From Pseudarthrobacter sp. MM222 (GTDB lineage Bacteria; Actinomycetota; Actinomycetes; Actinomycetales; Micrococcaceae): a DNA stretch of 64,000 bases. The notes under the pieces were generated by a model. The model searched no databases and had not been told where the DNA came from. It worked only from the letters and a program-made list of their open reading frames with translations. The stretch covers positions 3,410,001 to 3,474,000 of the forward strand of contig NZ_OX352321.1 in assembly GCF_947090775.1 (NCBI RefSeq), written 5' to 3'. A program made the position numbers and the translations under genes. Positions 1 to 64,000 of the stretch are shown here, piece after piece; position 1 is the stretch's first letter, and each line of letters starts with the position of its first letter.

Positions 1-367
1 GTTTGCCCTCGGGAGCTTCCACCGAGAACCCGCTCCCCCGGCCCGGTACGACGTCCACGGTCAAGTGGGTATGGCTCCAGTAATTGAACTGCTCCCTGGA
101 CATCCAGAATTCCACCGGCTGGGGCTGCAACCCGTCCGAAATGTCGAACAGCCCGAGCTGCACGTCCGAGTCGCCGGTGATGAACTCCCCGGCCGGATAG
201 CACATCGGCGAGGAACCGTCGCAGCAGCCCCCGGACTGGTGGAACATCAGCGGCCCATGCTGCTTCCACAGCTTGCGCAGCAGGTCAACGGACTCAGGGG
301 TGAGCGCCACCCGCGAGAAGTCCTCTCCGGGGCGGGTCACGGCGGCGTCGAGCCGGGTCTGGGACAT
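1..367 (-). CDS. DUF779 domain-containing protein (C-terminus beyond window)
   Basis: Read from an ATG at 367 the protein begins MSQTRLDAAV and runs off the left edge, so only about 122 residues are visible. It carries the conserved stretches of the DUF779 family, including FHQSGGCCDGSSPMC and FWMSREQFNYWSHTHL. The function of the family is not established; the paired cysteines suggest metal or redox chemistry, which is inference. DUF779 genes commonly sit next to AcoD/ExaC-type aldehyde dehydrogenases, as here: the dehydrogenase lies 83 bp upstream on the same strand. A strong hairpin (401-438) separates the two and may reduce expression of this second gene. Confidence 0.85.
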   Translation of the reverse strand, partial: MSQTRLDAAVTRPGEDFSRVALTPESVDLLRKLWKQHGPLMFHQSGGCCDGSSPMCYPAGEFITGDSDVQLGLFDISDGLQPQPVEFWMSREQFNYWSHTHLTVDVVPGRGSGFSVEAPEGK

Positions 368-400
368 CGGGGCCTCATCTGGGTTGTCTGGGAAGTGGTG

Positions 401-438
401 CGGGCGGGGACGGATCAGTTCTGATCCGTCCCCGCCCG
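401..438 (-). terminator. Perfect 18-bp-arm hairpin between aldehyde dehydrogenase and DUF779 genes
   Basis: The arms 401-418 and 421-438 are perfect reverse complements around a TT loop. The hairpin lies directly after the dehydrogenase stop codon (451) and before the DUF779 start (367). There is no U-run on the minus strand, so it may act as a partial terminator or as a 3' stabiliser rather than a full stop. Confidence 0.6.
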
Positions 439-450
439 GGTCGGTGCGGC

Positions 451-1974
<1,524 letters not shown>

Positions 1975-2051
1975 TGCTAGCTCCTTTGCTGTGCAAGATC
2001 GATGGCGAACTGACGATGGCAGTTGCCGTAGCCCTCAGCCTAGGAGCGGGG

Positions 2052-2074
2052 AGGTTGCAGTCAGGTTGCAACCT
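2052..2074. promoter_or_regulatory. Candidate operator: repeated AGGTTGCA sites upstream of aldehyde dehydrogenase
   Basis: AGGTTGCA occurs at 2052 and again at 2063, an 11-bp step. The second copy continues into the perfect 12-bp palindrome AGGTTGCAACCT (2063-2074). The sites lie about 80 bp upstream of the dehydrogenase start, between it and the end of the GAF-type regulator gene, so they are a plausible binding site for that regulator. That assignment is inference. Confidence 0.5.
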
Positions 2075-2099
2075 AAGTGAGCCGGATCACGCCCTGGCG

Positions 2100-3482
2100 T
2101 CACGCGCTGAGTTCCGCGTCCAGCCGTTCAAGATCGGCGACGACGGCGGCCCGCCGGGGCGAGCGGGGCGGCAGCAGCTTCAGCGCCGCGAGCCGGACCT
2201 CGACGTCGTCCCTTGCCTCCGGCAGCCCGGCGTACTTCAGCAGTGACTCGGCACTCCCGTCGGTCAGCACTGCCTCCCGCAGCAGGGAGGAGACCCGGCT
2301 CCGCAATTCGGTGATGCCGGGCGCTTCCGAGCGTGGGAGGACCGCGCCACGGTAGATCTCCAAGGCGATCCGGTGGGCGCCCCGCTGCAGGCAACTGAGG
2401 ACCTGGCCGGCGTCCGGCACCAGATCCACGGGCAGCCGGTAGGGCCGGGATTCGGGGACCGCGTCCGGGTTGAGCTGCTGGAGGACCTTGCGCAGGCGCA
2501 CCATCTCGGCCCGCAGCGTCATGGTGGACGCCGCCCCCGGGTACAGCAGCGAGCAGAGCTCTTCGGCGTTCAGCCCCTCCGGGTGCGTGCTCAGCAGCAC
2601 CAGGATTTCGCTGTGCCGTGCGGACAGGGCGACGGTCCGGCCGTCGATGCTCAGCAGCGCCTGGTCCCGGCCGAGGAGCTGGAGGCTGTTGCGGTACAGG
2701 CTCGTGGCGTCCCGCGTGGCCGCCCCGGCGCCGGCAGCCGCCGGAGCGGCCGGGCCGCGCCGCCGGGCCGGCGGCGTCCGATTCGCTGCGGCCTGCTGGA
2801 GCCGTTCCACCCGCAGGTGGGCCTGCGCCGCGGCGACAGTGGCTTCGACCAGGGACAGGGTGTGCGGCGCTACGGCAGACTCGGTGCCGGTGATGTCGAC
2901 GACGCCGAGGAGGGCGCCGGAATCGGGATCGTGGAACGGCACGGCCGTGCAGCTCCACGGATGGACGGAGCGCTTGTAGTGCTCCGCTCCCGAGATCTGG
3001 ATCCCGCGGCCCAGGGCAAGCGCGGTGCCGGGGGCACTGGTACCAACGGTCGCCTCGGACCAGTCCGCGCCCGGAACGAACATCATGCCCTCGGCCTTAT
3101 GCTGCATGTCGGCGTCGCCCTCAACCCAGAGCAGCCGGCCCAGCTCGTCGCCCACTGCCACCAGCATCCCGCTGTCGTGGCTGGGCAGGACCAGCAGCTT
3201 GTGGATGACCGGCATGATCGCGGCCAGCGGATGCTGGCGCCGGTACTCTTCCAGTTCCTCGCGGTCCATTGCCAGCGGCGCCTCGGGATTGTCCGGATTG
3301 GCGCGCAGCTGGGCCGACCGCCGCCATGATTCCTGGATTACGGGGCTGAGCCCGGGCAGCTGCCGGGGGTCCGGGAAGAGCAGGCCCCGGGAGTCCAGCT
3401 GCTCATGGCCAGTGCGGGCAAACTTTTGGCGCAGGTCAACGGTGTAGCCACCGGGCGCTGCCGGATGGACCGGATTCCTCAT
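2100..3482 (-). CDS. GAF domain transcriptional regulator of the aldehyde dehydrogenase locus
   Basis: A 460-residue protein if read from the ATG at 3482, which has a good GGTGGGAG ribosome site; an in-frame start exists 18 codons upstream. The middle (about 90-215) looks like a GAF sensor domain (DSGMLVAVGDELGRLLWVEG onward). The C-terminal part contains a winged-helix-like segment (LSARHSEILVLLSTHPEG, then an AEELCSLLYPG helix). This resembles the actinobacterial AcoR-like GAF regulators that lack the sigma-54 AAA+ domain. It sits directly upstream of the aldehyde dehydrogenase on the same strand and probably controls it. The ligand is unknown. Confidence 0.8.
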   Translation of the reverse strand: MRNPVHPAAPGGYTVDLRQKFARTGHEQLDSRGLLFPDPRQLPGLSPVIQESWRRSAQLRANPDNPEAPLAMDREELEEYRRQHPLAAIMPVIHKLLVLPSHDSGMLVAVGDELGRLLWVEGDADMQHKAEGMMFVPGADWSEATVGTSAPGTALALGRGIQISGAEHYKRSVHPWSCTAVPFHDPDSGALLGVVDITGTESAVAPHTLSLVEATVAAAQAHLRVERLQQAAANRTPPARRRGPAAPAAAGAGAATRDATSLYRNSLQLLGRDQALLSIDGRTVALSARHSEILVLLSTHPEGLNAEELCSLLYPGAASTMTLRAEMVRLRKVLQQLNPDAVPESRPYRLPVDLVPDAGQVLSCLQRGAHRIALEIYRGAVLPRSEAPGITELRSRVSSLLREAVLTDGSAESLLKYAGLPEARDDVEVRLAALKLLPPRSPRRAAVVADLERLDAELSA

Positions 3483-3572
3483 TGAACTCCCACCTGACGG
3501 GCACGACGACCTGCCGGAGGCAGCCGCGTCCGGCAAGTCTAATGGCCTGACCGCGCCCCGGCTAGGGCCCGG

Positions 3573-5009
3573 CTAGCCGCGGGAGATCTCGATCATGTCC
3601 TCGCGAGGAACCACCTTGACGCGTTCGCGGACAATGCCGCTGGCGTCCTCCGCGGCGGACCACTCCTCCCCCAGTGCCAGCTCATGGGCGTCGAGCTTGA
3701 TCCAGCCCTCCCACGTCGTGTATTCGATGCCCCGTTCCTCGAGGAGATCGATGATGGCCTGCGGGTCCGGGTTCTGTGCCGGGGGCAGGGTCAGCCGGTC
3801 CTCAAGCAGGAATCCGATGGTCTCCAGCGCGTCGCCCTTGGTGTGGCCGATCAGGCCGACGGGCCCGCGTTTGATCCAGCCGGTGGCGTAGATGCCGGGC
3901 ACGGGGTTGCCCTCGGCATTGAGCACCCGCCCGCCCTCGTTGGGGATGACGCCGCGCTTGGAGTCATATTCCAGTTCGTCCAGCGGCGAGCCGTGGTAGC
4001 CGATCGCCCGGTAGACGGCCTGCACCGGGTAGTCGAGAAACTCCCCCGTGCCCTTGACGTTTCCGGTGCCGTCCAACTGCATCCGCTCGAACTTCATTCC
4101 CGCAACCTTGCCGGGGCTGGCGGGATCGTCGTAGATCTCGACCGGGCTATGCAGGAAGTGCAGGTGCAGCCGGCGGGAGGACGGCTCCTCGGCCTCAGCA
4201 TGCTCCTCGACAAGCCAGTTCGTCAGGGTGTTGACCATGGTGCGGATCTGGTTGTTGCTGCGGATCGCCTCGTCGGAGGCCTCGTCGAACTCAAAGTCCT
4301 CCGGGTGCAGGACGATGTCCACGTCCTTGGCATGGGAGAGTTCGCGCAGTTCCAGCGGGGTGAACTTCACTTGGGCCGGGCCGCGGCGGCCGAACACATG
4401 GACATCCGTGACCGGGGAATTCCTGAGCGCCCGGTAGACGTTGTCGGGGATTTCGGTGACCAGGAGTTCCTCGGCGTGCTTGACCAGCATGCGGGCAACG
4501 TCCAGAGCCACGTTGCCGTTGCCGACCACCGCGATTTCCTTGGCCTCCAGCGGCCAGTCGCGCGGCACGTCCGGGTGGCCGTCGTACCAAGAGACGAAAT
4601 CGGCCCCGCCGAAGGAGCCCTCGAGCCCAATCCCGGGGATGTCAAGCTCCGCATCCTTGATGGCGCCGGTGGAGAAGATCACGGCGTCGTAGAACGAGCG
4701 GAAATCGTGCAGGGTCAGGTCGCGGCCGTAAGTTACGTTGCCGAGGAACCGGATGTCGCCGCGGTCCAGCACCTTGTGCAGGGCGTTGACAATGCCCTTG
4801 ATCCGGGGGTGGTCCGGGGCCACTCCGTACCGGATCAGGCCATAGGGCGCCGGGTAAGCCTCGAAGAGGTCGATGCTGACCTCGAAATCGCCGTCCTTGA
4901 CCTCATTGGATTTGGTCAGGATGTCCGCGGCATAGACGCCGGCCGGTCCTGCGCCGACAATCGCAACGCGGAGCGGACGTTTGGACGTGGATTCGGCCGA
5001 GTTGGACAC
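3573..5009 (-). CDS. fprA: FprA-type ferredoxin-NADP(+) reductase, copy 1
   Basis: A 478-residue FAD enzyme of the FprA/adrenodoxin reductase family, which moves electrons between NADPH and ferredoxin. The FAD site IVGAGPAGVYAAD is at the N-terminus, the NADP site VVGNGNVALDVARML is central, and the family block GWIKRGPVGLIGHTKGDA is near the C-terminus. The GTG at 5009 is preferred because AGAAGGG lies 7-8 bases upstream; the 16 extra residues of the longer reading do not look like the family. A close paralogue is at 17760-19226. No ferredoxin gene is adjacent. Confidence 0.93.
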   Translation of the reverse strand: MSNSAESTSKRPLRVAIVGAGPAGVYAADILTKSNEVKDGDFEVSIDLFEAYPAPYGLIRYGVAPDHPRIKGIVNALHKVLDRGDIRFLGNVTYGRDLTLHDFRSFYDAVIFSTGAIKDAELDIPGIGLEGSFGGADFVSWYDGHPDVPRDWPLEAKEIAVVGNGNVALDVARMLVKHAEELLVTEIPDNVYRALRNSPVTDVHVFGRRGPAQVKFTPLELRELSHAKDVDIVLHPEDFEFDEASDEAIRSNNQIRTMVNTLTNWLVEEHAEAEEPSSRRLHLHFLHSPVEIYDDPASPGKVAGMKFERMQLDGTGNVKGTGEFLDYPVQAVYRAIGYHGSPLDELEYDSKRGVIPNEGGRVLNAEGNPVPGIYATGWIKRGPVGLIGHTKGDALETIGFLLEDRLTLPPAQNPDPQAIIDLLEERGIEYTTWEGWIKLDAHELALGEEWSAAEDASGIVRERVKVVPREDMIEISRG

Positions 5010-5183
5010 CGGTAGCCCTTCTGAGTCTTGGCGACTGCGCCAGGTCATGCAGCGCACAACTCCCTATTCTAAATGTCCGCGGGAACCGGTGGGGTGCCGG
5101 GTGACTGAGATCGCAGGGCCCGTGCCCTGCGCCGGGAACCAATCGGCCGGAATACCGGCGGCAGCGGTGGTGTTATTGATCTT

Positions 5184-6209
5184 GTGCCTAAACCCGACGG
5201 ATCGTTCTCCCCAGCCACGCTGACCGCCCCGGATGCCGCCACACCATCGGGAAGCCCTGCGCGGACGCAGCCTGCGGCGCTCAAGGCCGTGGACAAGGAC
5301 ACGACGGCGGGCGTCCTGTTCGGCATCGGCGCCTACGGGCTGTGGGGGCTGCTGCCGCTGTATTTCTTCGTGCTGGCCCCGGCCGGCGCGGTCGAGATCG
5401 TCGCCAACCGCGTGGTCTGGTCGCTGCTGTTCTGCACCCTGCTGATCACGGTCACGCGCTCCTGGCGGGTGCTCGGGGCCGCGTTCCGTAACCGCACGGT
5501 AATCGGCCCGCTTGCCCTCGCAGCCGGTTTGATTGCGGTGAACTGGCTGACCTACACATACGGCGTGACCACCGGCCAGGCCGTGGAGGCCTCGCTGGGC
5601 TACTTCATCAATCCGCTCGTCTCCGTGTTGCTGGGCGTCTTCGTGCTTAAAGAGAAGCTCCGCCCGCTGCAGTGGGCCGCCGTCGTCATCGGTTTCGTTG
5701 CCGTCGGCGTCCTGACTGTCTCCTACGGGAAACTGCCGTGGATCGCATTGACCCTGGCCCTGAGCTTCGGCCTCTACGGCTTCGTCAAAAAGCGGGTGGG
5801 GCCCCGCGCGGATGCGATCACCAGCCTCTCCGTGGAGACGATTGTGCTGGCGCCGCTCGCCGCGGCCACCATGATCTTCCTGGCGGTCAGCGGGGCCGCC
5901 ACGCTGTCCACCAATGGTGCCGGCCACTTCTGGCTGCTCGCGGCGTCGGGCATCATCACCGCCGTGCCGCTGCTGTTCTTCGGTGCCTCCGCGCGCCGCC
6001 TGCCGATGACCACCATCGGACTGCTGCAGTACTTCGCGCCGGTCCTGCAGTTCATCGTGGCCCTGGCCGTGTTCAAGGAAGCCATGACCACTGAGCGCTG
6101 GATCGGGTTCGGCGTCGTCTGGCTTGCACTCCTGGTCCTCACCGTGGACATGCTGCTCACCACCCGGAAGAACTCCGTCAGCCGGAAGCAGGCCCGCGCC
6201 GCCGCCTGA
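5184..6209 (+). CDS. rarD: RarD-type EamA family transporter
   Basis: A 341-residue membrane protein with about ten hydrophobic segments after a roughly 35-residue polar N-terminus. The opening GVLFGIGAYGLWGLLPLYF is the RarD signature of the drug/metabolite transporter superfamily, and NWLTYTYGV and LGYFINPL are also family blocks. The E. coli name comes from a chloramphenicol-resistance association; the natural substrate is unknown. The start is a GTG. The 174-bp gap to fprA holds the small hairpin CGCAGGGC/GCCCTGCG (5112-5131) and presumably divergent promoters. Confidence 0.88.
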   Translation: MPKPDGSFSPATLTAPDAATPSGSPARTQPAALKAVDKDTTAGVLFGIGAYGLWGLLPLYFFVLAPAGAVEIVANRVVWSLLFCTLLITVTRSWRVLGAAFRNRTVIGPLALAAGLIAVNWLTYTYGVTTGQAVEASLGYFINPLVSVLLGVFVLKEKLRPLQWAAVVIGFVAVGVLTVSYGKLPWIALTLALSFGLYGFVKKRVGPRADAITSLSVETIVLAPLAAATMIFLAVSGAATLSTNGAGHFWLLAASGIITAVPLLFFGASARRLPMTTIGLLQYFAPVLQFIVALAVFKEAMTTERWIGFGVVWLALLVLTVDMLLTTRKNSVSRKQARAAA

Positions 6210-6245
6210 GGTATCCCCCGACGGCGGCACCGGTCGGTGCGGCGG

Positions 6246-7115
6246 TCATACCTCCGGGCTGGAAGCCACGGGTTCGTAGTCCCGCGGGACCACCACCATC
6301 GGGACCGGCAGGGCGCGCAGGACCTTGTTGGCCGTGCTGCCGATGAAGAGCTTGTTCTTTTCCCCGAGCCGCGACGAGCCCACGATCAGGATTTCGCCGC
6401 CGTCCCACTCAAGGTCGTCGATTGCTTCCTCGATGGTCCTGCCGTGTGCCACTTCAACGCCGGCGTTGTGTCCCGCCGGCAGCCGGCGTGAAGCCTCCGT
6501 CAGAACTGTGTTGGCGTGGATATGGGCAGCGTTGATGTTCTCCCCGCTGTCCCCTGCGGCATCGAGCTCCACGAGCGAGACGAGCCGCAACGGGACGCCG
6601 CGGCGTCCCGCGGATTCGATCGCCACGTCGATCGCCGCCTCCGCGCCGGTGCGCCGGCCCACGGCGAGAGTCAGCCGCGTGATCGGGTCCGTGCGGCGGT
6701 AGCCGCGCGGCGCCAGCGCCACCGGGACAGGCGACGCATGGAGCAGGGCGTTGGCCACGCTTCCCACGCTGTACCGCTTGAAGAGACCGTTGTTCGCCGC
6801 GCCCACCACGATCAGGCCGGCCTCGAATTCCACGGCCGCATCGATCAGGCCCGCGGCGAACGACTCGGCCTGCCGGACGTGGAACTTTGCCTCGAGGTCC
6901 GTCGGTACCAGCGCCAGCCCTTCGCGCTCCGCGGCCAGCGCTTCCTGCCCGGCGGCGCTGCCGGTCCCCTCGGCCTTCGGAGCGGCGCTGGCGGCACGCC
7001 GGTCCGCCACATAAACCAAGTCAAGGTGCGCCCCCTGGGCGCGGGCCATGGCCGAGGCCAGGGCTACGGCGTCGGCGCCGCGTTCGTTGGGTGTATAGCC
7101 AACTACGTATCGCAT
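6246..7115 (-). CDS. Tandem universal stress protein (two Usp domains)
   Basis: A 289-residue protein made of two Usp domains (about 1-140 and 150-285). Each carries the ATP-binding signature G-x2-G-x9-G-S/T: VGAANNGLFKRYSVGS in the first half and VGSSRLGEKNKLFIGS in the second. Tandem Usp proteins of this size are common in actinobacteria and bind ATP during growth arrest or stress. The gene is convergent with rarD (36-bp gap). The 200 bp upstream to the lipoprotein gene should hold its promoter; I could not define the elements. Confidence 0.92.
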   Translation of the reverse strand: MRYVVGYTPNERGADAVALASAMARAQGAHLDLVYVADRRAASAAPKAEGTGSAAGQEALAAEREGLALVPTDLEAKFHVRQAESFAAGLIDAAVEFEAGLIVVGAANNGLFKRYSVGSVANALLHASPVPVALAPRGYRRTDPITRLTLAVGRRTGAEAAIDVAIESAGRRGVPLRLVSLVELDAAGDSGENINAAHIHANTVLTEASRRLPAGHNAGVEVAHGRTIEEAIDDLEWDGGEILIVGSSRLGEKNKLFIGSTANKVLRALPVPMVVVPRDYEPVASSPEV

Positions 7116-7315
7116 GGATGAACCCCTTATGGGTCTGGGCAGAAGCCAGCCATGCTCCGGGGTTTCCGGGCGACATTGGCCGGTCTGCGTTTCTGCAGTG
7201 GTAGGAACGACTCTAGTCCAGCGGTGCGTCGAATATCCCGTGAGGCAGGTGACTTTCGGCCCTGAGCAGGGGAATCTCTTCCGGCCTACGCTGGGACGGT
7301 CGAGGGGAGCTCAGC

Positions 7316-8107
7316 GTGAGTGCAGCCAGTAGTCGGAAATTTCGGGCCAGCACCTTCGTGCCGGGGATCCTGGGACTGCTGCTGCTCCTGCCGGCCTGCA
7401 CCCCGCCCGCTCCGCAGCCCGGCGGCACCAGCCAGACCGGAACGGCGTCAGCCCCGGCAACGCCCACCGGCACGCCCACCGCGGTTCCGTCCATGGCGGC
7501 GCCGCCCGGGGACACGGACGAGATCGGGCCGCCGCAGAGCGGCGACAGGGTGATCGCGAGCAGTATCGCCCTCGACTGGTCCTGGCCCGGGCCGGGCCGG
7601 ACGTTCAAGGCCACGCACGACAATCCGGTGCCGATCGCATCCCCGCCGGCGGCTCCGCTGCCCACGCTGTACGCGATCGGCGCTGGCCAGCACGCGTCCG
7701 AGACCCCGCCTTATGACCAGTTGAGCTTCCGGTTCACCGGAGGCTTCCCGAGCTACGACATCGAGTTTGTGCCCGAGTTGCTCGCCGACGGCAGCGGACT
7801 GCCCGTCCCGCTGCCGGGCGCGGGCGCCATCCTCAAGGTGGTGTTCCGCGGCGCCCAGGCGCACACCGCCGACGGGACCGCGAGCACCGTCACGAGCGCT
7901 CCCCCACCCGGCGTCGGCTATAAGGCCCTCACCAGCTATGCGCCGGCCGGCGACTTCGAAGGGGTGCTCAGCTACGGACTCGGCGTCGGCCGCCCGATGC
8001 CGGCTGTTCCGGAGACCAGGGTGCGCGTGTACGAGGTCGAAAAGATCCAGCAGGGCCAGCACCTGTACGTGGTGGCTCTTCAGCTGGACTCTTCCCCCTG
8101 GAAATAG
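7316..8107 (+). CDS. AMIN-like domain lipoprotein
   Basis: A 263-residue exported lipoprotein. The N-terminus has a hydrophobic run ending in LLLLLPAC (residues about 20-27), a clear lipobox, followed by a Pro/Thr/Ala-rich linker to about residue 75. The C-terminal region (LSFRFTGGFPSYDIEF, then an ADGSG turn and further beta-like segments) matches the AMIN-like domain of actinobacterial lipoproteins, thought to bind cell-wall components; the role here is inferred. It starts at GTG behind GAGGGGAG and ends at the bidirectional hairpin 8119-8157. Confidence 0.75.
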   Translation: MSAASSRKFRASTFVPGILGLLLLLPACTPPAPQPGGTSQTGTASAPATPTGTPTAVPSMAAPPGDTDEIGPPQSGDRVIASSIALDWSWPGPGRTFKATHDNPVPIASPPAAPLPTLYAIGAGQHASETPPYDQLSFRFTGGFPSYDIEFVPELLADGSGLPVPLPGAGAILKVVFRGAQAHTADGTASTVTSAPPPGVGYKALTSYAPAGDFEGVLSYGLGVGRPMPAVPETRVRVYEVEKIQQGQHLYVVALQLDSSPWK

Positions 8108-8118
8108 CGGCTGATACG

Positions 8119-8157
8119 GCAGAAGAGCCGCGGACCTGTGGTCGGCGGCTCTTCTGC
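8119..8157. terminator. Bidirectional terminator between lipoprotein gene and gabT
   Basis: The arms GCAGAAGAGCCGC (8119-8131) and GCGGCTCTTCTGC (8145-8157) pair perfectly with a 13-nt loop. The hairpin lies between two convergent genes and can serve both strands. Confidence 0.8.
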
Positions 8158-8172
8158 TGGCTTGCTTGCCTG

Positions 8173-9528
8173 TTAGGCGTTGGCCTTGATGGCCGCGGCC
8201 AGGACCTCAAGTCCGTCCAGCAGCAGCTCGTCGCTGATGACCAGCGGCGGGAGCAGCCGGATGACGTTGCCGTAGGTGCCGCAGGTGAGGATGATGACAC
8301 CCTCCTTGAGGCAGGCCGCGGCAACGGCCTTGGTCAGTTCCGGGTTCGGTTCCTTGGAGCCGGCCTGGACCAGTTCGATCGCGAGCATGGCGCCGCGGCC
8401 GCGGACGTCACCGATGACCGACTGCTCAGACGCGAGGTCCCGCATCCTGCCGAGGGCGAGCTCCTCGATGTGCTTGGCGCGGGCGTTGAGGTCGTACTGC
8501 TCCATCGAGCCGATTGAGGCCAGCGCCGCGGCGCACGCCACCGGGTTGCCACCGTAGGTGCCGCCGAGGCCGCCCGGGTGAACGGCGTCGAGCAGGTCAG
8601 CCCGGCCCGTGATCGCGGACAGCGGCATGCCGCCGGCGATGCCCTTTGCCATCGTGATGATGTCCGGCACCACACCTTCATGGTCCACGGCGAACCATTC
8701 GCCGGTGCGGCAGAAGCCGGACTGGACCTCATCGGCGATGAAGACGATGCCCTTGTCCTTGGCCCACGCTGCCAGCGCCGGAAGGAAGCCCTCGGCGGGG
8801 ACAATGAAGCCGCCCTCGCCCTGGATGGGCTCGATGATGATCGCGGCAACCTGCTCGCCGCCGATCTGCTTCTCGATCATGGTGATGGCGCGCTTGGCGG
8901 CCTCGGCGCCGGTGATCTCCGGGTTTTCCTCGCGGTACGGGTAGCTCATCGGCATCCGGTAGACCTCGGGCGCGAACGGGCCGAAATTGGTCTTGTACGG
9001 CATGGCCTTGGCGGTCAGCGCCATGGTCAGGTTGGTGCGGCCGTGGTAGGCGTGGTCGAACGCGACGACGGCGTCCCGGCCGGTGGCCAGCCGGGCCACC
9101 TTCACGGCGTTTTCGACAGCCTCGGCGCCGGAGTTGAAGAGCACCGTGCGCTTCTCGTGGTCGCCGGGGGTGAGACGGTTCAGCTGCTCGGCGACGGCGA
9201 CATAGCCCTCGTACGGCGTGACCATGAAACAGGTGTGGGTGAAGTGCTCCACGGCCTCCTTGACGGCTCCGACGACGGCCGGATCCGAGGCGCCGACGCT
9301 GGTCACGGCGATGCCGGAGCCGAGGTCGATGAAGGAGTTGCCGTCGACGTCGTGGATGATGCCGCCGTCGGCGTCGGCGACGAAGACGGGGACACTGGAC
9401 GCAACGCCGGCGGCCACAACGGCCTTGCGGCGGGCGGTCAAGGCGAGGGACTTGGGGCCCGGGAAGTCCGCCTGGACACGGCGTTTCTGCTCAAGACGGT
9501 AGGTGATGTCATGTGCGGTGGTGGTCAT
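8173..9528 (-). CDS. gabT: 4-aminobutyrate aminotransferase
   Basis: A 451-residue class III PLP aminotransferase that converts GABA and 2-oxoglutarate to succinate semialdehyde and glutamate. Seen: FNSGAEAVENAVK (cofactor phosphate region), FIADEVQSGF (about 263-272, PLP ring aspartate) and the Schiff-base Lys295 in ITMAKGIAGG. The ATG at 9528 is chosen over longer readings because GAAAGG precedes it and MTTTAHDITYRL fits the family start. The aminobutyraldehyde dehydrogenase gene lies 53 bp upstream on the same strand, so the two probably form an operon taking putrescine-derived aminobutyraldehyde to succinate semialdehyde. Confidence 0.93.
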   Translation of the reverse strand: MTTTAHDITYRLEQKRRVQADFPGPKSLALTARRKAVVAAGVASSVPVFVADADGGIIHDVDGNSFIDLGSGIAVTSVGASDPAVVGAVKEAVEHFTHTCFMVTPYEGYVAVAEQLNRLTPGDHEKRTVLFNSGAEAVENAVKVARLATGRDAVVAFDHAYHGRTNLTMALTAKAMPYKTNFGPFAPEVYRMPMSYPYREENPEITGAEAAKRAITMIEKQIGGEQVAAIIIEPIQGEGGFIVPAEGFLPALAAWAKDKGIVFIADEVQSGFCRTGEWFAVDHEGVVPDIITMAKGIAGGMPLSAITGRADLLDAVHPGGLGGTYGGNPVACAAALASIGSMEQYDLNARAKHIEELALGRMRDLASEQSVIGDVRGRGAMLAIELVQAGSKEPNPELTKAVAAACLKEGVIILTCGTYGNVIRLLPPLVISDELLLDGLEVLAAAIKANA

Positions 9529-9581
9529 GGGAAAGCCTTTCTCAGCGGGGGGAGTTATGCGACGGCGTTTGAGTGACTGCG

Positions 9582-11012
<1,431 letters not shown>

Positions 11013-11153
11013 GGTGTACAACCTCTTTCGTGCTGGAGGGCCCATTTAGACTGCTCCGAGCCTATGCCAGCGCCGATCCGCAGGGAATAGTCACCTGCAC
11101 ACCGTATCCGCCGGAGTTTAGTGCGCTTGACCAGCCCCCGCTATCCTGAAGCC

Positions 11154-12596
11154 ATGGCCATTTCACTCGCCGCCCTGCTCGGGGTCCCGTCCCTGCAGCT
11201 CACCAAGGCAGGCCTCGCCGAAACCACCTGGCACCAGGACATCCACTGGGTGGCCGTCACCGAGCAGGAGGACCCGCAGCGGTTCCTCAACGGCGGTGAA
11301 CTCGTCCTCACCACGGGCATGCGGCTGCGCAGCGCGGCGGACCAGCGGCGCTTCGTCCGGCAGGTCCAGCGGGCCGGCGCCGTGGGAATCGGCTTCGGAA
11401 TCGGACTGACGCACGAGGTGGTACCTCCGGCCCTGGTCGCCGAGGCCAACCGCTGGGGCCTGCCGGTGGTGGAAGTCCCGTACGAGACCCCTTTCATCGC
11501 CATCGGGAAACTCGTGGCCGACGCACAGTCCGCGGACCACTACGGCAAGCTGGAGCGCCTCATCGCCGGGCACCAGATCCTTGCCCGGGCCCTCCTGACC
11601 GGCGGCGGCCTGGCCGAGCTGCTCAAGCACCTCGGCTCGATGCTTCGCACCGAGATTGTACTGACCCAGTTCACCGCCCAGCTCTATAACAGCGTGGCCG
11701 GCAATCCCGCTCCCAACGCGGACGGCTGGGCTTCGTACCCCATCCCCACGGGCCGCCGCGACGCCTGCACCCTCTGGATCAAGCAGCCCTTCGAAGATTC
11801 CGGCATCGTTGGCTACGCCCAGAACCTGATCAGCGTCGAGCTGAACAACATGGTCAAGCAGCGGCAGTCGCAGCGCGCCCTGGCCGGGCAGGTCCTCGAG
11901 GACGTGATCCACGGAACCCTTGATTCCAGTGAGGCCACCCGCCGGCTCGCCGGCATCGGCATCAACAGCACCCGCAAGAACGTGGTGCTGCTCGCCGAAT
12001 CTGCGGCACACGCCAAACAGCTCGGCAGCACCTCGCTGCCGCAGCCGCTGGACAAGGCGGTGAGCGCCGTCGTCGGCAAGGATCTGATCGCGGTCATTCC
12101 CGACGACGGCAGCGGGGCCAGCGCGCTGGCCCGCGGCCTCAGCGACCACCTGGCCGAGGCCGGGCTCCACGCGACAATCGGAATCGGCGGGGCCTACACA
12201 AAGCCGAACGGCCTGCGCTGGAGCTACTTCGAGGCCCGCGATGCGGTCAGCCACGGCCTGCCCGTCAACGAGCCGGAGCGGCTCAGCCTGACCTCGCTGC
12301 TGCTGGCCAGCGAGGATGTGCCGCTGGCCGACATGGCGAACGAGTCCCTGAATCCGCTCCGCACTTTCGACGCCACGCACGGGGCGGAGCTGATGACCAC
12401 CCTGGAAAGCTACCTCACCAACAACGGCTCGGTGGCCGCCGTCGCCGAGGAACTGACGCTGCACCGGAACACCGTCCGCTACCGGCTGGCCCAGATTACC
12501 GAGCTGACCGGCTATGACCCCGCCCAGACGCCGGACCGGGTGCAGCTGTGGCTGGCGCTCGCCGTGCAACGGCTGGGGGCCCGCCACCCGCGCTGA
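11154..12596 (+). CDS. PucR family transcriptional regulator
   Basis: About 480 residues. The N-terminal PucR sensor domain (SLAALLGVPSLQLT, then GGELVLTTGMRL) covers about 1-150. The C-terminus has the HTH_30 helix-turn-helix (NGSVAAVAEELTLHRNTVRY, followed by RLAQITELTG). PucR proteins usually regulate nitrogen-source catabolism. It is transcribed away from the aminobutyraldehyde dehydrogenase/gabT pair, which it probably controls. The ATG at 11154 gives the usual family start; a GTG at 11121, four bases after GGAG, would add 11 residues. Confidence 0.88.
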   Translation: MAISLAALLGVPSLQLTKAGLAETTWHQDIHWVAVTEQEDPQRFLNGGELVLTTGMRLRSAADQRRFVRQVQRAGAVGIGFGIGLTHEVVPPALVAEANRWGLPVVEVPYETPFIAIGKLVADAQSADHYGKLERLIAGHQILARALLTGGGLAELLKHLGSMLRTEIVLTQFTAQLYNSVAGNPAPNADGWASYPIPTGRRDACTLWIKQPFEDSGIVGYAQNLISVELNNMVKQRQSQRALAGQVLEDVIHGTLDSSEATRRLAGIGINSTRKNVVLLAESAAHAKQLGSTSLPQPLDKAVSAVVGKDLIAVIPDDGSGASALARGLSDHLAEAGLHATIGIGGAYTKPNGLRWSYFEARDAVSHGLPVNEPERLSLTSLLLASEDVPLADMANESLNPLRTFDATHGAELMTTLESYLTNNGSVAAVAEELTLHRNTVRYRLAQITELTGYDPAQTPDRVQLWLALAVQRLGARHPR

Positions 12597-12664
12597 CGGG
12601 CATCCCGGTGAGGCGTGCGTCATAAAAGTCGGGTGCCCAAACGTCAAACGTCTAACCTTTAAAC

Positions 12665-13903
12665 ATGGTAAGCATGGCTAGCAGCACGGCGGAGTCCGCC
12701 CTTTCCGAGAACGCACGCTCCACCGCACCAGCCCGGCCGCGGGGCGCACTTGTGGCCGGCGTCGTCGCGCTCGTGCTGATCGGGCTCAACCTGCGGGCTG
12801 GAATCACCGGGGCGGCCGCCCTGCTGCACGACCTGCAGGCAGTGCTGGGCTACGGGCCGCTGATCGCCGCCGTCATCCCGTCCATCCCCACCCTGTGTTT
12901 CGCCGTGGCGGGTGCCGCCACGTCCTGGCTCACCCGGCGCCTCGGGCTCGAGAAGGCCATCCTGCTGTCCCTGGTGATGCTGGCCGCTGGCCTGTTGCTG
13001 CGCGGCGTCCCGTCGACCGGGATGCTGCTGGCCGGGACCGTGGTGGGCATGTCCGGGCTGGCCATCTGCAATGTGGCGATGCCGTCCTTCATCAGGGTGC
13101 ACTTCGCGGACCGCACCTCGCTCATGACCGCCCTCTACACGGTGACCATGACGACGGGCGCCACGGTGGTGGCGGTACTGATCGTCCCCGTGGCGCAGGG
13201 GCTCGGATCGGCCTCCGCGGGCCTCGGGTCCATCGGCTTCCTGGCCCTCTGCGCGTGCCTCGGCTTCGTCCCGATTGCCCTGTACGCGCACCGCAATGCA
13301 TCCGCGGCCAAGGCAGCCCGGGTAGCGCCCTGGCCGCTGCTGCGCACCCGCACCGGGGCCCTGATCACCCTTGGCTTCACCGTGCAGGCGCTGCTGGCCT
13401 ACGCGGTGCTCAGCTGGTTTCCCTACCTGCTGGTCACCATGGGCATGACTACTTCCGGCAGCGGGCTGATGTTCGGGCTGATGCAGCTCGTGTCCGTCCC
13501 CGCCGGCATGATCCTGGTCGGAATCGGCTCCCGCCCCCGGCGGCTGCGGACCGCGTTCTACCTGGCCACGGTGACGATGGCGCTCGGTGTCCTGGCGATG
13601 CTGGTCCTGCCCGTCGACTGGGCTCCGCTCACGGCGGTCCTGCTCGGCTTCGGGCTCGGCATCTTCCCCCTGGTCATGGTGATGATCAGCCGCAGCGGCC
13701 GGACCACCGCGGAGACCACCGCGCTGTCCACCGTGGCCCAGTCGGCCGGGTATCTGCTGGCGACCCTCGGCCCCTTCGGCATGGGCCTGCTGCACAGCGC
13801 CACCGGTTCCTGGCTGCTCCCGTTGATTCTGCTGCTGGCGGTGGCCCTCGGCCAGATCGCCGTCGGCCATCTCCTCACCGCCTCACCCAAGGAGCAACGA
13901 TGA
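12665..13903 (+). CDS. CynX/NimT-type MFS transporter
   Basis: A 412-residue major facilitator protein with about 12 hydrophobic segments after a 30-residue polar N-terminus. The start of helix 1, GLNLRAGITGAAALL, with the arginine following NL, is typical of the CynX/NimT (cyanate/nitroimidazole) subfamily. The natural substrate is unknown. Its last codons overlap the start of a FadR-type regulator by four bases (ATGA), so the two are translationally coupled. The short upstream gap contains a direct repeat AAACGTC (around 12640), possibly part of the regulator's site. Confidence 0.85.
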   Translation: MVSMASSTAESALSENARSTAPARPRGALVAGVVALVLIGLNLRAGITGAAALLHDLQAVLGYGPLIAAVIPSIPTLCFAVAGAATSWLTRRLGLEKAILLSLVMLAAGLLLRGVPSTGMLLAGTVVGMSGLAICNVAMPSFIRVHFADRTSLMTALYTVTMTTGATVVAVLIVPVAQGLGSASAGLGSIGFLALCACLGFVPIALYAHRNASAAKAARVAPWPLLRTRTGALITLGFTVQALLAYAVLSWFPYLLVTMGMTTSGSGLMFGLMQLVSVPAGMILVGIGSRPRRLRTAFYLATVTMALGVLAMLVLPVDWAPLTAVLLGFGLGIFPLVMVMISRSGRTTAETTALSTVAQSAGYLLATLGPFGMGLLHSATGSWLLPLILLLAVALGQIAVGHLLTASPKEQR

Positions 13904-14580
13904 GCCTCACCGCTTCGCACCGGCCCCCGCTGGTGGAAGAGGTCACCGCCAAGCTGCGGGCCCTGATCCACTCCGGGGAATGGCCGCTGCAGCAGCGCAT
14001 CCCGGCCGAACCGGAGCTGATGGCCGCCCTCGGGATCTCCCGCGGGACCCTGCGCGAGGCGATCAAGGCCCTCGCCCACAGCGGCATGCTGGACGTCCGC
14101 CGCGGAGACGGCACCTACGTCCGGGCCACCAGCGAGATTTCCGGCGCCGCCCAGCGGATGTACCAGGACCATTCCGGGGAGCACATTCTCGAAGTCAGGG
14201 TGGGGCTCGACACCCAGGCGGCACGGCTCGCTGCCCGCCATGCGACGGCCGGGGACATCGCCGCCATGCACGAACTGCTGGCGGCGCGCCGCGTCGCCTG
14301 GCTGGCCGAAGACTTTTCCACCTGGGCCAGCGCCGACTGGGACTTCCACCTGATGGTGGCCAAGGCGTCCGCCAACCCCCTGCTGCATGAGCTCTATGTC
14401 AGTTTTGGCGTCGTGTTCTCCGCCGATCTGCTCCGGCAGCAGCGCCGGAAAGGGTTTGATGGACTGCCGCATGAGGGTCATGGTGAGTTGCTGGAGGCGA
14501 TTTCCGCGCGGGACGAGGCCGCCGCCGTCGAGAGCGTCACCCGGAACCTGAATTCCTGTGCGGAGTGGCTCCGGGAGTAA
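13900..14580 (+). CDS. FadR-subfamily GntR transcriptional regulator
   Basis: A 226-residue regulator. The winged HTH is at about 10-75 (AEPELMAALGISRGTLREAI, then MLDVRRGDGTYV), and an all-helical FCD ligand domain follows at about 90-220, with HLMVAKASANPLL as a typical FCD core. The ATG overlaps the transporter stop by four bases and is preceded by AAGGAG. It probably controls the transporter gene in response to a small acid; the ligand is not predictable. The reading frame is open far upstream of 13900, but that part is only the out-of-frame shadow of the transporter gene. Confidence 0.9.
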   Translation: MSLTASHRPPLVEEVTAKLRALIHSGEWPLQQRIPAEPELMAALGISRGTLREAIKALAHSGMLDVRRGDGTYVRATSEISGAAQRMYQDHSGEHILEVRVGLDTQAARLAARHATAGDIAAMHELLAARRVAWLAEDFSTWASADWDFHLMVAKASANPLLHELYVSFGVVFSADLLRQQRRKGFDGLPHEGHGELLEAISARDEAAAVESVTRNLNSCAEWLRE

Positions 14581-14700
14581 CGTTCAAGGGTTTCCCAAGG
14601 TCACGGGAAGATGCTCAACTCAGCGGTCAGCCCAAGCGCCCCCAATCGCCCGCTGACCGGAGTTGACATCGGCGCCTGCCAATGCCGGATTCGAACGGCC

Positions 14701-14780
14701 GGCCCCTGCGCCCAGCAGCAGGGGCCCGGCACGACAAAGGCCTCCGGGTCGGAACCGACGTTCCGTCCGGAGGCCTTTGT
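14701..14780. terminator. Hairpin pair between convergent genes
   Basis: The stem ACAAAGGCCTCCGG (14734-14747) pairs perfectly with 14767-14780, giving a strong bidirectional terminator between the FadR-type gene (ends 14580) and the minus-strand gene ending at 14809. A second hairpin, GGCCCCTGC/GCAGGGGCC (14701-14726), is directly adjacent. The rest of the 229-bp gap shows nothing else I can support. Confidence 0.8.
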
Positions 14781-14808
14781 GTCTATCCCGGCAGCGGCGC
14801 GCCGCCGA

Positions 14809-15345
14809 TCAGCGGGAGAGGCCCTTGAAGACGTTCTTGGGGCGCTGCATCTCGCCGTGCTTGGCACCGAGCACGATCACCCAGCCGGCGAACACCGGGA
14901 TGGCCCACTGCAGCACCTTCAACTGCTGCTGCGCGGAACGGAGTTCGTCGGATGCGCCGGGCTTCGGCTCCGTTGCCCCTTCAGCGCCCTCGTTGGCCAG
15001 CTTCTCGACCTTGGTGCCCTGCAGGCCTGCGTACAGCGTCACGGCGGCGCCGGCAAGGGTGACGATGGACTTGTAGATGGTCAGCCGGGTGACGCCGTCC
15101 TGCTTGGCCATCCGGTCCTTGTTCTCCCAGATGACGGCGAGCCCGGCAAGGATATGCGCGCTGAACGCGGCCGTCTGGACGGGCGCCCACTTCTTCCAGC
15201 CCAGGCTCGAAAGCCGGGTACGTTCGGCGGGGTCCTTGGCCTCCGCCGCGGCACCGTTCAGCCCAATGGCGCCCATCAGCGAGCCGCCGAACCAGGCGCC
15301 AGCCGTCAGGTCGTGAATGGATCGGGCAATGAGATTACCTGCCAT
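14809..15345 (-). CDS. Four-helix membrane protein of unknown function
   Basis: A 178-residue protein that I do not recognise. Hydrophobic segments lie at about 10-30 (HDLTAGAWFGGSLMGAIGL), 55-75, 88-108 and 148-168, with a charged Glu/Lys/Pro-rich loop between the last two. The ATG at 15345 has AGGAAG upstream; a longer reading to 15540 would overlap the divergent gene and is rejected. A promoter motif shared with two other genes in the window lies about 100 bp upstream (15448-15464). The reading ends before the hairpin 14734-14780. A stress-related membrane role would be a guess. Confidence 0.7.
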   Translation of the reverse strand: MAGNLIARSIHDLTAGAWFGGSLMGAIGLNGAAAEAKDPAERTRLSSLGWKKWAPVQTAAFSAHILAGLAVIWENKDRMAKQDGVTRLTIYKSIVTLAGAAVTLYAGLQGTKVEKLANEGAEGATEPKPGASDELRSAQQQLKVLQWAIPVFAGWVIVLGAKHGEMQRPKNVFKGLSR

Positions 15346-15447
15346 GTCGAGCTTCCTATCGTTTTTAGTCGAATCCGGAGTACCGGCGGCAGCCGCCGAC
15401 GCCGTTGCCGCCGGGAGCATGTCCAAAACCGCGGGCATGATCCCGCT

Positions 15448-15464
15448 ATAGTAAGCACACTTAC
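15448..15464 (-). promoter_or_regulatory. GTAAG-N4-CTTAC palindrome overlapping a -10 element
   Basis: On the minus strand the sequence reads GTAAGTGTGCTTACTAT. The perfect 5-bp-arm palindrome overlaps a TACTAT hexamer. Predicted transcription starts about 96 bases before the 15345 start codon. Similar elements are at 22723-22739 and 25076-25092. Confidence 0.45.
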
Positions 15465-15532
15465 CAACATCTTGGTAGTCCCGGAGTTCGGCGGCCGACA
15501 ACCCCGGAAGAGCGGCACCGGCGCGTAAGATC

Positions 15533-15829
15533 ATGGCCATGAAAGAAACTGGTCACCTCTTCGGTTGGTCCTTCGGCGACCCGTCGCGGGCCCACGAGCC
15601 GGGCTACCTGGACAGCCTCCGCGGAGCGGCGCTGGCGAACGCGAAGCAGGACGCCGCCTCGCGCGGTTTCGACGTGGAAGCGGGGATGGAAACGTACGCG
15701 GTGATCGAACAGGGCGAGACCCTGATCGAGGTGGACTCCGCGCCCGGCGGACTCATCGTCCGGTGCACCGTGACGATCGTGGGTGCGGGCGCGGGAAAAG
15801 TCCACCCCGAGGGGCCCATGAACGGGTAA
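15533..15829 (+). CDS. Small soluble protein of unknown function
   Basis: A 98-residue protein that I do not recognise. It begins MAMKETGHLFGWSFGD and ends with a beta-rich segment (GGLIVRCTVTIVGAGAGKVH). It has no signal peptide or membrane segment. Coding character is supported by G/C-biased third positions and by its tight place 38 bp before the DUF1206 gene on the same strand, suggesting co-transcription. The start could be the ATG at 15533 or the second Met at 15539. There is no functional clue beyond the neighbour. Confidence 0.6.
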   Translation: MAMKETGHLFGWSFGDPSRAHEPGYLDSLRGAALANAKQDAASRGFDVEAGMETYAVIEQGETLIEVDSAPGGLIVRCTVTIVGAGAGKVHPEGPMNG

Positions 15830-15867
15830 AAATTGAACAGTTGAACGGACGAACGGGGACCAAGCGG

Positions 15868-16695
15868 ATGCCATCCAATGAAACGGCCATCGGGGAAGCC
15901 GCCGACGCCGCGGAGGCCGCGTCGAACAGCACCGTGCTCGACGTCGTCGCGCGCGCCGGTTTCGCCGTGATGGCGCTGCTGCACATCGTCATCGGCGCGA
16001 TCGCCGTCGCCCTTGTGCTGGGTGCCCCGGGCCAGGCCGAGCCGACCGGTGCCATCGAGCAACTCGCCGCCAACCCTTGGGGGCCCGCCGTGATGTGGGC
16101 CGGATTCATCGGCTGCGCCGGGTTGTCGCTCTGGCAGCTCAGCGAGGCAACGCTGCGCGCCCGCCACCTCCCGCGCGGCAAGCGGCTGGGAAAGCTCGTC
16201 TCCTCCGGCTTCCTGAGCATCGCGTACGGCAGCGTCGGGCTGAGCTTCGCAGGTTTCGCGGTCGGCAACCGGGGTGATTCGGGCGACTCGACCCGGGACT
16301 TCAGCAGGGCGCTCGTGCAGAGCCCCTTCGGCGTCCCGGTGCTGATCGCCCTCGGCCTGACAATCATCGGGATCGGGGTGTACTTCATCATTAAGGGGGC
16401 CGGGAAGAAGTTTAAGGACGAGCTGCGCTATTTCGAGGGAACGCACCGCGGCCATCTCGTCAGCGTCCTGGGCGTCGCCGGCCATATCGCCAAGGGTGTG
16501 GCCCTGATCCTGACCGGGCTGCTCTTCGTCATTGCCGCGGCCACCAATGACCCGGGCTCGTCCACCGGGCTCGACGGCAGCCTCAAGGCCCTGCAGGACC
16601 ACCCCTTCGGCCCGGTTCTGCTGGTGGCCATTGGGGCCGGATTCATTGCCTACGGGGCGTTCGCGCTGGTCCGCGCGCGCTTTGGCCGGATGTAG
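15868..16695 (+). CDS. DUF1206 domain membrane protein
   Basis: A 275-residue integral membrane protein with six predicted helices arranged as three similar two-helix units. Each unit opens with an ARAGF/HIVIGAI-like motif: VVARAGFAVMALLHIVIGAI at about 24-43, then SSGFLSIAYGSVGLSF, then LGVAGHIAKGVALILTGLLF. This threefold layout is the hallmark of DUF1206 proteins, which are common in actinobacteria and of unknown function. The ATG at 15868 follows a 20-residue acidic-start pattern typical of these proteins. It lies just downstream of a small unknown gene and is convergent with topoisomerase IB. Confidence 0.85.
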   Translation: MPSNETAIGEAADAAEAASNSTVLDVVARAGFAVMALLHIVIGAIAVALVLGAPGQAEPTGAIEQLAANPWGPAVMWAGFIGCAGLSLWQLSEATLRARHLPRGKRLGKLVSSGFLSIAYGSVGLSFAGFAVGNRGDSGDSTRDFSRALVQSPFGVPVLIALGLTIIGIGVYFIIKGAGKKFKDELRYFEGTHRGHLVSVLGVAGHIAKGVALILTGLLFVIAAATNDPGSSTGLDGSLKALQDHPFGPVLLVAIGAGFIAYGAFALVRARFGRM

Positions 16696-16710
16696 CCGCG
16701 GCTCGGAGAT

Positions 16711-17712
16711 TCAGCCGGCGGCCTTCCGCAGCGGGACCACATCGCCCTCCTGATAGAGCAGCGACCGGAGCTCGGATTCGGCGGAGTCGAGCCGCTTCGC
16801 GTCGATCGTCTCCCCCTCGGCGAAATGGTCCAGCAGGCGCGGGTCCACATAGCTCTTCCGGGCGATCGACGGTGTGTTGCCCAGGACGGCGGCGGCGTCC
16901 TGCATGGCGCTACTCACGGCACTCTTCCGGGCCGCCACCTTGGGTTGCGGGCCACTCTTCGCCAGGCTGACAGCTGCGGCGACCGTGCCCCGCAGGGTGC
17001 GGAAGTCCTTCGCAGTGAAGTCCTCCCCCGTGCGCTCCTTGACGTACTCGTTGATGTCGGCGCTGGTTACCGGGTGCCAGCTCCGGCCGTCCTTGTAGGC
17101 CAGCAACCGCGCGTTGCCGCCACGGCGCTTGAGCTGCCGCACGACCGCGGCAAGGTCGGCGTCCTTGATCCGCGACTCCCAGGTCTTGCCGCTCTTGGCG
17201 GGGAAACTGAGTCTGAGCTCGTCCTTGTGCACCTTGACGTGGGCGCAGAGCAGGGTGGCCAGGCCGTGGCTGCCGTTTTCGTTGGTGTAGCGCTCCGAGC
17301 CGACCCGCAGGGACCCGCTGTCGAGCATCCGGAAGGCGGCTGCCAGGACCCGCTCGCGGGTCAGGCCCTCGGAGCGCAGGTCCATGGTCACCAGGCGGCG
17401 CGCGGAAGGGAGCGTCTCGGCCAGCTGGAGCGAACGGTCGAACTTCAGCCGGTCCTTCCGTTCGCGCCAGGACGGGTGGTAGATGTACTGCCGCCGGCCC
17501 ACGGCATCGAGGCCGGTGGCCTGGATGTGCCCGTTGTCGTACGGGGCGATCCAGACGTCCGTCCAGGCCGGCGGGATCCCGATGCCTTCCAGGCGCTCCC
17601 GCACCGGTCCCGGGGGCAGTGTGGACCCGTCCAGGTCCTTGTAACTGAACCCGGTACCGGCGGGAACCCGGCGGTAGCCGCGGCCGGACGCGTTGCTGTG
17701 ACGGAGCCTCAT
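16711..17712 (-). CDS. Poxvirus-type DNA topoisomerase IB
   Basis: A 333-residue type IB topoisomerase, which relaxes supercoils through a 3'-phosphotyrosine intermediate. The N-terminal domain includes RRYIYHPSWRERKDRLKFD-like residues (RRQYIYHPSWRER). The catalytic domain has LCAHVKVHKDELRLSFPAKSG and FTAKDFRTLRGTVAA with the active-site arginine, and the nucleophile is Tyr288 in ARKSYVDPRLL. The length equals that of other bacterial IB enzymes, which are often plasmid- or soil-bacterium-associated and not essential. It stands alone between a convergent membrane protein gene and fprA copy 2. Confidence 0.92.
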   Translation of the reverse strand: MRLRHSNASGRGYRRVPAGTGFSYKDLDGSTLPPGPVRERLEGIGIPPAWTDVWIAPYDNGHIQATGLDAVGRRQYIYHPSWRERKDRLKFDRSLQLAETLPSARRLVTMDLRSEGLTRERVLAAAFRMLDSGSLRVGSERYTNENGSHGLATLLCAHVKVHKDELRLSFPAKSGKTWESRIKDADLAAVVRQLKRRGGNARLLAYKDGRSWHPVTSADINEYVKERTGEDFTAKDFRTLRGTVAAAVSLAKSGPQPKVAARKSAVSSAMQDAAAVLGNTPSIARKSYVDPRLLDHFAEGETIDAKRLDSAESELRSLLYQEGDVVPLRKAAG

Positions 17713-17759
17713 GACGGTAAGCCTACTGACTACCGACGGCGAATGGGCAGCCCCGGTGC

Positions 17760-19226
17760 TTACAGCTGGGCTGCGACCCCGCCGCGGGAGATCTCCACCA
17801 TGTCCTCGCGGGGCACTACTTTGATGCGTTCGCGCTGGACCGGGACGCCGTGCGACTCGCCGGCAGCCGTTGCCTTGGCGCCCAGGGCACGCTCGTGCTC
17901 GTCCAGGGCCAGCCAGCCTTCCCAGCTGGTGTACTGGACGCCGCGGCCCGTGAGGAGCTCGACGACAGCCTCCGGCGCGGGGGCGGCAGCGAGGGGCAGC
18001 TGTGCGCGGTCCTCCAGCAGGTAGGTCACGGTTTCCAGTGCGTCGCCCTTGGTGTGGCCGATCAGGCCCACGGGTCCGCGCTTAATCCAGCCGGTCGCGT
18101 AGATGCCCGGCACGTGGGTGCCGGCGGCGTCGAGGACGCGGCCGCCGTCGTTCGGCACAACCCCCTTGCTGTGGTCGAACTCCACCTCCGGCAGCGAGGA
18201 CCCGAAGTAGCCGATCGCGCGGTACACGGCCTGGACCGGGTAATCCACAAACTCGCCGGTGCCGCGGGCGTTGCCCGTGCCGTCAAGTTCGGTGCGTTCG
18301 AACTTGATGCCGGCGACGCGGCCGGGGGCTTCGGCGTCGTCGTAGACCTCAACCGGGCTGTGCAGGAAGTGCAGGTGCAGCCGGCGGGAGGCCGTCAGCT
18401 CGGAGAGCTCCTCGGGCTGTTCGGCGATCCAGTTGGTGAGGGTGCCAACCATGGTCTTGGTCTGGTTGTTGCTCTGGATCTGGCGGTCCGATTCGGCGTC
18501 GAACTCGAAGTCTTCGGCGTAGAGGATGATGTCCACGTCCTTGGAATGGGAGAGTTCGCGCAGTTCCAAGGGCGTGAACTTGACCTGGGCGGGGCCGCGG
18601 CGGCCGAACACGTGCACGTCCGTGACGGGCGAGGACTTCAGCCCGGCGTAGACGTTGTCCGGGATCTCGGAGACCAGGAGGTCGTCCGCGTGCTTGGAGA
18701 GCATGCGGGCCACGTCGAGGGCCACGTTGCCGTTGCCGATCACGGCGATCTCCTTGGCGTCCAGCGGCCATTCGCGGGAAACATCGGGGTGGCCGTCGTA
18801 CCAGGAGACGAAGTCGGCGCCGCCGTAGGAGCCCTCGAGTTCGATGCCCGGGATGTTCAGGTCCGCGTCCTTGATGGCGCCGGTGGCGAAGATGATGGCG
18901 TCGTAGTGGGTGCGGAGGTCCTCGAGCGAGAGGTCCGTGCCGTAGTCCACGTTGCCGAAGAAGCGGATGTCGCCGCGGTCCAGGACCTTGTGCAGGGCGT
19001 TGACGATGCCCTTGATGCGCGGGTGGTCCGGGGCAACGCCGTAGCGGATCAGGCCGTAGGGTGCCGGGTAGCGGTCGAAGAGGTCGATGCTCACGGTGAG
19101 CTCGCCGCTCTTGACGGCCTCGCTCTTGGTGAGGATGTCGGCGGCGTAGACGCCGGCCGGTCCGGAGCCGACGACGGCGATGCGCAGCGGGCGGGCAGCG
19201 GTTCCTACAGGGGTGCTGATTGACAC
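17760..19226 (-). CDS. fprA: FprA-type ferredoxin-NADP(+) reductase, copy 2
   Basis: A 488-residue paralogue of the protein at 3573-5009, with near-identical blocks (VVGSGPAGVYAADILTKSE, VIGNGNVALDVARML, GWIKRGPVGLIGHTKGDA). The two differ mainly at the N-terminus and in the last 60 residues. It sits 99 bp downstream of the siroheme synthase gene on the same strand, which suggests that it supplies reduced ferredoxin to the siroheme-dependent sulfite reductase; this is inference from position. A 20-bp palindrome (19277-19296) lies in the gap and may give it separate control. Confidence 0.93.
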   Translation of the reverse strand: MSISTPVGTAARPLRIAVVGSGPAGVYAADILTKSEAVKSGELTVSIDLFDRYPAPYGLIRYGVAPDHPRIKGIVNALHKVLDRGDIRFFGNVDYGTDLSLEDLRTHYDAIIFATGAIKDADLNIPGIELEGSYGGADFVSWYDGHPDVSREWPLDAKEIAVIGNGNVALDVARMLSKHADDLLVSEIPDNVYAGLKSSPVTDVHVFGRRGPAQVKFTPLELRELSHSKDVDIILYAEDFEFDAESDRQIQSNNQTKTMVGTLTNWIAEQPEELSELTASRRLHLHFLHSPVEVYDDAEAPGRVAGIKFERTELDGTGNARGTGEFVDYPVQAVYRAIGYFGSSLPEVEFDHSKGVVPNDGGRVLDAAGTHVPGIYATGWIKRGPVGLIGHTKGDALETVTYLLEDRAQLPLAAAPAPEAVVELLTGRGVQYTSWEGWLALDEHERALGAKATAAGESHGVPVQRERIKVVPREDMVEISRGGVAAQL

Positions 19227-19276
19227 GGCTGTGTTCCTTTTTTCTGTTCCGGCCCAACTGATTCGCAGCTAAGGGT

Positions 19277-19296
19277 CGTTATGAGGGCTCATAACG
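19277..19296. promoter_or_regulatory. 20-bp palindrome upstream of fprA copy 2
   Basis: CGTTATGAGGGCTCATAACG has perfect 9-bp arms around a GG spacer, 51-70 bp before the fprA start codon. The minus strand has no U-run after it, so an operator is more likely than a terminator. The cognate regulator is unknown. Confidence 0.5.
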
Positions 19297-19324
19297 GCCT
19301 CTGCTGCGAGCTCGTTGGGTCGGG

Positions 19325-20605
19325 CTACGGGGTCAGTGCGCGGGACTTGGTGGTGCGGGGCGTGCGGGGAGCGTTCGGGGAGGTGGTGCTGTAGTCTGCG
19401 GTCTTGAAGTGCGACGGCGCGAACGGGCTGACGCGGACGACGTCGCCGATGACGATCACGGCAGGGTTCGCGACGCCGGCGGCCTCCGCCTGGTCCGCAA
19501 TTGTCCCGAGCGTTCCGATGGTCACCCGCTGGTTCGGCAGGTAGCCATTCTCTACGATGCCAACAGGTGTCCCTGCTGGCAAACCGGCACGGGCCAGGGA
19601 AGCGGCGGAGTCACGGAGCTGGCCGACGCCCATGAGCAGGATCACGGTGTGATCGGCGCGGGCCGGGACCTCGGAGAGCTCCTCGTGGCCGGTGACCACG
19701 CTGAAGCCTTTGGCGAGGCCGCGGTGCGTGACCGGGATTCCCGCGGCGGCCGGAACGGAGATGGCCGAGGTCACGCCCGGGACCACTTCCACCTCGACGC
19801 CGTTCTGCCGGCAGAACTCGGCTTCCTCGCCGCCGCGGCCCAAAACGTAGGGGTCGCCGCCCTTGAGCCGGACTACGCGGTGTCCCTGCACGGCCTCGTC
19901 AACCAGGATCCGGTTGATTTCCGACTGCGGGACCGGATGGTGTCCGGGGGTCTTGCCAACTTCGATGACGCGGACGTCCGGGGCCAGCTCGCCGAGGAGT
20001 TCGCGGGGGCCCAGACGGTCCGCCACCACGACGTCGGCCTGGCCGAGCAGCCGCCGTCCGCGGACCGTGATAAGCCCGGTGTCGCCGGGTCCCCCGCCGA
20101 CCAGGGCCACGGAACCGCCGGACGCCCGCCGCCGGCGCAACGGCAGGTCGCCGGTTTCCAGGGCAGTGGCGACGGCGTCGCGGAGGGCCATGGCGCGGCG
20201 CGGGTCTCCGCCGGCGTTTACGGCGATCTTGATATCGTCCACGACTGCGACGGCCGGGGTCCAGGCTGCGGAGGATTCATGGTCGGAGGCGTTGACGCAC
20301 CAGACGCGCTGCGCTTCCGCGTCGGCAGAGACCTGCGCGTCAACAGCGGGGATGCCGGTGGCGGTCTGGACGAACCAGACGCCGTCGACGTCGGACGTCC
20401 GGTACGGGCGCGGCTTCCAGGTGAGGAGGCCGGCGTCGGCAAGGCCAAGAAGCGCCGGCGAGGCGAGCGGGGCCACGACGGTGACGAGGGCGCCGGCGTC
20501 GAGCAGTCCCCTGGCGCGGCGGGCAGCGACCGGGCCGCCGCCCACCACCAGCACGGGGCGGCCGAGGAGGCGCAGCGCCGTGGGGTAAATGTCCTGAATT
20601 GCCAT
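19325..20605 (-). CDS. cobA: Bifunctional siroheme synthase: precorrin-2 dehydrogenase and uroporphyrinogen-III C-methyltransferase
   Basis: A 426-residue fusion. The N-terminal NAD-binding domain ([20 protein letters not shown], about 12-31) is a precorrin-2 dehydrogenase. The C-terminal SUMT domain has [18 protein letters not shown] and [20 protein letters not shown]. It makes sirohydrochlorin from uroporphyrinogen III; iron insertion is probably done by CbiX (35414-36124). The ATG at 20605 has no ribosome site, but a -10 hexamer TATCGT ends six bases before it, so the mRNA is probably leaderless. The promoter carries the four-unit 10-bp repeat shared with sir and the sulfonate transporter. 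A Thr/Pro/Arg-rich tail ends the protein. Confidence 0.92.
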
Positions 20606-20611
20606 GCATCG

Positions 20612-20683
20612 ACGATAGGGCCCCGTTCTGAAGCGGAACAACGGCGCGGAAACACCCGTTCACGCGGGGTAACGTTCCGTCAC
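20612..20683 (-). promoter_or_regulatory. cobA promoter with four-unit 10-bp repeat operator
   Basis: On the plus strand the units GAAAC, TTCAC, GTAAC and GTCAC start at 20649, 20659, 20669 and 20679, exactly 10 bp apart. A gap of 31 bp separates the array from the hexamer TATCGT (minus strand, 20617-20612). The start codon lies six bases after the hexamer. Array and hexamer match the sir and sulfonate-transporter promoters in spacing. Confidence 0.65.
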
Positions 20684-20690
20684 ATAGGTT

Positions 20691-21659
20691 TCAGCCCTTC
20701 CTGCCCTCGGTGGCCACTCCCTCGATAAAGTGCCGCTGGCCGACGGCGAAGAGCACCAGCATCGGCAGCGTGATCAGCAGCGTCGCCACCATGACGTACT
20801 GGTAGTCGCCCTGGCCGCCGTTGGTCGGGCTGAATTTGGTCATGGCGTAGGCGATCCCGAGCGGGGCCGTGAACCCTTCCACCGAGCCTGCGTTGAGGTA
20901 GATCAGGGCGGACTGGAGGTTGTTCCAGCTGGCCTGGAACTCGAAGATGAAGATCACCACGAGCGAGGGGATGGACAGCGGCAGGGCGATCCGGCGGAAC
21001 AGGCCGAAGTAGCTCGCACCGTCTATCCGGGCGGCCTCGAAGAGCTCCCGGGGCAGGCCCAGGAAGAATTGGCGCTGCAGGAAGATGTAGAACGCTGAGC
21101 CGAACAGGTTCATGCCGAACATCGGGATCCAGGTCCCCAGCACCCCGAGGTTCTTCCAGATCAGGTACTGCGGGACCATGGTGACGGCGCCCGGCAGCAT
21201 CATTGTGGCGAGCACCAGGCCGAACAGGAGGGTGCGGCCGGGGAAACGGAAATAGGCGAAGCCGAACGCCACCATTGAACTGGAGACGGTGACCAGCAGC
21301 GCGGCCAGCAGGGCAATGATGAAGCTGTTGCCCACCCAGTGCAGGAGGGGCAACTGATCCCATACTTCGACGTAGTTCTCGGGAGCGAAGGTCCGCGGTA
21401 TCAGGGAGTTGTCGAAGACCTCGGCGCGCGGTTTCAGGCTCGCCGAGATCAGCCAGACCAGGGGGTACAGGAACGCAGCACTGATGACGATGAGCAGGGC
21501 CCACAATGCCACTTGGGCAGCAGTCGAACGCGGCGACCGGCGACGCTTCCGCCGCCCGGCTGGTCGGGCCTGGCCCGCATGTCCGCCCGGTCCGGCGGCA
21601 TCCGGCCCCTCTGGCGCGTCGGCCGTCGAACCTGGCGGGGTGGTTCCTATGGTTGCCAT
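20691..21659 (-). CDS. Carbohydrate ABC transporter permease, MalG type
   Basis: A 322-residue inner-membrane permease with six helices after a long polar N-terminus (about 45 residues rich in Pro, Gly and Arg). The cytoplasmic EAA loop is visible as EAARIDGASYFGLFRRIALP, which contacts the ATPase. It overlaps the stop of the partner permease by one base (TGATG). No ATPase gene is present in the cluster; actinobacterial sugar importers often share one multi-use MsiK-type ATPase, so that is expected here. The sugar is unknown. Confidence 0.9.
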   Translation of the reverse strand: MATIGTTPPGSTADAPEGPDAAGPGGHAGQARPAGRRKRRRSPRSTAAQVALWALLIVISAAFLYPLVWLISASLKPRAEVFDNSLIPRTFAPENYVEVWDQLPLLHWVGNSFIIALLAALLVTVSSSMVAFGFAYFRFPGRTLLFGLVLATMMLPGAVTMVPQYLIWKNLGVLGTWIPMFGMNLFGSAFYIFLQRQFFLGLPRELFEAARIDGASYFGLFRRIALPLSIPSLVVIFIFEFQASWNNLQSALIYLNAGSVEGFTAPLGIAYAMTKFSPTNGGQGDYQYVMVATLLITLPMLVLFAVGQRHFIEGVATEGRKG

Positions 21660-22624
21660 CAGTTTTTGTCCCCCTCGTAGTAGACAAACCGGTTGCCGAT
21701 CTTCACTTGCAACAGGCTGATCAGCAGAATGATCACGAAGAGCACCCACGCCATCGCCGAAGCAAAGCCGAAGTTGAATTCGCGGAAGGCCTGCTGGAAC
21801 AGGTAGATGCCGTAGAACAGCGAGGACTCCGGCGAGGAATTCGTCTGGTCCCGCCAGAACAGCAGATAGGCCTGGTCAAACACCTGCAGGGCCGCGATCG
21901 TCAGCACGATGACGTTGAAGAAGAGGGCGCCGGAGATCATCGGGACCGTGATGGAGAAGAACTTCCGTACCGGCCCGGCACCGTCGAGGGCGGCGACCTC
22001 GTACAGATCCCTCGGCACGCTCTTGAGTGCGGCCAGGAAGATCACCATGGTGCCGCTGACTCCCCAGAGTGTCATCAGGACGATTGAGGGTTTCACCCAT
22101 GCCGGGTCGATCAGCCACTGCGGACCGGCGATCCCGAAGAAGCCCAACGCCTGGTTGATGGCCCCGGTATTTCCATTGAGCAGCAGCAGGAACACCGACG
22201 CTGTGGCCACGGAGGGCGTCATCTTGGGGAGGTAGTAGACGGTCCGGAAGAAGCCGGCACCCCGGCCAACCCGGTTCAGCAGCAGCGCCAGCCCCAGGGC
22301 CACACAGATCTCCAGCGGCACGGCCAGCACCGCGTAGAAAAGCGTGTTGGCAAGCGAGAGCGCCACCTTGGGATCGTCGAACAGGAGCGCGTAGTTGGCT
22401 GTGCCCACCGGCCGTGCCACGTTGGTCGCCAGGTTGTACCGGCTGAAGGAGATCACCAGGCTGTAGGCCATCGCTCCCAGCATGAACACGACGAATCCGA
22501 TGATCCAGGGCGAAATGAACAGGTAGCCGGCCAGCGCTTCGCGGCGGTTGTACTTCACCCTCCCGCTGCGCGCACGGCGTTTAGTGCTCTGCGACCCCGA
22601 TCTCCGGGCCAGGTCTGCGCTCAC
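21659..22624 (-). CDS. Carbohydrate ABC transporter permease, MalF type
   Basis: A 321-residue permease with six helices, starting at GTG behind a GGAG site. The EAA loop is EVAALDGAGPVRKFFSITVP. An Arg/Lys-rich N-terminus (about 28 residues) precedes the first helix (LAGYLFISPWIIGFVVF). It pairs with the MalG-type permease downstream and with the divergently transcribed solute-binding protein at 22814. The 190-bp divergent region carries two candidate operators, a TTTCGAAA core (22716-22723) and a 18-bp palindrome (22745-22762). Confidence 0.9.
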   Translation of the reverse strand: MSADLARRSGSQSTKRRARSGRVKYNRREALAGYLFISPWIIGFVVFMLGAMAYSLVISFSRYNLATNVARPVGTANYALLFDDPKVALSLANTLFYAVLAVPLEICVALGLALLLNRVGRGAGFFRTVYYLPKMTPSVATASVFLLLLNGNTGAINQALGFFGIAGPQWLIDPAWVKPSIVLMTLWGVSGTMVIFLAALKSVPRDLYEVAALDGAGPVRKFFSITVPMISGALFFNVIVLTIAALQVFDQAYLLFWRDQTNSSPESSLFYGIYLFQQAFREFNFGFASAMAWVLFVIILLISLLQVKIGNRFVYYEGDKN

Positions 22625-22715
22625 AGAGTGCTCCGTTTCTTCCGTCCCGGAGCAGTGGGCACGCCTGACCGCGGGCCCGCCCGCCGCCTTGCGCGCCCTC
22701 CCGGGTTACGCTAGC

Positions 22716-22723
22716 TTTCGAAA
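22716..22723. promoter_or_regulatory. CG-centred palindrome TTTCGAAA
   Basis: A perfect 8-bp palindrome with a central CpG in the divergent region of the sugar transporter. LacI-family operators often have this centre. No LacI gene is visible nearby. Confidence 0.3.
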
Positions 22724-22739
22724 TAGCAAGTGTACTTAC
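22723..22739 (-). promoter_or_regulatory. GTAAG-N4-CTTGC element overlapping a -10
   Basis: The minus strand reads GTAAGTACACTTGCTAT, matching elements at 15448-15464 and 25076-25092. Predicted transcription towards the permease gene starts about 92 bases before its GTG. Confidence 0.4.
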
Positions 22740-22744
22740 ATTTT

Positions 22745-22762
22745 GAAAGACAACTGTCTTTC
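22745..22762. promoter_or_regulatory. 18-bp palindrome GAAAGACA-AC-TGTCTTTC
   Basis: Perfect 8-bp arms around AC, centred between the two divergent transporter units about 60 bp before the solute-binding protein start. It is a strong candidate operator for the transporter's sugar-responsive repressor, which is not in this window. Confidence 0.5.
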
Positions 22763-22813
22763 CACTCATATTTGTTCTGGCATTGTGGCTGGAACATGGA
22801 CGGAAGGAAACCC

Positions 22814-24178
22814 ATGGGCGCAAGGAAGACTGTGCTGGCCCTTGCCGTAGTAGCGGCCCTGGCTGCTACCACGGCATGCGGCGGACAAAGCAGCGGTAGT
22901 GCGGAGGAGAAGCCGGAATTCTCCAAGGAGGCGTCCGGGGCACTGAATGCCTGGGGTTTCGACAACGCGGACGACGTCGGGAAAGCCCGGATGGCTTATG
23001 CCGCGGACCAGCACAAAGACCTGCAGATCACCATGGACCAGACAGCTTTCGACGCCCAGAAATTCACCACCCGCGCCGCCAGTGGCGACGTGCCGGATGT
23101 GGTGCAGATGGATCGCGCCTTCGTGGCCACCTACGCCGCGCAGGGACTGATCAAGCCCCTCGACGCTTGTTTCACGGCGCAGGGCATGGACCCGGCCAAG
23201 CAGTTCTACCCGGCCGTGACGGAACAGATCACATACAAGGACCAGATCTGGGCGGTGCCGCAGTTCTACCAGCCGGCCGCCATCATCCTCAACCAGTCGG
23301 TACTGCAGGCCGCGGGCGTGGACAAGGACCAGATCGACACGTCGAACAAGGACAAACTCCTCGCGGCCGTCGCCAAGACCTACAAGACCAGCGGTGACAA
23401 CCCCAGCACCCTCGGACTTGATCCGGTTGCCGCCGGCCAGCCCGAGCTGTGGCTGCTCGCCAACGGAGGCCGGCTCATGGACGAAAACGGGGCGCCCGCC
23501 CTCGATGACCCCGCAAACGCCGGGGCCCTTGACCTCCTGAAGGAGATCCTCGACGCCCAGGGAGGCTACGCCAAGGTCAAGAGCTTCACCGACGCCTTTG
23601 ACACCTTCGGAAAGGACAACCAGTACGTCAAGAGCCAGGTGGCCGCGCAGGTGAATGCCCAGTGGTACGTCAACGTGCTCGCCCCCTACGCCCAGAGCCT
23701 GAACATCTCCGCCGTGCCGTTCAAGGACAAATCCGGGAGCCCGGTCACCGTGGCCGGCGGAACGTCCTTCGTCATCCCGGCCGGCGCCAAGAACCCGAAC
23801 GCTGCCTGCGCCTGGATGACGTCCCTGGTAACCGATGACGCCTGGTCCGCCGCCGGTGCGGCACGGGCGGACAAGATCGCGGCCACCCCAGGAGCCATCA
23901 ACACCGGGCTCTTCACCGGGTCCCCCTCGGCGGACAAGCTGATCCGGGACAAGTTCGTCAAGGCCAGCGGCAACGCCGGTTTCGACGAAACGATCGCGAC
24001 GTTCTACGACGTCCTGCCCACCGGGAAGTCCCTCGGAGCATCGCCGGCGGGCCAGGCGATCAAGACCGAATTGAAGAACGCGGTGGCCTCAGCCTTGCTC
24101 GGCGAGAAGAGCGCGGAGAAAGCGCTGGCGGACGCCCAGGCGGCAGCCAAGCGGGCCTTCGACCAGGCCGGGTCCTAG
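22814..24178 (+). CDS. Carbohydrate ABC transporter solute-binding lipoprotein
   Basis: A 454-residue extracellular binding protein of the sugar ABC family. The signal peptide is VLALAVVAALAATTAC with the lipid cysteine at about 22, then GGQSSGSAEE. The ATG at 22814 is chosen because GGAAGGAAA lies just upstream; 22796 and 22730 are in frame but less likely. The family-typical feature WAVPQFYQPAAIILNQSVL is seen in the ligand lobe. It works with the two permeases transcribed divergently. Substrate is unpredictable. The gene ends before the hairpin at 24207. Confidence 0.9.
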   Translation: MGARKTVLALAVVAALAATTACGGQSSGSAEEKPEFSKEASGALNAWGFDNADDVGKARMAYAADQHKDLQITMDQTAFDAQKFTTRAASGDVPDVVQMDRAFVATYAAQGLIKPLDACFTAQGMDPAKQFYPAVTEQITYKDQIWAVPQFYQPAAIILNQSVLQAAGVDKDQIDTSNKDKLLAAVAKTYKTSGDNPSTLGLDPVAAGQPELWLLANGGRLMDENGAPALDDPANAGALDLLKEILDAQGGYAKVKSFTDAFDTFGKDNQYVKSQVAAQVNAQWYVNVLAPYAQSLNISAVPFKDKSGSPVTVAGGTSFVIPAGAKNPNAACAWMTSLVTDDAWSAAGAARADKIAATPGAINTGLFTGSPSADKLIRDKFVKASGNAGFDETIATFYDVLPTGKSLGASPAGQAIKTELKNAVASALLGEKSAEKALADAQAAAKRAFDQAGS

Positions 24179-24206
24179 CCAGAACGCCTCGTGGCCTAAC
24201 GCGCAC

Positions 24207-24245
24207 GACGCAGGCGGGACCGGCTTGATAGGTCCCGCCTGCGTC
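24207..24245. terminator. Bidirectional terminator hairpin
   Basis: The 15-bp arms 24207-24221 and 24231-24245 (GACGCAGGCGGGACC and its complement) pair perfectly around a 9-nt loop, between the convergent solute-binding protein and MBL-fold genes. Confidence 0.85.
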
Positions 24246-24249
24246 CTGG

Positions 24250-24993
24250 CTATGCGGGTCCATGGTGCCGCGCGATAGCAACGGCCTCCTCAATGCCGCG
24301 GGTCCAGGGATCACCGTGTCCGGGTAGCACCAACCCCGCCCCGGTCCGCTCCAGCGCGGTAAGGGACTCCAGGTTTTGGCCGCTGTCGGCGGTGGCTGCC
24401 CCTGCCACAATCCGGGGCCCGGTGCGTCCGGTGTAGGGATCGAGGGTCACCAGGGCATCGCCGCTGAACAGAACGCCCCGGCTGCGAAGGAACAACGCGC
24501 AGTGGCCGCTCGTGTGCCCCGGCGAGAACACGACTTCCGGTCGGCCTGGGACGGGCAGTGCACCCTCGGCCGGGAAGAAGCTGAGGTCTTCGAGTCCGCG
24601 CACCCGGAGGGCCCCGGCCCGGGCCATCTTGGCGAGCACCGGCAAACCGGACGGGTGGCTCAGCGAAAAGACCAAGCGTGATCTCTCGTGACGGTAGCGG
24701 TACGGGTGCCGGGCAATGTAGGCATCCTCGCGGTGCACCCAGACTGGCACCTGGTGGTCGGTGCGGAGCCTTCGAGCCAATCCGAGATGGTCGAAGTGGG
24801 CGTGGGTCAGCACCACCGCCTGCACGTCGTCCAGCCGGCGTTCCAGGCTCCGCAGCGCATCGAGGAGCGTTCCCCACATGGCCGGGAGCCCGGAATCAAC
24901 CACCGTCACTCCCTCATCACTTTCCACAAGATAGAAATTGACGTGTGCTTCCGAAATGAGGTGCACACCCTCGGCTACGGCAGTTATCGACAT
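24250..24993 (-). CDS. MBL-fold metallo-hydrolase
   Basis: A 247-residue metallo-beta-lactamase-fold enzyme. The zinc motif THAHFDHLG lies at about 62-70, a further ligand is in SPGHTSGHCALF, the bridging aspartate is in LFSGDALVT, and the C-terminal LPGHGDPW supplies the last histidine. This layout fits glyoxalase II-like or lactonase-like hydrolases; the substrate is unknown. It stands alone, divergent from the DUF4383 gene. The shared upstream gap (24994-25189) carries the GTAAG-type element at 25076. Confidence 0.88.
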   Translation of the reverse strand: MSITAVAEGVHLISEAHVNFYLVESDEGVTVVDSGLPAMWGTLLDALRSLERRLDDVQAVVLTHAHFDHLGLARRLRTDHQVPVWVHREDAYIARHPYRYRHERSRLVFSLSHPSGLPVLAKMARAGALRVRGLEDLSFFPAEGALPVPGRPEVVFSPGHTSGHCALFLRSRGVLFSGDALVTLDPYTGRTGPRIVAGAATADSGQNLESLTALERTGAGLVLPGHGDPWTRGIEEAVAIARHHGPA

Positions 24994-25075
24994 GGATGTT
25001 CCTTCCCGTCGTCCTCGTTCGAGTGCCGAGGGCCTGCAGGCTTTTGGAGGGGACCTTCGGCTCTGGAGATTGCTA

Positions 25076-25092
25076 GTAAGTAGTCTTATTAT
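25076..25092 (+). promoter_or_regulatory. GTAAG-N4-CTTAT element overlapping a -10
   Basis: The plus strand reads GTAAGTAGTCTTATTAT, with TATTAT as the likely -10. Predicted transcription starts about 91 bases before the DUF4383 gene, matching the leader lengths at the two related sites. Confidence 0.45.
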
Positions 25093-25189
25093 CTAGGCAG
25101 GTCGGGCATCCCGCCCAGCCCTTGCGACCAAAAGCGACGTCGGGCTCCGCTCGCGGACCCGACGGCCCGCTAGCGAAATGGAGTTCACC

Positions 25190-25651
25190 ATGACAACGGC
25201 AAGCCGCCCTGCGGCGGGTAGCACCGCCATTCAAAAAGCGGCGCAAGCGGTTGGAGCAGTATTCGTGCTGGTCGGCATCCTGGGTTTCATCCCCGGGATC
25301 ACCGCCAACTATCAGGCACTCGGCATGGCCGGGCATGAGTCGGGGGCACTGCTGCTGGGCGTGTTCCAGGTCTCTATCCTGCACAACATCGTCCACCTGC
25401 TCTTCGGGGTGGCGGGGTTGCTGCTCGGCCGGACGCCAGCCCAGGCCCGGAATTACCTGGTCGGCGGGGGTGCCATCTACATCGTGCTGTGGCTGTACGG
25501 GCTCCTGGTAGACCACAATTCTCCGGCCAACTTCGTCCCGGTGAACACTGCGGACAACTGGCTGCACCTGGTTCTGGGCCTTGGCATGATCGCCATTGGC
25601 CTGGCGCTCTCGTCCAGCCGCCGCGGAACCGCGACGACGCGGACACTCTGA
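25190..25651 (+). CDS. DUF4383 domain membrane protein
   Basis: A 153-residue protein with four predicted helices: about 19-38 (GAVFVLVGILGFIPGIT), 57-80, 86-105 and 128-145. The blocks HNIVHLLFGVAGLLLGR and NWLHLVLGLGMIAIGLAL are typical of DUF4383, an actinobacterial membrane family of unknown function. The ATG at 25190 has GGAG six bases upstream; the ATG at 25178 would start within that site. The only plausible regulatory clue is the shared palindrome about 100 bp upstream. Confidence 0.85.
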   Translation: MTTASRPAAGSTAIQKAAQAVGAVFVLVGILGFIPGITANYQALGMAGHESGALLLGVFQVSILHNIVHLLFGVAGLLLGRTPAQARNYLVGGGAIYIVLWLYGLLVDHNSPANFVPVNTADNWLHLVLGLGMIAIGLALSSSRRGTATTRTL

Positions 25652-25738
25652 CGACGACGGAGCCTGCTACGACGGAGACACCATGACAGGCCACATGCGG
25701 CCAAAGCCGCGGGATTCCCCGTTGAGCCGTGCCGCTGG

Positions 25739-26710
25739 CTAGCGGGTGCTACCGGCGAGGAGGCCGCGGCGGCGGAGCAGCCGCTTTTCAATCGGTGCGA
25801 AGACGAGCAGTTCGATCAGGATGCCGACGGCGAGGATCAGCAGGATCGCGGACATCACCACGGTCATGTCCGAGAGGTCGCGGCCCTGGTTGAGCATGGA
25901 ACCCAACCCGAAGCCGATGCTTCCGCCGACCGCGATGATTTCCGCGGCCATCAGGGAACGCCAGGAGAACGCCCAGCCCTGTTTTAGTCCGCTCAGGTAG
26001 CCGGGCAGAGCGGCGGGGAGGATGATCTGCAGGGCAAGTTGCAGGCGCGAGGCGCCAAGAACGGTGCCGACGCTGCGGTACTGCGGCGGGATCTGGTCCA
26101 CCCCGGAAATCAGCCCGTTGATGATCGATGGGATGGCCCCCATGAACACCACGAAATACACGGTGGCATCCGTGAGGCCGAACCAGATGATGGCGGCCGG
26201 CACCCAGGCCACGGACGGCAGCACCTGGAGCCCTGAAATCAGCGGGCCGAACGCGCGGCGCAACGGTGCCACCTGCGCCAGCAGGAGTCCGATCGGAGTG
26301 GCGATGGCCACGCTGATCAGGAACCCCAGGAGTCCGCGTTGCAGCGAGGTCCAGACGGCTTCCTGGAGCTTGCCCCCTGCCCAGAGATTGCCGAACTGTT
26401 CCAGCACGTCCAGCGGGCCGGGAACCAGATCGCGCCGCTTGAAGCCCATCGACACGTAGAGCTGCCAGACGATAACGAGCACCACGACCGCGGCGACCGG
26501 GAGCAGGATCCGGCTCCAGTCGATGCGGGCCTTGTGCCCGGCGTCGGACTGCAGCGAGTCCAGCCCGGATTCCAGCTCACGAAGGTCGGCCTTTCCGGTG
26601 GAGGACCGGGTCAGCGCCGCCGTGACGGACGCCGCCCTGGGCGAGGCGCCGTTGCGCGCGGGGTCCGCGGCGGCATCGGCCGCGGCGGAGAACAAGGACT
26701 TACTTGGCAT
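25739..26710 (-). CDS. ssuC: Sulfonate-type ABC transporter permease
   Basis: A 323-residue permease of the SsuC/TauC family. Six helices follow a long N-terminal cytoplasmic region of about 80 residues. The EAA-type loop is VGTVLGASRLQLALQIILPA, and WRSLMAAEIIAVGGSIGFGL is a family block. Its start overlaps the end of the ATPase gene by 11 bases. It is the last gene of a unit ordered binding protein, ATPase, permease. Sulfonate rather than taurine or nitrate is inferred from the sulfur-type promoter upstream of the operon, so the gene name is tentative. Confidence 0.82.
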   Translation of the reverse strand: MPSKSLFSAAADAAADPARNGASPRAASVTAALTRSSTGKADLRELESGLDSLQSDAGHKARIDWSRILLPVAAVVVLVIVWQLYVSMGFKRRDLVPGPLDVLEQFGNLWAGGKLQEAVWTSLQRGLLGFLISVAIATPIGLLLAQVAPLRRAFGPLISGLQVLPSVAWVPAAIIWFGLTDATVYFVVFMGAIPSIINGLISGVDQIPPQYRSVGTVLGASRLQLALQIILPAALPGYLSGLKQGWAFSWRSLMAAEIIAVGGSIGFGLGSMLNQGRDLSDMTVVMSAILLILAVGILIELLVFAPIEKRLLRRRGLLAGSTR

Positions 26711-27425
26711 GACGGCGGATCTCCTCGCGAAGCCGGGCGGTGATGACACCCGTGAGCTGGCCGGCCAGGCCGGCGTCGGTACGGTGTTCTTCGCTGACGT
26801 GCCATTCCTGCACAACACGGCCGGGGCGGGAGGAGAGCAGCAGCACGCGCTGCCCGAGCCTCACAGCCTCACGGACATTGTGCGTGACGAAGACGATGGT
26901 GCGGCCGGTTTCCTTCCAGATCCGTTCCAGCTCATCGTGGAGCAGGTCCCGGGTGATCGCGTCCAGGGCCGCGAACGGCTCGTCCATGAGCAGCAGTTGC
27001 CGGTCCTGCGCCAGCGAGCGGGCCAAGGCCACGCGCTGGCGCATCCCGCCGGACAGCTCATGCGGGCGTTTGTCCCCCGCCCCGTCCAAATGCACAAGCT
27101 CGAGTAGCTCATCGGATTTCACCCGGCGGTCGGCCTTCCCGACGCCGCGCAACTTCAGTGCCAGTTCGATGTTTTCCCGGGCCGTGAGCCAAGGGAAGAG
27201 CGCCGCGTCCTGGAACATGAAGGCGGCTCCGTCGCTGGGCACCTCCAGCGCTCCCGACGTCGGGGCCTCCAGTCCCGCCATGATGTTCAGCAGGGTGGAC
27301 TTGCCGCAGCCGGACGCACCGAGCAGGGCGACGAATTCGCCCTGCTCGATGGTGGCATTGACGTCGTCCAGCACCGGGGCGCCGTCGCCGAAGCGCTTGC
27401 CCAGGTTTTCCAGTACGACTGGCAT
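26700..27425 (-). CDS. ssuB: Sulfonate-type ABC transporter ATP-binding protein
   Basis: A 241-residue ATPase. Walker A is LLGASGCGKSTLLN (about 37-50), the signature is ELSGGMRQRVALAR, Walker B is QLLLMDEPFAALD, and the switch histidine is in IVFVTHNVREA. It belongs to the nitrate/sulfonate/taurine ATPase group. The ATG at 27425 follows AAGGA; the GTG six bases earlier is less well placed. It energises the adjacent SsuC-like permease. Confidence 0.87.
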   Translation of the reverse strand: MPVVLENLGKRFGDGAPVLDDVNATIEQGEFVALLGASGCGKSTLLNIMAGLEAPTSGALEVPSDGAAFMFQDAALFPWLTARENIELALKLRGVGKADRRVKSDELLELVHLDGAGDKRPHELSGGMRQRVALARSLAQDRQLLLMDEPFAALDAITRDLLHDELERIWKETGRTIVFVTHNVREAVRLGQRVLLLSSRPGRVVQEWHVSEEHRTDAGLAGQLTGVITARLREEIRRHAK

Positions 27426-27467
27426 GGTCACGTCCTTACTATTTTGAGCGGGTGGAGCGGAAGTGGA

Positions 27468-28661
27468 CTAGTCCTTGCCGAGTCCCTGCGCGGAAATCCT
27501 GTTCCCCGAGGAGCCCTCGCCCACGACGCTGTTCAGTGCCGTGAGGTTAAAGATGCCGTTGATATCGGCCTGGCTGGTGGTGCCGGCGTCCACCCCGTCC
27601 TGGAGCAGTTTCTGGTACGTCCCGGCGAGCGGATCGACAGTGAAGGCGATGTTCTTGAGCGAACGGTCAATCACCTCGGGCGGCAGGGTTGCCCCTGCGG
27701 CTTCCTTCAGGGCCGCGTTCAGCCTTGCGGCTTTGTCGGCGTCGGAGGCGGCATTGAGCCAGTCCACGGACTCGGTGTGGCCCTTCAGCAGAGCCTTGAC
27801 GGTGTCCGGGTGCTGGGCCGCAAAGTTCTTGTTGACGATCAGGACCGTGGTGATGAACTCGCCTTTATCCCACAGGTCCTTCTCGTCGACGAGGACCTTC
27901 GCGCCGGCCTGAAGGACCAGCCGGGACGCCCACGGTTCCGGCAGCCACGCCCCGTCGAGCTTGCCGTCCTGGAACAACTTCAGGGTCTGGGCGTTTTCGG
28001 TGGGGTTGATGGCGACGTCGCCGCTGCCGTCGGTGGACGTCTTGTAGCCCTGCTTGCCAAGCCAGGCGCGCAGGGCCACGTCCTGGGTGCCGCCGAGCTG
28101 CGGCGACGCGAGCTTCTTGCCCACGAGGTCCGCAGCCGAGGTGATCTCCGGCTTCACCACCAGCTGCGCCCCGCCGGACGCGGCGCCGGCGATGATGTTA
28201 ATCGATTCGCCCTTGCTCTTGACATAGGAGTTGATCGCCGGGTTGGGACCGATGTAGGTGGCGTCGATGGCGCCGGCGTTGAGGGCCTCGATGGCGGCCG
28301 GGCCGGCGTTGAAGACCTGGGTGCTGAGTTTGGTGTCGCCGAGGTGCTTGGCGATCAGGCCCTGGCTGACGCCGACCAGCCCCGGGGCGTGGGTGATGTT
28401 GCCGAAGTAACCGAGTTTGAGTTCGGTGGCGGGCGCCGCCGCGACGGCGGCCGGAGCGGCGGCCTCAGCGTTGCTGCGGGACACGGTGGACGCCACCGAG
28501 GCGCCCGCGCCGATCAGCACCGCAAGTCCGGCGGCGAGGCTGATCTCAAGGGTGCGCTTGCGCTTGGGCTTGCCGGACTCGCCGGCGACGATCCGCGTGG
28601 TGCCGGGCGTCGGTTGCGGGTCCTGCGGGGCGGAGGTGGGGTTTTCGGGCGTTGATGACAT
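27468..28661 (-). CDS. ssuA: Sulfonate-type ABC transporter substrate-binding protein
   Basis: A 397-residue periplasmic-type binding protein of the SsuA/TauA/NMT1 family. An unusually long polar N-terminus (about 36 residues ending in KPKRKR) precedes the hydrophobic stretch TLEISLAAGLAVLIGAGASV, a signal peptide or membrane anchor without a clear lipobox. Mature-part blocks include ELKLGYFGNITHAPGLVGVS and DGAWLPEPWASRL. It heads the transporter operon. Its promoter region (28782-28853) carries the same four-unit 10-bp array as sir and cobA, supporting a sulfur-acquisition role. Confidence 0.85.
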   Translation of the reverse strand: MSSTPENPTSAPQDPQPTPGTTRIVAGESGKPKRKRTLEISLAAGLAVLIGAGASVASTVSRSNAEAAAPAAVAAAPATELKLGYFGNITHAPGLVGVSQGLIAKHLGDTKLSTQVFNAGPAAIEALNAGAIDATYIGPNPAINSYVKSKGESINIIAGAASGGAQLVVKPEITSAADLVGKKLASPQLGGTQDVALRAWLGKQGYKTSTDGSGDVAINPTENAQTLKLFQDGKLDGAWLPEPWASRLVLQAGAKVLVDEKDLWDKGEFITTVLIVNKNFAAQHPDTVKALLKGHTESVDWLNAASDADKAARLNAALKEAAGATLPPEVIDRSLKNIAFTVDPLAGTYQKLLQDGVDAGTTSQADINGIFNLTALNSVVGEGSSGNRISAQGLGKD

Positions 28662-28781
28662 GGCGGAAGTCCTGTTCTCGGGAAGGCGGGTTGGCCGGGC
28701 GGGTGGTCAGCTCCGGCGACATCGCCCCCGGAAAGTCCGGCGCGGGCGGCCGGAGGGGCTTTTTCGGGTTGTCATGGTTTC

Positions 28782-28853
28782 ACCATAGGGAGTGTTCTTA
28801 ACGCGGTTCAATGGTCCGGAAACCGGGGGTCACAGGGGTTCACGGAGCGTCAT
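28782..28853 (-). promoter_or_regulatory. ssuABC promoter with four-unit 10-bp repeat operator
   Basis: Units GAAAC, GTCAC, TTCAC and GTCAT start at 28819, 28829, 28839 and 28849. The hexamer TATGGT (minus strand, 28787-28782) is 31 bp from the array, as at cobA and sir. The transcript would have a leader of about 115 bases before the 28661 start codon. Confidence 0.6.
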
Positions 28854-28884
28854 ATTCGGACCGGCATCCCGGTTCCCGGGCCCG

Positions 28885-30051
28885 TCAATCGCCCTTGACG
28901 TTGACTAGCTGCCGGAGCTTGTGCCGTATTGTGACGAGGTCCGCGGCGTCCCGCATGACCTGGTCAATGGGTTTATAGGCGGCCGGGATCTCGTCGATGA
29001 ACGCCTCGCTGGGACGGAACTCGATACCGCGCATGGCCGTCTTCAACTCGGCGAGCGTGAAGGTCTTCCGCGCGGCGTTCCGGGAGTACTCCCGCCCGGC
29101 TCCGTGCGGCGAGGAGTTGAGTGAAACGGGGTTCCCCAGCCCGACCACGACATAGGACGCCGTGCCCATGGAGCCGGGAATGAGCCCCGGGTCGCCGGCT
29201 TCGGCCCGGATGGCACCCTTGCGTGAGACCCAGACGGACTTGCCGAAGTGCTCTTCCTTGGCCGTGAAGTTGTGGTGGCAGTTGATCCGCTCGGTCTCCC
29301 GGACGGGACCGCCGATCCATCTTTCAAACTGCCGGACCACCCGGTCCATCATTTCCTCACGGTTCAGCAGGGCGAAGTGCTGGGCCCAGCGGAGTTCCCG
29401 GATGTACCGGTCGAATTCGGGCGTGCCTTCCTCCAGGTAGGCCTGGTCCCGGTCCGGCAGGACGACGCCCCTGCGCTTCACCACGCTCTGGGCCTCGGCG
29501 ATGTGCCACTGGGCGATCTTGTTGCCCACCCCGCGGGAGCCCGAATGCAAAAAAAGCCACACGGCGCCGGTCTCGTCCACGCACACCTCGATGAAGTGGT
29601 TGCCGGACCCCAGCGACCCGAGCTGCAGTTCCCACTTCGCCGTGTAGCGTGCGGGGTCGAAGCCGGCCTTGGCTGCCAGCCCCCGCAGCTCGGCCAGCCG
29701 GGGTTCGGCGGATGCAGTGATTTGGCGGTTGTTGTGGCCGGCGGACAGCGGCACGGCCCGCTCGATGCCCTCCCGCAGGGGCTTCCGGTCCGCCGGCAGA
29801 TCCGGCAGCACGTACTGGGTCCGGACAGCGATCATGCCGCAGCCAATGTCGACGCCAACCGCCGCCGGCAGGATGGCGCCAAGCGTGGGAATGACGGAGC
29901 CGACGGTGGCCCCCATGCCCAGGTGGGCGTCCGGCATGAGCGCAATATGCGGATGGATGAAGGGCAGCCGGGACGTGGACACGGCCTGCGCGCGGGTCTG
30001 CTCGTCCAGGATGGAGGCCCAGCTGATGAGCCGGCTGTTAATGGTTTCCAC
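28885..30051 (-). CDS. rtcB: RtcB-family RNA ligase
   Basis: A 388-residue RtcB protein, a GTP- and metal-dependent ligase joining RNA 2',3'-cyclic phosphate or 3'-phosphate ends to 5'-OH ends. Metal ligands are visible in VGVDIGCGM (Asp68, Cys71), GNHF (His152) and LHSGSRG (His169), and in the HHN motif (about 259-261). The guanylylated histidine is His316 in SPHGAGR. Length is near the short bacterial RtcB class. No RtcA, archease, RtcR or obvious RNA target is adjacent; it sits between two sulfur units without sharing their function. Confidence 0.92.
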   Translation of the reverse strand: METINSRLISWASILDEQTRAQAVSTSRLPFIHPHIALMPDAHLGMGATVGSVIPTLGAILPAAVGVDIGCGMIAVRTQYVLPDLPADRKPLREGIERAVPLSAGHNNRQITASAEPRLAELRGLAAKAGFDPARYTAKWELQLGSLGSGNHFIEVCVDETGAVWLFLHSGSRGVGNKIAQWHIAEAQSVVKRRGVVLPDRDQAYLEEGTPEFDRYIRELRWAQHFALLNREEMMDRVVRQFERWIGGPVRETERINCHHNFTAKEEHFGKSVWVSRKGAIRAEAGDPGLIPGSMGTASYVVVGLGNPVSLNSSPHGAGREYSRNAARKTFTLAELKTAMRGIEFRPSEAFIDEIPAAYKPIDQVMRDAADLVTIRHKLRQLVNVKGD

Positions 30052-30120
30052 GGCACCCCTCCATGACGATGATCAGGGTCAGCCGGCCGGGAGGCAAGGG
30101 CCAAAAGCGGCGAATACGCG

Positions 30121-30168
30121 GGAAACGCGCGGGGTCGCCGTAAACCTACGGCGACCCCGCGCGTTTCC
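30121..30168. repeat. Perfect 22-bp-arm hairpin between cysN and rtcB
   Basis: 30121-30142 and 30147-30168 are exact reverse complements around a 4-nt loop. On the minus strand it lies 49 bases after the cysN stop, so it may end the sulfur operon; a short TTTT occurs some 14 bases beyond. Its length and perfection also suit a REP-like mobile hairpin. Confidence 0.65.
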
Positions 30169-30216
30169 GGCGACTCGCAAACTTGCCGGGCTACGTTCAG
30201 CCACTTCGAGCAGGCC

Positions 30217-31677
30217 TCAGATCGAGTAGCGCTCGTCCTCGTGGTCTCCCGGGTGGTCCTTGACCAGCCCGGCTGCAAGGGTGTTGCCGTCGAGCGGGTC
30301 GATCACGAGGAACGCGCCGGTGCGGCGGTGGTGCAGGTAGTTCTCCAGCGGGAGCGGCGCAGCGAGTCGCAGCTGGGCGTGGCCGATGTCGTTGAGTTCC
30401 AGCGTGGAGGTCGGTTCCAGCTGGAAGCTGGCGAGGTCCAGTTTTCCGGTCACGTTCCGGACCAGGGCTTGGACCGTGCGGGTGCCATGCTTGACCAGAA
30501 CCTTGGTGCCCTCGCGGAGCGGTTTCGGCGAGAGCCAGCAGAGCGCCGCATACAGGTCAGCCGAGGCCTCCAATACTTTGCCACCGGCGGGCCCGGCGGC
30601 CGCGATCGTGTCACCGCGGGCCACATCGAATTCGTCCGCGAGGCGCAACGCCACTGACTGCGGAGCCACTGCCTCGGTGAGCTCACGTCCGGCAAAGTCG
30701 ATGCCGGTCACCGTGGTGGTGCGCGGTGACTGGCCGGGGGTCAGGACGCTGACCTTGTCCCCCACCTTCACCGATCCTTCGGTGATCTGGCCGGCGTAGG
30801 CGCGGTAATCCCGGTACGCCGCCACGTCCAGCCCGGCGGCGACGGCGTCGGGGGCCAGCGCCCCCTGCGGCCGGACCACGAGCTGAACCGGGAAACGGAA
30901 GCTCTCCAGGTGGCTCTCGAGCTCGTCCGCGGCGGGCAGCGTCTCCAGGACTTCGAGCAGGGCCGGGCCGTCGTACCAGGGCGTACGGTCCGAGCGGTCC
31001 ACGACGTTGTCGCCGTCGAGCGCGGACACCGGAATGACGAAGAGATCGGAGAGCCCGCCGGAGTTTGAATCGTCCCGGCCCAGCCCGAGCTCGCGGCCCA
31101 CCTGCTGGACGTCGGCTTCGATCCCGCGGAACACGTCCTCGCTGAAGTCGACGAGGTCGATCTTGTTCACGGCAACAATGACATGGGCCACGCGCAGCAA
31201 CTGCAGCACGGACAGGTGCCGGCGGGTCTGCTCCAGGACACCCTTGCGGGCGTCGATCAGCACGACGACGGCGTCCGCGGTGGACGCGCCGGTGACCGTG
31301 TTCTTGGTGTACTGCACATGCCCGGGGCAGTCCGCCAGGATGAAGCTGCGCCGGTCAGTGGCGAAGTAGCGGTAGGCGACGTCGATGGTGATGCCCTGCT
31401 CACGCTCGGCGCGCAGGCCGTCGGTCAGCAGGGCGAGGTCAATCCGCTGTTTCCCGTCCGGGTCTGTGGCGCCCTCCCCGCCAAAGCCGCGGTCCGCGGA
31501 CGTGCGGGCGACGGCGTCGAGCTGGTCGGCGAGGATGGCCTTGGAGTCGTGCAGGAGCCGGCCTACGAGGGTGGATTTACCGTCGTCGACCGAGCCTGCG
31601 GTGGCGAAGCGGAACAGCGTCGTGGACAGGACCGGCGAGGACAGGTCTGTGCCGAGGAACGAGGTGTCGGTGCTCAT
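30217..31677 (-). CDS. cysN: Sulfate adenylyltransferase subunit 1 (GTPase)
   Basis: A 486-residue elongation-factor-like GTPase that drives sulfate activation to APS together with CysD. G-motifs are SVDDGKSTLVGR (Lys34), DCPGHVQYTKN and NKIDLVDF. After the GTPase domain (about 1-235) come two beta-barrel domains. No APS-kinase (CysC) domain is fused at the C-terminus, consistent with an APS-reductase pathway. It directly follows cysD, whose stop overlaps its first base, and is the last gene of sir-cysH-cysD-cysN. Confidence 0.95.
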   Translation of the reverse strand: MSTDTSFLGTDLSSPVLSTTLFRFATAGSVDDGKSTLVGRLLHDSKAILADQLDAVARTSADRGFGGEGATDPDGKQRIDLALLTDGLRAEREQGITIDVAYRYFATDRRSFILADCPGHVQYTKNTVTGASTADAVVVLIDARKGVLEQTRRHLSVLQLLRVAHVIVAVNKIDLVDFSEDVFRGIEADVQQVGRELGLGRDDSNSGGLSDLFVIPVSALDGDNVVDRSDRTPWYDGPALLEVLETLPAADELESHLESFRFPVQLVVRPQGALAPDAVAAGLDVAAYRDYRAYAGQITEGSVKVGDKVSVLTPGQSPRTTTVTGIDFAGRELTEAVAPQSVALRLADEFDVARGDTIAAAGPAGGKVLEASADLYAALCWLSPKPLREGTKVLVKHGTRTVQALVRNVTGKLDLASFQLEPTSTLELNDIGHAQLRLAAPLPLENYLHHRRTGAFLVIDPLDGNTLAAGLVKDHPGDHEDERYSI

Positions 31678-32624
31678 TAGAAATAGCCGTCCTTCTTGCG
31701 GTCTTCCATGGCGGCCTCGGAGATGCGGTCATCTGCCCGGGTCGCGCCACGTTCGGTGATGGTGGAGGCGGCAACTTCAATCACGACCTCGCGCACGGTG
31801 GCAGCGGCGGATTCGACCGCTCCTGTGCAGGACATGTCCCCCACGGTCCGGTAGCGGACGGTCTTGGTGAGGACTTCCTCGGAGTCCCGCGGCTGGGAAA
31901 CCTCGCCGACAGCGCGCCACATGCCGTCGCGGGAAAAGACCTCGCGGTCGTGGGCGTAGTAAAGACCGGGCAGTTCGATGCCTTCGCGCTCGATGTAGCG
32001 CCAGACGTCCAGTTCGGTCCAGTTGCTGATCGGGAACGCGCGGACGTGCTGGCCCACGGTGTGCCGGCCGTTGTAGAGGTTCCACAGCTCGGGGCGCTGG
32101 TTGCGCGGGTCCCACTGGCCGAATTCATCGCGCAGGCTCAGGATCCGCTCCTTGGCGCGGGCCTTGTCCTCGTCCCGTCGGCCGCCGCCGAAGACGGCGT
32201 CGAACTTGTTGCGCTGGATCGCATCCAGCAGCGGCACCGTCTGCAGCGGGTTGCGGGTACCGTCGGCACGCTCGGCCAGCTCGCCGCTGTCGATGAACTC
32301 CTGCACGGAGCCCACCACCAGCTTCAGGCCCAGCCGCTCCACCGTCCGGTCGCGGAAGTCGATGACCTCGGGAAAGTTGTGGCCGGTGTCAACGTGCAGC
32401 ACCGGGAACGGAACCTTGCCCGGCCAGAACGCCTTGGTGGCCAGGTGCAGCATCACCACGGAGTCCTTGCCGCCGGAGAACAGCAGCGCAGGCTTCTCGA
32501 ACTCGGCCACAACCTCGCGGATGATGTGGATGGCCTCGGACTCAAGGGTGTCCAGGCTGGAGAGGCGCGTGAAATCGGCTGCTTCAGTCACCTGGGGGGT
32601 CTCCTCGGTTAGGAAAGTGCTCAT
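31677..32624 (-). CDS. cysD: Sulfate adenylyltransferase subunit 2
   Basis: A 315-residue ATP-pyrophosphatase-fold subunit that forms APS from ATP and sulfate. The PP-loop is LLFSGGKDSVVML at about residues 42-54; VDTGHNFPEVIDFRD and FGGGRRDEDKARAKER are family blocks. The ATG at 32624 overlaps the cysH stop as ATGA, so it is favoured over the ATG five codons upstream. It acts with CysN encoded next. Confidence 0.95.
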   Translation of the reverse strand: MSTFLTEETPQVTEAADFTRLSSLDTLESEAIHIIREVVAEFEKPALLFSGGKDSVVMLHLATKAFWPGKVPFPVLHVDTGHNFPEVIDFRDRTVERLGLKLVVGSVQEFIDSGELAERADGTRNPLQTVPLLDAIQRNKFDAVFGGGRRDEDKARAKERILSLRDEFGQWDPRNQRPELWNLYNGRHTVGQHVRAFPISNWTELDVWRYIEREGIELPGLYYAHDREVFSRDGMWRAVGEVSQPRDSEEVLTKTVRYRTVGDMSCTGAVESAAATVREVVIEVAASTITERGATRADDRISEAAMEDRKKDGYF

Positions 32625-33526
32625 ACGTGTAGTCCGCATTCTGTCTTGTCGGTTCCTGCCCAGCGTCCGGCGCGGGGATCATCGCCGGGCGCCACCTTGC
32701 GGGTGCAGGGCTGGCAGCCAATGGACGGGTAGCCCTGTGAAAGCAGCGGGTTGACGGGGAGGAGATTGTCATCGGAGTACTGGACGAGCTGGTCGAAGCT
32801 CCAGGCCGCGAGCGGGTTGACCTTGACCAGGCCGTTGGCTTCGTCCCAGGTGACCAGCGGGGTGTTCGTCCGGGTGGGGGCCTCGTCGCGGCGGACTCCG
32901 GTGAACCAGAGCTCATAGCCGGCGAGGGTGCGGCGCAGCGGGGCAACCTTGCGCAGCGCGCAGCACTGGGCGGCGTCGCGGGCGAAGAGGTCCTTGCCCA
33001 GGAGCCGGTCCTGCTGCTCGACCGTGTTCTCCGGCAGCACGTCGACGACGTTGACGCGGAGGTTGGCGGCCACTTCGTCGCGCGTGGCGTAGGTTTCCGG
33101 GAAGTGGTAGCCGGTCTCGAGGAACAGGACGTCGACGCCGGGAAGCTGGTCCGCGACGAGGGCCGGCAGCACGGCGTCGGCCATCGAGCAGGCGACCGTG
33201 ACGGCGGGCAGGTCGAAGTTCCGTGCCACCCAGGCGATGACTTCGCGGGCCGGGGCGTCCCAGCCGAGCTCTGCGGCGCCGGCTTCGGCCACGGCCTTGA
33301 GTTCCCCGTGGGAACGCAGTACCGCAGGCGGCGCCGTATCCGCGGAGGGGCCACGGCCACCGGGGTCCCCGGCCGAGGGCCCACGGCCGCCGGGTTCCCT
33401 GGCCGAGGGCCCACGGCCGCCGGGTTCCCTGGCCGAGGGCCCACGGCCGCCGGGTTCCCTGGCCGAGCTTGCGAGGCTAGGGAGCGGCTGGGGACTTGCG
33501 AGGCTAGGGAGCGGCTGGGGAATCAC
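32621..33526 (-). CDS. cysH: APS reductase (CysH, iron-sulfur type) with tandem-repeat N-terminus
   Basis: A 301-residue reductase. Four cysteines of the [4Fe-4S] type (CCALRKVAPL and GCQPCTRKV) and the redox cysteine in ECGLHV mark it as an adenylylsulfate reductase, which needs no CysC; none is seen here. The GTG at 33526 overlaps the sir stop as GTGA and has AAGGAG seven bases upstream. The first ~60 residues are not part of the fold: they come from two 27-bp and about four 30-bp tandem repeats and read PQPLPSLAS twice, then SAREPGGRGP-type units. Family members lack this extension as far as I know. Confidence 0.92.
   Translation of the reverse strand: MIPQPLPSLASPQPLPSLASSAREPGGRGPSAREPGGRGPSAREPGGRGPSAGDPGGRGPSADTAPPAVLRSHGELKAVAEAGAAELGWDAPAREVIAWVARNFDLPAVTVACSMADAVLPALVADQLPGVDVLFLETGYHFPETYATRDEVAANLRVNVVDVLPENTVEQQDRLLGKDLFARDAAQCCALRKVAPLRRTLAGYELWFTGVRRDEAPTRTNTPLVTWDEANGLVKVNPLAAWSFDQLVQYSDDNLLPVNPLLSQGYPSIGCQPCTRKVAPGDDPRAGRWAGTDKTECGLHV
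33341..33521. repeat. In-frame minisatellite in the 5' end of cysH
   Basis: A 27-bp unit occurs twice in tandem (33468-33494, 33495-33521). A 30-bp unit beginning GGCCGAGGGCCCACGG occurs three times exactly (33371-33460), with one diverged copy (33341-33370) and a 7-bp partial copy. Both unit lengths are multiples of three, so copy-number change would keep the frame. Confidence 0.95.
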
Positions 33527-35271
33527 TGCAGGTCTCCTTCGTCGGCGGCGAAGGCCCATTCGGCGAAGGTCTGGTCTGCGGACCGGTCCGCAACGAACTT
33601 CCGGACGACGCGTTCAACGTAGTCGGGAAGCTCGTCCGCCGTGACCTTGAGGCCGCGGACGGTGCGTCCCAGGCCCGCTTCTTCACGTTCCACGGATGCC
33701 AGCCCGCCGCCGAGGTGGACCTGGAAACCCGGAGTGGGGTCGCCGTCGGGCGTCGGCAGCATCATGCCCTTCAGGCCGATGTCCGCCGTCTGGATCCGTG
33801 CGCAGGAGTTAGGGCAGCCGTTGATGTGCAGGGACAGTGCCTCGGGCAGCTGCTTGCTCGCGGTGAGGTCGGCGAGGCGGCGCTCCAGCTCGGCGACGGC
33901 GGTGGCCGCGGTGAGCTTGGTTTCCACGATGGCGAGCTTGCAGAATTCGATGCCGGTGCAGGCGATGGTGCCGCGGCGGAACACGGACGGCCGGGCGGAG
34001 AGGCCCAGCGCATCGAGTTCTGCCACCAGCGGCTCGACCTGCGCCTGGGGGACGTCGAGGACGACGATTTTCTGGTGCGGGGTGGTGCGCAGCCGCTGCG
34101 AGCCGTGGGCCTCCAGGGTAGCGGCAAGCTTCACCAGCTGGCTGCCGGAGAGGCGGCCGGCCAGTGGGGTGGCGCCGATGAAGAACCTGCCGTCCTTCTG
34201 TTCGTGGACGCCGATGTGGTCGCCCGGGGAGGAGGGCTTGGGGGCTGCCGGGCCGTCGGCAAGCTTGTAGCCGAGGTATTCGTCCTCGAGGACCTGGCGG
34301 AACTTTTCCGGCCCCCAGTCCGCGAGCAGGAACTTGAGCCTGGCCTTGGTGCGCATCCGGCGGTAGCCGTAGTCGCGGAAGATGCTCGTTACGCCGAGCC
34401 ACACGTCGGCGGCCTGGTCCGGCCGGACGAAGGCGCCGAGGCGCTTGCCCAGCATGGGGTTGGTGGAGAGCGCGCCGCCCACCCAAAGGTCGTAGCCGAT
34501 GCCGAGCTCGGGGTGTACCAAGCCGACGAGGGCGACGTCGTTGATCTCGTGGACCACGTCCTGGCTGGGGTGGCCGGTGATCGCGGTCTTGAACTTGCGC
34601 GGCAGGTTGGCCAGTTCCGGGTCGCCGATGAAGCGTTCGGCGAGCTCGTGGATCAGCGGCGTGGGGTCGATGATCTCGTCCTTGGCGATGCCGGCAACCG
34701 GGGAGCCGAGGATGACGCGCGGAACGTCGCCGCAAGCCTCGGTAGTGGACAGGTCCACGGACTCCAGTCGGCGCCAGATCTCGGGGACGTCCTCCACCCG
34801 GATCCAGTGCAGCTGGATGTTCTGGCGGTCGGTGAGGTCGGCCGAGTCGCGGGCGAAGTCCACGGAGATCTGGCCGATGACACGGAGCTGCTCGGTGGTG
34901 AGGGCGCCGCCGTCGATCCGGACGCGCAACATGAAGTACTTGTCTTCGAGTTCGTGCGGTTCGAGCGTGGCGGTCTTGCCGCCGTCGATCCCGGGTTTGC
35001 GCTGGGTGTACAGGCCCCACCAGCGGAAGCGGCCGTGCAGGTCGGTGCCGTCGATCGAGTCGAAGCCGTGCTTGGAGTAAACGGACTCGATACGCTCGCG
35101 GACGTTCAGGCCGTTGTCTTCCTGCTTCCAGGTTTCGTTGGCATTCAGTGGGGCGGTCCCGTCCACCTTCCACTGGCCGTGCGGCTTCGCAGCGGGGCGG
35201 GAGGTGGGGCGCTTGGCGCGGCCTGGGGCAGCCTGGTCCGGGGACGCTCCGGCTAGAGCTGTATCAGTCAT
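33523..35271 (-). CDS. sir: Ferredoxin-dependent sulfite reductase
   Basis: A 582-residue siroheme/[4Fe-4S] reductase converting sulfite to sulfide with six electrons from ferredoxin. Cluster cysteines are C438-x5-C444 (CTGIEFC) and C486-x3-C490 (CPNSC). Tyr88 (WWGLYTQ) and Cys180 (TTEACGDVP) are 92 residues apart, the same spacing as the Tyr69-Cys161 pair of Mycobacterium tuberculosis NirA, which supports sulfite rather than nitrite. It heads the sir-cysH-cysD-cysN operon. The ATG lies six bases after a TACAGT hexamer with no ribosome site, so the mRNA is probably leaderless. Confidence 0.95.
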   Translation of the reverse strand: MTDTALAGASPDQAAPGRAKRPTSRPAAKPHGQWKVDGTAPLNANETWKQEDNGLNVRERIESVYSKHGFDSIDGTDLHGRFRWWGLYTQRKPGIDGGKTATLEPHELEDKYFMLRVRIDGGALTTEQLRVIGQISVDFARDSADLTDRQNIQLHWIRVEDVPEIWRRLESVDLSTTEACGDVPRVILGSPVAGIAKDEIIDPTPLIHELAERFIGDPELANLPRKFKTAITGHPSQDVVHEINDVALVGLVHPELGIGYDLWVGGALSTNPMLGKRLGAFVRPDQAADVWLGVTSIFRDYGYRRMRTKARLKFLLADWGPEKFRQVLEDEYLGYKLADGPAAPKPSSPGDHIGVHEQKDGRFFIGATPLAGRLSGSQLVKLAATLEAHGSQRLRTTPHQKIVVLDVPQAQVEPLVAELDALGLSARPSVFRRGTIACTGIEFCKLAIVETKLTAATAVAELERRLADLTASKQLPEALSLHINGCPNSCARIQTADIGLKGMMLPTPDGDPTPGFQVHLGGGLASVEREEAGLGRTVRGLKVTADELPDYVERVVRKFVADRSADQTFAEWAFAADEGDLQ

Positions 35272-35277
35272 GCATCG

Positions 35278-35349
35278 ACTGTAGGGGTGGCCGTAATCCC
35301 GTCACAAAGGGCCGGAAACGGGAGGTCACCTAGGGAAACAAATCGTCAC
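35278..35349 (-). promoter_or_regulatory. sir operon promoter with four-unit 10-bp repeat operator
   Basis: Units GAAAC, GTCAC, GAAAC and GTCAC start at 35315, 35325, 35335 and 35345, each exactly 10 bp apart. The hexamer TACAGT (minus strand, 35283-35278) is 31 bp away and the ATG follows after CGATGC. Relative to that start the array covers about -44 to -78, a position suited to an activator. Confidence 0.65.
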
Positions 35350-35413
35350 GAATCGCCGGGGAGCCTTGAAGTGGACCGATCCGTGTGCATGATTCCCGGT
35401 ACGCCGGACCGGC

Positions 35414-36124
35414 TCAGGACCGGGCCGCGAGAGCCGCGTCGTAGCGTTCCAGGGCGATTTCCGCGAGCACCGGGGACGGCAGCAACGGGGCGGTGACGAG
35501 GTCAGCGCCGGCCTTCGCCAGCTGGTCATGGAAGAAGCCCGGGGCCAGCAAGTAGGAGGCGATGACCACCCGGCCCTGCGGCCCCGCGGCCACCAGCGCG
35601 CCTTCCTCGCGGACTGCATGCACGGCGTCCTGCACCGACGGCTTGGCCGACGCGCCGTACGCGGCAATGACGCGGTTGGGCCGCAGCAGCCGCAGCTGCC
35701 CGGCGAGCTCCTCCACGTTCAGCGCGGCCGAGGGATCGGAGGAGCCGGCGGCGGCCAGGATCACGGTGTCGCCCTCGACCACCCCGGCCTCCCGCAGACG
35801 CTGGTCCAGGACTGCCGCCAGCCGCGGATCTGGCCCGAGCGGCGCGGCGGCAAAGGTATCCGGCCGGCTCCGAACGGCGCGGGCGATGTCCACCTTCACG
35901 TGGTAGCCCACGCTGAGCAGCAGGGGAACGACGACGGCGGCCTCCCCCGCGGGCAGCCCGGCCACGACTGCCGGCAGTTCGGGGTCCTGCACGTCGACGT
36001 AGGCTTCGCGGACGTCGAGTCCCGGCCGCAGGGCGGCGATCCCGTCGCGGAGGGCGTTGACTTCGGCGGCACCGAGGACGCTGGAGGTGCCGTGGGCGCA
36101 GGCGATCAGGATGGGGCTATTCAT
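35414..36124 (-). CDS. cbiX: Sirohydrochlorin chelatase (CbiX family)
   Basis: A 236-residue two-half chelatase. The N-terminal half has IACAHGTSSVLGA with the active-site His, and PLLLSVGYHVKVDI supplies the second histidine; the C-terminal half repeats the fold (YLLAPGFFHDQL). It inserts iron into sirohydrochlorin to finish siroheme, which fits a CobA without a ferrochelatase domain and a sulfite reductase next door. It lies 142 bp upstream of sir on the same strand, with the sir promoter between, so it is probably its own unit. The ATG at 36124 is the natural family start. Confidence 0.88.
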   Translation of the reverse strand: MNSPILIACAHGTSSVLGAAEVNALRDGIAALRPGLDVREAYVDVQDPELPAVVAGLPAGEAAVVVPLLLSVGYHVKVDIARAVRSRPDTFAAAPLGPDPRLAAVLDQRLREAGVVEGDTVILAAAGSSDPSAALNVEELAGQLRLLRPNRVIAAYGASAKPSVQDAVHAVREEGALVAAGPQGRVVIASYLLAPGFFHDQLAKAGADLVTAPLLPSPVLAEIALERYDAALAARS

Positions 36125-36185
36125 AGCCGTTAGCGTAACCTTGGAGCCGCCCCATCCGCCCCCTGATAACCGACCGGGACGCTCC

Positions 36186-36857
36186 ATGACTTTTTCCTTT
36201 AGCCTCGTCCTGGTCTGGCTGGACCTGGCAGGTGTCTTCTTCTTCGCGGTCTCCGGGTCCCTGCTCGCGGCGCGGAAACAGTTCGACATCATCGGCTCGC
36301 TGCTGCTCGCCTCGGTGGTCAGCCTGGGCGGCGGCGTCATCCGCGACATCATCATCAACGCGGGCCCGCCGGCGGCCTTCACGAATCCGGCCTATCTGGC
36401 CCCGCCGCTGCTGGCCACGGTGCTGGTGTACTTTCTGTTCTCCAGCGTCCAGCGCTTCACCTCGCTGCTGATCCTGTTCGACGCCGGCGGCCTGGCCCTC
36501 TTCTGCATCAGCGGCACGCTCAAGGCTTTGGCCGCCGGCATGCACCCGATAGCGGCGGTGCTGTTGGGGGTCACGACGGCGGTGGGCGGCGGCCTCCTGC
36601 GGGATATCACCGCCAACGAGGTGCCCCAGCTGTTCGACCCCAAGGACCTCTATGCCTTGCCGGCATTCGCGGGGGCGTCCCTGACGGTGCTGCTGTCCGT
36701 CACAGGGACCTTCAACGCGCTCACCGCGAGTGCGGTGGCCGCCGTCGTTTTCGCCTTCCGGGTCACGGCCTGGCGCCGCCGTTGGTACGTTCCGCTGGCC
36801 GTCCGCGGCTGGCACCGCCTGGGCCTGGACGCGGCGGAAAGTGGAGCCAAGGATTAG
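36186..36857 (+). CDS. Trimeric intracellular cation channel (TRIC/YadS) family protein
   Basis: A 223-residue membrane protein of seven predicted helices in two similar three-helix halves plus one. Each half has the glycine motif: SLGGGVIRDIIINAGPP in the first and AVGGGLLRDITANEVPQLF in the second. These belong to the UPF0126/TRIC family of bacterial channels, reported to conduct small cations. The C-terminus is a charged cytoplasmic tail. It is divergent from cbiX with a 61-bp gap and lies 13 bp before the SUKH-like gene. Confidence 0.88.
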   Translation: MTFSFSLVLVWLDLAGVFFFAVSGSLLAARKQFDIIGSLLLASVVSLGGGVIRDIIINAGPPAAFTNPAYLAPPLLATVLVYFLFSSVQRFTSLLILFDAGGLALFCISGTLKALAAGMHPIAAVLLGVTTAVGGGLLRDITANEVPQLFDPKDLYALPAFAGASLTVLLSVTGTFNALTASAVAAVVFAFRVTAWRRRWYVPLAVRGWHRLGLDAAESGAKD

Positions 36858-36870
36858 CTAGGATAAGACC

Positions 36871-37299
36871 ATGACTGACATGTTCCTCGAGAAATTCCGC
36901 GCGCTTGTTCCGAAGTATCTCGAAGACGAATGGCAGGAAGAGGATGGGCTCCCGGCGGACGAGGTGGATGCGGCCCTCGCCGAGCACCAGTTCCAGGTGC
37001 CGCTGGTATTGCGCGAGTTCTACCTGGCCGTGGGCGGCTGCGAGGACATCATGGAGGCGTACCACTACTTCTGGGACCCCGAAGAGCTCGAAGTCGATGA
37101 CGAAGGCTTCCTGATGTTCCTCGAGGACGAGGAGGAACAGTTCACTTGGGGCTTCCGCATCGGCGACCTCAGCATCCCGGACCCGATCGTGTACCGCCGC
37201 AACAACGCCCGCGGACAGTGGAAGAGCGAAGAGGGAACGTTCTCCGAGTTCGTCTTCGATATGTTCGAGTGGGCCTTCAACGACGAAGACGAGGACTAG
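36871..37299 (+). CDS. SMI1/KNR4 (SUKH)-like small acidic protein
   Basis: A 142-residue, very acidic protein (C-terminus NDEDED). The segment FQVPLVLREFYLAVGG, followed by an FLEDEEEQFTWGFR core, resembles SUKH-fold proteins, in which an Ile/Leu-P-x-x-LR-x-F-Y motif opens the domain. SUKH proteins include many immunity proteins against secreted toxins, but also housekeeping members. No toxin gene is nearby. The gene is 13 bp after the channel gene, so it may be co-transcribed. Functional assignment is weak. Confidence 0.6.
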   Translation: MTDMFLEKFRALVPKYLEDEWQEEDGLPADEVDAALAEHQFQVPLVLREFYLAVGGCEDIMEAYHYFWDPEELEVDDEGFLMFLEDEEEQFTWGFRIGDLSIPDPIVYRRNNARGQWKSEEGTFSEFVFDMFEWAFNDEDED

Positions 37300-37402
37300 G
37301 CCTCCGCGCCTGGCGGAATCTCCCCACCTTTGGACTGCCCTGCCGGCGTGTCCGGCCAACTGCCCTCTGGTCGTGGAGTCCTCGGTCCAGAGCTGGGGAA
37401 TT

Positions 37403-37640
37403 TCAGTGGATGACCCGGCCACGCAGTACTTGCCACACCTCATCCACGACCTTCTGCGGGTTATGGACAACGTCCTCGTAGCCGTACCGCAGCACGGCAT
37501 AGCCCGTCAGGGTGCTGGCGTTGTTCCGTCGCCGGTCCTTTCGGACCTGATTCGCCTCGAGGTGCGAGGCGCCGTCCAACTCCCGGGCCGGACCACGCTG
37601 CCGCGGTGGATCACGACGCCGGCCGCGTTGCCGTGGCGAC
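37403..37640 (-). pseudogene. Remnant of a DUF559 endonuclease-like gene
   Basis: The minus-strand frame ending at 37403 reads RELDGASHLEANQVRKDRRR, then NNASTLTGYAVLRYGYEDVV, the C-terminal half of a DUF559 (Vsr-like PD-D/E-x-K) domain. Upstream of about 37600 this frame loses family similarity while a different minus frame continues with GVVIHRGSVVRPG, suggesting a frameshift. No sensible start codon precedes it. It is probably a decayed gene. An intact relative of the wider family is at 45685-46644. Confidence 0.5.
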
Positions 37641-37825
37641 ACAGCAAATGCAGCCGCTCGGGTGGGTGAAGCCGCCAGAGCCTGTGGTGGCCGGCCGCCG
37701 ACACACAGGACAGGAGCCCGTGGCGTGATTGAGGTACGTGGTGAGTTCCATGGGTCCAGCACAGCGTCCGATACCCGCTCCAGGGAGTCCGTCGGCGTCG
37801 TATGTGCAAAGCCCGCGTCCCCGAA

Positions 37826-37907
37826 TTCCCCACCTTTGGACGCCTCCGACGGCGCGTCCCCGCGAGTTGCCGACGTCCGGCGCCTCGTGCCAGTGAAAGG
37901 TGGGGAA
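37826..37907. repeat. 82-bp element bounded by 12-bp inverted repeats
   Basis: TTCCCCACCTTT (37826-37837) and AAAGGTGGGGAA (37896-37907) are perfect inverted repeats. A further copy of TCCCCACCTTTGGAC is at 37321-37335 in direct orientation. This could be a small REP-like or MITE-like element beside the decayed gene. Confidence 0.5.
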
Positions 37908-38039
37908 ACCCTGCCCCCGGACCGCACTGAATGTCTGTGACACATTGTTTTACAGCAACCCTAGACACTGTGACATTTTTGTCATAGGCTCATTTCTGGG
38001 TTCACCAAATGCCTCCGGTGGACCTGATGCGAACGGAGA

Positions 38040-38096
38040 AATGGCCCCGGTTCGACACAACGGTTGACTCGAACGTTGTGAGGAACCGGGGCCATT
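38040..38096. terminator. Long hairpin downstream of polyprenyl synthase gene
   Basis: AATGGCCCCGGTT (38040-38052) pairs with 38084-38096, and an inner stem CACAACG/CGTTGTG extends it. It lies 41 bp after the polyprenyl synthase stop on the minus strand and likely ends the prenyl synthase transcript. Confidence 0.75.
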
Positions 38097-38136
38097 CCGT
38101 TTAAGCGGGGCCAGCCGGGCGAATCCGGAAAGGCGG

Positions 38137-39237
38137 TCAGCTGCTGCGGTCCACCACGGCCCGCGCGAAGCTCGACAGCGAGGCCTTCACCACACCTTCG
38201 GGCAGCGGGGCCAGGGCGGCGATGGCTTCATCGGCCCAGGCGCGGGCCACAACCCAGGATTCCGCGGTGACGGAGTGCTCCCGCAGGCCGGCCACGGCCG
38301 CGGCAAGCGCCTCGTCGGAGCTGAGATCGCCGTCGATCAGTTTCAGGAGTTCGACGGCGGACTGGTCGCCCTCCCGGGCGGCCTTGCGGAGCAGCAACAC
38401 GGGCAGGGTCGGAACGCCTTCGCGGAGGTCCGTGCCGGGTGACTTGCCGGACTTGACCTTGATGCCGGTGACGTCGATGACGTCGTCGGCGAGCTGGAAC
38501 GCCACCCCGACTTTTTCGCCGTACTCCACGAGCAGGGGTTCGTAGGCCTCGTCAGCGCCGGCGAAGATCGCGCCGAGCTGCCCAGAGGCGGCCACGAGCG
38601 AGCCCGTCTTGTCAGCAATCACGGACAGGTAGTGCTCCACCGGATCCTCATCGGGGCGGGGGCCCACGGTCTCGTGCAGCTGGCCGAGGCAGAGCCGCTC
38701 GAAGGTGCGGGCCTGGATGCCGAGTGCGCGGGAGCCAAGTTCGGAAACCAGGATGGATGCCCGGGCGAAGATGAGGTCGCCGGTGAGCACGGCGACCGAG
38801 TTGCCCCAGACCTCGTGCGCGGTGGGCGCGCCCCGGCGGAACGGCGCGGAGTCCATCACGTCGTCGTGGTAGAGCGTTGCCAGGTGCGTGAGCTCCACAA
38901 CGACGGCGGCCTGCACCACGGCCGGCAGCGAGGCGTCGCCGAGGTGGGCGCAGAGCAGCGTCAGAAGCGGCCGGATGCGCTTGCCGCCGGCTTCCACGAG
39001 GTGACGCGACGTCGCGTCTGCCAGCGGATCGGAGTTGGCAATGGCTTCGCGCAGCTTCTTCTCGACGCGCGCCAGGTTCGTCGTAATGGCGGGCCCCAGT
39101 TCCGGGTCCCCCGCGATCGCCGCGAAACCGGCCGGCAGCTGGAGGCCGGTGGCGATGGCGGTGGTGTTGAGGTTGGGTTCAGAGCTCGGCAGGCCGTGTC
39201 CGGCGTGCGTCCAGCTTTGGTCTGCAGAGTTGGTCAC
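38137..39237 (-). CDS. Long-chain polyprenyl diphosphate synthase (menaquinone side chain)
   Basis: A 366-residue trans-prenyltransferase that extends allylic diphosphates with isopentenyl diphosphate. The first aspartate-rich motif is LYHDDVMDSA, the second FQLADDVIDVTG, and GGKRIRPLLTLL binds diphosphate. The residues just before the first motif are small or medium, fitting a long (C40-C50-like) product. Its GTG start overlaps the menJ stop as GTGA, and menG lies upstream, so it most likely makes the menaquinone tail. Product length cannot be fixed from sequence. Confidence 0.9.
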   Translation of the reverse strand: MTNSADQSWTHAGHGLPSSEPNLNTTAIATGLQLPAGFAAIAGDPELGPAITTNLARVEKKLREAIANSDPLADATSRHLVEAGGKRIRPLLTLLCAHLGDASLPAVVQAAVVVELTHLATLYHDDVMDSAPFRRGAPTAHEVWGNSVAVLTGDLIFARASILVSELGSRALGIQARTFERLCLGQLHETVGPRPDEDPVEHYLSVIADKTGSLVAASGQLGAIFAGADEAYEPLLVEYGEKVGVAFQLADDVIDVTGIKVKSGKSPGTDLREGVPTLPVLLLRKAAREGDQSAVELLKLIDGDLSSDEALAAAVAGLREHSVTAESWVVARAWADEAIAALAPLPEGVVKASLSSFARAVVDRSS

Positions 39238-40589
39238 GGGTTAACCCTAACTTTTGTTGCGGAAACCGCGGAGTTGGTGCTGAAGGGCGGAGGGCCGCCG
39301 GTATTGGAGGTGGCCGGAACCAGCCGTTCCAGGACGCGGATGACGCGGTCCTCGAAGCCGTTGGCAGCCGGGTCGGTCAGGTTGGCCAGCAGCCGCACCA
39401 CGAACCGCATCAGCAGAGGGATGGGCATGCCCGTCCGGAGCGCGAGTTTCATCACGGCCGGTCGGCCGATCACGGCGGCGAAGGCGCGGCCCAGGGTAAA
39501 GTGCGAACCCCACTGGCCCCGGACGTAGTCGGCGTAGCGAGCGAGGTGAGCGTCGGCGTCGGACGCTGAGCCGGTATCCCAGGCTCCGGTGCGCTGCCGG
39601 GCGGCGGCGTCGATGATGAACTCGGCCGCAAAGCGGGCGGATTCCATCGCGTAGGAGATGCCTTCGCCATTGAACGGCGAGACCATGCCGCCGGCATCGC
39701 CCAGCAGCAGCAGCCCGGGCGAGTAGTGCGGCGTGCGGTTGAAGCCCATCGGGAGTGCGGCGCCACGGATCTCGCCCACCTGGTTCTCCGGCGTGAAGCC
39801 CCACTCGGCGGGCATGCCGGCGGTCCACTCGCGGAGCACCTGCTTGTAGTCGAGCTTGCCAAACTCCTTTGAGGAGTTCAGGATGCCCAGGCCCACGTTG
39901 GAGGTGCCGTCGCCGACGCCGAACACCCAGCCGTAGCCGGGCAGCAGCTTGCCGTCGCGGCCGGGAAGCTCCAGCCAGCCTTCCATCCAGTCGTCGTCGT
40001 GCCGCGGGCTGGTGAAGTAGGTACGCACGGCGACGCCGAGGGGGCGGTCATCGCGCTTCGGGATGCCGAGCGAGACGGCGGTCCGGGTGGAGTTTCCGTC
40101 CGCGGCCAGGACGACGTCGGCGTCGAAGTCCCGGACTTCACCGGTCTTGCGGCCGGACGCGTCCAACAACGCGGCCCGGACGCCGGTCACGCGGCCGTCC
40201 TCGGAACGCAGCGCCTCCGTGACGCTGTGGCGTTCCAGGACGACGGCGCCGGCGGACTGCGCATGCCGGGCCAGCTCCTCGTCGAAGCCCAGCCGGGTGC
40301 GGATCAGGCCGTACTGCGGAAAGTCCGAGACTTCAGGCCAGGGCAATTCAATGGTGCGGCCGCCCGCGATCAAGCGCAGGCCCTTGTTGCGGCGCCAGCC
40401 CTCTGCCTCGGGGTGCGGCAGGCCAAGCTTCTGGATTTCACGGACGGCCCGGGGGGTCAGCCCGTCGCCGCAGACCTTTTCGCGGGGAAAGCTGGTCTTT
40501 TCCAGCACCGTGACGTCCACGCCTGCCTGGGCCAGGTAATACGCGGCGGTGGATCCGGCCGGACCGGCTCCGACGATCAGTACTTTCAC
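39234..40589 (-). CDS. menJ: Geranylgeranyl reductase family FAD protein (MenJ-like)
   Basis: A 451-residue flavoprotein. The N-terminal FAD motif is VLIVGAGPAGSTAAYYLAQAG, shortened here as GAGPAGSTAA, followed by PREKVCGDGLTPRAV and a second FAD block GDAGGMVSPFNGEGISYAM. The MenJ group saturates one isoprene unit of the menaquinone side chain. Context supports this: prenyl synthase downstream (4-bp overlap), menG 12 bp upstream. A chlorophyll-type role is excluded by the organism type. Confidence 0.88.
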   Translation of the reverse strand: MKVLIVGAGPAGSTAAYYLAQAGVDVTVLEKTSFPREKVCGDGLTPRAVREIQKLGLPHPEAEGWRRNKGLRLIAGGRTIELPWPEVSDFPQYGLIRTRLGFDEELARHAQSAGAVVLERHSVTEALRSEDGRVTGVRAALLDASGRKTGEVRDFDADVVLAADGNSTRTAVSLGIPKRDDRPLGVAVRTYFTSPRHDDDWMEGWLELPGRDGKLLPGYGWVFGVGDGTSNVGLGILNSSKEFGKLDYKQVLREWTAGMPAEWGFTPENQVGEIRGAALPMGFNRTPHYSPGLLLLGDAGGMVSPFNGEGISYAMESARFAAEFIIDAAARQRTGAWDTGSASDADAHLARYADYVRGQWGSHFTLGRAFAAVIGRPAVMKLALRTGMPIPLLMRFVVRLLANLTDPAANGFEDRVIRVLERLVPATSNTGGPPPFSTNSAVSATKVRVNP

Positions 40590-40601
40590 AGCGGCTGCAA
40601 G

Positions 40602-41393
40602 CTAACGCGCGGTCCGGTTGATGTTGCGGCGCAGCTTGGCCACGGGACCGGTGTGGGCGGCCAGGGCGTTTGCGCCAGCTGCGGGGCCGGCCGCCGGGCC
40701 TGCCGGCTTCTCGGCGCGGTGCACGGCCACGATCCCGCCGCTGAGGTTCCGGTAGGTGACATTCTCCCAGCCGGCTTCCTGCAGCCAGGCGGCCAGGTGG
40801 TCCTGGTCCGGCCAGGCGCGGATGGACTCGGCGAGGTAGACGTAGGCGTCCGGGTTGGAGGAGACCTTGACGGCGATGGCGGGCAGGGCACGCATGAGGT
40901 ACTCGGTGTACATGGTGCGCCACAGCGGCACCACGGGCTGGGAGAACTCGGCGATGACCAGCTTGCCGCCGGGCTTGGTGACCCGCAGCATTTCGGCCAG
41001 GGCCTTCTTCGGCTCGTTGACGTTGCGCAGGCCGAAGGAAATGGTGCTGGCGTCGAAGGTGTTGTCCGCGAACGGAAGACGGGTGGCGTCCCCGGCGATG
41101 AAGTCGATGTCCGGGCGGCGGCGCTTCCCAACCTTCAGCATGCCGAGGGAGAAATCGCAGGCGATCACGTCGATGCCGGCGTCGGCATACGGCTCGCTCG
41201 AGGTCCCCGTGCCGGCGGCGAGATCGAGTACCCGCTGGCCCGCCTGCACATCCATCGCGTCGACCACGACCCGGCGCCAGCGCCGCGTCTGCCCCATGGA
41301 CAGGACGTCATTTACGACGTCGTATTTGGGGGCGACGTCGTCAAACATCGTGGCCACTTCGTCCGGACGCTTATCCAAGGATGCTCGGTTCAC
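40602..41393 (-). CDS. menG: Demethylmenaquinone methyltransferase
   Basis: A 263-residue SAM-dependent C-methyltransferase completing menaquinone. Motifs are [14 protein letters not shown] (SAM site, about 55-68), [15 protein letters not shown] and [16 protein letters not shown]. An Ala/Gly/Pro-rich linker precedes a basic C-terminal tail. It starts at GTG and is the first gene of menG-menJ-prenyl synthase. It is divergent from menF; the 140-bp gap carries the hairpin GCCCCGGAC/GTCCGGGGC (41489-41513). Confidence 0.93.
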
Positions 41394-41533
41394 CTTGTCA
41401 TTGTCTCAAATGTTCGGCACCCCCACGAACCACCCCCTGAACAGGGCCGGAGCAGGGCCGGAACCGGACCGCCGCGGGGACCGGAAGCGCCCCGGACGGG
41501 CCGCGTCCGGGGCGGGAGTAATGTTGTCTCATC

Positions 41534-42871
41534 ATGACGAGCGCGTTCCGTACCAGAATTATCAGAACACTGACAGTCCCCCTCGATGCAGAATCATTCC
41601 CCGGGGGGCTGCCGTCGTTTCTGGTCCGGGACGATGTCCTTTGCTGGACCCGCCGCGAGGCCGGCCTGGTGGGCTTCGGCGAAGTCGCCCGGTTCACGGC
41701 CACCGGCCCCGAGCGTTTCCTCGAGGCTGACATCTGGTGGCGCCACCTGGTGCTGGAGGCGGACATCACCGATGCCGTGGAATGCCCCGGCACCGGCCCG
41801 GTTGCCTTCGGTTCCTTCGCCTTCTCCAAGGCGTCCACCCACGAATCCCGGCTGATCGTTCCCGAGATTGTGGTGGGCCTGCGCGACGGCAAGGCGTGGC
41901 TGACCCAGCTGACGTTCGACGACGCCGGACTCACCGAAGCGGGCGCCCGCGCCGCGCTGGACCGCTGGCTGGACGCTCCCGACGTCGCGCTCCCGGTGGA
42001 CGTTGCCGCCCAGGTTCCCGCCCGGGAGGCAAAGCTGGTGACCGGGTCGCTCAGCGAAGATGACTGGATGGCGGCCGTGTCCGCCGGTGTCGCGGAAATC
42101 CGGACCGGGGCGCTGGAGAAGCTGGTGCTGGCCCGGGACATCGTGGCCACCGTGCCCGACGGCGTGAACGCCGCGGAGATCCTGCGGCAGCTGGCCGTCC
42201 GCTACCGCGAGTGCTGGACCTACGGCGTGGACGGGCTGGTCGGCGCCACGCCCGAGATGCTGATCCAGGTGGAGGGCCGCACCGCGCAGGCCCGGGTCCT
42301 GGCCGGCACCCTGGACCGCCGCGATGCCGAGGGGATGGCCGGCTCGCCCCTGGAGTTCGCCGAGCGTGTGCTGGCTGGCTCGGAGAAGCAGCGGCACGAA
42401 CACGACATCGCCATCCAATCCCTGACCACCCAGCTGGCCCCGTTTTCGGAGGCCCTGACTGCCCACAGCGAGCCGTTCATCCTCGAACTGCCCAACGTGT
42501 GGCATCTCGCCTCCGACGTGAAGGCAGAGCTGGCCGAGATTGAGGGCCATGTGCCGACGTGCCTCGCGTTGATCAACGCGCTGCACCCCACCGCGGCGGT
42601 CTGCGGCACCCCCACCACGGTGGCAGGCGCCCTGATCCGCAAGCTCGAGCACCTCGACCGCGGGCCCTATGCCGGACCGGTGGGCTGGCTCGACGCGGCC
42701 GGGAACGGCGAATGGGGCATCGCCCTGCGCGGCGCGGTCATCGAGTCGCCAGACAGCGTCAGGCTGTATGCCGGCTGCGGCGTGGTGGAAGGCTCCGTGC
42801 CCGAGGCCGAGCTCGCCGAAACCTGGGCGAAATTCCGGCCGATGCTGGAGTCCCTCGGCATCAGCTCCTAG
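41534..42871 (+). CDS. menF: Menaquinone-specific isochorismate synthase
   Basis: A 445-residue chorismate-utilising enzyme making isochorismate. The C-terminal half holds the catalytic fold: EKLVLARDIVATVP, GATPEMLIQVEGRTAQARVL, the HPTAAVCGTP motif, and GNGEWGIALRGAVIE with SVRLYAGCGVVEGS at the end. The N-terminal half is divergent, as is usual for MenF. It is transcribed away from menG, so two menaquinone units share one promoter region. Salicylate or siderophore synthesis is less likely because no partner genes are present. Confidence 0.9.
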   Translation: MTSAFRTRIIRTLTVPLDAESFPGGLPSFLVRDDVLCWTRREAGLVGFGEVARFTATGPERFLEADIWWRHLVLEADITDAVECPGTGPVAFGSFAFSKASTHESRLIVPEIVVGLRDGKAWLTQLTFDDAGLTEAGARAALDRWLDAPDVALPVDVAAQVPAREAKLVTGSLSEDDWMAAVSAGVAEIRTGALEKLVLARDIVATVPDGVNAAEILRQLAVRYRECWTYGVDGLVGATPEMLIQVEGRTAQARVLAGTLDRRDAEGMAGSPLEFAERVLAGSEKQRHEHDIAIQSLTTQLAPFSEALTAHSEPFILELPNVWHLASDVKAELAEIEGHVPTCLALINALHPTAAVCGTPTTVAGALIRKLEHLDRGPYAGPVGWLDAAGNGEWGIALRGAVIESPDSVRLYAGCGVVEGSVPEAELAETWAKFRPMLESLGISS

Positions 42872-42968
42872 ATTCCGGGATGGCAGACAGTCGGGGCCCG
42901 GCCCGGCTTGCGCCAGCCCTAGTTTTAGTTATCCAATGGTCAATAGAAGTTTTCTGTGATGCACATCT

Positions 42969-42990
42969 CTTATAGGCGTTACACTATAAG
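42969..42990. promoter_or_regulatory. 22-bp inverted repeat upstream of amino-acid ABC operon
   Basis: CTTATAG and CTATAAG form perfect 7-bp arms around an 8-nt spacer, 44-65 bp before the binding-protein start. The AT-rich arms overlap likely -10 sequences, so a regulator here could block transcription. Confidence 0.45.
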
Positions 42991-43033
42991 CCGACCAAGT
43001 CACGTCTGCCCCCGCAACAAAAGGTAAAAATCC

Positions 43034-43837
43034 ATGCAGCTCAAGTCCCTCGCCACGGCACGGCTTGCCGCCAAAGCAGCCGCAATCCTCGCCGTCGGCT
43101 CCCTCGCCCTGACCGCCTGCGGCGGAAGCTCCACGCCGGCAGCCTCCCCGGAGGGTGGCGTGTCACTCATCAACGCCGGCAAGCTCACCGTGTGCTCGGA
43201 TGTTCCCTATGAGCCCTTCGAATTCCAGAAGGACGGCAAGATCGTCGGCTACGACATGGACATCGCAGCCGAGGTTGCCAAGGACCTGAAGGCCGAGCTG
43301 AACGTCGTGGACAGCTCCTTCGAGGCCATCGAGACCGGCACCGCGCTCACCCAGTGTGACGTTTCCATCTCCTCCATCTCCATCACGGACACCCGCAAGT
43401 CCGTCATGGACTTCTCCACCCCGTACTTGGACGACGACCTCGCCCTCGTAGCCAGCGACTCGTCCGGCATCACCGGCCTGGACGCCGCCAAGGGCAAGAA
43501 GGTGGGCGTCCAGCAGGCCACCACCGGCGCGGACTACGCCACCGAAAAGGGTCTCGACGCCCAGCAGTTCGAGGACACCGGCCTCCTGGTCCAGGCCCTC
43601 CAGGCCGGAACCATCGATGCCGCCCTGGGCAACCAGTCCGTCTTGGGCTACGCCATCAAGGACGACTCCAAGTTCAAGAGCGTCGAAAAGTTTGCCACGG
43701 GCGAGCAGTTGGGTATCGCCATCAAGAAGGGCAACTCCGCCATGGCCGAGAAGGTCAACGGAACGCTCAAGCGTCTGACCGACGACGGCTCCCTGGAGAA
43801 GTTCAAGACCACCTGGTTCGGCGAGACCGCCAAGTAG
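43034..43837 (+). CDS. Polar amino-acid ABC transporter substrate-binding lipoprotein
   Basis: A 267-residue family 3 binding protein. The signal peptide ends in LALTAC with lipid Cys at about 29, followed by GGSSTPAAS. The family block is GKIVGYDMDIAAEVAKDL, and the ligand site includes SISITDTRKSVMDFS. It belongs with the permease and ATPase encoded next. A strong hairpin (43887-43923) separates it from the permease, a usual way to make binding protein in excess. The specific amino acid is not predictable. Confidence 0.92.
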   Translation: MQLKSLATARLAAKAAAILAVGSLALTACGGSSTPAASPEGGVSLINAGKLTVCSDVPYEPFEFQKDGKIVGYDMDIAAEVAKDLKAELNVVDSSFEAIETGTALTQCDVSISSISITDTRKSVMDFSTPYLDDDLALVASDSSGITGLDAAKGKKVGVQQATTGADYATEKGLDAQQFEDTGLLVQALQAGTIDAALGNQSVLGYAIKDDSKFKSVEKFATGEQLGIAIKKGNSAMAEKVNGTLKRLTDDGSLEKFKTTWFGETAK

Positions 43838-43886
43838 CCAGCGCTTCGGCCTGACGCCTCCGCAGCCCTGAGATCCACGCAGCCGG

Positions 43887-43923
43887 GGCCCCGGACAAGC
43901 TGCACCGCAGCCCGTCCGGGGCC
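43887..43923 (+). terminator. Intercistronic hairpin after binding-protein gene
   Basis: GGCCCCGGAC (43887-43896) pairs with GTCCGGGGCC (43914-43923). It probably stabilises or partly terminates the binding-protein mRNA ahead of the permease gene. Confidence 0.65.
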
Positions 43924-43953
43924 TCAGCCACGCATAACGAATGTGAGCACCCC

Positions 43954-44745
43954 ATGGCAATGACCGCACGTCAACGAGCCAGAGTCAGCCTGTATGTTCA
44001 GGCCGCAATCTTTGTAGTGGCGCTGGTCGCCCTGATTCTGGCGACAGACTGGAAGACCATCGGCAACAGCGTCTTCAACTTTGGCAAAATCGGCCCGATG
44101 TTCCCGGACATCTTCCTGGTCGGCCTGAAGAACACCCTGATCTACACGGCACTCGGCTTCATCGTTGGCCTGTCGGGCGGCCTGCTGCTGGCCCTGATGA
44201 AGCTCTCGTCCTTCCCGCTCTACCGCTGGATCGCCACCGGCTACATCGAGTTCTTCCGCGGCATCCCGGCCCTGCTCGTGTTCATCGCCTTCGGCTACGG
44301 CGTTCCGCTCGCGTTTGGCGTTTCCTGGAACGTGACAGTCGTGGTGATGGTTTCGCTGGGCATGGTGGCAGCGGCCTACATCGCTGAAACCCTTCGCGCG
44401 GGCCTGCAGGCCGTGCCCAAGGGACAACTGGAGGCCGCACGGTCCCTCGGCATGCCGCAGTGGCGGGCCATGGTGTCCATCGTCATCCCGCAGGCGTTCA
44501 AAATCGTCCTGCCGCCGCTGACGAACGAGGTCATCCTGCTGACCAAGGACTCCTCGCTTATCTACGTGCTGGGCCTGACCGCCTCACAGTACGAGCTCAC
44601 CAAGTTCGGTCGCGATGGCATCTCCAGTCTGGGCGCGGGCCTCACGCCGCTCCTGGTGGCCGGCGCCTTCTACCTGGTGATCACCATCCCGTTGAGCCTA
44701 TTGGCCCGGAAGTTCGAAAGCCGCTCCGCGCGGACGAAGCGATAG
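43954..44745 (+). CDS. Polar amino-acid ABC transporter permease
   Basis: A 263-residue HisM/GlnP-type permease. Five or so helices are visible, with the family EAA region [20 protein letters not shown] and the preceding [40 protein letters not shown] marks the start of the core. It forms a homodimer in most such importers, matching the single permease gene. The ATPase gene begins 13 bp downstream. Confidence 0.92.
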
Positions 44746-44758
44746 GCAGGACAGTCTC

Positions 44759-45562
44759 ATGAACGACGTCGTACAGAACGCCAACGGCCGCAGCGGGGCC
44801 GTCAATGCCGCCGGGGTCTCCATCAAGGACCTACGGAAGTCCTACGGCTCCAACGAGGTGCTGAAGGGCATCGATCTGGACGTCGCGCCGGGTGAAGTGG
44901 TTTGCCTGATCGGGCCCTCGGGCTCGGGCAAATCCACCCTGCTGCGCTGCGTCAACCTGCTGGAGCAGCCTAATGTGGGCACCATCCACGTGGGCGGCTT
45001 CGAGTCCACCGACCCTGATGTGGACATCGACAAGATGCGCCGCAAGGTGGGCATGGTGTTCCAGCAGTTCAACCTGTTCCCGCACCTGAGCGCGCTGCAG
45101 AACTGCACGATCGCACAGACCAAGGTCCTCAAGCGCAGCCAGGCCGATGCGTCCGCCGTGGCCATGAAGAATCTGGAGCGGGTGGGCCTCGAGCACCTGG
45201 CGGACCGTTTCCCGGACCAGCTCTCCGGCGGCCAGCAGCAGCGGGTGGCGATCGCCCGCGCCCTGAGCATGGACCCCGAGCTCATGCTGTTCGACGAGCC
45301 GACGTCTGCCCTGGACCCGGAGACCGTGGGCGATGTGCTTGCCGTGATGCGGAACCTGGCGAAGGAAGGCATGACCATGCTGGTGGTGACCCACGAGATG
45401 GGCTTCGCCCGCGAGGTGGCCGACCGCGTGGTGTTCATGGACGGCGGCGTCGTGGTGGAGGAAGGCGTGGCCGAACGGGTCATCAGCGCACCAACCCAGG
45501 CCCGCACCAAGGAATTCCTCCGGCGGGTGCTGGACCCGACGCACATCGACATCGCGGAGTAG
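44759..45562 (+). CDS. Polar amino-acid ABC transporter ATP-binding protein
   Basis: A 267-residue GlnQ/HisP-type ATPase. Walker A is [15 protein letters not shown], the Q-loop is [12 protein letters not shown], the signature is [15 protein letters not shown], Walker B is [12 protein letters not shown], and the switch histidine is in [10 protein letters not shown]. An N-terminal extension of about 20 residues is non-conserved. It is the last gene of the three-gene importer operon; the repeated hairpin at 45600-45657 follows it and may end transcription. Confidence 0.94.
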
Positions 45563-45599
45563 GCTCCGCGCCTCTTTCCGCACCGTTTTCGGACGTGAC

Positions 45600-45657
45600 G
45601 ACGCGCAAATGCCCTGACGCTACTGGAATTCCCGTCGCGCCAGGGCGTTTGCGCGTC
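45600..45657. repeat. Repeated hairpin element, copy A
   Basis: A 21-bp left arm (45600-45620, starting GACGCGCAAATGCCC) pairs with 45637-45657 except for one mismatch and one G-T pair. The first 32 bp are identical to 46728-46759, and weaker similarity continues to about 45673. It lies between two genes and could act as a terminator, but the duplication indicates a dispersed repeat. Confidence 0.85.
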
Positions 45658-45684
45658 ATGAGGCAAGTCGCGCGTCGAGGGGCG

Positions 45685-46644
45685 CTACGGCCACCGCGCG
45701 GATCTGGCCCGACGCCGGGGCACACCGGCCGCTGCCAGCTTCCGCTCCAGCTGCCCGGCCGCCATCAGGTCCGCCCAGACCCAGCGGACTACCTTGTTCC
45801 CCGCCGCCCGGATCCGGTCTTCCCTGAGTTTTTCGTCCACGACGGCCTGTGAGGCGGTCCGGCCCTGCAGATACGCGGACTTCAGGTATTTCTCGATGCC
45901 GTCGAACTCTCCGGCCATCCGCGGGCCGTCCCAGTAGTAATCCGTGTAGCCCACAAGCCCGGTACGGTCGCGGATTTCGTGTTGTAAGTCCGGCGGTTCG
46001 AAGCCTGCAACGCGCATCAGTGCCCGGCTGTAGGATTCGCCAACAGAGCCGGACCGGGGGTCCGCGAAATCCACCGCCGCCCGTATCCGCCTCGCGGAGG
46101 CCGCGGTGTAGTTGCCGTCGATCCCCGCCAGGAGCGTCTCTTTGGTGAGTCCCGCCAGGCCCTGCGCGGCGTCCGGTCGGAGCACGTGGTCCAGGGGAAC
46201 TACTGCCTCGGCAAACGGTGTGAACGCGGCCAGATCAAGCACGGTCCGCACTCTCCCGGTGATCAGCAGCCCATCGCGCCGGACCACCTTCAGCCCAGCC
46301 GGAAAGGCATAGTGCCGCTGCACGCCCGCACGCGAGCGGCCGCCGTCGTTCTGAAGGGTAAGGGCGTGAACCGTGTGGCGGCGTCCCATGGTCGGTATCC
46401 CCCACACAGAGGCAGCGGAGTGCCTGGCGAACACCGTGGGCCCCCTAAACGTTTCCGCCGCTGCGCCGACTCGGATCCGGTACTGTTCCCAGGGCTGGAG
46501 CGCCTGCCAGGACGGCCCGTCGACATAGACGCCCTGGCGCAACCGGACGAGGGAGCCCGAACCGCACCTCCGGGCGAGCTCTTTGGGCGTGATCCCATGG
46601 TGCACATGGTCACGGGACAGGATCAGCCTGGGCAGCTCGTTCAT
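45685..46644 (-). CDS. AbiEi/DUF559-type protein (N-terminal AbiEi-like, C-terminal nuclease-like domain)
   Basis: A 319-residue protein. The N-terminal part (LARRCGSGSLVRLRQGVYVD, about 22-41) resembles the winged-helix opening of AbiEi-type antitoxin-like proteins. The C-terminal part has GYTDYYW, AGEFDGIEKY and VVDEKLREDRIRAAGNKVVR followed by WVWADL, which matches the DUF559/Vsr-like PD-(D/E)xK fold. Such proteins are common in actinobacteria; toxin-antitoxin function is not shown, and no AbiEii toxin gene is adjacent. The ATG at 46644 gives the family start. Copies A and B of a hairpin repeat flank it on both sides. Confidence 0.75.
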   Translation of the reverse strand: MNELPRLILSRDHVHHGITPKELARRCGSGSLVRLRQGVYVDGPSWQALQPWEQYRIRVGAAAETFRGPTVFARHSAASVWGIPTMGRRHTVHALTLQNDGGRSRAGVQRHYAFPAGLKVVRRDGLLITGRVRTVLDLAAFTPFAEAVVPLDHVLRPDAAQGLAGLTKETLLAGIDGNYTAASARRIRAAVDFADPRSGSVGESYSRALMRVAGFEPPDLQHEIRDRTGLVGYTDYYWDGPRMAGEFDGIEKYLKSAYLQGRTASQAVVDEKLREDRIRAAGNKVVRWVWADLMAAGQLERKLAAAGVPRRRARSARWP

Positions 46645-46727
46645 GCGACGACTGTCGCAGCCCGTGCACGTAGGCACCATCCCGTTGCGCGGCAATGTGG
46701 AGAACTTCGATGCTCCGTTCGTTCTGC

Positions 46728-46785
46728 GACGCGCAAATGCCCTGACGCTACTGGAATTCGGGCCGCGCCAGCGCGTTATCGCGTC
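46728..46785. repeat. Repeated hairpin element, copy B
   Basis: The left arm 46728-46748 and 11 further bases (to 46759) are identical to copy A in the same orientation; the right arm (46765-46785) has diverged. Similarity to the tail of copy A resumes at about 46804-46827 (GCGAGGCAATGTGCGCGTCG) after an insertion. Confidence 0.85.
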
Positions 46786-46857
46786 GAAGGGTATGTTCCG
46801 CGTCGCGAGGCAATGTGCGCGTCGCCCAGCCTGCCCGCCCCGCGGTTCCCTGTGCAG

Positions 46858-48564
46858 CTAGGCTTGGAGGATCGGTGCGACGGCCGCGCCGACGGCGGCC
46901 CGAATCCGGACGTGGAGTTCGCGGAGCCCGTGCCGGTCTGTGCGCACCTCGATGATGCTTCGGCCCTGCCACGGTTCCACCAGCGCCGTGGCGAGCTCCG
47001 CCGTCGTGCTGACCCGGCGGTGCGCCACACCGTACGCCGCGGCGAGGGCGGCAAGGTCCACGGAGTGGGGCGTGCCGAAGAGGCGCTCCACGGAGTCCCC
47101 GTAACGGCCCGAGGACTCGACGGCACCGTGTTCCAGGAGCCCGAAGATGGCGCCCCCGGCGTCGTTGAGGACCACGATCCGCAGGGCGGGCTCGGCTTCC
47201 CCCGCGCCGAGCAGGAGTCCGCCGGCGTCATGCAGGAAGGTGACGTCGCCCAGCAGCACGGTGGTCTCCTGCCGGCCGCCAAGGGCGATGCCGGTGGCCG
47301 TGGAGATGGTCCCGTCGATCCCGGCCAGGCCACGGTTGGCGAAGACGGTGGCTTGGGGTTCCGGTGCGGGCGCGCCGGCGAGGTCGACGTCGCGGATGCC
47401 GTTGGAGGACCCGAGCACCAGCTGCCCCCGCGAGTGTTGCCAGACCAGGGCGCCCACGGACGGTCCGGTGGCGGCGGCACTTCCCGCCAGCACGGAGTCG
47501 ACGGTGTGCTGCGCGGCGGCCCCGGCGAGCAGCCAGGCATCCAGCCAGGCCGCGGAGCCCCGCCCCGCGAAGTCGGCCAGGTCGGTCAGGTTGTTCAGCG
47601 GCAGCTCGGTGCGCCGGCCGGGTTCGTACCAGGCCACCGGGACCGGCTGGTACAGCGCCGAGGGGATGTCGGCGCGGGCCAGCAGGGCACTCACCGGCCG
47701 GGAGAGCGTGGGCCGGCCGAACAGCACCACGCGTTCGATCGGGTGCGCCGACTCCGGCCCGAAGTGCTCCAGCAACAGCCGGTAGGGCCCCACCGCGTTC
47801 GGCCCGAAGCGGGCGTCGGAGGACGGTTCGGCGAGCAACGGCAGGCCGTGGGCGCGGGCGAACGCCTCGGCGACCGGACCGGCATCATGCCCGGCCAGCA
47901 CCACGGTGCGCCGCTTCGGGAGCTCGCCGGAAGCAGGCGGGAAGTCCAAAGCCAGGGGTCCGCGGGCGGCGCGGTACACCCGGCGGCCGGATTCGGGCGG
48001 GAGCTTCTCGGCCGGGGCCGGGACCAGCGGGTCGCGGAACGCCAGATTGAGCTGCACCGGCCCGGGCGGGGTGTCCTCGAAGGCGCCGGTGGCCGCGCTC
48101 AGGGCGGTCTCCACGGCGCGCTGCGGGTCAGTGCCGGCCGGGATGTCGACGGCGAAGCGCACGTGGTCCCCGAACAGGTCCAGTTGCATCGTGGTCTGGT
48201 TCGCCCCGGCACCCCGGAGTTCCTCGGGCCGGTCCGCCGAAATCACTACCAGCGGCACGGCGGCGTGGTTGGCCTCCATGACGGCCGGCAACAGATTCCC
48301 GACGGCGGTCCCGGAGGTGGTCAGTACGGCCGCGGGCGCCCCGGTGGCCAGGGCCAGGCCGAGGGCGGTGAAGCCCGCGGAACGCTCGTCGATCCGGACC
48401 AGCAGCTCCACCCGTCCGGCGGCATCCGCCTCGGCCAGGGCGTACGCCATCGGTGCGGACCGCGAGCCGGGCGACACCACCACGCAGCGCACCCCCGCGT
48501 CCAGCAGCGCGGCGACGGCGATGCGCGCCGCGTCCAGGGCACCCAGCCCGCTGGCCGCACTCAC
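46858..48564 (-). CDS. menD: SEPHCHC synthase
   Basis: A 568-residue thiamine-diphosphate enzyme of menaquinone synthesis, joining isochorismate and 2-oxoglutarate. VVVSPGSRSAPMAYAL opens the PYR domain, with the TPP glutamate region IDERSAGFTALGLAL; the C-terminal TPP/Mg site is LLGDVTFLHDAGGLL and VVLNDAGGAIFGLL. The GTG at 48564 overlaps the argS stop as GTGA, so translation is coupled; the 40 extra residues of the longer reading are argS shadow. Its partner MenF is encoded 4 kb away and MenC 4 kb upstream. Confidence 0.94.
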   Translation of the reverse strand: MSAASGLGALDAARIAVAALLDAGVRCVVVSPGSRSAPMAYALAEADAAGRVELLVRIDERSAGFTALGLALATGAPAAVLTTSGTAVGNLLPAVMEANHAAVPLVVISADRPEELRGAGANQTTMQLDLFGDHVRFAVDIPAGTDPQRAVETALSAATGAFEDTPPGPVQLNLAFRDPLVPAPAEKLPPESGRRVYRAARGPLALDFPPASGELPKRRTVVLAGHDAGPVAEAFARAHGLPLLAEPSSDARFGPNAVGPYRLLLEHFGPESAHPIERVVLFGRPTLSRPVSALLARADIPSALYQPVPVAWYEPGRRTELPLNNLTDLADFAGRGSAAWLDAWLLAGAAAQHTVDSVLAGSAAATGPSVGALVWQHSRGQLVLGSSNGIRDVDLAGAPAPEPQATVFANRGLAGIDGTISTATGIALGGRQETTVLLGDVTFLHDAGGLLLGAGEAEPALRIVVLNDAGGAIFGLLEHGAVESSGRYGDSVERLFGTPHSVDLAALAAAYGVAHRRVSTTAELATALVEPWQGRSIIEVRTDRHGLRELHVRIRAAVGAAVAPILQA

Positions 48565-50384
48565 ATGTTCTCCGGCGTCTCGATGCCCAGCAGCTCCAGG
48601 CCGCCGGAGAGCCGGCGCAGCACCAAAGCACACAGGGCCAGGCGCGAGTCCCGGACCGATTCCTCGGCTTTCAGCACCGGGCACTGGTCGTAAAACGCCG
48701 TAAAAAGCTGCGCGAGCTCGAACAGGTACGTGGACAGCCGGTGCGGCTCGAGCAGCTCACCCACCCGGCTGAGCGTGGCGCCGTACTCCAGCAGGTGCAG
48801 GGCAAGGGCCCGTTCGGCGGGCTCGACGACGGCGATGGCCGTCGCCGGGGCCCCGCCGTCCGCGTTCAGGCCGGCCGTGTCGAGGCCGGCGGCGGCCGTG
48901 TCCGTCCCGGCGGCTACGTGCTGCTCCAGCACTCCGGCCTTGCGCAGGATTGAACGGATCCGCGCTGCGGCATACTGCACGTAGGGTCCGGTGTTGCCGC
49001 TGAGAGCCAGCATGCGGTCGAAGTCAAAGACGTATTCGGTGTCATGCCCCACGGACAGGTCCGCGTACTTGACGGCGCCGATGCCCACCTGCCGGGCGGT
49101 CACCGCGCGTTCCTCCTCGGTCAGCTCGGGCCGGCTGGCGTCGATCACGGCGCGGGCCCGGTCCACGGCTTCCGCCAGCAGGGCCATGAGCTTGACCGGA
49201 GCGCCGGAGCGGGACTTCAGGATCTTCCCGTCGTCGCCCAGGACATTGCCGATCTGCACGTGCACGGCCTCGACGGTGTCCGGCAGCCAGCCGGCATCGC
49301 GCGCCGTGGCCAGAACCATCCGCAGGTGCACGTTCTGCGGGGCGCCCACGACGTAGAGGATGCGGTCGGCCTGCAGGTCGCGGACCCGGTACCGGATGGT
49401 GGCGAGGTCGGTGGTGCCGTAACCGTAGCCGCCGTCGGACTTGCGGATGATGAGCGGCAGCGGCTGGCCGTCCCGGCCGGTGAACCCTGCGGGGAAGGTG
49501 CAGAGGGCGCCGTCGCTGACCCGGGCGATGCCGAGCTCCTCAAGTTCCTGGCACAGCTGCGCCAAATGCGCGTCGTAGGAGCTTTCGCCGGCGATGTGGT
49601 CGTCGGTGAGGCTGATGCCCAGCGTGGAGTAGATGGCATTGAAGTAGCGTTTCGACTGGGCGACCAGCCGCTGCCAGACCGCAAACGTCGCTTCGTCGCC
49701 GCTCTGCAGCGCGACCACGCGGAGCCTTGCCCTGGTGGCGAAACCGTCGTCCTCGGTGGCGGAGGCGTCGAACTTGGCGCGCGCCGCCTGGTAGAAGGCG
49801 CTGGGGTCATCCACCAGCAGGGCCGCCTCCGGCGAGTCCTCGCCGACTTCGAGCCAGTGCTCGATGAGCATCCCGAACGGGGTGCCCCAGTCCCCGATAT
49901 GGTTCTGCCGGATGACCGTGTCCCCCAGCGCCTCCAGCACCTTGACGAGGCTGTCGCCGACGACGGTGGTGCGCAGGTGCCCGACGTGCATCTCCTTTGC
50001 CACATTGGGGGAGGAATAGTCGACGACGACGCGTCGGGGTTCCCGGACCGGCCCGGCGGGCGTTGCGGCACCGGCCGCCGTGGTCGCCTCGTCGTTTAGC
50101 AGTTCCTCGATCCAGGTCCCGTCGAAGGTCAGGTTGATGAAGCCGGGCCCGGAGATCTCGACGGCGGTGCAGATGCCGTCCAGGTCCAGGGCGCCGACGA
50201 TCCTTGCGGCGGCATCCCGGGGCGGCATACCGACCTTCTTGGCCAGCGCCATGGCGGCGTTGACCTGGATGTCCGCAAACTGCGAGGGCCGGACCACAGG
50301 ATCCGTGCCGCGGTACTCTTCGCCGAAGGCGCTGGCAATCGCTGCCTGGACTCTGGGGACAACCATCTCGGCCGGATTATTCAC
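48561..50384 (-). CDS. argS: Arginyl-tRNA synthetase
   Basis: A 607-residue class I synthetase. The HIGH-type motif is VAKEMHVGHLRTTVVGDSL, and the N-terminal Arg-S tRNA-binding domain covers about 1-105. The KMSK region is degenerate (ILKSRSGAPVKL), and LSGNTGPYVQYAAARI opens the DALR anticodon domain. The GTG at 50384 is preferred: TAATTT with an upstream TGC, an extended -10, ends about seven bases before it and there is no ribosome site, so the mRNA may be leaderless; a TTG three codons upstream is the alternative. It is followed by overlapping menD. Confidence 0.93.
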   Translation of the reverse strand: MNNPAEMVVPRVQAAIASAFGEEYRGTDPVVRPSQFADIQVNAAMALAKKVGMPPRDAAARIVGALDLDGICTAVEISGPGFINLTFDGTWIEELLNDEATTAAGAATPAGPVREPRRVVVDYSSPNVAKEMHVGHLRTTVVGDSLVKVLEALGDTVIRQNHIGDWGTPFGMLIEHWLEVGEDSPEAALLVDDPSAFYQAARAKFDASATEDDGFATRARLRVVALQSGDEATFAVWQRLVAQSKRYFNAIYSTLGISLTDDHIAGESSYDAHLAQLCQELEELGIARVSDGALCTFPAGFTGRDGQPLPLIIRKSDGGYGYGTTDLATIRYRVRDLQADRILYVVGAPQNVHLRMVLATARDAGWLPDTVEAVHVQIGNVLGDDGKILKSRSGAPVKLMALLAEAVDRARAVIDASRPELTEEERAVTARQVGIGAVKYADLSVGHDTEYVFDFDRMLALSGNTGPYVQYAAARIRSILRKAGVLEQHVAAGTDTAAAGLDTAGLNADGGAPATAIAVVEPAERALALHLLEYGATLSRVGELLEPHRLSTYLFELAQLFTAFYDQCPVLKAEESVRDSRLALCALVLRRLSGGLELLGIETPENM

Positions 50385-50464
50385 ACTGTTCAAATTAGCA
50401 GTTCAGCCCGGGCCCCGAGGCCCCTGCCCCGGGACCCGAGCCCCGGGACCCGATAGCCGGAGGG

Positions 50465-52549
50465 TCAGGCGCCGGTGCGGAAGACCTGCACCACGGACGG
50501 GCGCGGGGCCCGGGCCTGGCCCGGCGCGGCTGCCGTCCCGGCCGCGACGTAGTCCGGGAAGAAGGACAGCTGCGCGTCGAACGAGCCGTCCTCGCCCGGG
50601 TGCTGCACGGAGACGAACACCATGCGTTCCTCGTCGTGAATGATGGGCCCGCAGGTTTCGCCGTCGCGCGGAACCGCGAGGAACTGCTCCACCCGGCCGC
50701 GCTCGGCGCCATCCAGGGTGACCTTGAACAGTCCGTCCGCCTTGCCGATGCCGGACGGGGCGCCGTCCGTGGAGATCCAGAGGTTGCCGACGGAGTCGAA
50801 CGCGAGGTTGTCCGGGCAGGAGATGGGCGAGACCTGGTCCACCGGGAAGCCGGAGAAGTAGGTGACATCGCCCTGGGAAGGATCGCCGCAGACCATCAGG
50901 AGGTTCCAGGTGAAGGCCGTTGACGTCTGGTCGCCGGTCTCGGTGATTTCGACGATGTGGCCGTCACGGTTGTTGTTGCGCGGGTTGACCTCGGTGGCCC
51001 CCTCCTTGCCGAAGCTGCCGCGGTCCGAGTTGTTGGTGCAGGCGACATAGACCTTGCCGGTGTGCAGGCTCGGTTCAACGTCCTCGCACCGGTCCATCTT
51101 GGTGGGTCCAACCTTGTCCGCGGCCAGGCGCGTGTAGACGAGGACCTCCTCGACCGACATCCCCGCCACCGCGGACTTGCCGTCCACCACGAGCGGCAGC
51201 CATTGCCCGGTACCGTCGAAGCCGCCGTCGGAAGGAACGGTGCCGGTCCCGTCGAGCTGGAGGGCCGGGGAGCTGCCCGCGAATTTGGCCACATACAGGT
51301 CCCCGTCCGAGAGCAGGGTCATGTTGTGGGCGCGGTCGCCTTCCCGGTACGTGCCGGCCGAGACGAACTTGTACAGGTAGTCGAAGCGTTCGTCGTCGCC
51401 CATGTAGGCCACCACGTGGCCGGACTTGGCCACGATCACGTTGGCGCCTTCATGCTTGAAGCGGCCCAGGGCGGAGTGCTTCTTCGGCGTGGAGGTGGGG
51501 TCGAAGGGGTCCACTTCCACAACCCAGCCGAAGCGGTTGGCCTCGTTTTCGTAGCCGGGGTTGTTGGTGTTGAACCGCGGATCATCGAGTTCCCACTGCC
51601 GCGCGGTGGGCTTGTTGGTGAGCCCGTAGCGCTTGTCCGCCGCCGAGGTGCCTGCGGAGACGAAGTAGCCGTTGAAGTTTTCCTCGCCGGAGAGGACGGT
51701 CCCCCAGGGGGTAGTGCCGCCGGAGCAGTTGCCCAGGGTGCCGCGGATGGAGCGCCCGGCGGGATCGGCGACGGTCCGGACCAGGGCGGAACCGGCCACC
51801 GGGCCGGTCAGTTCGTAGGTGGTGTCGTTGAGGTAGCGGCGGTTGAGCCTGGCGCCCTTGACGTAGTTCCACGGCTGGTTCTTGTTCCCGCGTTCCAGCT
51901 CCACGACGGTGAGCCCGTGCGCGGCGGCCGCAACGGCGCGGACCTCGGCGGCGGGCATCGTGGCCGGGAACATGATGGTCTCATTCGTGTATTCGTGGTT
52001 CGCGAAGAGCACCGCACGGCGGCCTTTGCTGCCGGGAACTTCGAGGATGTCCGTGTAGTCGTTGTTGTAGCCGAACTGCCGGGCCTGCGCGGCGGCGGTC
52101 TGGTTGTTGAGGTCGAAGTCCGGGGCGTCGTTGAACAGCGGGTCGCCCCAGCGGATGACCGGCCGCCAGCCGAAGCCCTGCGGCACAGTGAAGGCGTCGA
52201 CGGCGGCGTCCACCGGCGCGATCGCCGTGAACGTGAGCTTGGACCGGCCGAAGCCGTTCTTGGCGGCGGCCGCGAGGCCCGGACCGCCGTCGGCCACGGC
52301 CGACTCTGCCGAGGCCAGCGCGCCACCGAACGCGACAGCGAGGGCTCCCGCGGCCCCGAAGCCGAGGACGGCCCGGCGGGACATGGTGGCGGAAGCGATG
52401 TCCCGGAAGTAGTCATTGGAGCTGGTGTTGCAGACTTCGCCGGAGCAGGCGTTGTCGCACTTCAGTGCGCAGGTGACGGCGCTGCGCTTGCCTTTGGTGT
52501 GGCCGAGCATGGGGAGCAGGGTGAACTTGCGGCCGGGAATGACAGACAT
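50465..52549 (-). CDS. phoX: PhoX-family alkaline phosphatase (DUF839), Tat-exported
   Basis: A 694-residue calcium/iron-type phosphatase. A Cys-rich leader (CALKCDNACSGEVC) precedes the Tat motif SRRAVLGFGAAGAL at about 57-70, with a cleavage region ending SAESAVADG. The mature part has the DUF839 beta-propeller with blocks LFANHEYTNETIMFP and GNCSGGTTPWGTVLSGEENF. PhoX releases phosphate from organic esters outside the cell. PHO-box-like repeats lie 71-88 bp upstream (52620-52637), supporting phosphate-starvation control. The gene stands alone between argS and menC. Confidence 0.9.
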   Translation of the reverse strand: MSVIPGRKFTLLPMLGHTKGKRSAVTCALKCDNACSGEVCNTSSNDYFRDIASATMSRRAVLGFGAAGALAVAFGGALASAESAVADGGPGLAAAAKNGFGRSKLTFTAIAPVDAAVDAFTVPQGFGWRPVIRWGDPLFNDAPDFDLNNQTAAAQARQFGYNNDYTDILEVPGSKGRRAVLFANHEYTNETIMFPATMPAAEVRAVAAAAHGLTVVELERGNKNQPWNYVKGARLNRRYLNDTTYELTGPVAGSALVRTVADPAGRSIRGTLGNCSGGTTPWGTVLSGEENFNGYFVSAGTSAADKRYGLTNKPTARQWELDDPRFNTNNPGYENEANRFGWVVEVDPFDPTSTPKKHSALGRFKHEGANVIVAKSGHVVAYMGDDERFDYLYKFVSAGTYREGDRAHNMTLLSDGDLYVAKFAGSSPALQLDGTGTVPSDGGFDGTGQWLPLVVDGKSAVAGMSVEEVLVYTRLAADKVGPTKMDRCEDVEPSLHTGKVYVACTNNSDRGSFGKEGATEVNPRNNNRDGHIVEITETGDQTSTAFTWNLLMVCGDPSQGDVTYFSGFPVDQVSPISCPDNLAFDSVGNLWISTDGAPSGIGKADGLFKVTLDGAERGRVEQFLAVPRDGETCGPIIHDEERMVFVSVQHPGEDGSFDAQLSFFPDYVAAGTAAAPGQARAPRPSVVQVFRTGA

Positions 52550-52612
52550 GGGAGACCTTCCATGGGTGGGATGTGCCCGCCCACCGTGTCAGCCTTTACC
52601 AACCGATAGCCG

Positions 52613-53695
52613 TCACCCAGATGAAGGTGCGGTGAACTCCAGTGTTCTTATGAACTCTGCGTGGACCCGGCGCAGCCGGTCCAGCCACCAGTCTCTGCGC
52701 TCTGGGGCGGCAGCGTGCTCCGCCAGCAATGCCGGGTCCGCGGATACCTCGCGGAGCCGGATGGCGCCGTCGGCGGGCAGCAGCGGGTCGCGGGTGACGT
52801 CGGCCGCCAGCAGGGATACGGTCCCGAGCCCGCACGCGTACGGCAGGTCCGGGAGTGCGGCGGCGAGCGCGAGCCCCGCGCGGATCCCGATCGAGGTGTC
52901 AAGGGCCGAGCTTACGACGGCGGGGAGCCCGGCCTGCGCCACGATGTCCAGGGCGCGGCGCACTCCCCCGAGCGGTGCCACTTTCACCACGATCAGGTCC
53001 GCGGCGCCGGCACGCGCCACCTTGAGCGGGTCCTCCTCCTTGCGAACGCTTTCGTCGGCGGCGATGAGCAGGGGGTTCCCGGCGTCGTGCAGCCTGCGCC
53101 GCACCTCGGCGAGGCCGGCAATGTCGGGCACCGGCTGTTCGGCGTATTCGAGTCCGACGGCGGAGAGCCGGGTCAGCGCTTCGACCGCGGTCGGGACGTC
53201 CCAGCCGCCGTTGGCGTCGACCCGGATCCGGGCGTCCGGCAGGGCCTCGCGGACCGCTGCGACGCGGGAAACGTCGTCCGCCAGAGGCTGGCCGCGTTCG
53301 GCGACTTTGACCTTGACGGCGTCCACCCGTCCGAACCGGGCGAGGATCTCCGGCACCCGGTCGGCGGAAACCGCGGGGATGGTGGCGTTGACCGGGATGG
53401 TGGTCCGCAGTGGTACGGGGAACCCCTGCCAGCCGGCCTCGATGGCGGAAGCAAGCCAGCGGGAAGCCTCAGCGTCGCCGTATTCGGGGAAGGGGCAGAA
53501 CTCGCCCCAGCCGAGCGGCCCGCGCAGCAGCAGGGCCTCGCGGTGCAGGATGCCGCGGAATTTCACCCGCATCGGCAAGCTCACCACCCGGGCGCCGGCA
53601 AGGAGTTCTTCCAGCTCAGGGATGTGCCCGGGACGGGACAGGGCCGGGTTCGGGGGGAGATCCGGAGCGGGCCGGGACGGATGGCTGGGCATCAT
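52613..53695 (-). CDS. menC: o-Succinylbenzoate synthase
   Basis: A 360-residue enolase-superfamily dehydratase. Catalytic lysines are in VDAVKVKVA, metal ligands in RIRVDANGGWD, LEYAEQPV and LIAADESV, and the second-side lysine is in LIVVKVAPLGGVRRAL. It converts SHCHC to OSB in menaquinone synthesis. The start may be at 53695 or the next codon (MMP). The Pro-rich first 25 residues are non-conserved. It is on the same strand as, and just downstream of, the GH32 gene (18-bp gap), an association without clear logic. Confidence 0.92.
   Translation of the reverse strand: MMPSHPSRPAPDLPPNPALSRPGHIPELEELLAGARVVSLPMRVKFRGILHREALLLRGPLGWGEFCPFPEYGDAEASRWLASAIEAGWQGFPVPLRTTIPVNATIPAVSADRVPEILARFGRVDAVKVKVAERGQPLADDVSRVAAVREALPDARIRVDANGGWDVPTAVEALTRLSAVGLEYAEQPVPDIAGLAEVRRRLHDAGNPLLIAADESVRKEEDPLKVARAGAADLIVVKVAPLGGVRRALDIVAQAGLPAVVSSALDTSIGIRAGLALAAALPDLPYACGLGTVSLLAADVTRDPLLPADGAIRLREVSADPALLAEHAAAPERRDWWLDRLRRVHAEFIRTLEFTAPSSG
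52620..52637 (-). promoter_or_regulatory. PHO-box-like direct repeats upstream of phoX
   Basis: On the minus strand GTTCACC-GCAC-CTTCATC forms two 7-bp units in an 11-bp step; the actinobacterial PhoP box is a direct repeat of GTTCACC with 4-bp spacers. It lies 71-88 bp before the phoX start, overlapping the 3' end of menC. Confidence 0.5.
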
Positions 53696-53713
53696 TTCAC
53701 TCTACCCGGGGCG

Positions 53714-55060
53714 CTATGCGTCGTCCGGGTACCGCAGCTCCCAGACATCGGCCGACGCGCCATGCGGCAATTCCAGCTGCCACGCCTCATCGGGGTCCGG
53801 GTACGCGCGCACGGTGGTGGGCACGGAACCGTGGTGGTAGGCCTCCACGATCGAGGCGTCCACGAAGATCCGAAAGTCGTCACCGCCTGCCGCTTCTTCG
53901 GTGAACACGGTGCGCTGGCCCCGCATCGAGCGAAGGATGAGCCGGATCCGGCCCTCGCCCCCGGAGACGTGCGCCTCGGCATACCGGGGCAGGCTCAGGG
54001 TTCCGGCGGCGCCCGCGTACAGTCGTGCACCGCGGTAGGCCTGCAGTTCTGCCGCCGGTTCCACGGCGAGCGCACCGCCGTGGACGGAGAGCTGCCCCGG
54101 AAACGTCAGGATGCCGGCCCAGCCCGCGTCGTCCGTCTGCTCCTGGCTGCGTCCCGGCCGCTCCCCGCCGCGCGCCGCTTCCGGGGACCAGCCCCAAAGC
54201 AAAGTCCGCTTCGGCAGCGGCAGGATCTGCGGCGCGTAGAAATCCCGGCCGAGATCCGCCTTTCCGCCCGTCTCCGGGGCGAAGACCGGCTGCCCGGCGA
54301 TCCCGGGCACAACCGAGCCCAGGAGGTAGCCGACACCATTGGCGTGTTCGTGGAGGTCCCCGGAGAGGCACAACGAAGCCATCAGCAGCCAGGTCTCCGC
54401 ACCGGAGGAATCAGGGACGCGGACCAGTTGGGGGCACTCCCAGATCTCCGCGGGCAAGTGCCTGGCAGCGAGCGGCTGGTCGGAGCTGAACCAAACCCCC
54501 TCATACTTCCAGGTCCTGAGTTCGTCCACGCCGTAGAGCAGGACGGCAGCCCGGCCCGAGGCCAGGCCGGCTCCCTGCAGGGCGTAACGCCGGCCCTGGA
54601 AGTGGAAGATGAACGGATCCCGCACCGCGGTGACCTGAGGGTCCGGGGGCATCCCGGCCGCCACGTGGCCATCCTGCGTCCAGGCGGTCAGGTCGCCGGA
54701 GCCCCGCGCCAGGACGACCCGGGACTTCCCGTCCGTGGAGTCGACGCCGGAGTAGGCGGCGGTGGGGACGCCGTCGTCGTCGGTCACCACCCCGGTCCAG
54801 CAGCCGAGGGCGTCCGGACCACCGGGCTGGGGCCGGAGCGCTACCGGTTCCTCGACCCAGCGGACCAGGTCCGGCGAGCTCAGGTGTCCCCATCGGATGG
54901 CGGAGTGGCGCGCGGAGTCAGGGTTGTACTGGAAGAAGACGTGATAGCGGCCGTCGACGTAGCTCAGGCCGTTCGGATCGTTGATCCAGCCCTTTGCGGG
55001 CCGGGGATGGAAGCGGGGAAAGGCGGGGTCCGGGTGATTCGCCACGGTGTCCATGGCCAC
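53714..55060 (-). CDS. Glycoside hydrolase family 32 (beta-fructosidase)
   Basis: A 448-residue GH32 enzyme that hydrolyses sucrose or fructans. The nucleophile Asp28 is in KGWINDPNGLSYVDG, the transition-state stabiliser in AVRDPFIFHF, and the acid/base glutamate in WECPQLVRVP. A C-terminal beta-sandwich (about 330-448) follows. No signal peptide is visible, so it is probably cytoplasmic and could be sucrose- or sucrose-6-phosphate-type. No transporter or fructokinase gene is adjacent. Alternative starts are the ATGs at 55060 and 55054. Confidence 0.9.
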   Translation of the reverse strand: MAMDTVANHPDPAFPRFHPRPAKGWINDPNGLSYVDGRYHVFFQYNPDSARHSAIRWGHLSSPDLVRWVEEPVALRPQPGGPDALGCWTGVVTDDDGVPTAAYSGVDSTDGKSRVVLARGSGDLTAWTQDGHVAAGMPPDPQVTAVRDPFIFHFQGRRYALQGAGLASGRAAVLLYGVDELRTWKYEGVWFSSDQPLAARHLPAEIWECPQLVRVPDSSGAETWLLMASLCLSGDLHEHANGVGYLLGSVVPGIAGQPVFAPETGGKADLGRDFYAPQILPLPKRTLLWGWSPEAARGGERPGRSQEQTDDAGWAGILTFPGQLSVHGGALAVEPAAELQAYRGARLYAGAAGTLSLPRYAEAHVSGGEGRIRLILRSMRGQRTVFTEEAAGGDDFRIFVDASIVEAYHHGSVPTTVRAYPDPDEAWQLELPHGASADVWELRYPDDA

Positions 55061-55113
55061 ACACTACCCGCGTGCTCAGGCGCCTCGCAGCGTTCTGTGG
55101 GACCCTGATAGCG

Positions 55114-56013
55114 ATGGATTTTCGTTCTGAACCCACAGACCAGCACCCGGGCAGGGGCCTCGGCCGAACGTTCGTAGTGGCCACGCTTGCGTGCCTGGCC
55201 GCGCTTGCCGCCACCTACTTTTTCTTTGTCCGCACCACCACGGGCCAGTTCATCGATGAATCGGCGCTGGTCGAGGCCGTCGAAATCCATGGCACGGCGG
55301 GCAAGGCCGCCAATAAGCTGCTGGACTCGCTGCCTGCCGTGTCCGTCCTGATCGCCACCGTCGTCGTCCTCTTTGTCACCATCCTGCGGCGGCGCTGGAC
55401 CGCTGCCGGGATAGCCATGGCGGCCTGCGTGGGCGCCAACGTGACGACCCAAATCCTCAAGGATCTGGTCCCCGTCCGGCCGTACCGCGGAATTGAGACG
55501 CTGGAGTTCAACTCGCTGCCGTCGGGACACACGACGCTGGCGGCGTCGGCCGCGGCGGCTGTGTTCCTGGTGGTTTCGCCGCGCTGGCGCCCGCTGGCCG
55601 GGTTCCTGGGCGGCAGCTTCGCCGTCGCCACCGGCGTTTCCACCCTGATCAACCAGTGGCACCGACCCGCGGACGTCGTAGCCGCCTTCCTCGTGGTGGC
55701 GGCGTTCATGCTCCCGGCCGGTTGGTTGATCATCCGCACCGGACCGCGCTGGAATGCCTGGACCGGTTACGGGGAACACTGGGCAGCCTCCCGGCTGTGG
55801 CTCGCGCTGCCCATGCTGGCAGGACTCGCCTCCGCCGCCCTGGCGAGCTTCGCACTGCTGAGGATCGCACCCGGTCCGGGCCAGGAAGGCAGCACCACCA
55901 ACTACTTCTGGGCCGGAACCTCCCTGATAGTGATTGCCGGGTACCTCGCGACGGTGGCCGGGGTGTGGCTGTTCGGACATGCCGCACGACGGCATGGGGC
56001 ACCGCGGCGCTGA
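55114..56013 (+). CDS. PAP2-family membrane phosphatase
   Basis: A 299-residue membrane phosphatase. The PAP2 motifs are KDLVPVRPY, SLPSGHTTLAAS and LINQWHRPADVVAA, with catalytic histidines in PSGH and WHRPAD. Eight or so hydrophobic segments are visible. It probably acts on undecaprenyl diphosphate or another lipid phosphate. The ATG at 55114 is preferred: the longer frame reaches into the divergent GH32 gene and its first 40 residues look non-native. Confidence 0.85.
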   Translation: MDFRSEPTDQHPGRGLGRTFVVATLACLAALAATYFFFVRTTTGQFIDESALVEAVEIHGTAGKAANKLLDSLPAVSVLIATVVVLFVTILRRRWTAAGIAMAACVGANVTTQILKDLVPVRPYRGIETLEFNSLPSGHTTLAASAAAAVFLVVSPRWRPLAGFLGGSFAVATGVSTLINQWHRPADVVAAFLVVAAFMLPAGWLIIRTGPRWNAWTGYGEHWAASRLWLALPMLAGLASAALASFALLRIAPGPGQEGSTTNYFWAGTSLIVIAGYLATVAGVWLFGHAARRHGAPRR

Positions 56014-56078
56014 GGCGGGATCCGGCGCGTCCTGCCGTACTTCGGGGCAGCGATCGCGCACACCCTGGTCTGGGGCGC

Positions 56079-57293
56079 CTAGTAGTTCCGGCGGTGTTTG
56101 AGGCGGGGAATGGTGACGCCGAAAACGGCGGCAGCAGCGAATCCGAGCACGCCGGTAGCCGCCACGCCAGCCCCCAGTGACGCGACGGCGGTGACTCCGG
56201 AAAGCAGCACGGGGCCGCCGGTGGAGCCGGCATCGGCCAGAAAGCGCCACATCCCCAGGAACTGGCCGCGGCCGTTGTCGGGCGAAAAGTCGGCCCCCAG
56301 GGTCATGTTCAGGCCGGAGCTGATGCCGTTCCCGAAGCCGATCAGGAGCGCCGCGAGGAGCAGGCCTACAAAGCCGGTGCTGAGTGGGATCAACAGCATC
56401 GCGGTGCCCATGATGAGCGTTGATGGAATTGCGACCCATTGCCTGCCCTTTCGGTCCATCAGCTTGCCGGCAGGGTAGAACACCAGCATGTCGATTGCAC
56501 CGGAAAGGCCGTAGATGAGGGAGGCCTGGGTGGCGTCCATGCCGAGGTGATCAGCCCAAAGCGGGATCACAACCTGGCGCGAGGCGCGCAGCGCGCTGAG
56601 GAGCATCACGCCCATCCCGACGGTCAGGAAGACCCCGGCATGGGATGCGGCTACGCCCCGCATCGTCGCCTGCTCCTGCGGGGCGCCGTCCACCGGAGCG
56701 GGCTTCGTCACGAGGTCCGGGATGGTCACGGACAGTGCCGCTGCCGCGGCCATGGCCACGACGCCGGCCCAGTAGGCTCCGGGGATACCGGCAAACTGCA
56801 TCACGGCGGCGCCGATGAACGGGCCCATGAAGATGCCGATCCGGTTTACGCCGCCGAGGGTGGACAGTGCACGGGCCCTGAGGATCACCGGCACCGCCTC
56901 GGTCAGGTACTTCTGCCGGGCGAGACTGAAGACGCTGGCGGCCATACCGACGACGAGCATTGCCGCCGCGAGCAGCCAGAGCCCGCCGGGCACGAGCGCG
57001 GACAGGGCCGCACCCGCCAGGGCGATGGCGCTGGCGGTGGCGGCCCCCACGATCGCCCAGCGTTCGCCGAACCTCAGGGTGATGAGCGAGGCCGGAAGAT
57101 TAAAGAACCAGGATCCGAGCCCGATCAGGGTGACAACCAGCGCGGCCACGGCCACCGAGGCGCCCAGGTCGCGGGCTGACAGCGCCACGACCGGAAGGAT
57201 TGCCCCTTCGCCGACGCTGAACAGCAGGGCCGGTCCGAAGGCGGGCACGGCGATGCTGCGGAGGCTGAAGGGGGCGGGGTGTGTGGTGGTCAT
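56079..57293 (-). CDS. MFS transporter
   Basis: About 404 residues and 12 predicted helices. GIFMGPFIGAAVMQFAGIPG and YPAGKLMDRKGRQWVAIP carry the MFS loop motifs, and the C-terminal half contains SGLNMTLGADFSPDNGRGQF, typical of multidrug-type MFS proteins of soil actinobacteria. Substrate unknown. Two ATGs (57302, 57293) are possible; AGGA lies eight bases before the second. It is convergent with the PAP2 gene (65-bp gap). Confidence 0.87.
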   Translation of the reverse strand: MTTTHPAPFSLRSIAVPAFGPALLFSVGEGAILPVVALSARDLGASVAVAALVVTLIGLGSWFFNLPASLITLRFGERWAIVGAATASAIALAGAALSALVPGGLWLLAAAMLVVGMAASVFSLARQKYLTEAVPVILRARALSTLGGVNRIGIFMGPFIGAAVMQFAGIPGAYWAGVVAMAAAAALSVTIPDLVTKPAPVDGAPQEQATMRGVAASHAGVFLTVGMGVMLLSALRASRQVVIPLWADHLGMDATQASLIYGLSGAIDMLVFYPAGKLMDRKGRQWVAIPSTLIMGTAMLLIPLSTGFVGLLLAALLIGFGNGISSGLNMTLGADFSPDNGRGQFLGMWRFLADAGSTGGPVLLSGVTAVASLGAGVAATGVLGFAAAAVFGVTIPRLKHRRNY

Positions 57294-57352
57294 CCCCTTC
57301 ATCCTAAGGCGGGCTCCGCACGCCGTGGCGCGAAGTCCCGGCGCCGGCCGCC

Positions 57353-58090
57353 TCAGGCCTCGAAGTGGGTCCGGACCTCAACTTTGGTGAGGTTCCGCAG
57401 GACGTCGGCGGCAACATCCCGGAGCTTCTGGTTCCGGTTGCTGGAGACCTTGGTGAGGATGGCCATGGCATCTTCCTGGGAGCAACGGTTCTGGGCCATC
57501 ACGACTCCGCAGGCCAGATCGATCGAAGTGCGGTGCTCCATGGCGGCCTGCAGGTCTTCGGCCCGGGATTGGGCGGTCCCGATCCGGACGGCCAGCCGCA
57601 GGGACCGGCCGGCAAGGTCGGCGAAACCCGCGGCTTCCTTGATGATCTCGTCGGTAAAGATGCCGGTGTCCGAGGCGAAGAAGTTCAACGCGGCGGACGC
57701 ATCCTCGCCGATTTCGAGCGGTACACCCAGGGTGCTGTGACACTCCTGCGCGGCAAGCTCCCGCTGGTACGCGGGCCAGCGGGGATCCGTGTCCACGTCC
57801 GCCAGCAGGACCACAGCCTTGCTCCGCAGCGCCGCGATGCAGGGACCATCACCTATGTTGTGCTCGATCCGGTCGAGCATGATTGCCCGCGGGCTGCTCC
57901 CCGCCACCGTCATGGACCGCTTCCGGCGCTGCAGCGTCACACCGCATTCGATCTCGGCGCCGACGGACCGGCTTAGCGTTGCAGCCGAGAACTCCGCGAG
58001 ACGATTGAGGAAATCCTCCACATTCGCGGTACCTAAGAGGAGTTCCTGCAGCTGTAGGACTGCTTCATCCCCGGCGAAGTTGTTGTTCAT
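57353..58090 (-). CDS. GAF and ANTAR domain protein
   Basis: A 245-residue regulator. A GAF domain (about 25-165, including IGDGPCIAALRSKAVVLLAD and STLGVPLEIGEDASAALNFF) is followed by an ANTAR domain (DLACGVVMAQNRCSQEDAMA, then KVSSNRNQKLRDVA). ANTAR domains bind RNA hairpins and act in antitermination. Such GAF-ANTAR proteins are numerous in Arthrobacter and related genera; target and signal are unknown. It is a single gene upstream of the MFS gene on the same strand, 59 bp away. Confidence 0.88.
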   Translation of the reverse strand: MNNNFAGDEAVLQLQELLLGTANVEDFLNRLAEFSAATLSRSVGAEIECGVTLQRRKRSMTVAGSSPRAIMLDRIEHNIGDGPCIAALRSKAVVLLADVDTDPRWPAYQRELAAQECHSTLGVPLEIGEDASAALNFFASDTGIFTDEIIKEAAGFADLAGRSLRLAVRIGTAQSRAEDLQAAMEHRTSIDLACGVVMAQNRCSQEDAMAILTKVSSNRNQKLRDVAADVLRNLTKVEVRTHFEA

Positions 58091-58159
58091 CCCTAAATGG
58101 TAGTCGGTCGCCGGCGGGCGGACTTTGCGGGCAGGGCCGACCCCTCCCCTTCAGATCGG

Positions 58160-59458
58160 TTAGACGTAGCCGTCCACGATCGCAGCCGCGATCTCCCGGT
58201 AGGCGCGCCGCGTCTCCGGCCGGAGCACATCGAGGGTGACCAGGTCGCCGTCGGCCACCCCGCGGTCGTGCGGGACCGCGATCAGCTGGCGGCAAATTCC
58301 GGACAGGTGGTCCTCGATCGCGTCCTTGTCCACCCGGGAGGAAACCTCGTCCTTGTCCGTGATGACGACGACGGCGTTGCGCGCCAGCTCCTCGTAGCCG
58401 TGGCTTGCCAGCCAGTGCAGCGTGCTGCGGGCCCGCTTGGCTCCGCTGACCGCGTAGCCGGCGGCGATGATGAGGTTGTCCGCGGATTGCAGGATGCCGC
58501 TCATGGCGTTGTGCGTGACGCCCGTGCCGCAGTCCGTGAGGGCCACCGAGTAGTAGCCGGAGACGAGTTTGCGGATCCGCAGGTACTCCTCGGCCGTCAG
58601 CGAGTCTGAGACCTCGGGGTCCTGTTCTCCGGCGATCAGGTGGAGCCGTCCGGCATGGTGCATGTACCGCGCGAGGGCGGTGAGGGAGTCGACCGACTCG
58701 ATGTTCTTGAGCAAGTCCGTGATGGTTCGCGGGCTCTGCTGCTGGTAGAGGCCCTCGCCCAGGGCGCGCTCCACGAGGTCGCCGGAGTCCGGGTTCGCGT
58801 CGATTGCGCAGGGCGGGTCCCCACGGAATTCCGCCAGGGTGAGTCCCACGCCGACGGTGGTGGAGGTCTTGCCGATGCCGCCCTTGAGGCTCAGGACGGC
58901 GGTGTTGTAGCTGCCCTGGAGCTGGCGGGAAATGCGCCGCGCGAGTTCGTCCTCTTCGCGCTGGCGTGCGCTCGGACCGAGATTGATCCCGCCGCCGGTC
59001 ATCTGGTACACGGCACCGCGGAAGCCGCCGACAGGCTTGGGCTTCTGCTCGCGGACGAACAGTCCGGGTGAGCTGATGAAGTCGGGAACCGGGGCAGTCG
59101 CCAGGGCGGCTGCCCGGGTGGCGGTGCGGGTGGAGCGGCCGGGCTGGGCTGGCACGGCAGGTGCTGTCTCCGGCGCGGGGGGCAGCGGAGCCGCGAGGAC
59201 CGGGCGGATCACGGGTGCAGGGCCGGTGTCCGGCGACGAATTGCGTTCATCGGCGGCTTCGGCGGCCTCGGCCCAGGAACTGCGGCGCTTCGGGACTGCG
59301 GGTTCGGTGGGGCTGGTGCGGGGATTGACGACCGGCATGGTTCCTGTCCGGGCAGCGTCCTCGCCGTCGGCTCGACGCAAGTCGCGTCGACGGCGGGTTT
59401 CAGGCTGTCCTGAGTTGTCAGTAGTGGCAGCTGTATTGTCTTCCACCGATTCGGGCAT
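58160..59458 (-). CDS. ParA/MinD-type ATPase with disordered N-terminus (EspI-like)
   Basis: A 432-residue protein. Residues about 1-165 are Pro/Ala/Thr-rich and look disordered, with basic patches (RRRRDLRRADG-like). The deviant Walker A is SLKGGIGKTSTTVGVGL, with AIDANPDSGDL and a LTDCGTGVTHNAMSG block, as in MinD/ParA proteins. This layout resembles EspI-type ATPases near ESX secretion loci, but no ESX genes or ParB partner are here. The ATG at 59458 follows GGGAGAAA; the 11 extra upstream residues are optional. Confidence 0.85.
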   Translation of the reverse strand: MPESVEDNTAATTDNSGQPETRRRRDLRRADGEDAARTGTMPVVNPRTSPTEPAVPKRRSSWAEAAEAADERNSSPDTGPAPVIRPVLAAPLPPAPETAPAVPAQPGRSTRTATRAAALATAPVPDFISSPGLFVREQKPKPVGGFRGAVYQMTGGGINLGPSARQREEDELARRISRQLQGSYNTAVLSLKGGIGKTSTTVGVGLTLAEFRGDPPCAIDANPDSGDLVERALGEGLYQQQSPRTITDLLKNIESVDSLTALARYMHHAGRLHLIAGEQDPEVSDSLTAEEYLRIRKLVSGYYSVALTDCGTGVTHNAMSGILQSADNLIIAAGYAVSGAKRARSTLHWLASHGYEELARNAVVVITDKDEVSSRVDKDAIEDHLSGICRQLIAVPHDRGVADGDLVTLDVLRPETRRAYREIAAAIVDGYV

Positions 59459-59577
59459 CGTTGATTTCTCCCAGGACTCACAGCGGGGCACGCTGCGGCG
59501 CTTGTTTGACGTCGTTCAAAGGGCAAGTCTAGGCGAGGAAGGTGAGTACCCTTATCATCGGGACGAAATTGACCGCG

Positions 59578-60393
59578 TCAGTGGTGCGCGCGTGTCTCCT
59601 GCAGCCGTGTGATGAACCATCGTGACTGCTCGGGGCCATAGGGAAGGATCGGGATTGCCTTGGTGGCGTCATCGGGGGTTTCCCGGGTAGCCTGGATCGC
59701 CTGCCTCACGGCGGTGCTCATGGTGTTGGCCATGGTCTTGACGAACTGGTCGCTGCAGGGCGCTCCATGGCCAGGAACCAGAAATTCGTAGCGGTGGCGC
59801 AGCGCGGACAGGTGCCGGAGGGCGCCCGCCCATTCCTCCGGGTACGAGTCCTCAAACGAGGGGTGCGAACCCTGCTCCACGAGGTCACCGGCATAGAGCG
59901 TCGTGGCTGTTCCCACGAGGAGGTCCCCGTCGGTGTGCCCGCGGCCCAGGTAGAAGAGCGTGACGGCCTGGCCGCCGAGGTCCACCAGGACCGGCTGGTC
60001 CTGGACGATCGCGTTCGGCACCACCAGTTCGACGTCGCTGCCTTCACCGGCGGCCATTTCCGGTTCCTCGGCGGCCACGGCCCGGCGCTGGCTGTCCCCG
60101 CTCTCTTCGATCTCCGCGGCGCAGTTTTCGTGCGCCCAGAACTCAGACGCGCCGTCGTCCGCAAAGACAGCGTTGCCAAAAAAGTGGTCATAGTGCGCGT
60201 GGGTGTTGACCACGATGAGGGGAAGATCTGTCTTCTCCCGAACGGCGGCCAGGATCTCGCGTCCCTGCCTTGGGCCGCCACCGGTGTCGATCACCATGGC
60301 GCGTTCGGTACCGACCACCAGGCCTGTGTTCAGCAGGGATCCTTGGGTTGTCAGAACGTAGTTGTCCGGACCGACCTCGAGCCATCGTGACAT
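59578..60393 (-). CDS. MBL-fold metallo-hydrolase
   Basis: A 271-residue zinc hydrolase. The metal motif VNTHAHYDHFFGN lies at about 62-74, GRGHTDGDLLVG gives a third histidine, YAGDLVEQGSHP the bridging Asp, and LVPGHGAPCSDQ the last His. The spacing resembles the class of quinolinate- or lactone-type hydrolases related to beta-lactamases; the substrate is unknown. The ATG at 60393 has GGAG six bases upstream. The 118-bp gap to the ParA-type gene holds no further gene. It is unrelated in detail to the MBL protein at 24250. Confidence 0.88.
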   Translation of the reverse strand: MSRWLEVGPDNYVLTTQGSLLNTGLVVGTERAMVIDTGGGPRQGREILAAVREKTDLPLIVVNTHAHYDHFFGNAVFADDGASEFWAHENCAAEIEESGDSQRRAVAAEEPEMAAGEGSDVELVVPNAIVQDQPVLVDLGGQAVTLFYLGRGHTDGDLLVGTATTLYAGDLVEQGSHPSFEDSYPEEWAGALRHLSALRHRYEFLVPGHGAPCSDQFVKTMANTMSTAVRQAIQATRETPDDATKAIPILPYGPEQSRWFITRLQETRAHH

Positions 60394-60616
60394 GAAATCT
60401 CCATATTCCAACGCTGTTAAGCGCCGTTGGTGTTGCGATGTGCAGGCCTCGATTCTACCAATGGCCCACCGACAATTCCCGGAGGCATGCCCGACGCCGG
60501 GTCCCCGGCGGGAAGCCATCGCCTGGGGCGCGCCCGGCGTGTAACCTATGGCTACTCCAGTTGCTCGGCCGCTTGCCCGCCCACTTCCTCCACCGGATGA
60601 TCGGAGGTGGCTCCCG

Positions 60617-61219
60617 ATGGATTCCGGCACGTCACTGGACCGGATGGTGTTCTTCAGCGATGCGGTCTTCGCGATCGCGCTGACGCTGCTGGCCCTGGAC
60701 CTGAAGCTGCCTACCGGCATCCCGGCGGACGGGCTGGACGACGCCCTGGTCGCGGCGCTGCCGCAACTGCTCGCGTATGCGCTGTCATTCCTCATCATCG
60801 CCAGGACCTGGATGGCTCACCACGCGGACTTCGCCGGGATCCTCCGTTTCAACGTGAACCTGGGACGGCTGAATCTCGCCCTCCTGTTTTTCATCGCCAT
60901 GCTGCCCGGCCCCACGTCAGTGCTCAGCGAGTACGGGGACGACCCCGCCCCGTGGCCGAGTGTCCTCTACGCGGCCAACATCGCCGCCGTATACCTGACG
61001 ATGGCGGCAATCTGGGGTTACGCCAGGCACGCAGGCCTGATGGACCGGGACACGGCCGCCCACCGCTACCGGAAGGTGTTCAACGCCCGGGTGGCCGGGG
61101 CGCTGGTCTTCCTGGTGTCGATTCCGGCGGCGTTTGCCCTCAACGCCTTCACGCCGTTCCTGTGGCTGCTGCTTGTGCCGGTGTCATGGCTGACCCGCCG
61201 GTTTTCTGCGACGGCGTAG
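60617..61219 (+). CDS. TMEM175-family potassium channel protein
   Basis: A 200-residue membrane protein with six predicted helices. The opening block RMVFFSDAVFAIALTLLALD contains the FSD motif that lines the pore in TMEM175 channels (DUF1211), which conduct potassium as tetramers in bacteria. Later features include RTWMAHHADFAGILRFN. The ATG at 60617 follows GGAGGTGG; the ATG at 60548 would add 23 proline-rich residues without a ribosome site. Nothing links its physiology to its neighbours. Confidence 0.85.
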   Translation: MDSGTSLDRMVFFSDAVFAIALTLLALDLKLPTGIPADGLDDALVAALPQLLAYALSFLIIARTWMAHHADFAGILRFNVNLGRLNLALLFFIAMLPGPTSVLSEYGDDPAPWPSVLYAANIAAVYLTMAAIWGYARHAGLMDRDTAAHRYRKVFNARVAGALVFLVSIPAAFALNAFTPFLWLLLVPVSWLTRRFSATA

Positions 61220-61232
61220 TGGCCCGCCGGCC

Positions 61233-62660
61233 TCACATGTCCGCGAGCGCCGATCCCGGGTTCTCGATTGCGTCGGCGACGTAGCGGAGGAAGCCGCCGG
61301 CCGTGCCGCCGTCGCAGACACGGTGGTCGAAGGTGAGGGTCAGCTCGGTGACCTTGCGGACCGCGAGTTCGCCGTTGACCACCCAGGGCTTGTCGATGAT
61401 CCGCCCGACGCCGAGGATTCCCACCTCGGGGTGGTTTATGATCGCGGCCGAACCGTCCACCCCGAATACGCCGTAGTTGTTGAGCGTGAAGGTGCCCCTG
61501 CCAAGTTCCGCGGGGGTTGCCTTGCCCTCCCGGACGACGGCGGTGAGCCGGCGGATCTCGGCGTCCAGTTCGCGGGCGCTGAGTTTGTCCGCGTTGCGTA
61601 CCGACGGCACCATCAGGCCGCGGTCGGTCTGGGCTGCAAAGCCCAGGTTGACGCCGTCGAAGGCCACGATCTCCTGGCTTGCCCCGCCCGTGGTGTCCTC
61701 CGTGGTGACGATCCGGGTGTTGAGTTCCGGGAACTTCTTGAGCCCCGCGGTGACGAAGCGGGCGATGAAGGCGAGCAGTCCTGGCGTGTGGTGCGGATCC
61801 GCCTTCTTCAGGGCGGCGCGCATCTCGATGAGCGCCGTAGCGTCCACATCCACCCAGACGGTAGCCTCCGGGATCTCGGAGCGGCTGCGGGACATGTTCG
61901 CGGCAACGGCCTTCCGCACTCCCCGGACTGCCGTGCGTCCGGTGATGCCCAGACCGGTGCGGGAATCGGTGTCGGTCTGTGCCGCAGGCTCCGCGGCCGG
62001 CCGCTCCACCGCCGGGCGCCCAAGCACCACCGGCGGTTTGATCACGGCCTCGACGTCACGCCGCATTATGAGCCCGCTGGCCCCCGACCCCTGGAGCTCG
62101 CCCAAATCAACCCCATGCTCACGCGCCATCCGCCGGACCAGCGGAGAAATAACAGCCCCCAACTTGCCAGGCACCCGGGTCCGCAACAGCATCAAATCAT
62201 CGGCAGCCTTCTCGGCGGCGGACACCTCAGGAACCCGTTCGGCAACGGATCGCTTAGGAGCCCGGGTCCGCCGGGCAACCCCATGCCCGCCAGGCGTCCC
62301 ATACCCGATCAAAACGTTCCCGGACCCGGCCTTCTCCTCCTCACGGTAAGTTTCGGCAGCAACAGCGGCAGGTGCAGAACCCGAAGCGGCGTCATCCGCG
62401 GCGGCCCCACCGGCACCCACAGGCGTCACCGAGATGAGCGGCTTGCCGACGTCGAGCGTCTGGCCGGGCTCGCCGTGCAGCACGGCGACGGTGCCGGCGT
62501 ACGGGGAGGGCACCTCCACCATGGACTTCGCGGTCTCCACCTCGGCGATCGGCTGGTCCACGCGGATCTCGTCGCCCACGGCCACAAGCCAGTTGACGAG
62601 CTCCGCTTCGGTGAGTCCTTCGCCGAGGTCCGGGAGGAGGAATACTTTCGTTTCGCTCAT
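61233..62660 (-). CDS. bkdC: Branched-chain 2-oxoacid dehydrogenase E2 subunit (dihydrolipoyl acyltransferase)
   Basis: A 475-residue acyltransferase. One lipoyl domain has the lysine in ETAKSMVEV (Lys45). The peripheral-subunit-binding domain is at about 154-190 (ISPLVRRMAREHGVDLGELQ). The catalytic site is FDHRVCDGG near residue 446. Order E1-alpha, E1-beta, E2 and the start 2 bp after E1-beta indicate the branched-chain complex, which makes acyl-CoA primers for iso/anteiso fatty acids. Codons in the linker and subunit-binding part (about 62100-62390) are richer in T-ending codons than the rest. Pyruvate as substrate is less likely but not excluded. Confidence 0.92.
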   Translation of the reverse strand: MSETKVFLLPDLGEGLTEAELVNWLVAVGDEIRVDQPIAEVETAKSMVEVPSPYAGTVAVLHGEPGQTLDVGKPLISVTPVGAGGAAADDAASGSAPAAVAAETYREEEKAGSGNVLIGYGTPGGHGVARRTRAPKRSVAERVPEVSAAEKAADDLMLLRTRVPGKLGAVISPLVRRMAREHGVDLGELQGSGASGLIMRRDVEAVIKPPVVLGRPAVERPAAEPAAQTDTDSRTGLGITGRTAVRGVRKAVAANMSRSRSEIPEATVWVDVDATALIEMRAALKKADPHHTPGLLAFIARFVTAGLKKFPELNTRIVTTEDTTGGASQEIVAFDGVNLGFAAQTDRGLMVPSVRNADKLSARELDAEIRRLTAVVREGKATPAELGRGTFTLNNYGVFGVDGSAAIINHPEVGILGVGRIIDKPWVVNGELAVRKVTELTLTFDHRVCDGGTAGGFLRYVADAIENPGSALADM

Positions 62661-62662
62661 GG

Positions 62663-63787
62663 TCAGTCTTCCCACTGGAGGTCGTCAACGGCGTCGAGGA
62701 TGCGGTCCACGCCGGGCAGGTAGTAGTGCTCGAGTTTCGGCGCCGGGTACGGCACATCGAAGCCGGTGACGCGGCGGATCGGCGCGGCGAGGTGGTGGAA
62801 ACAGCGTTCCTGGACCCGGGCGACGATCTCGGAGGCCACGGACGCGAAGCCGTGCGCCTCGGCGATGACGACGGCGCGGCCGGTCTTTCGAACCGAGGCG
62901 CAGACCGTTTCGTCGTCGAACGGCACGATCGACCGCACGTCGATCACTTCCAGCGACCGCCCTTCCTCAGCGGCCGCGGCGGCGGCGGCGAGCGCCGTCG
63001 GCACGGAGGGCCCGTAGGCGATCAGCGTGGCGTCTGTGCCGGGGCGGGCGACGGCGGCGCGGCCCTCGGAGGAGGTCCCGCGCTCGGTGTTCGCGGCGTG
63101 CTCGGCCCGCAGCGCGTCCAGGTCCACCTGGTCCTTGGACCAGTAAAGCTTCTTGGGCTCCATGAACATCACCGGATCGTCCGAGTCGATGGCTTCCCGG
63201 AGCATCCGGTAGCCGTCCGCCACGGTGGCCGGGGTGAAGACCTTCAGGCCGGCGGTGTGGGCGTAGTAGGCCTCGGAGGAATCGCAGTGGTGCTCCACTC
63301 CCCCGATTCCGCCCGCGTACGGCACCCGGATGACCATGGGCAGCTTGACGGCCCCCTTGGTGCGGTTGTGCATCTTGGCGACGTGGCTGACGATCTGTTC
63401 GAAGGCCGGGTAGGCGAACGCGTCGAACTGCATCTCGATGACCGGGCGCATGCCGTTCATGGCCATGCCGACCGCCATGCCCACGATTCCGGATTCCGCC
63501 AGCGGGGTGTCAAAGCAGCGGCTGGTCCCAAAGGTCTTGGTGAGTCCGTCGGTGATCCGGAAGACGCCGCCGAGCATGCCGACGTCCTCGCCGAAGACCA
63601 GGACCGAGGGGTCCGCGTGCATGGCGTCGGCCATGGCCGTGTTAAGCGCCTTGGCGAGCGTGATGGACTGCGGGCCGGTCTGGTCTGCATCTTGCGCTGC
63701 CGCGCCTGCCGCCTTGGCCGCCGCGCGTGCTGTCGCGGAACTGACGTTGCCGTTTGCCTCGGAGGAGGTGGCGATCGAGGTGCTCAT
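62663..63787 (-). CDS. bkdB: Branched-chain 2-oxoacid dehydrogenase E1 beta subunit
   Basis: A 374-residue transketolase-like subunit. An Ala-rich N-terminal extension of about 40 residues precedes the fold, which begins ITLAKALNTAMADAM. ADPSVLVFGEDVGMLGGVFR and the region PLAESGIVGMAVGMAMNGM are typical of E1-beta proteins. Its ATG overlaps the stop of the E1-alpha gene as ATGA, so the two subunits are made in equal amounts. It works with the E2 encoded downstream. Confidence 0.94.
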   Translation of the reverse strand: MSTSIATSSEANGNVSSATARAAAKAAGAAAQDADQTGPQSITLAKALNTAMADAMHADPSVLVFGEDVGMLGGVFRITDGLTKTFGTSRCFDTPLAESGIVGMAVGMAMNGMRPVIEMQFDAFAYPAFEQIVSHVAKMHNRTKGAVKLPMVIRVPYAGGIGGVEHHCDSSEAYYAHTAGLKVFTPATVADGYRMLREAIDSDDPVMFMEPKKLYWSKDQVDLDALRAEHAANTERGTSSEGRAAVARPGTDATLIAYGPSVPTALAAAAAAAEEGRSLEVIDVRSIVPFDDETVCASVRKTGRAVVIAEAHGFASVASEIVARVQERCFHHLAAPIRRVTGFDVPYPAPKLEHYYLPGVDRILDAVDDLQWED

Positions 63788-64000
63788 TTTGCTGCCTCTT
63801 CCCGGGAGAGCTCGTCGGCGAGCAGGGCGGACTGTTCCTTCAGTTGCGGCGTGGGCGTGGCGAAGACGTATTTGAAGAGGTCCTGGGGTTCCACCGGGAC
63901 CTCCTCGCTCAGGCCCTCGCGCAGCTGCGCGGCAACCGTTTCGGCGGTCCCGGCGATCCGGGCGGCGCGTTCGTCATCGAGCAGTCCGCGGTCCGTCAGG
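63784..64000 (-). CDS. bkdA: 2-Oxoacid dehydrogenase E1 alpha subunit (C-terminal 72 residues)
   Basis: The last 72 codons of a gene that continues beyond the right edge. The translation ends ADELSREEAAK and contains LTDRGLLDDERAARIAGTAE and VEPQDLFKYVFATPTPQL, typical of the C-terminus of E1-alpha subunits. It precedes E1-beta with a 4-bp overlap. The catalytic thiamine site lies outside the window. Confidence 0.85.
   Translation of the reverse strand, partial: LTDRGLLDDERAARIAGTAETVAAQLREGLSEEVPVEPQDLFKYVFATPTPQLKEQSALLADELSREEAAK

Follow-up and report, generated by a model that had tools for sequence, protein, structure and literature searches.

Three promoters in a 64,000-nucleotide stretch of the Pseudarthrobacter sp. 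MM222 chromosome (contig C1, 3,410,001-3,474,000, of the 4.29-Mb single-contig genome G000; here called the window) are preceded by the same row of short, evenly spaced repeats, and lead into the sulfur-related genes sir, cobA and ssuA. The question raised by this locus is whether the row is a common operator and, if so, what kind of protein reads it.

Array and promoter layout at sir, cobA and ssuA

All three genes lie on the minus strand, each with an array upstream (Table 1). The gene sir is the first of an operon ordered sir-cysH-cysD-cysN; the best named matches of its protein, among the best 80 of at least 588 named sir loci, come from Arthrobacter and Pseudarthrobacter. On the gene strand, the array reads GTGAC-N5-GTTTC-N5-GTGAC-N5-GTTTC or a close variant, and the promoters share one order: four units, 7 bp, a TTGNNN -35-like hexamer, 18 bp, a -10-like hexamer, 6 bp and the ATG. 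The preliminary description had claimed four half-sites at a 10-bp pitch, followed by exactly 31 bp and then TACAGT, TATCGT or TATGGT. Both points hold at all three promoters, the 31 bp being made up of 7 bp, the 6-bp -35 hexamer and the 18-bp spacer. The units it quoted were correct in sequence, but they had been read from the plus strand, opposite to the genes.

Two gene starts were corrected in the course of this comparison. For cobA, the start is taken as the ATG at 20605 and not the upstream TTG of the mechanical ORF; at the ssu promoter, the ATG at 28775 opens a 22-codon ORF, and the ssuA ORF proper begins at 28661. Because the ATG lies only 6 bp past the -10 hexamer, transcripts from the sir, cobA and ssu promoters are probably leaderless. 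The promoters are not recent duplicates of one another, as had been argued before: outside the units and the -10 hexamer, they agree at 19 (sir-cobA), 32 (sir-ssuA) and 30 (cobA-ssuA) of 66 positions. A more distant common origin of the three is conceivable; the agreement at 32 and 30 positions exceeds the level of unrelated sequence.

Table 1. Features of the three promoters, their genes and related loci. Plain coordinates are those of the window; C1 and L coordinates refer to the contig and to extracted loci.
Feature	Position	Strand	Remarks
sir operator, GTGAC/GTTTC/GTGAC/GTTTC	35315..35349	(-)	Four 5-bp units, 10-bp pitch
sir units 1-4	35349-35345, 35339-35335, 35329-35325, 35319-35315	(-)	
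sir -35-like hexamer, TTGTGA	35302..35307	(-)	7 bp past unit 4
sir -10-like hexamer, TACAGT	35278..35283	(-)	sir ATG at 35271, 6 bp on
sir	33523..35271	(-)	Ferredoxin-type sulfite/nitrite reductase family; Pfam NIR_SIR, NIR_SIR_ferr; NCBIfam
cysH, cysD, cysN	30217..33559	(-)	APS/PAPS reductase and sulfate adenylyltransferase subunits; 3' of sir; Pfam, NCBIfam
cobA operator, GTGAC/GTTAC/GTGAA/GTTTC	20649..20683	(-)	10-bp pitch
cobA -35-like hexamer, TTGTTC	20636..20641	(-)	
cobA -10-like hexamer, TATCGT	20612..20617	(-)	
cobA/cysG-type siroheme synthase	19325..20605	(-)	Uroporphyrinogen-III methyltransferase and NAD-binding domain; putative leaderless start 20605
ssuA operator, ATGAC/GTGAA/GTGAC/GTTTC	28819..28853	(-)	10-bp pitch
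ssuA -35-like hexamer, TTGAAC	28806..28811	(-)	
ssuA -10-like hexamer, TATGGT	28782..28787	(-)	
22-codon ORF, putatively leaderless (MTTRKSPSGRPRRTFRGRCRRS)	28707..28775	(-)	Between ssu promoter and ssuA
ssuABC-type aliphatic sulfonate ABC transporter operon	25739..28661	(-)	SBP, ATPase, permease
ssuA	27468-28661	(-)	ATPase and permease genes come next
Divergent array pair (L130)	C1 98,291-98,325 / 98,341-98,375	(-) / (+)	Adjoins SBP_3 ABC gene
Further array (L131)	C1 108,489-108,523	(+)	Same 98-113 kb cluster
GlnR-like array at nirB	L132 ~18.0-18.3 kb		11-bp pitch
GlnR-like array at amtB	L130 ~8.6-8.85 kb		11-bp pitch
L145 gene	L145:910-1776; G000:C1 580.4-581.3 kb	(+)	288 aa; GlnR-like DNA-binding domain, no receiver, N-terminal domain of unassigned type
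Cysteine-tailed ORFs	L086, L095, L091, L102, L104, L107		≤420 bp upstream of sir

Distribution of the array and the predicted regulon

The pattern proposed in the preliminary description, with up to three mismatches, matched at 3 places in the window against 0.04 expected, and searches of the genome and the family likewise gave sites above the control rate, so the array does not occur at random. With the gene-strand consensus and up to three mismatches, the MM222 genome yielded only the sir and cobA sites (reversed control, 0). A first degenerate pattern with at most one mismatch found six places against none in the control. Three were the sites already known, two lay at 98,291 (-) and 108,489 (+), and there was one other; a closer look at the 98-kb site revealed a second array facing the opposite way. 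Because the pattern was widened after that site had been seen, the five places that it matches without mismatch in the 4.29-Mb genome (sir, cobA, ssuA and the divergent pair at C1 98.3 kb) are no independent test, and with up to two mismatches it gave 16 places against 5 in the reversed control. Seven of ten weaker places examined fall within ORFs and one precedes a flavin reductase gene, as does a match in a relative (G177). The stronger matches are mainly at sulfur genes: sir, siroheme synthase, the sulfonate ABC operon and an SBP_3 ABC/monooxygenase cluster. The last of these, at 98-113 kb, encodes two SBP_3 proteins, a permease, luciferase-like monooxygenases, a GNAT protein, an FAD-NAD(P) protein, an SBF symporter and a SulP sulfate permease, and from this gene content is probably an organosulfur scavenging cluster.

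When 197 family genomes were searched with the gene-strand consensus, allowing up to two mismatches, 27 of them contained a total of 35 matches; the reversed control had 1. Inspection of 29 of these loci placed 23 before the expected genes (17 sir, 2 cobA, 4 ssuA) and left six (L015, L021, L022, L023, L029, L030) before other or unclear genes. Near position 1500, L015, L021 and L022 share a repeated pattern, TGACACT-N-GTTTC-TTGAC-N-TGACAC, and the long ORFs behind it appear similar by eye; the pattern resembles the consensus but is probably the operator of something else. The degenerate pattern with at most one mismatch occurred at 66 places in 25 chosen family genomes, some of them inside ORFs, against 8 in the control. 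A same-genus draft genome, G106 (99% complete), has no array place, and a search at E ≤ 1e-100 did not find sir in it; each of the 11 other genomes sampled from the genus has between 2 and 9 such places.

Conservation was scored in the 250 bp before sir in the best 80 of at least 588 named loci, a choice by which close relatives are over-represented, with families assigned from genus names and 2 of 25 Microbacteriaceae loci left out for short upstream sequence. Runs of at least two units at 10-bp pitch were present at 33 of the 37 Micrococcaceae loci, 22 of the 23 Microbacteriaceae loci and all 4 Brevibacterium loci, and at none of the 14 loci from other Micrococcales. For these four groups in the same order, the Markov control at pitch 10 gave 1.1, 0.55, 0.25 and 0.15 loci, while runs at 11-bp pitch were found in 2, 2, 0 and 0 loci and at 9-bp pitch in 3, 4, 0 and 0. 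The four Micrococcaceae loci that have no such run are L078, L085, L096 and L103. Runs of four or more units are found in 26 of 37 Micrococcaceae loci and in 2, 0 and 0 loci of the remaining groups, although in Microbacteriaceae four-unit arrays look by eye to be commoner if GCGAC, GCTAC and TTAAC are counted as units. Three-unit runs occur in Nesterenkonia, two Brevibacterium and some Microbacteriaceae, and the run at L065 consists of GTGAC only.

The distance to the promoter is fixed as well. A four-unit match was present in 26 of 29 Micrococcaceae sir loci examined for geometry, and in all 26 the last unit lies 42-44 bp from the sir ATG (43 bp in 21). At the -35 place, 18 of the 26 have a TTG-initial hexamer and the other 8 have TTG 1 bp further on; TACAGT is the -10-like hexamer in 18 of 26. 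The leaderless geometry is seen in Arthrobacter-type promoters, and in Microbacteriaceae the array lies further upstream. Before cobA, the array recurs in G009 and G123 (by BLAST) and in G006 (by eye), and a four-unit site precedes ssuA homologues in 24 of 54 loci, our own included, some of the loci having been fetched by the pattern itself. The operator is kept at the sir, cobA and ssuA promoters of relatives, and the view that sulfur genes have one operator in common is supported. The longest array seen, six units in 10-bp register, stands before ssuA in another genome (G187:C33 ~11.0 kb, L031).

Fifteen Microbacteriaceae genomes were searched with a pattern modelled on the sir sites of that family, at most three mismatches being allowed. 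It gave 66 places against 35 for the reversed control, the latter mainly in G511 (13), G504 (8) and G513 (6), a ratio that makes the adapted pattern weak evidence by itself. Thirty of these loci were examined: 15 matches lie before sir in 11 genomes, some being overlapping registers of one site, and 5 fall inside ORFs. A zero-mismatch site precedes ssuA in Cryobacterium glucosi (L238). Sites with two mismatches lie before the gene for an SsuA-like SBP (L234) and before that for a bifunctional O-acetylhomoserine/O-acetylserine sulfhydrylase (L250), which scored 805 bits against a cut-off of 703. By our reading, L242 and L245 may encode peptide-type SBPs and L248 a cysteine-desulfurase-like ORF. 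Since the pattern has little specificity, only sir and the zero-mismatch ssuA site are more than tentative as single targets in Microbacteriaceae. The predicted regulon comprises sir-cysHDN, siroheme synthase, ssu, the organosulfur cluster and, tentatively, metY.

Proposed mechanism and candidate binding proteins

Starting from the array as observed, with its pitch, its conservation, its fixed distance from the promoter and its link with sulfur genes, we lean toward reading it as the operator of a sulfur-starvation regulon in Micrococcaceae, Microbacteriaceae and Brevibacterium, at which a putative head-to-tail activator would act on a weak leaderless promoter. Just upstream of the promoter (TTGNNN, 18-bp spacer, TANNNT), protomers of the activator would line up head-to-tail along one helix face, each on its own 10-bp unit and most often four in number, and would help RNA polymerase to start the leaderless mRNA when reduced sulfur is short. 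Contact with the polymerase is suggested because the units share a helix face and end 7 bp before a weak -35 followed by an 18-bp spacer; the position upstream of the -35 also points to activation rather than repression. Sulfur limitation is the presumed signal because the regulon covers sulfate reduction, siroheme and sulfonate uptake. The preliminary description had inferred two bound dimers, but runs of three and six units exist too. Because runs of two, three, four and six units occur (the short ones depending on how a unit is defined), the stoichiometry that we infer is one protomer per unit.

An OmpR-type activator is a plausible binder, judging by the half-sites, their head-to-tail order and the place beside the -35; the OmpR/PhoB type is marked by half-sites repeated in tandem at roughly one helical turn, either ahead of the -35 or overlapping it, and the array has this layout. 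The protein is probably a winged-helix protein of this type; its half-sites are GlnR-like, but it would bind them the other way round from GlnR and at a pitch of 10 rather than 11 bp. As no regulator gene could be linked to the array, its class is read from half-sites and architecture only. The OmpR sites of Escherichia coli are 10-bp tandem half-sites with GxxxC. The array shares with them the 10-bp pitch, the GNNNC half-sites and the predicted head-to-tail binding upstream of a promoter, but it belongs to another phylum and other genes, and its half-sites are reversed in orientation.

The actinobacterial sulfur-gene regulators CysR, SsuR and NdgR bind sites of other shapes. In Corynebacterium glutamicum, the ROK-family protein CysR activates the sulfate-reduction cluster and a sulfonate regulator gene, and according to the available part of the source its site, like the array, lies a few bp upstream of the -35 (PMC2580772). 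The CysR/SsuR operator described there is, however, an inverted repeat of two 10-bp motifs 6-8 bp apart, with a TGAAtnnAAt core, and lies 3 bp upstream of the -35, whereas the array is by eye made of direct units 7 bp upstream. The IclR-family NdgR of Streptomyces coelicolor binds upstream of cysI-cysH-cysC-cysD-cysN, other cys genes and cysG at a 15-bp imperfect palindrome (available part of PMC4340878), unlike the direct repeats seen by eye here. MocR regulators, many of which use direct repeats (available part of PMC5320631), were also considered and set aside, their two or three boxes of varied arrangement being a misfit. The preliminary description recognised no published operator of such a form; we found none in the open-licence literature either, nor an operator or regulator for sulfate and sulfonate assimilation in Arthrobacter-like and Microbacterium-like bacteria.

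ORFs around the 80 sir loci were clustered, and no conserved regulator was recognised on reading by eye the clusters present in at least six loci, representatives of 90 further ORFs from 28 mostly array-bearing loci, or the genes behind the Microbacteriaceae matches. Nor did these surveys, made largely by eye, reveal a regulator gene that carries the array or lies reproducibly beside it. The array itself offers a DNA bait, with a clear contrast in the lineages that lack it. OmpR-type domains number 17 in MM222 against 13 in G106. The names GlnR, MtrA and RegX3 in MM222 are our own, from reading of the sequences. G106 has close matches to the RegX3-, MtrA-, GlnR-, NnaR- and L145-like proteins and lacks close matches to several response regulators and SARP-type proteins, among which no sulfur link was seen. 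Having kept the GlnR-, NnaR- and L145-like proteins while neither sir nor the array was found in it, G106 is a natural subtraction for finding the regulator.

One tentative proposal, to which we give limited credence, is that Micrococcaceae and Microbacteriaceae have an undescribed master sulfur regulator, possibly the orphan winged-helix protein L145, in which a relative of the GlnR-type domain would polymerise at a 10-bp pitch and in reverse. That the L145 family itself supplies the binder is a slightly more doubtful claim. Of the winged-helix domains of MM222 compared, L145 has the recognition helix (RTIDVHIRRLRSKLG) that by eye comes nearest to the one in the GlnR-like protein (RTVDVHVRRLRAKLG), and its best sequence matches among solved structures are the OmpR-family regulators 8hig and 8hml, which we take to be GlnR structures. 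The published half-sites of GlnR in turn resemble the array units (available part of PMC10704036). The family also roughly follows the array: matches reach 174-568 bits in all 21 Micrococcaceae and Microbacteriaceae genomes tested, Brevibacterium scores about 100 bits, and in array-less Intrasporangium, Terrabacter, Knoellia, Cellulomonas bogoriensis, Antribacter and Pseudokineococcus the match, to the winged-helix part, scores only 56-61 bits. Against this, divergent homologues (80-93 bits) occur in array-less Sanguibacter, Oerskovia, Cellulosimicrobium and Brachybacterium, G106 keeps L145 at 82-84% identity, and all 24 sampled family genomes have it, including 9 in which no sir was found at E ≤ 1e-100. 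Present in genomes without sir or array, L145 is therefore too widespread for co-occurrence to discriminate. In 22 loci, the sequence upstream of its gene showed no excess of 10-bp pairs (1, with 0.6 expected by chance), and its neighbours, as far as readable, include no sulfur genes. The structure model of L145 has a mean pLDDT of 65.6, with the first 87 residues below 50. Database names for L145 are generic (winged helix-turn-helix protein; one "regX3").

The alternation of GTGAC and GTTTC admits another kind of activator. Operators of the AraC type have paired A and B boxes for each monomer, in a direct repeat of about 21 bp. An AraC/XylS-type protein, with two helix-turn-helix motifs per monomer, could cover an a-b pair (10 bp), and two monomers 20 bp; the 20-bp super-repeat in Arthrobacter and the abutment of the array on the -35 agree with this. 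The three-unit runs and the GTGAC-only run at L065 need no a-b pairs. We give such a protein a low probability.

A further alternative, which we rate as quite improbable, is that GlnR binds the array in a second mode, coupling sulfur to nitrogen supply. A GlnR-like gene is present in MM222 (L134) and in all six Microbacteriaceae genomes checked, and is also kept in operator-less Knoellia and G106. Two GlnR-like arrays of MM222 lie before genes that we take, reading by eye from the ORF starts, to be nirB and amtB (Amt). When a permissive unit is used (the fourth one at amtB is GAAAA), the coding strand of each has a single series of units, at exactly 11 bp, and pitches of 8-10, 12 and 13 bp give none; in Markov shuffles, the chance of a run of at least three at 11 bp is 0.004 (nirB) and 0.002 (amtB). 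At sir, cobA and ssuA, by contrast, GTCAC/GAAAC stand on the template strand, and 11-bp pairs precede sir in 4 of 78 loci, near background, with no 11-bp run of three. GlnR is unlikely because its own presumed arrays in this genome have the 11-bp pitch and the coding-strand direction. The published consensus is an a-b-a-b series, gTnAc-n6-GaAAc, bound by four domains head-to-tail at 11-bp pitch (available part of PMC10704036). The preliminary description was right on both counts, that the half-sites look GlnR-like (the plus-strand GAAAC/GTCAC/GAAAC/GTCAC at sir agrees with GTnAC/GnAAC) and that their spacing is not that of GlnR. Compared with the GlnR operator of the same source, the array has very similar tandem 5-bp half-sites upstream of the -10, four of which would be bound head-to-tail by winged-helix domains, but it differs in pitch, in strand relative to transcription and in serving sulfur, not nitrogen, genes. 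One genome with both kinds of array, 10 and 11 bp and opposite in direction, would be a good system for studying how tandem winged-helix regulators read spacing.

Still less probable is the HemD-OmpR fusion NnaR, which serves the siroheme enzyme nitrite reductase and would here bind the array and sense a siroheme precursor. Its attraction is that sir and cobA are both siroheme-related, and that the NnaR-like gene of MM222 (L147; Pfam HEM4 and Trans_reg_C) clusters with a second uroporphyrinogen methylase and a nirB-like gene; published NnaR is also an actinobacterial orphan OmpR-type activator of a siroheme enzyme, with targets that have leaderless features (available parts of PMC6277429 and PMC11162112). 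Yet the same sources give its site as the palindrome CTCAC-N16-GTGAG near a GlnR box at nitrogen genes, whereas our three operators are by eye direct repeats; in addition, its recognition helix differs, it is kept at 77% in G106 without the array, and sulfonate uptake has no siroheme need of its own. Upstream of the nirB array, an imperfect CTCAC...GTGA dyad is close by eye to the published NnaR motif.

Finally, that the units are a structural element (a bend or UP-like) or chance, with no dedicated protein, is scarcely credible: one-turn phasing can by itself bend DNA, but the units are sequence-specific and GC-containing, precede sir in three families and cobA and ssuA in relatives, and were not seen at the 14 other Micrococcales sir loci.

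Short open reading frames at sir and ssuA

Lineages without the array were searched within 420 bp before sir for ORFs of 10-60 codons in which three or more of the final ten residues are cysteine. Of the 14 operator-less loci, 6 have such an ORF, where Markov shuffles gave 0; these are the two Sanguibacter loci, the Oerskovia locus, the two Cellulosimicrobium loci and that of Cellulomonas bogoriensis, with endings such as TCCCCC, SSCCCC, CPRCCR and SSCCR. Antribacter has a cysteine-rich ORF of a different shape, and no cysteine-tailed ORF was found before sir in the remaining seven operator-less loci. In the array-bearing families, one occurs in 1 of 64 loci against 0.7 expected. Array and cysteine-tailed ORF are thus all but mutually exclusive, the one exception being at chance level, in a small sample that follows phylogeny. 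Cysteine-rich leader ORFs act as attenuators in mycobacteria. The ORFs before sir suggest cysteine-dependent attenuation of sir in array-less lineages. If an undescribed master sulfur regulator does act at the array, the same sir operon would be under cysteine-tailed leader peptides in some related families, and one ancestral pathway would have been rewired between activator and attenuation.

Short ORFs were also seen at the ssu promoter. Those with an RC core (GRCR, DRCR, RRCR, etc.) occur in 11 of the 24 ssuA-homologue loci with a site, our own included, and in 9 others of these 24 the frame continues towards ssuA.
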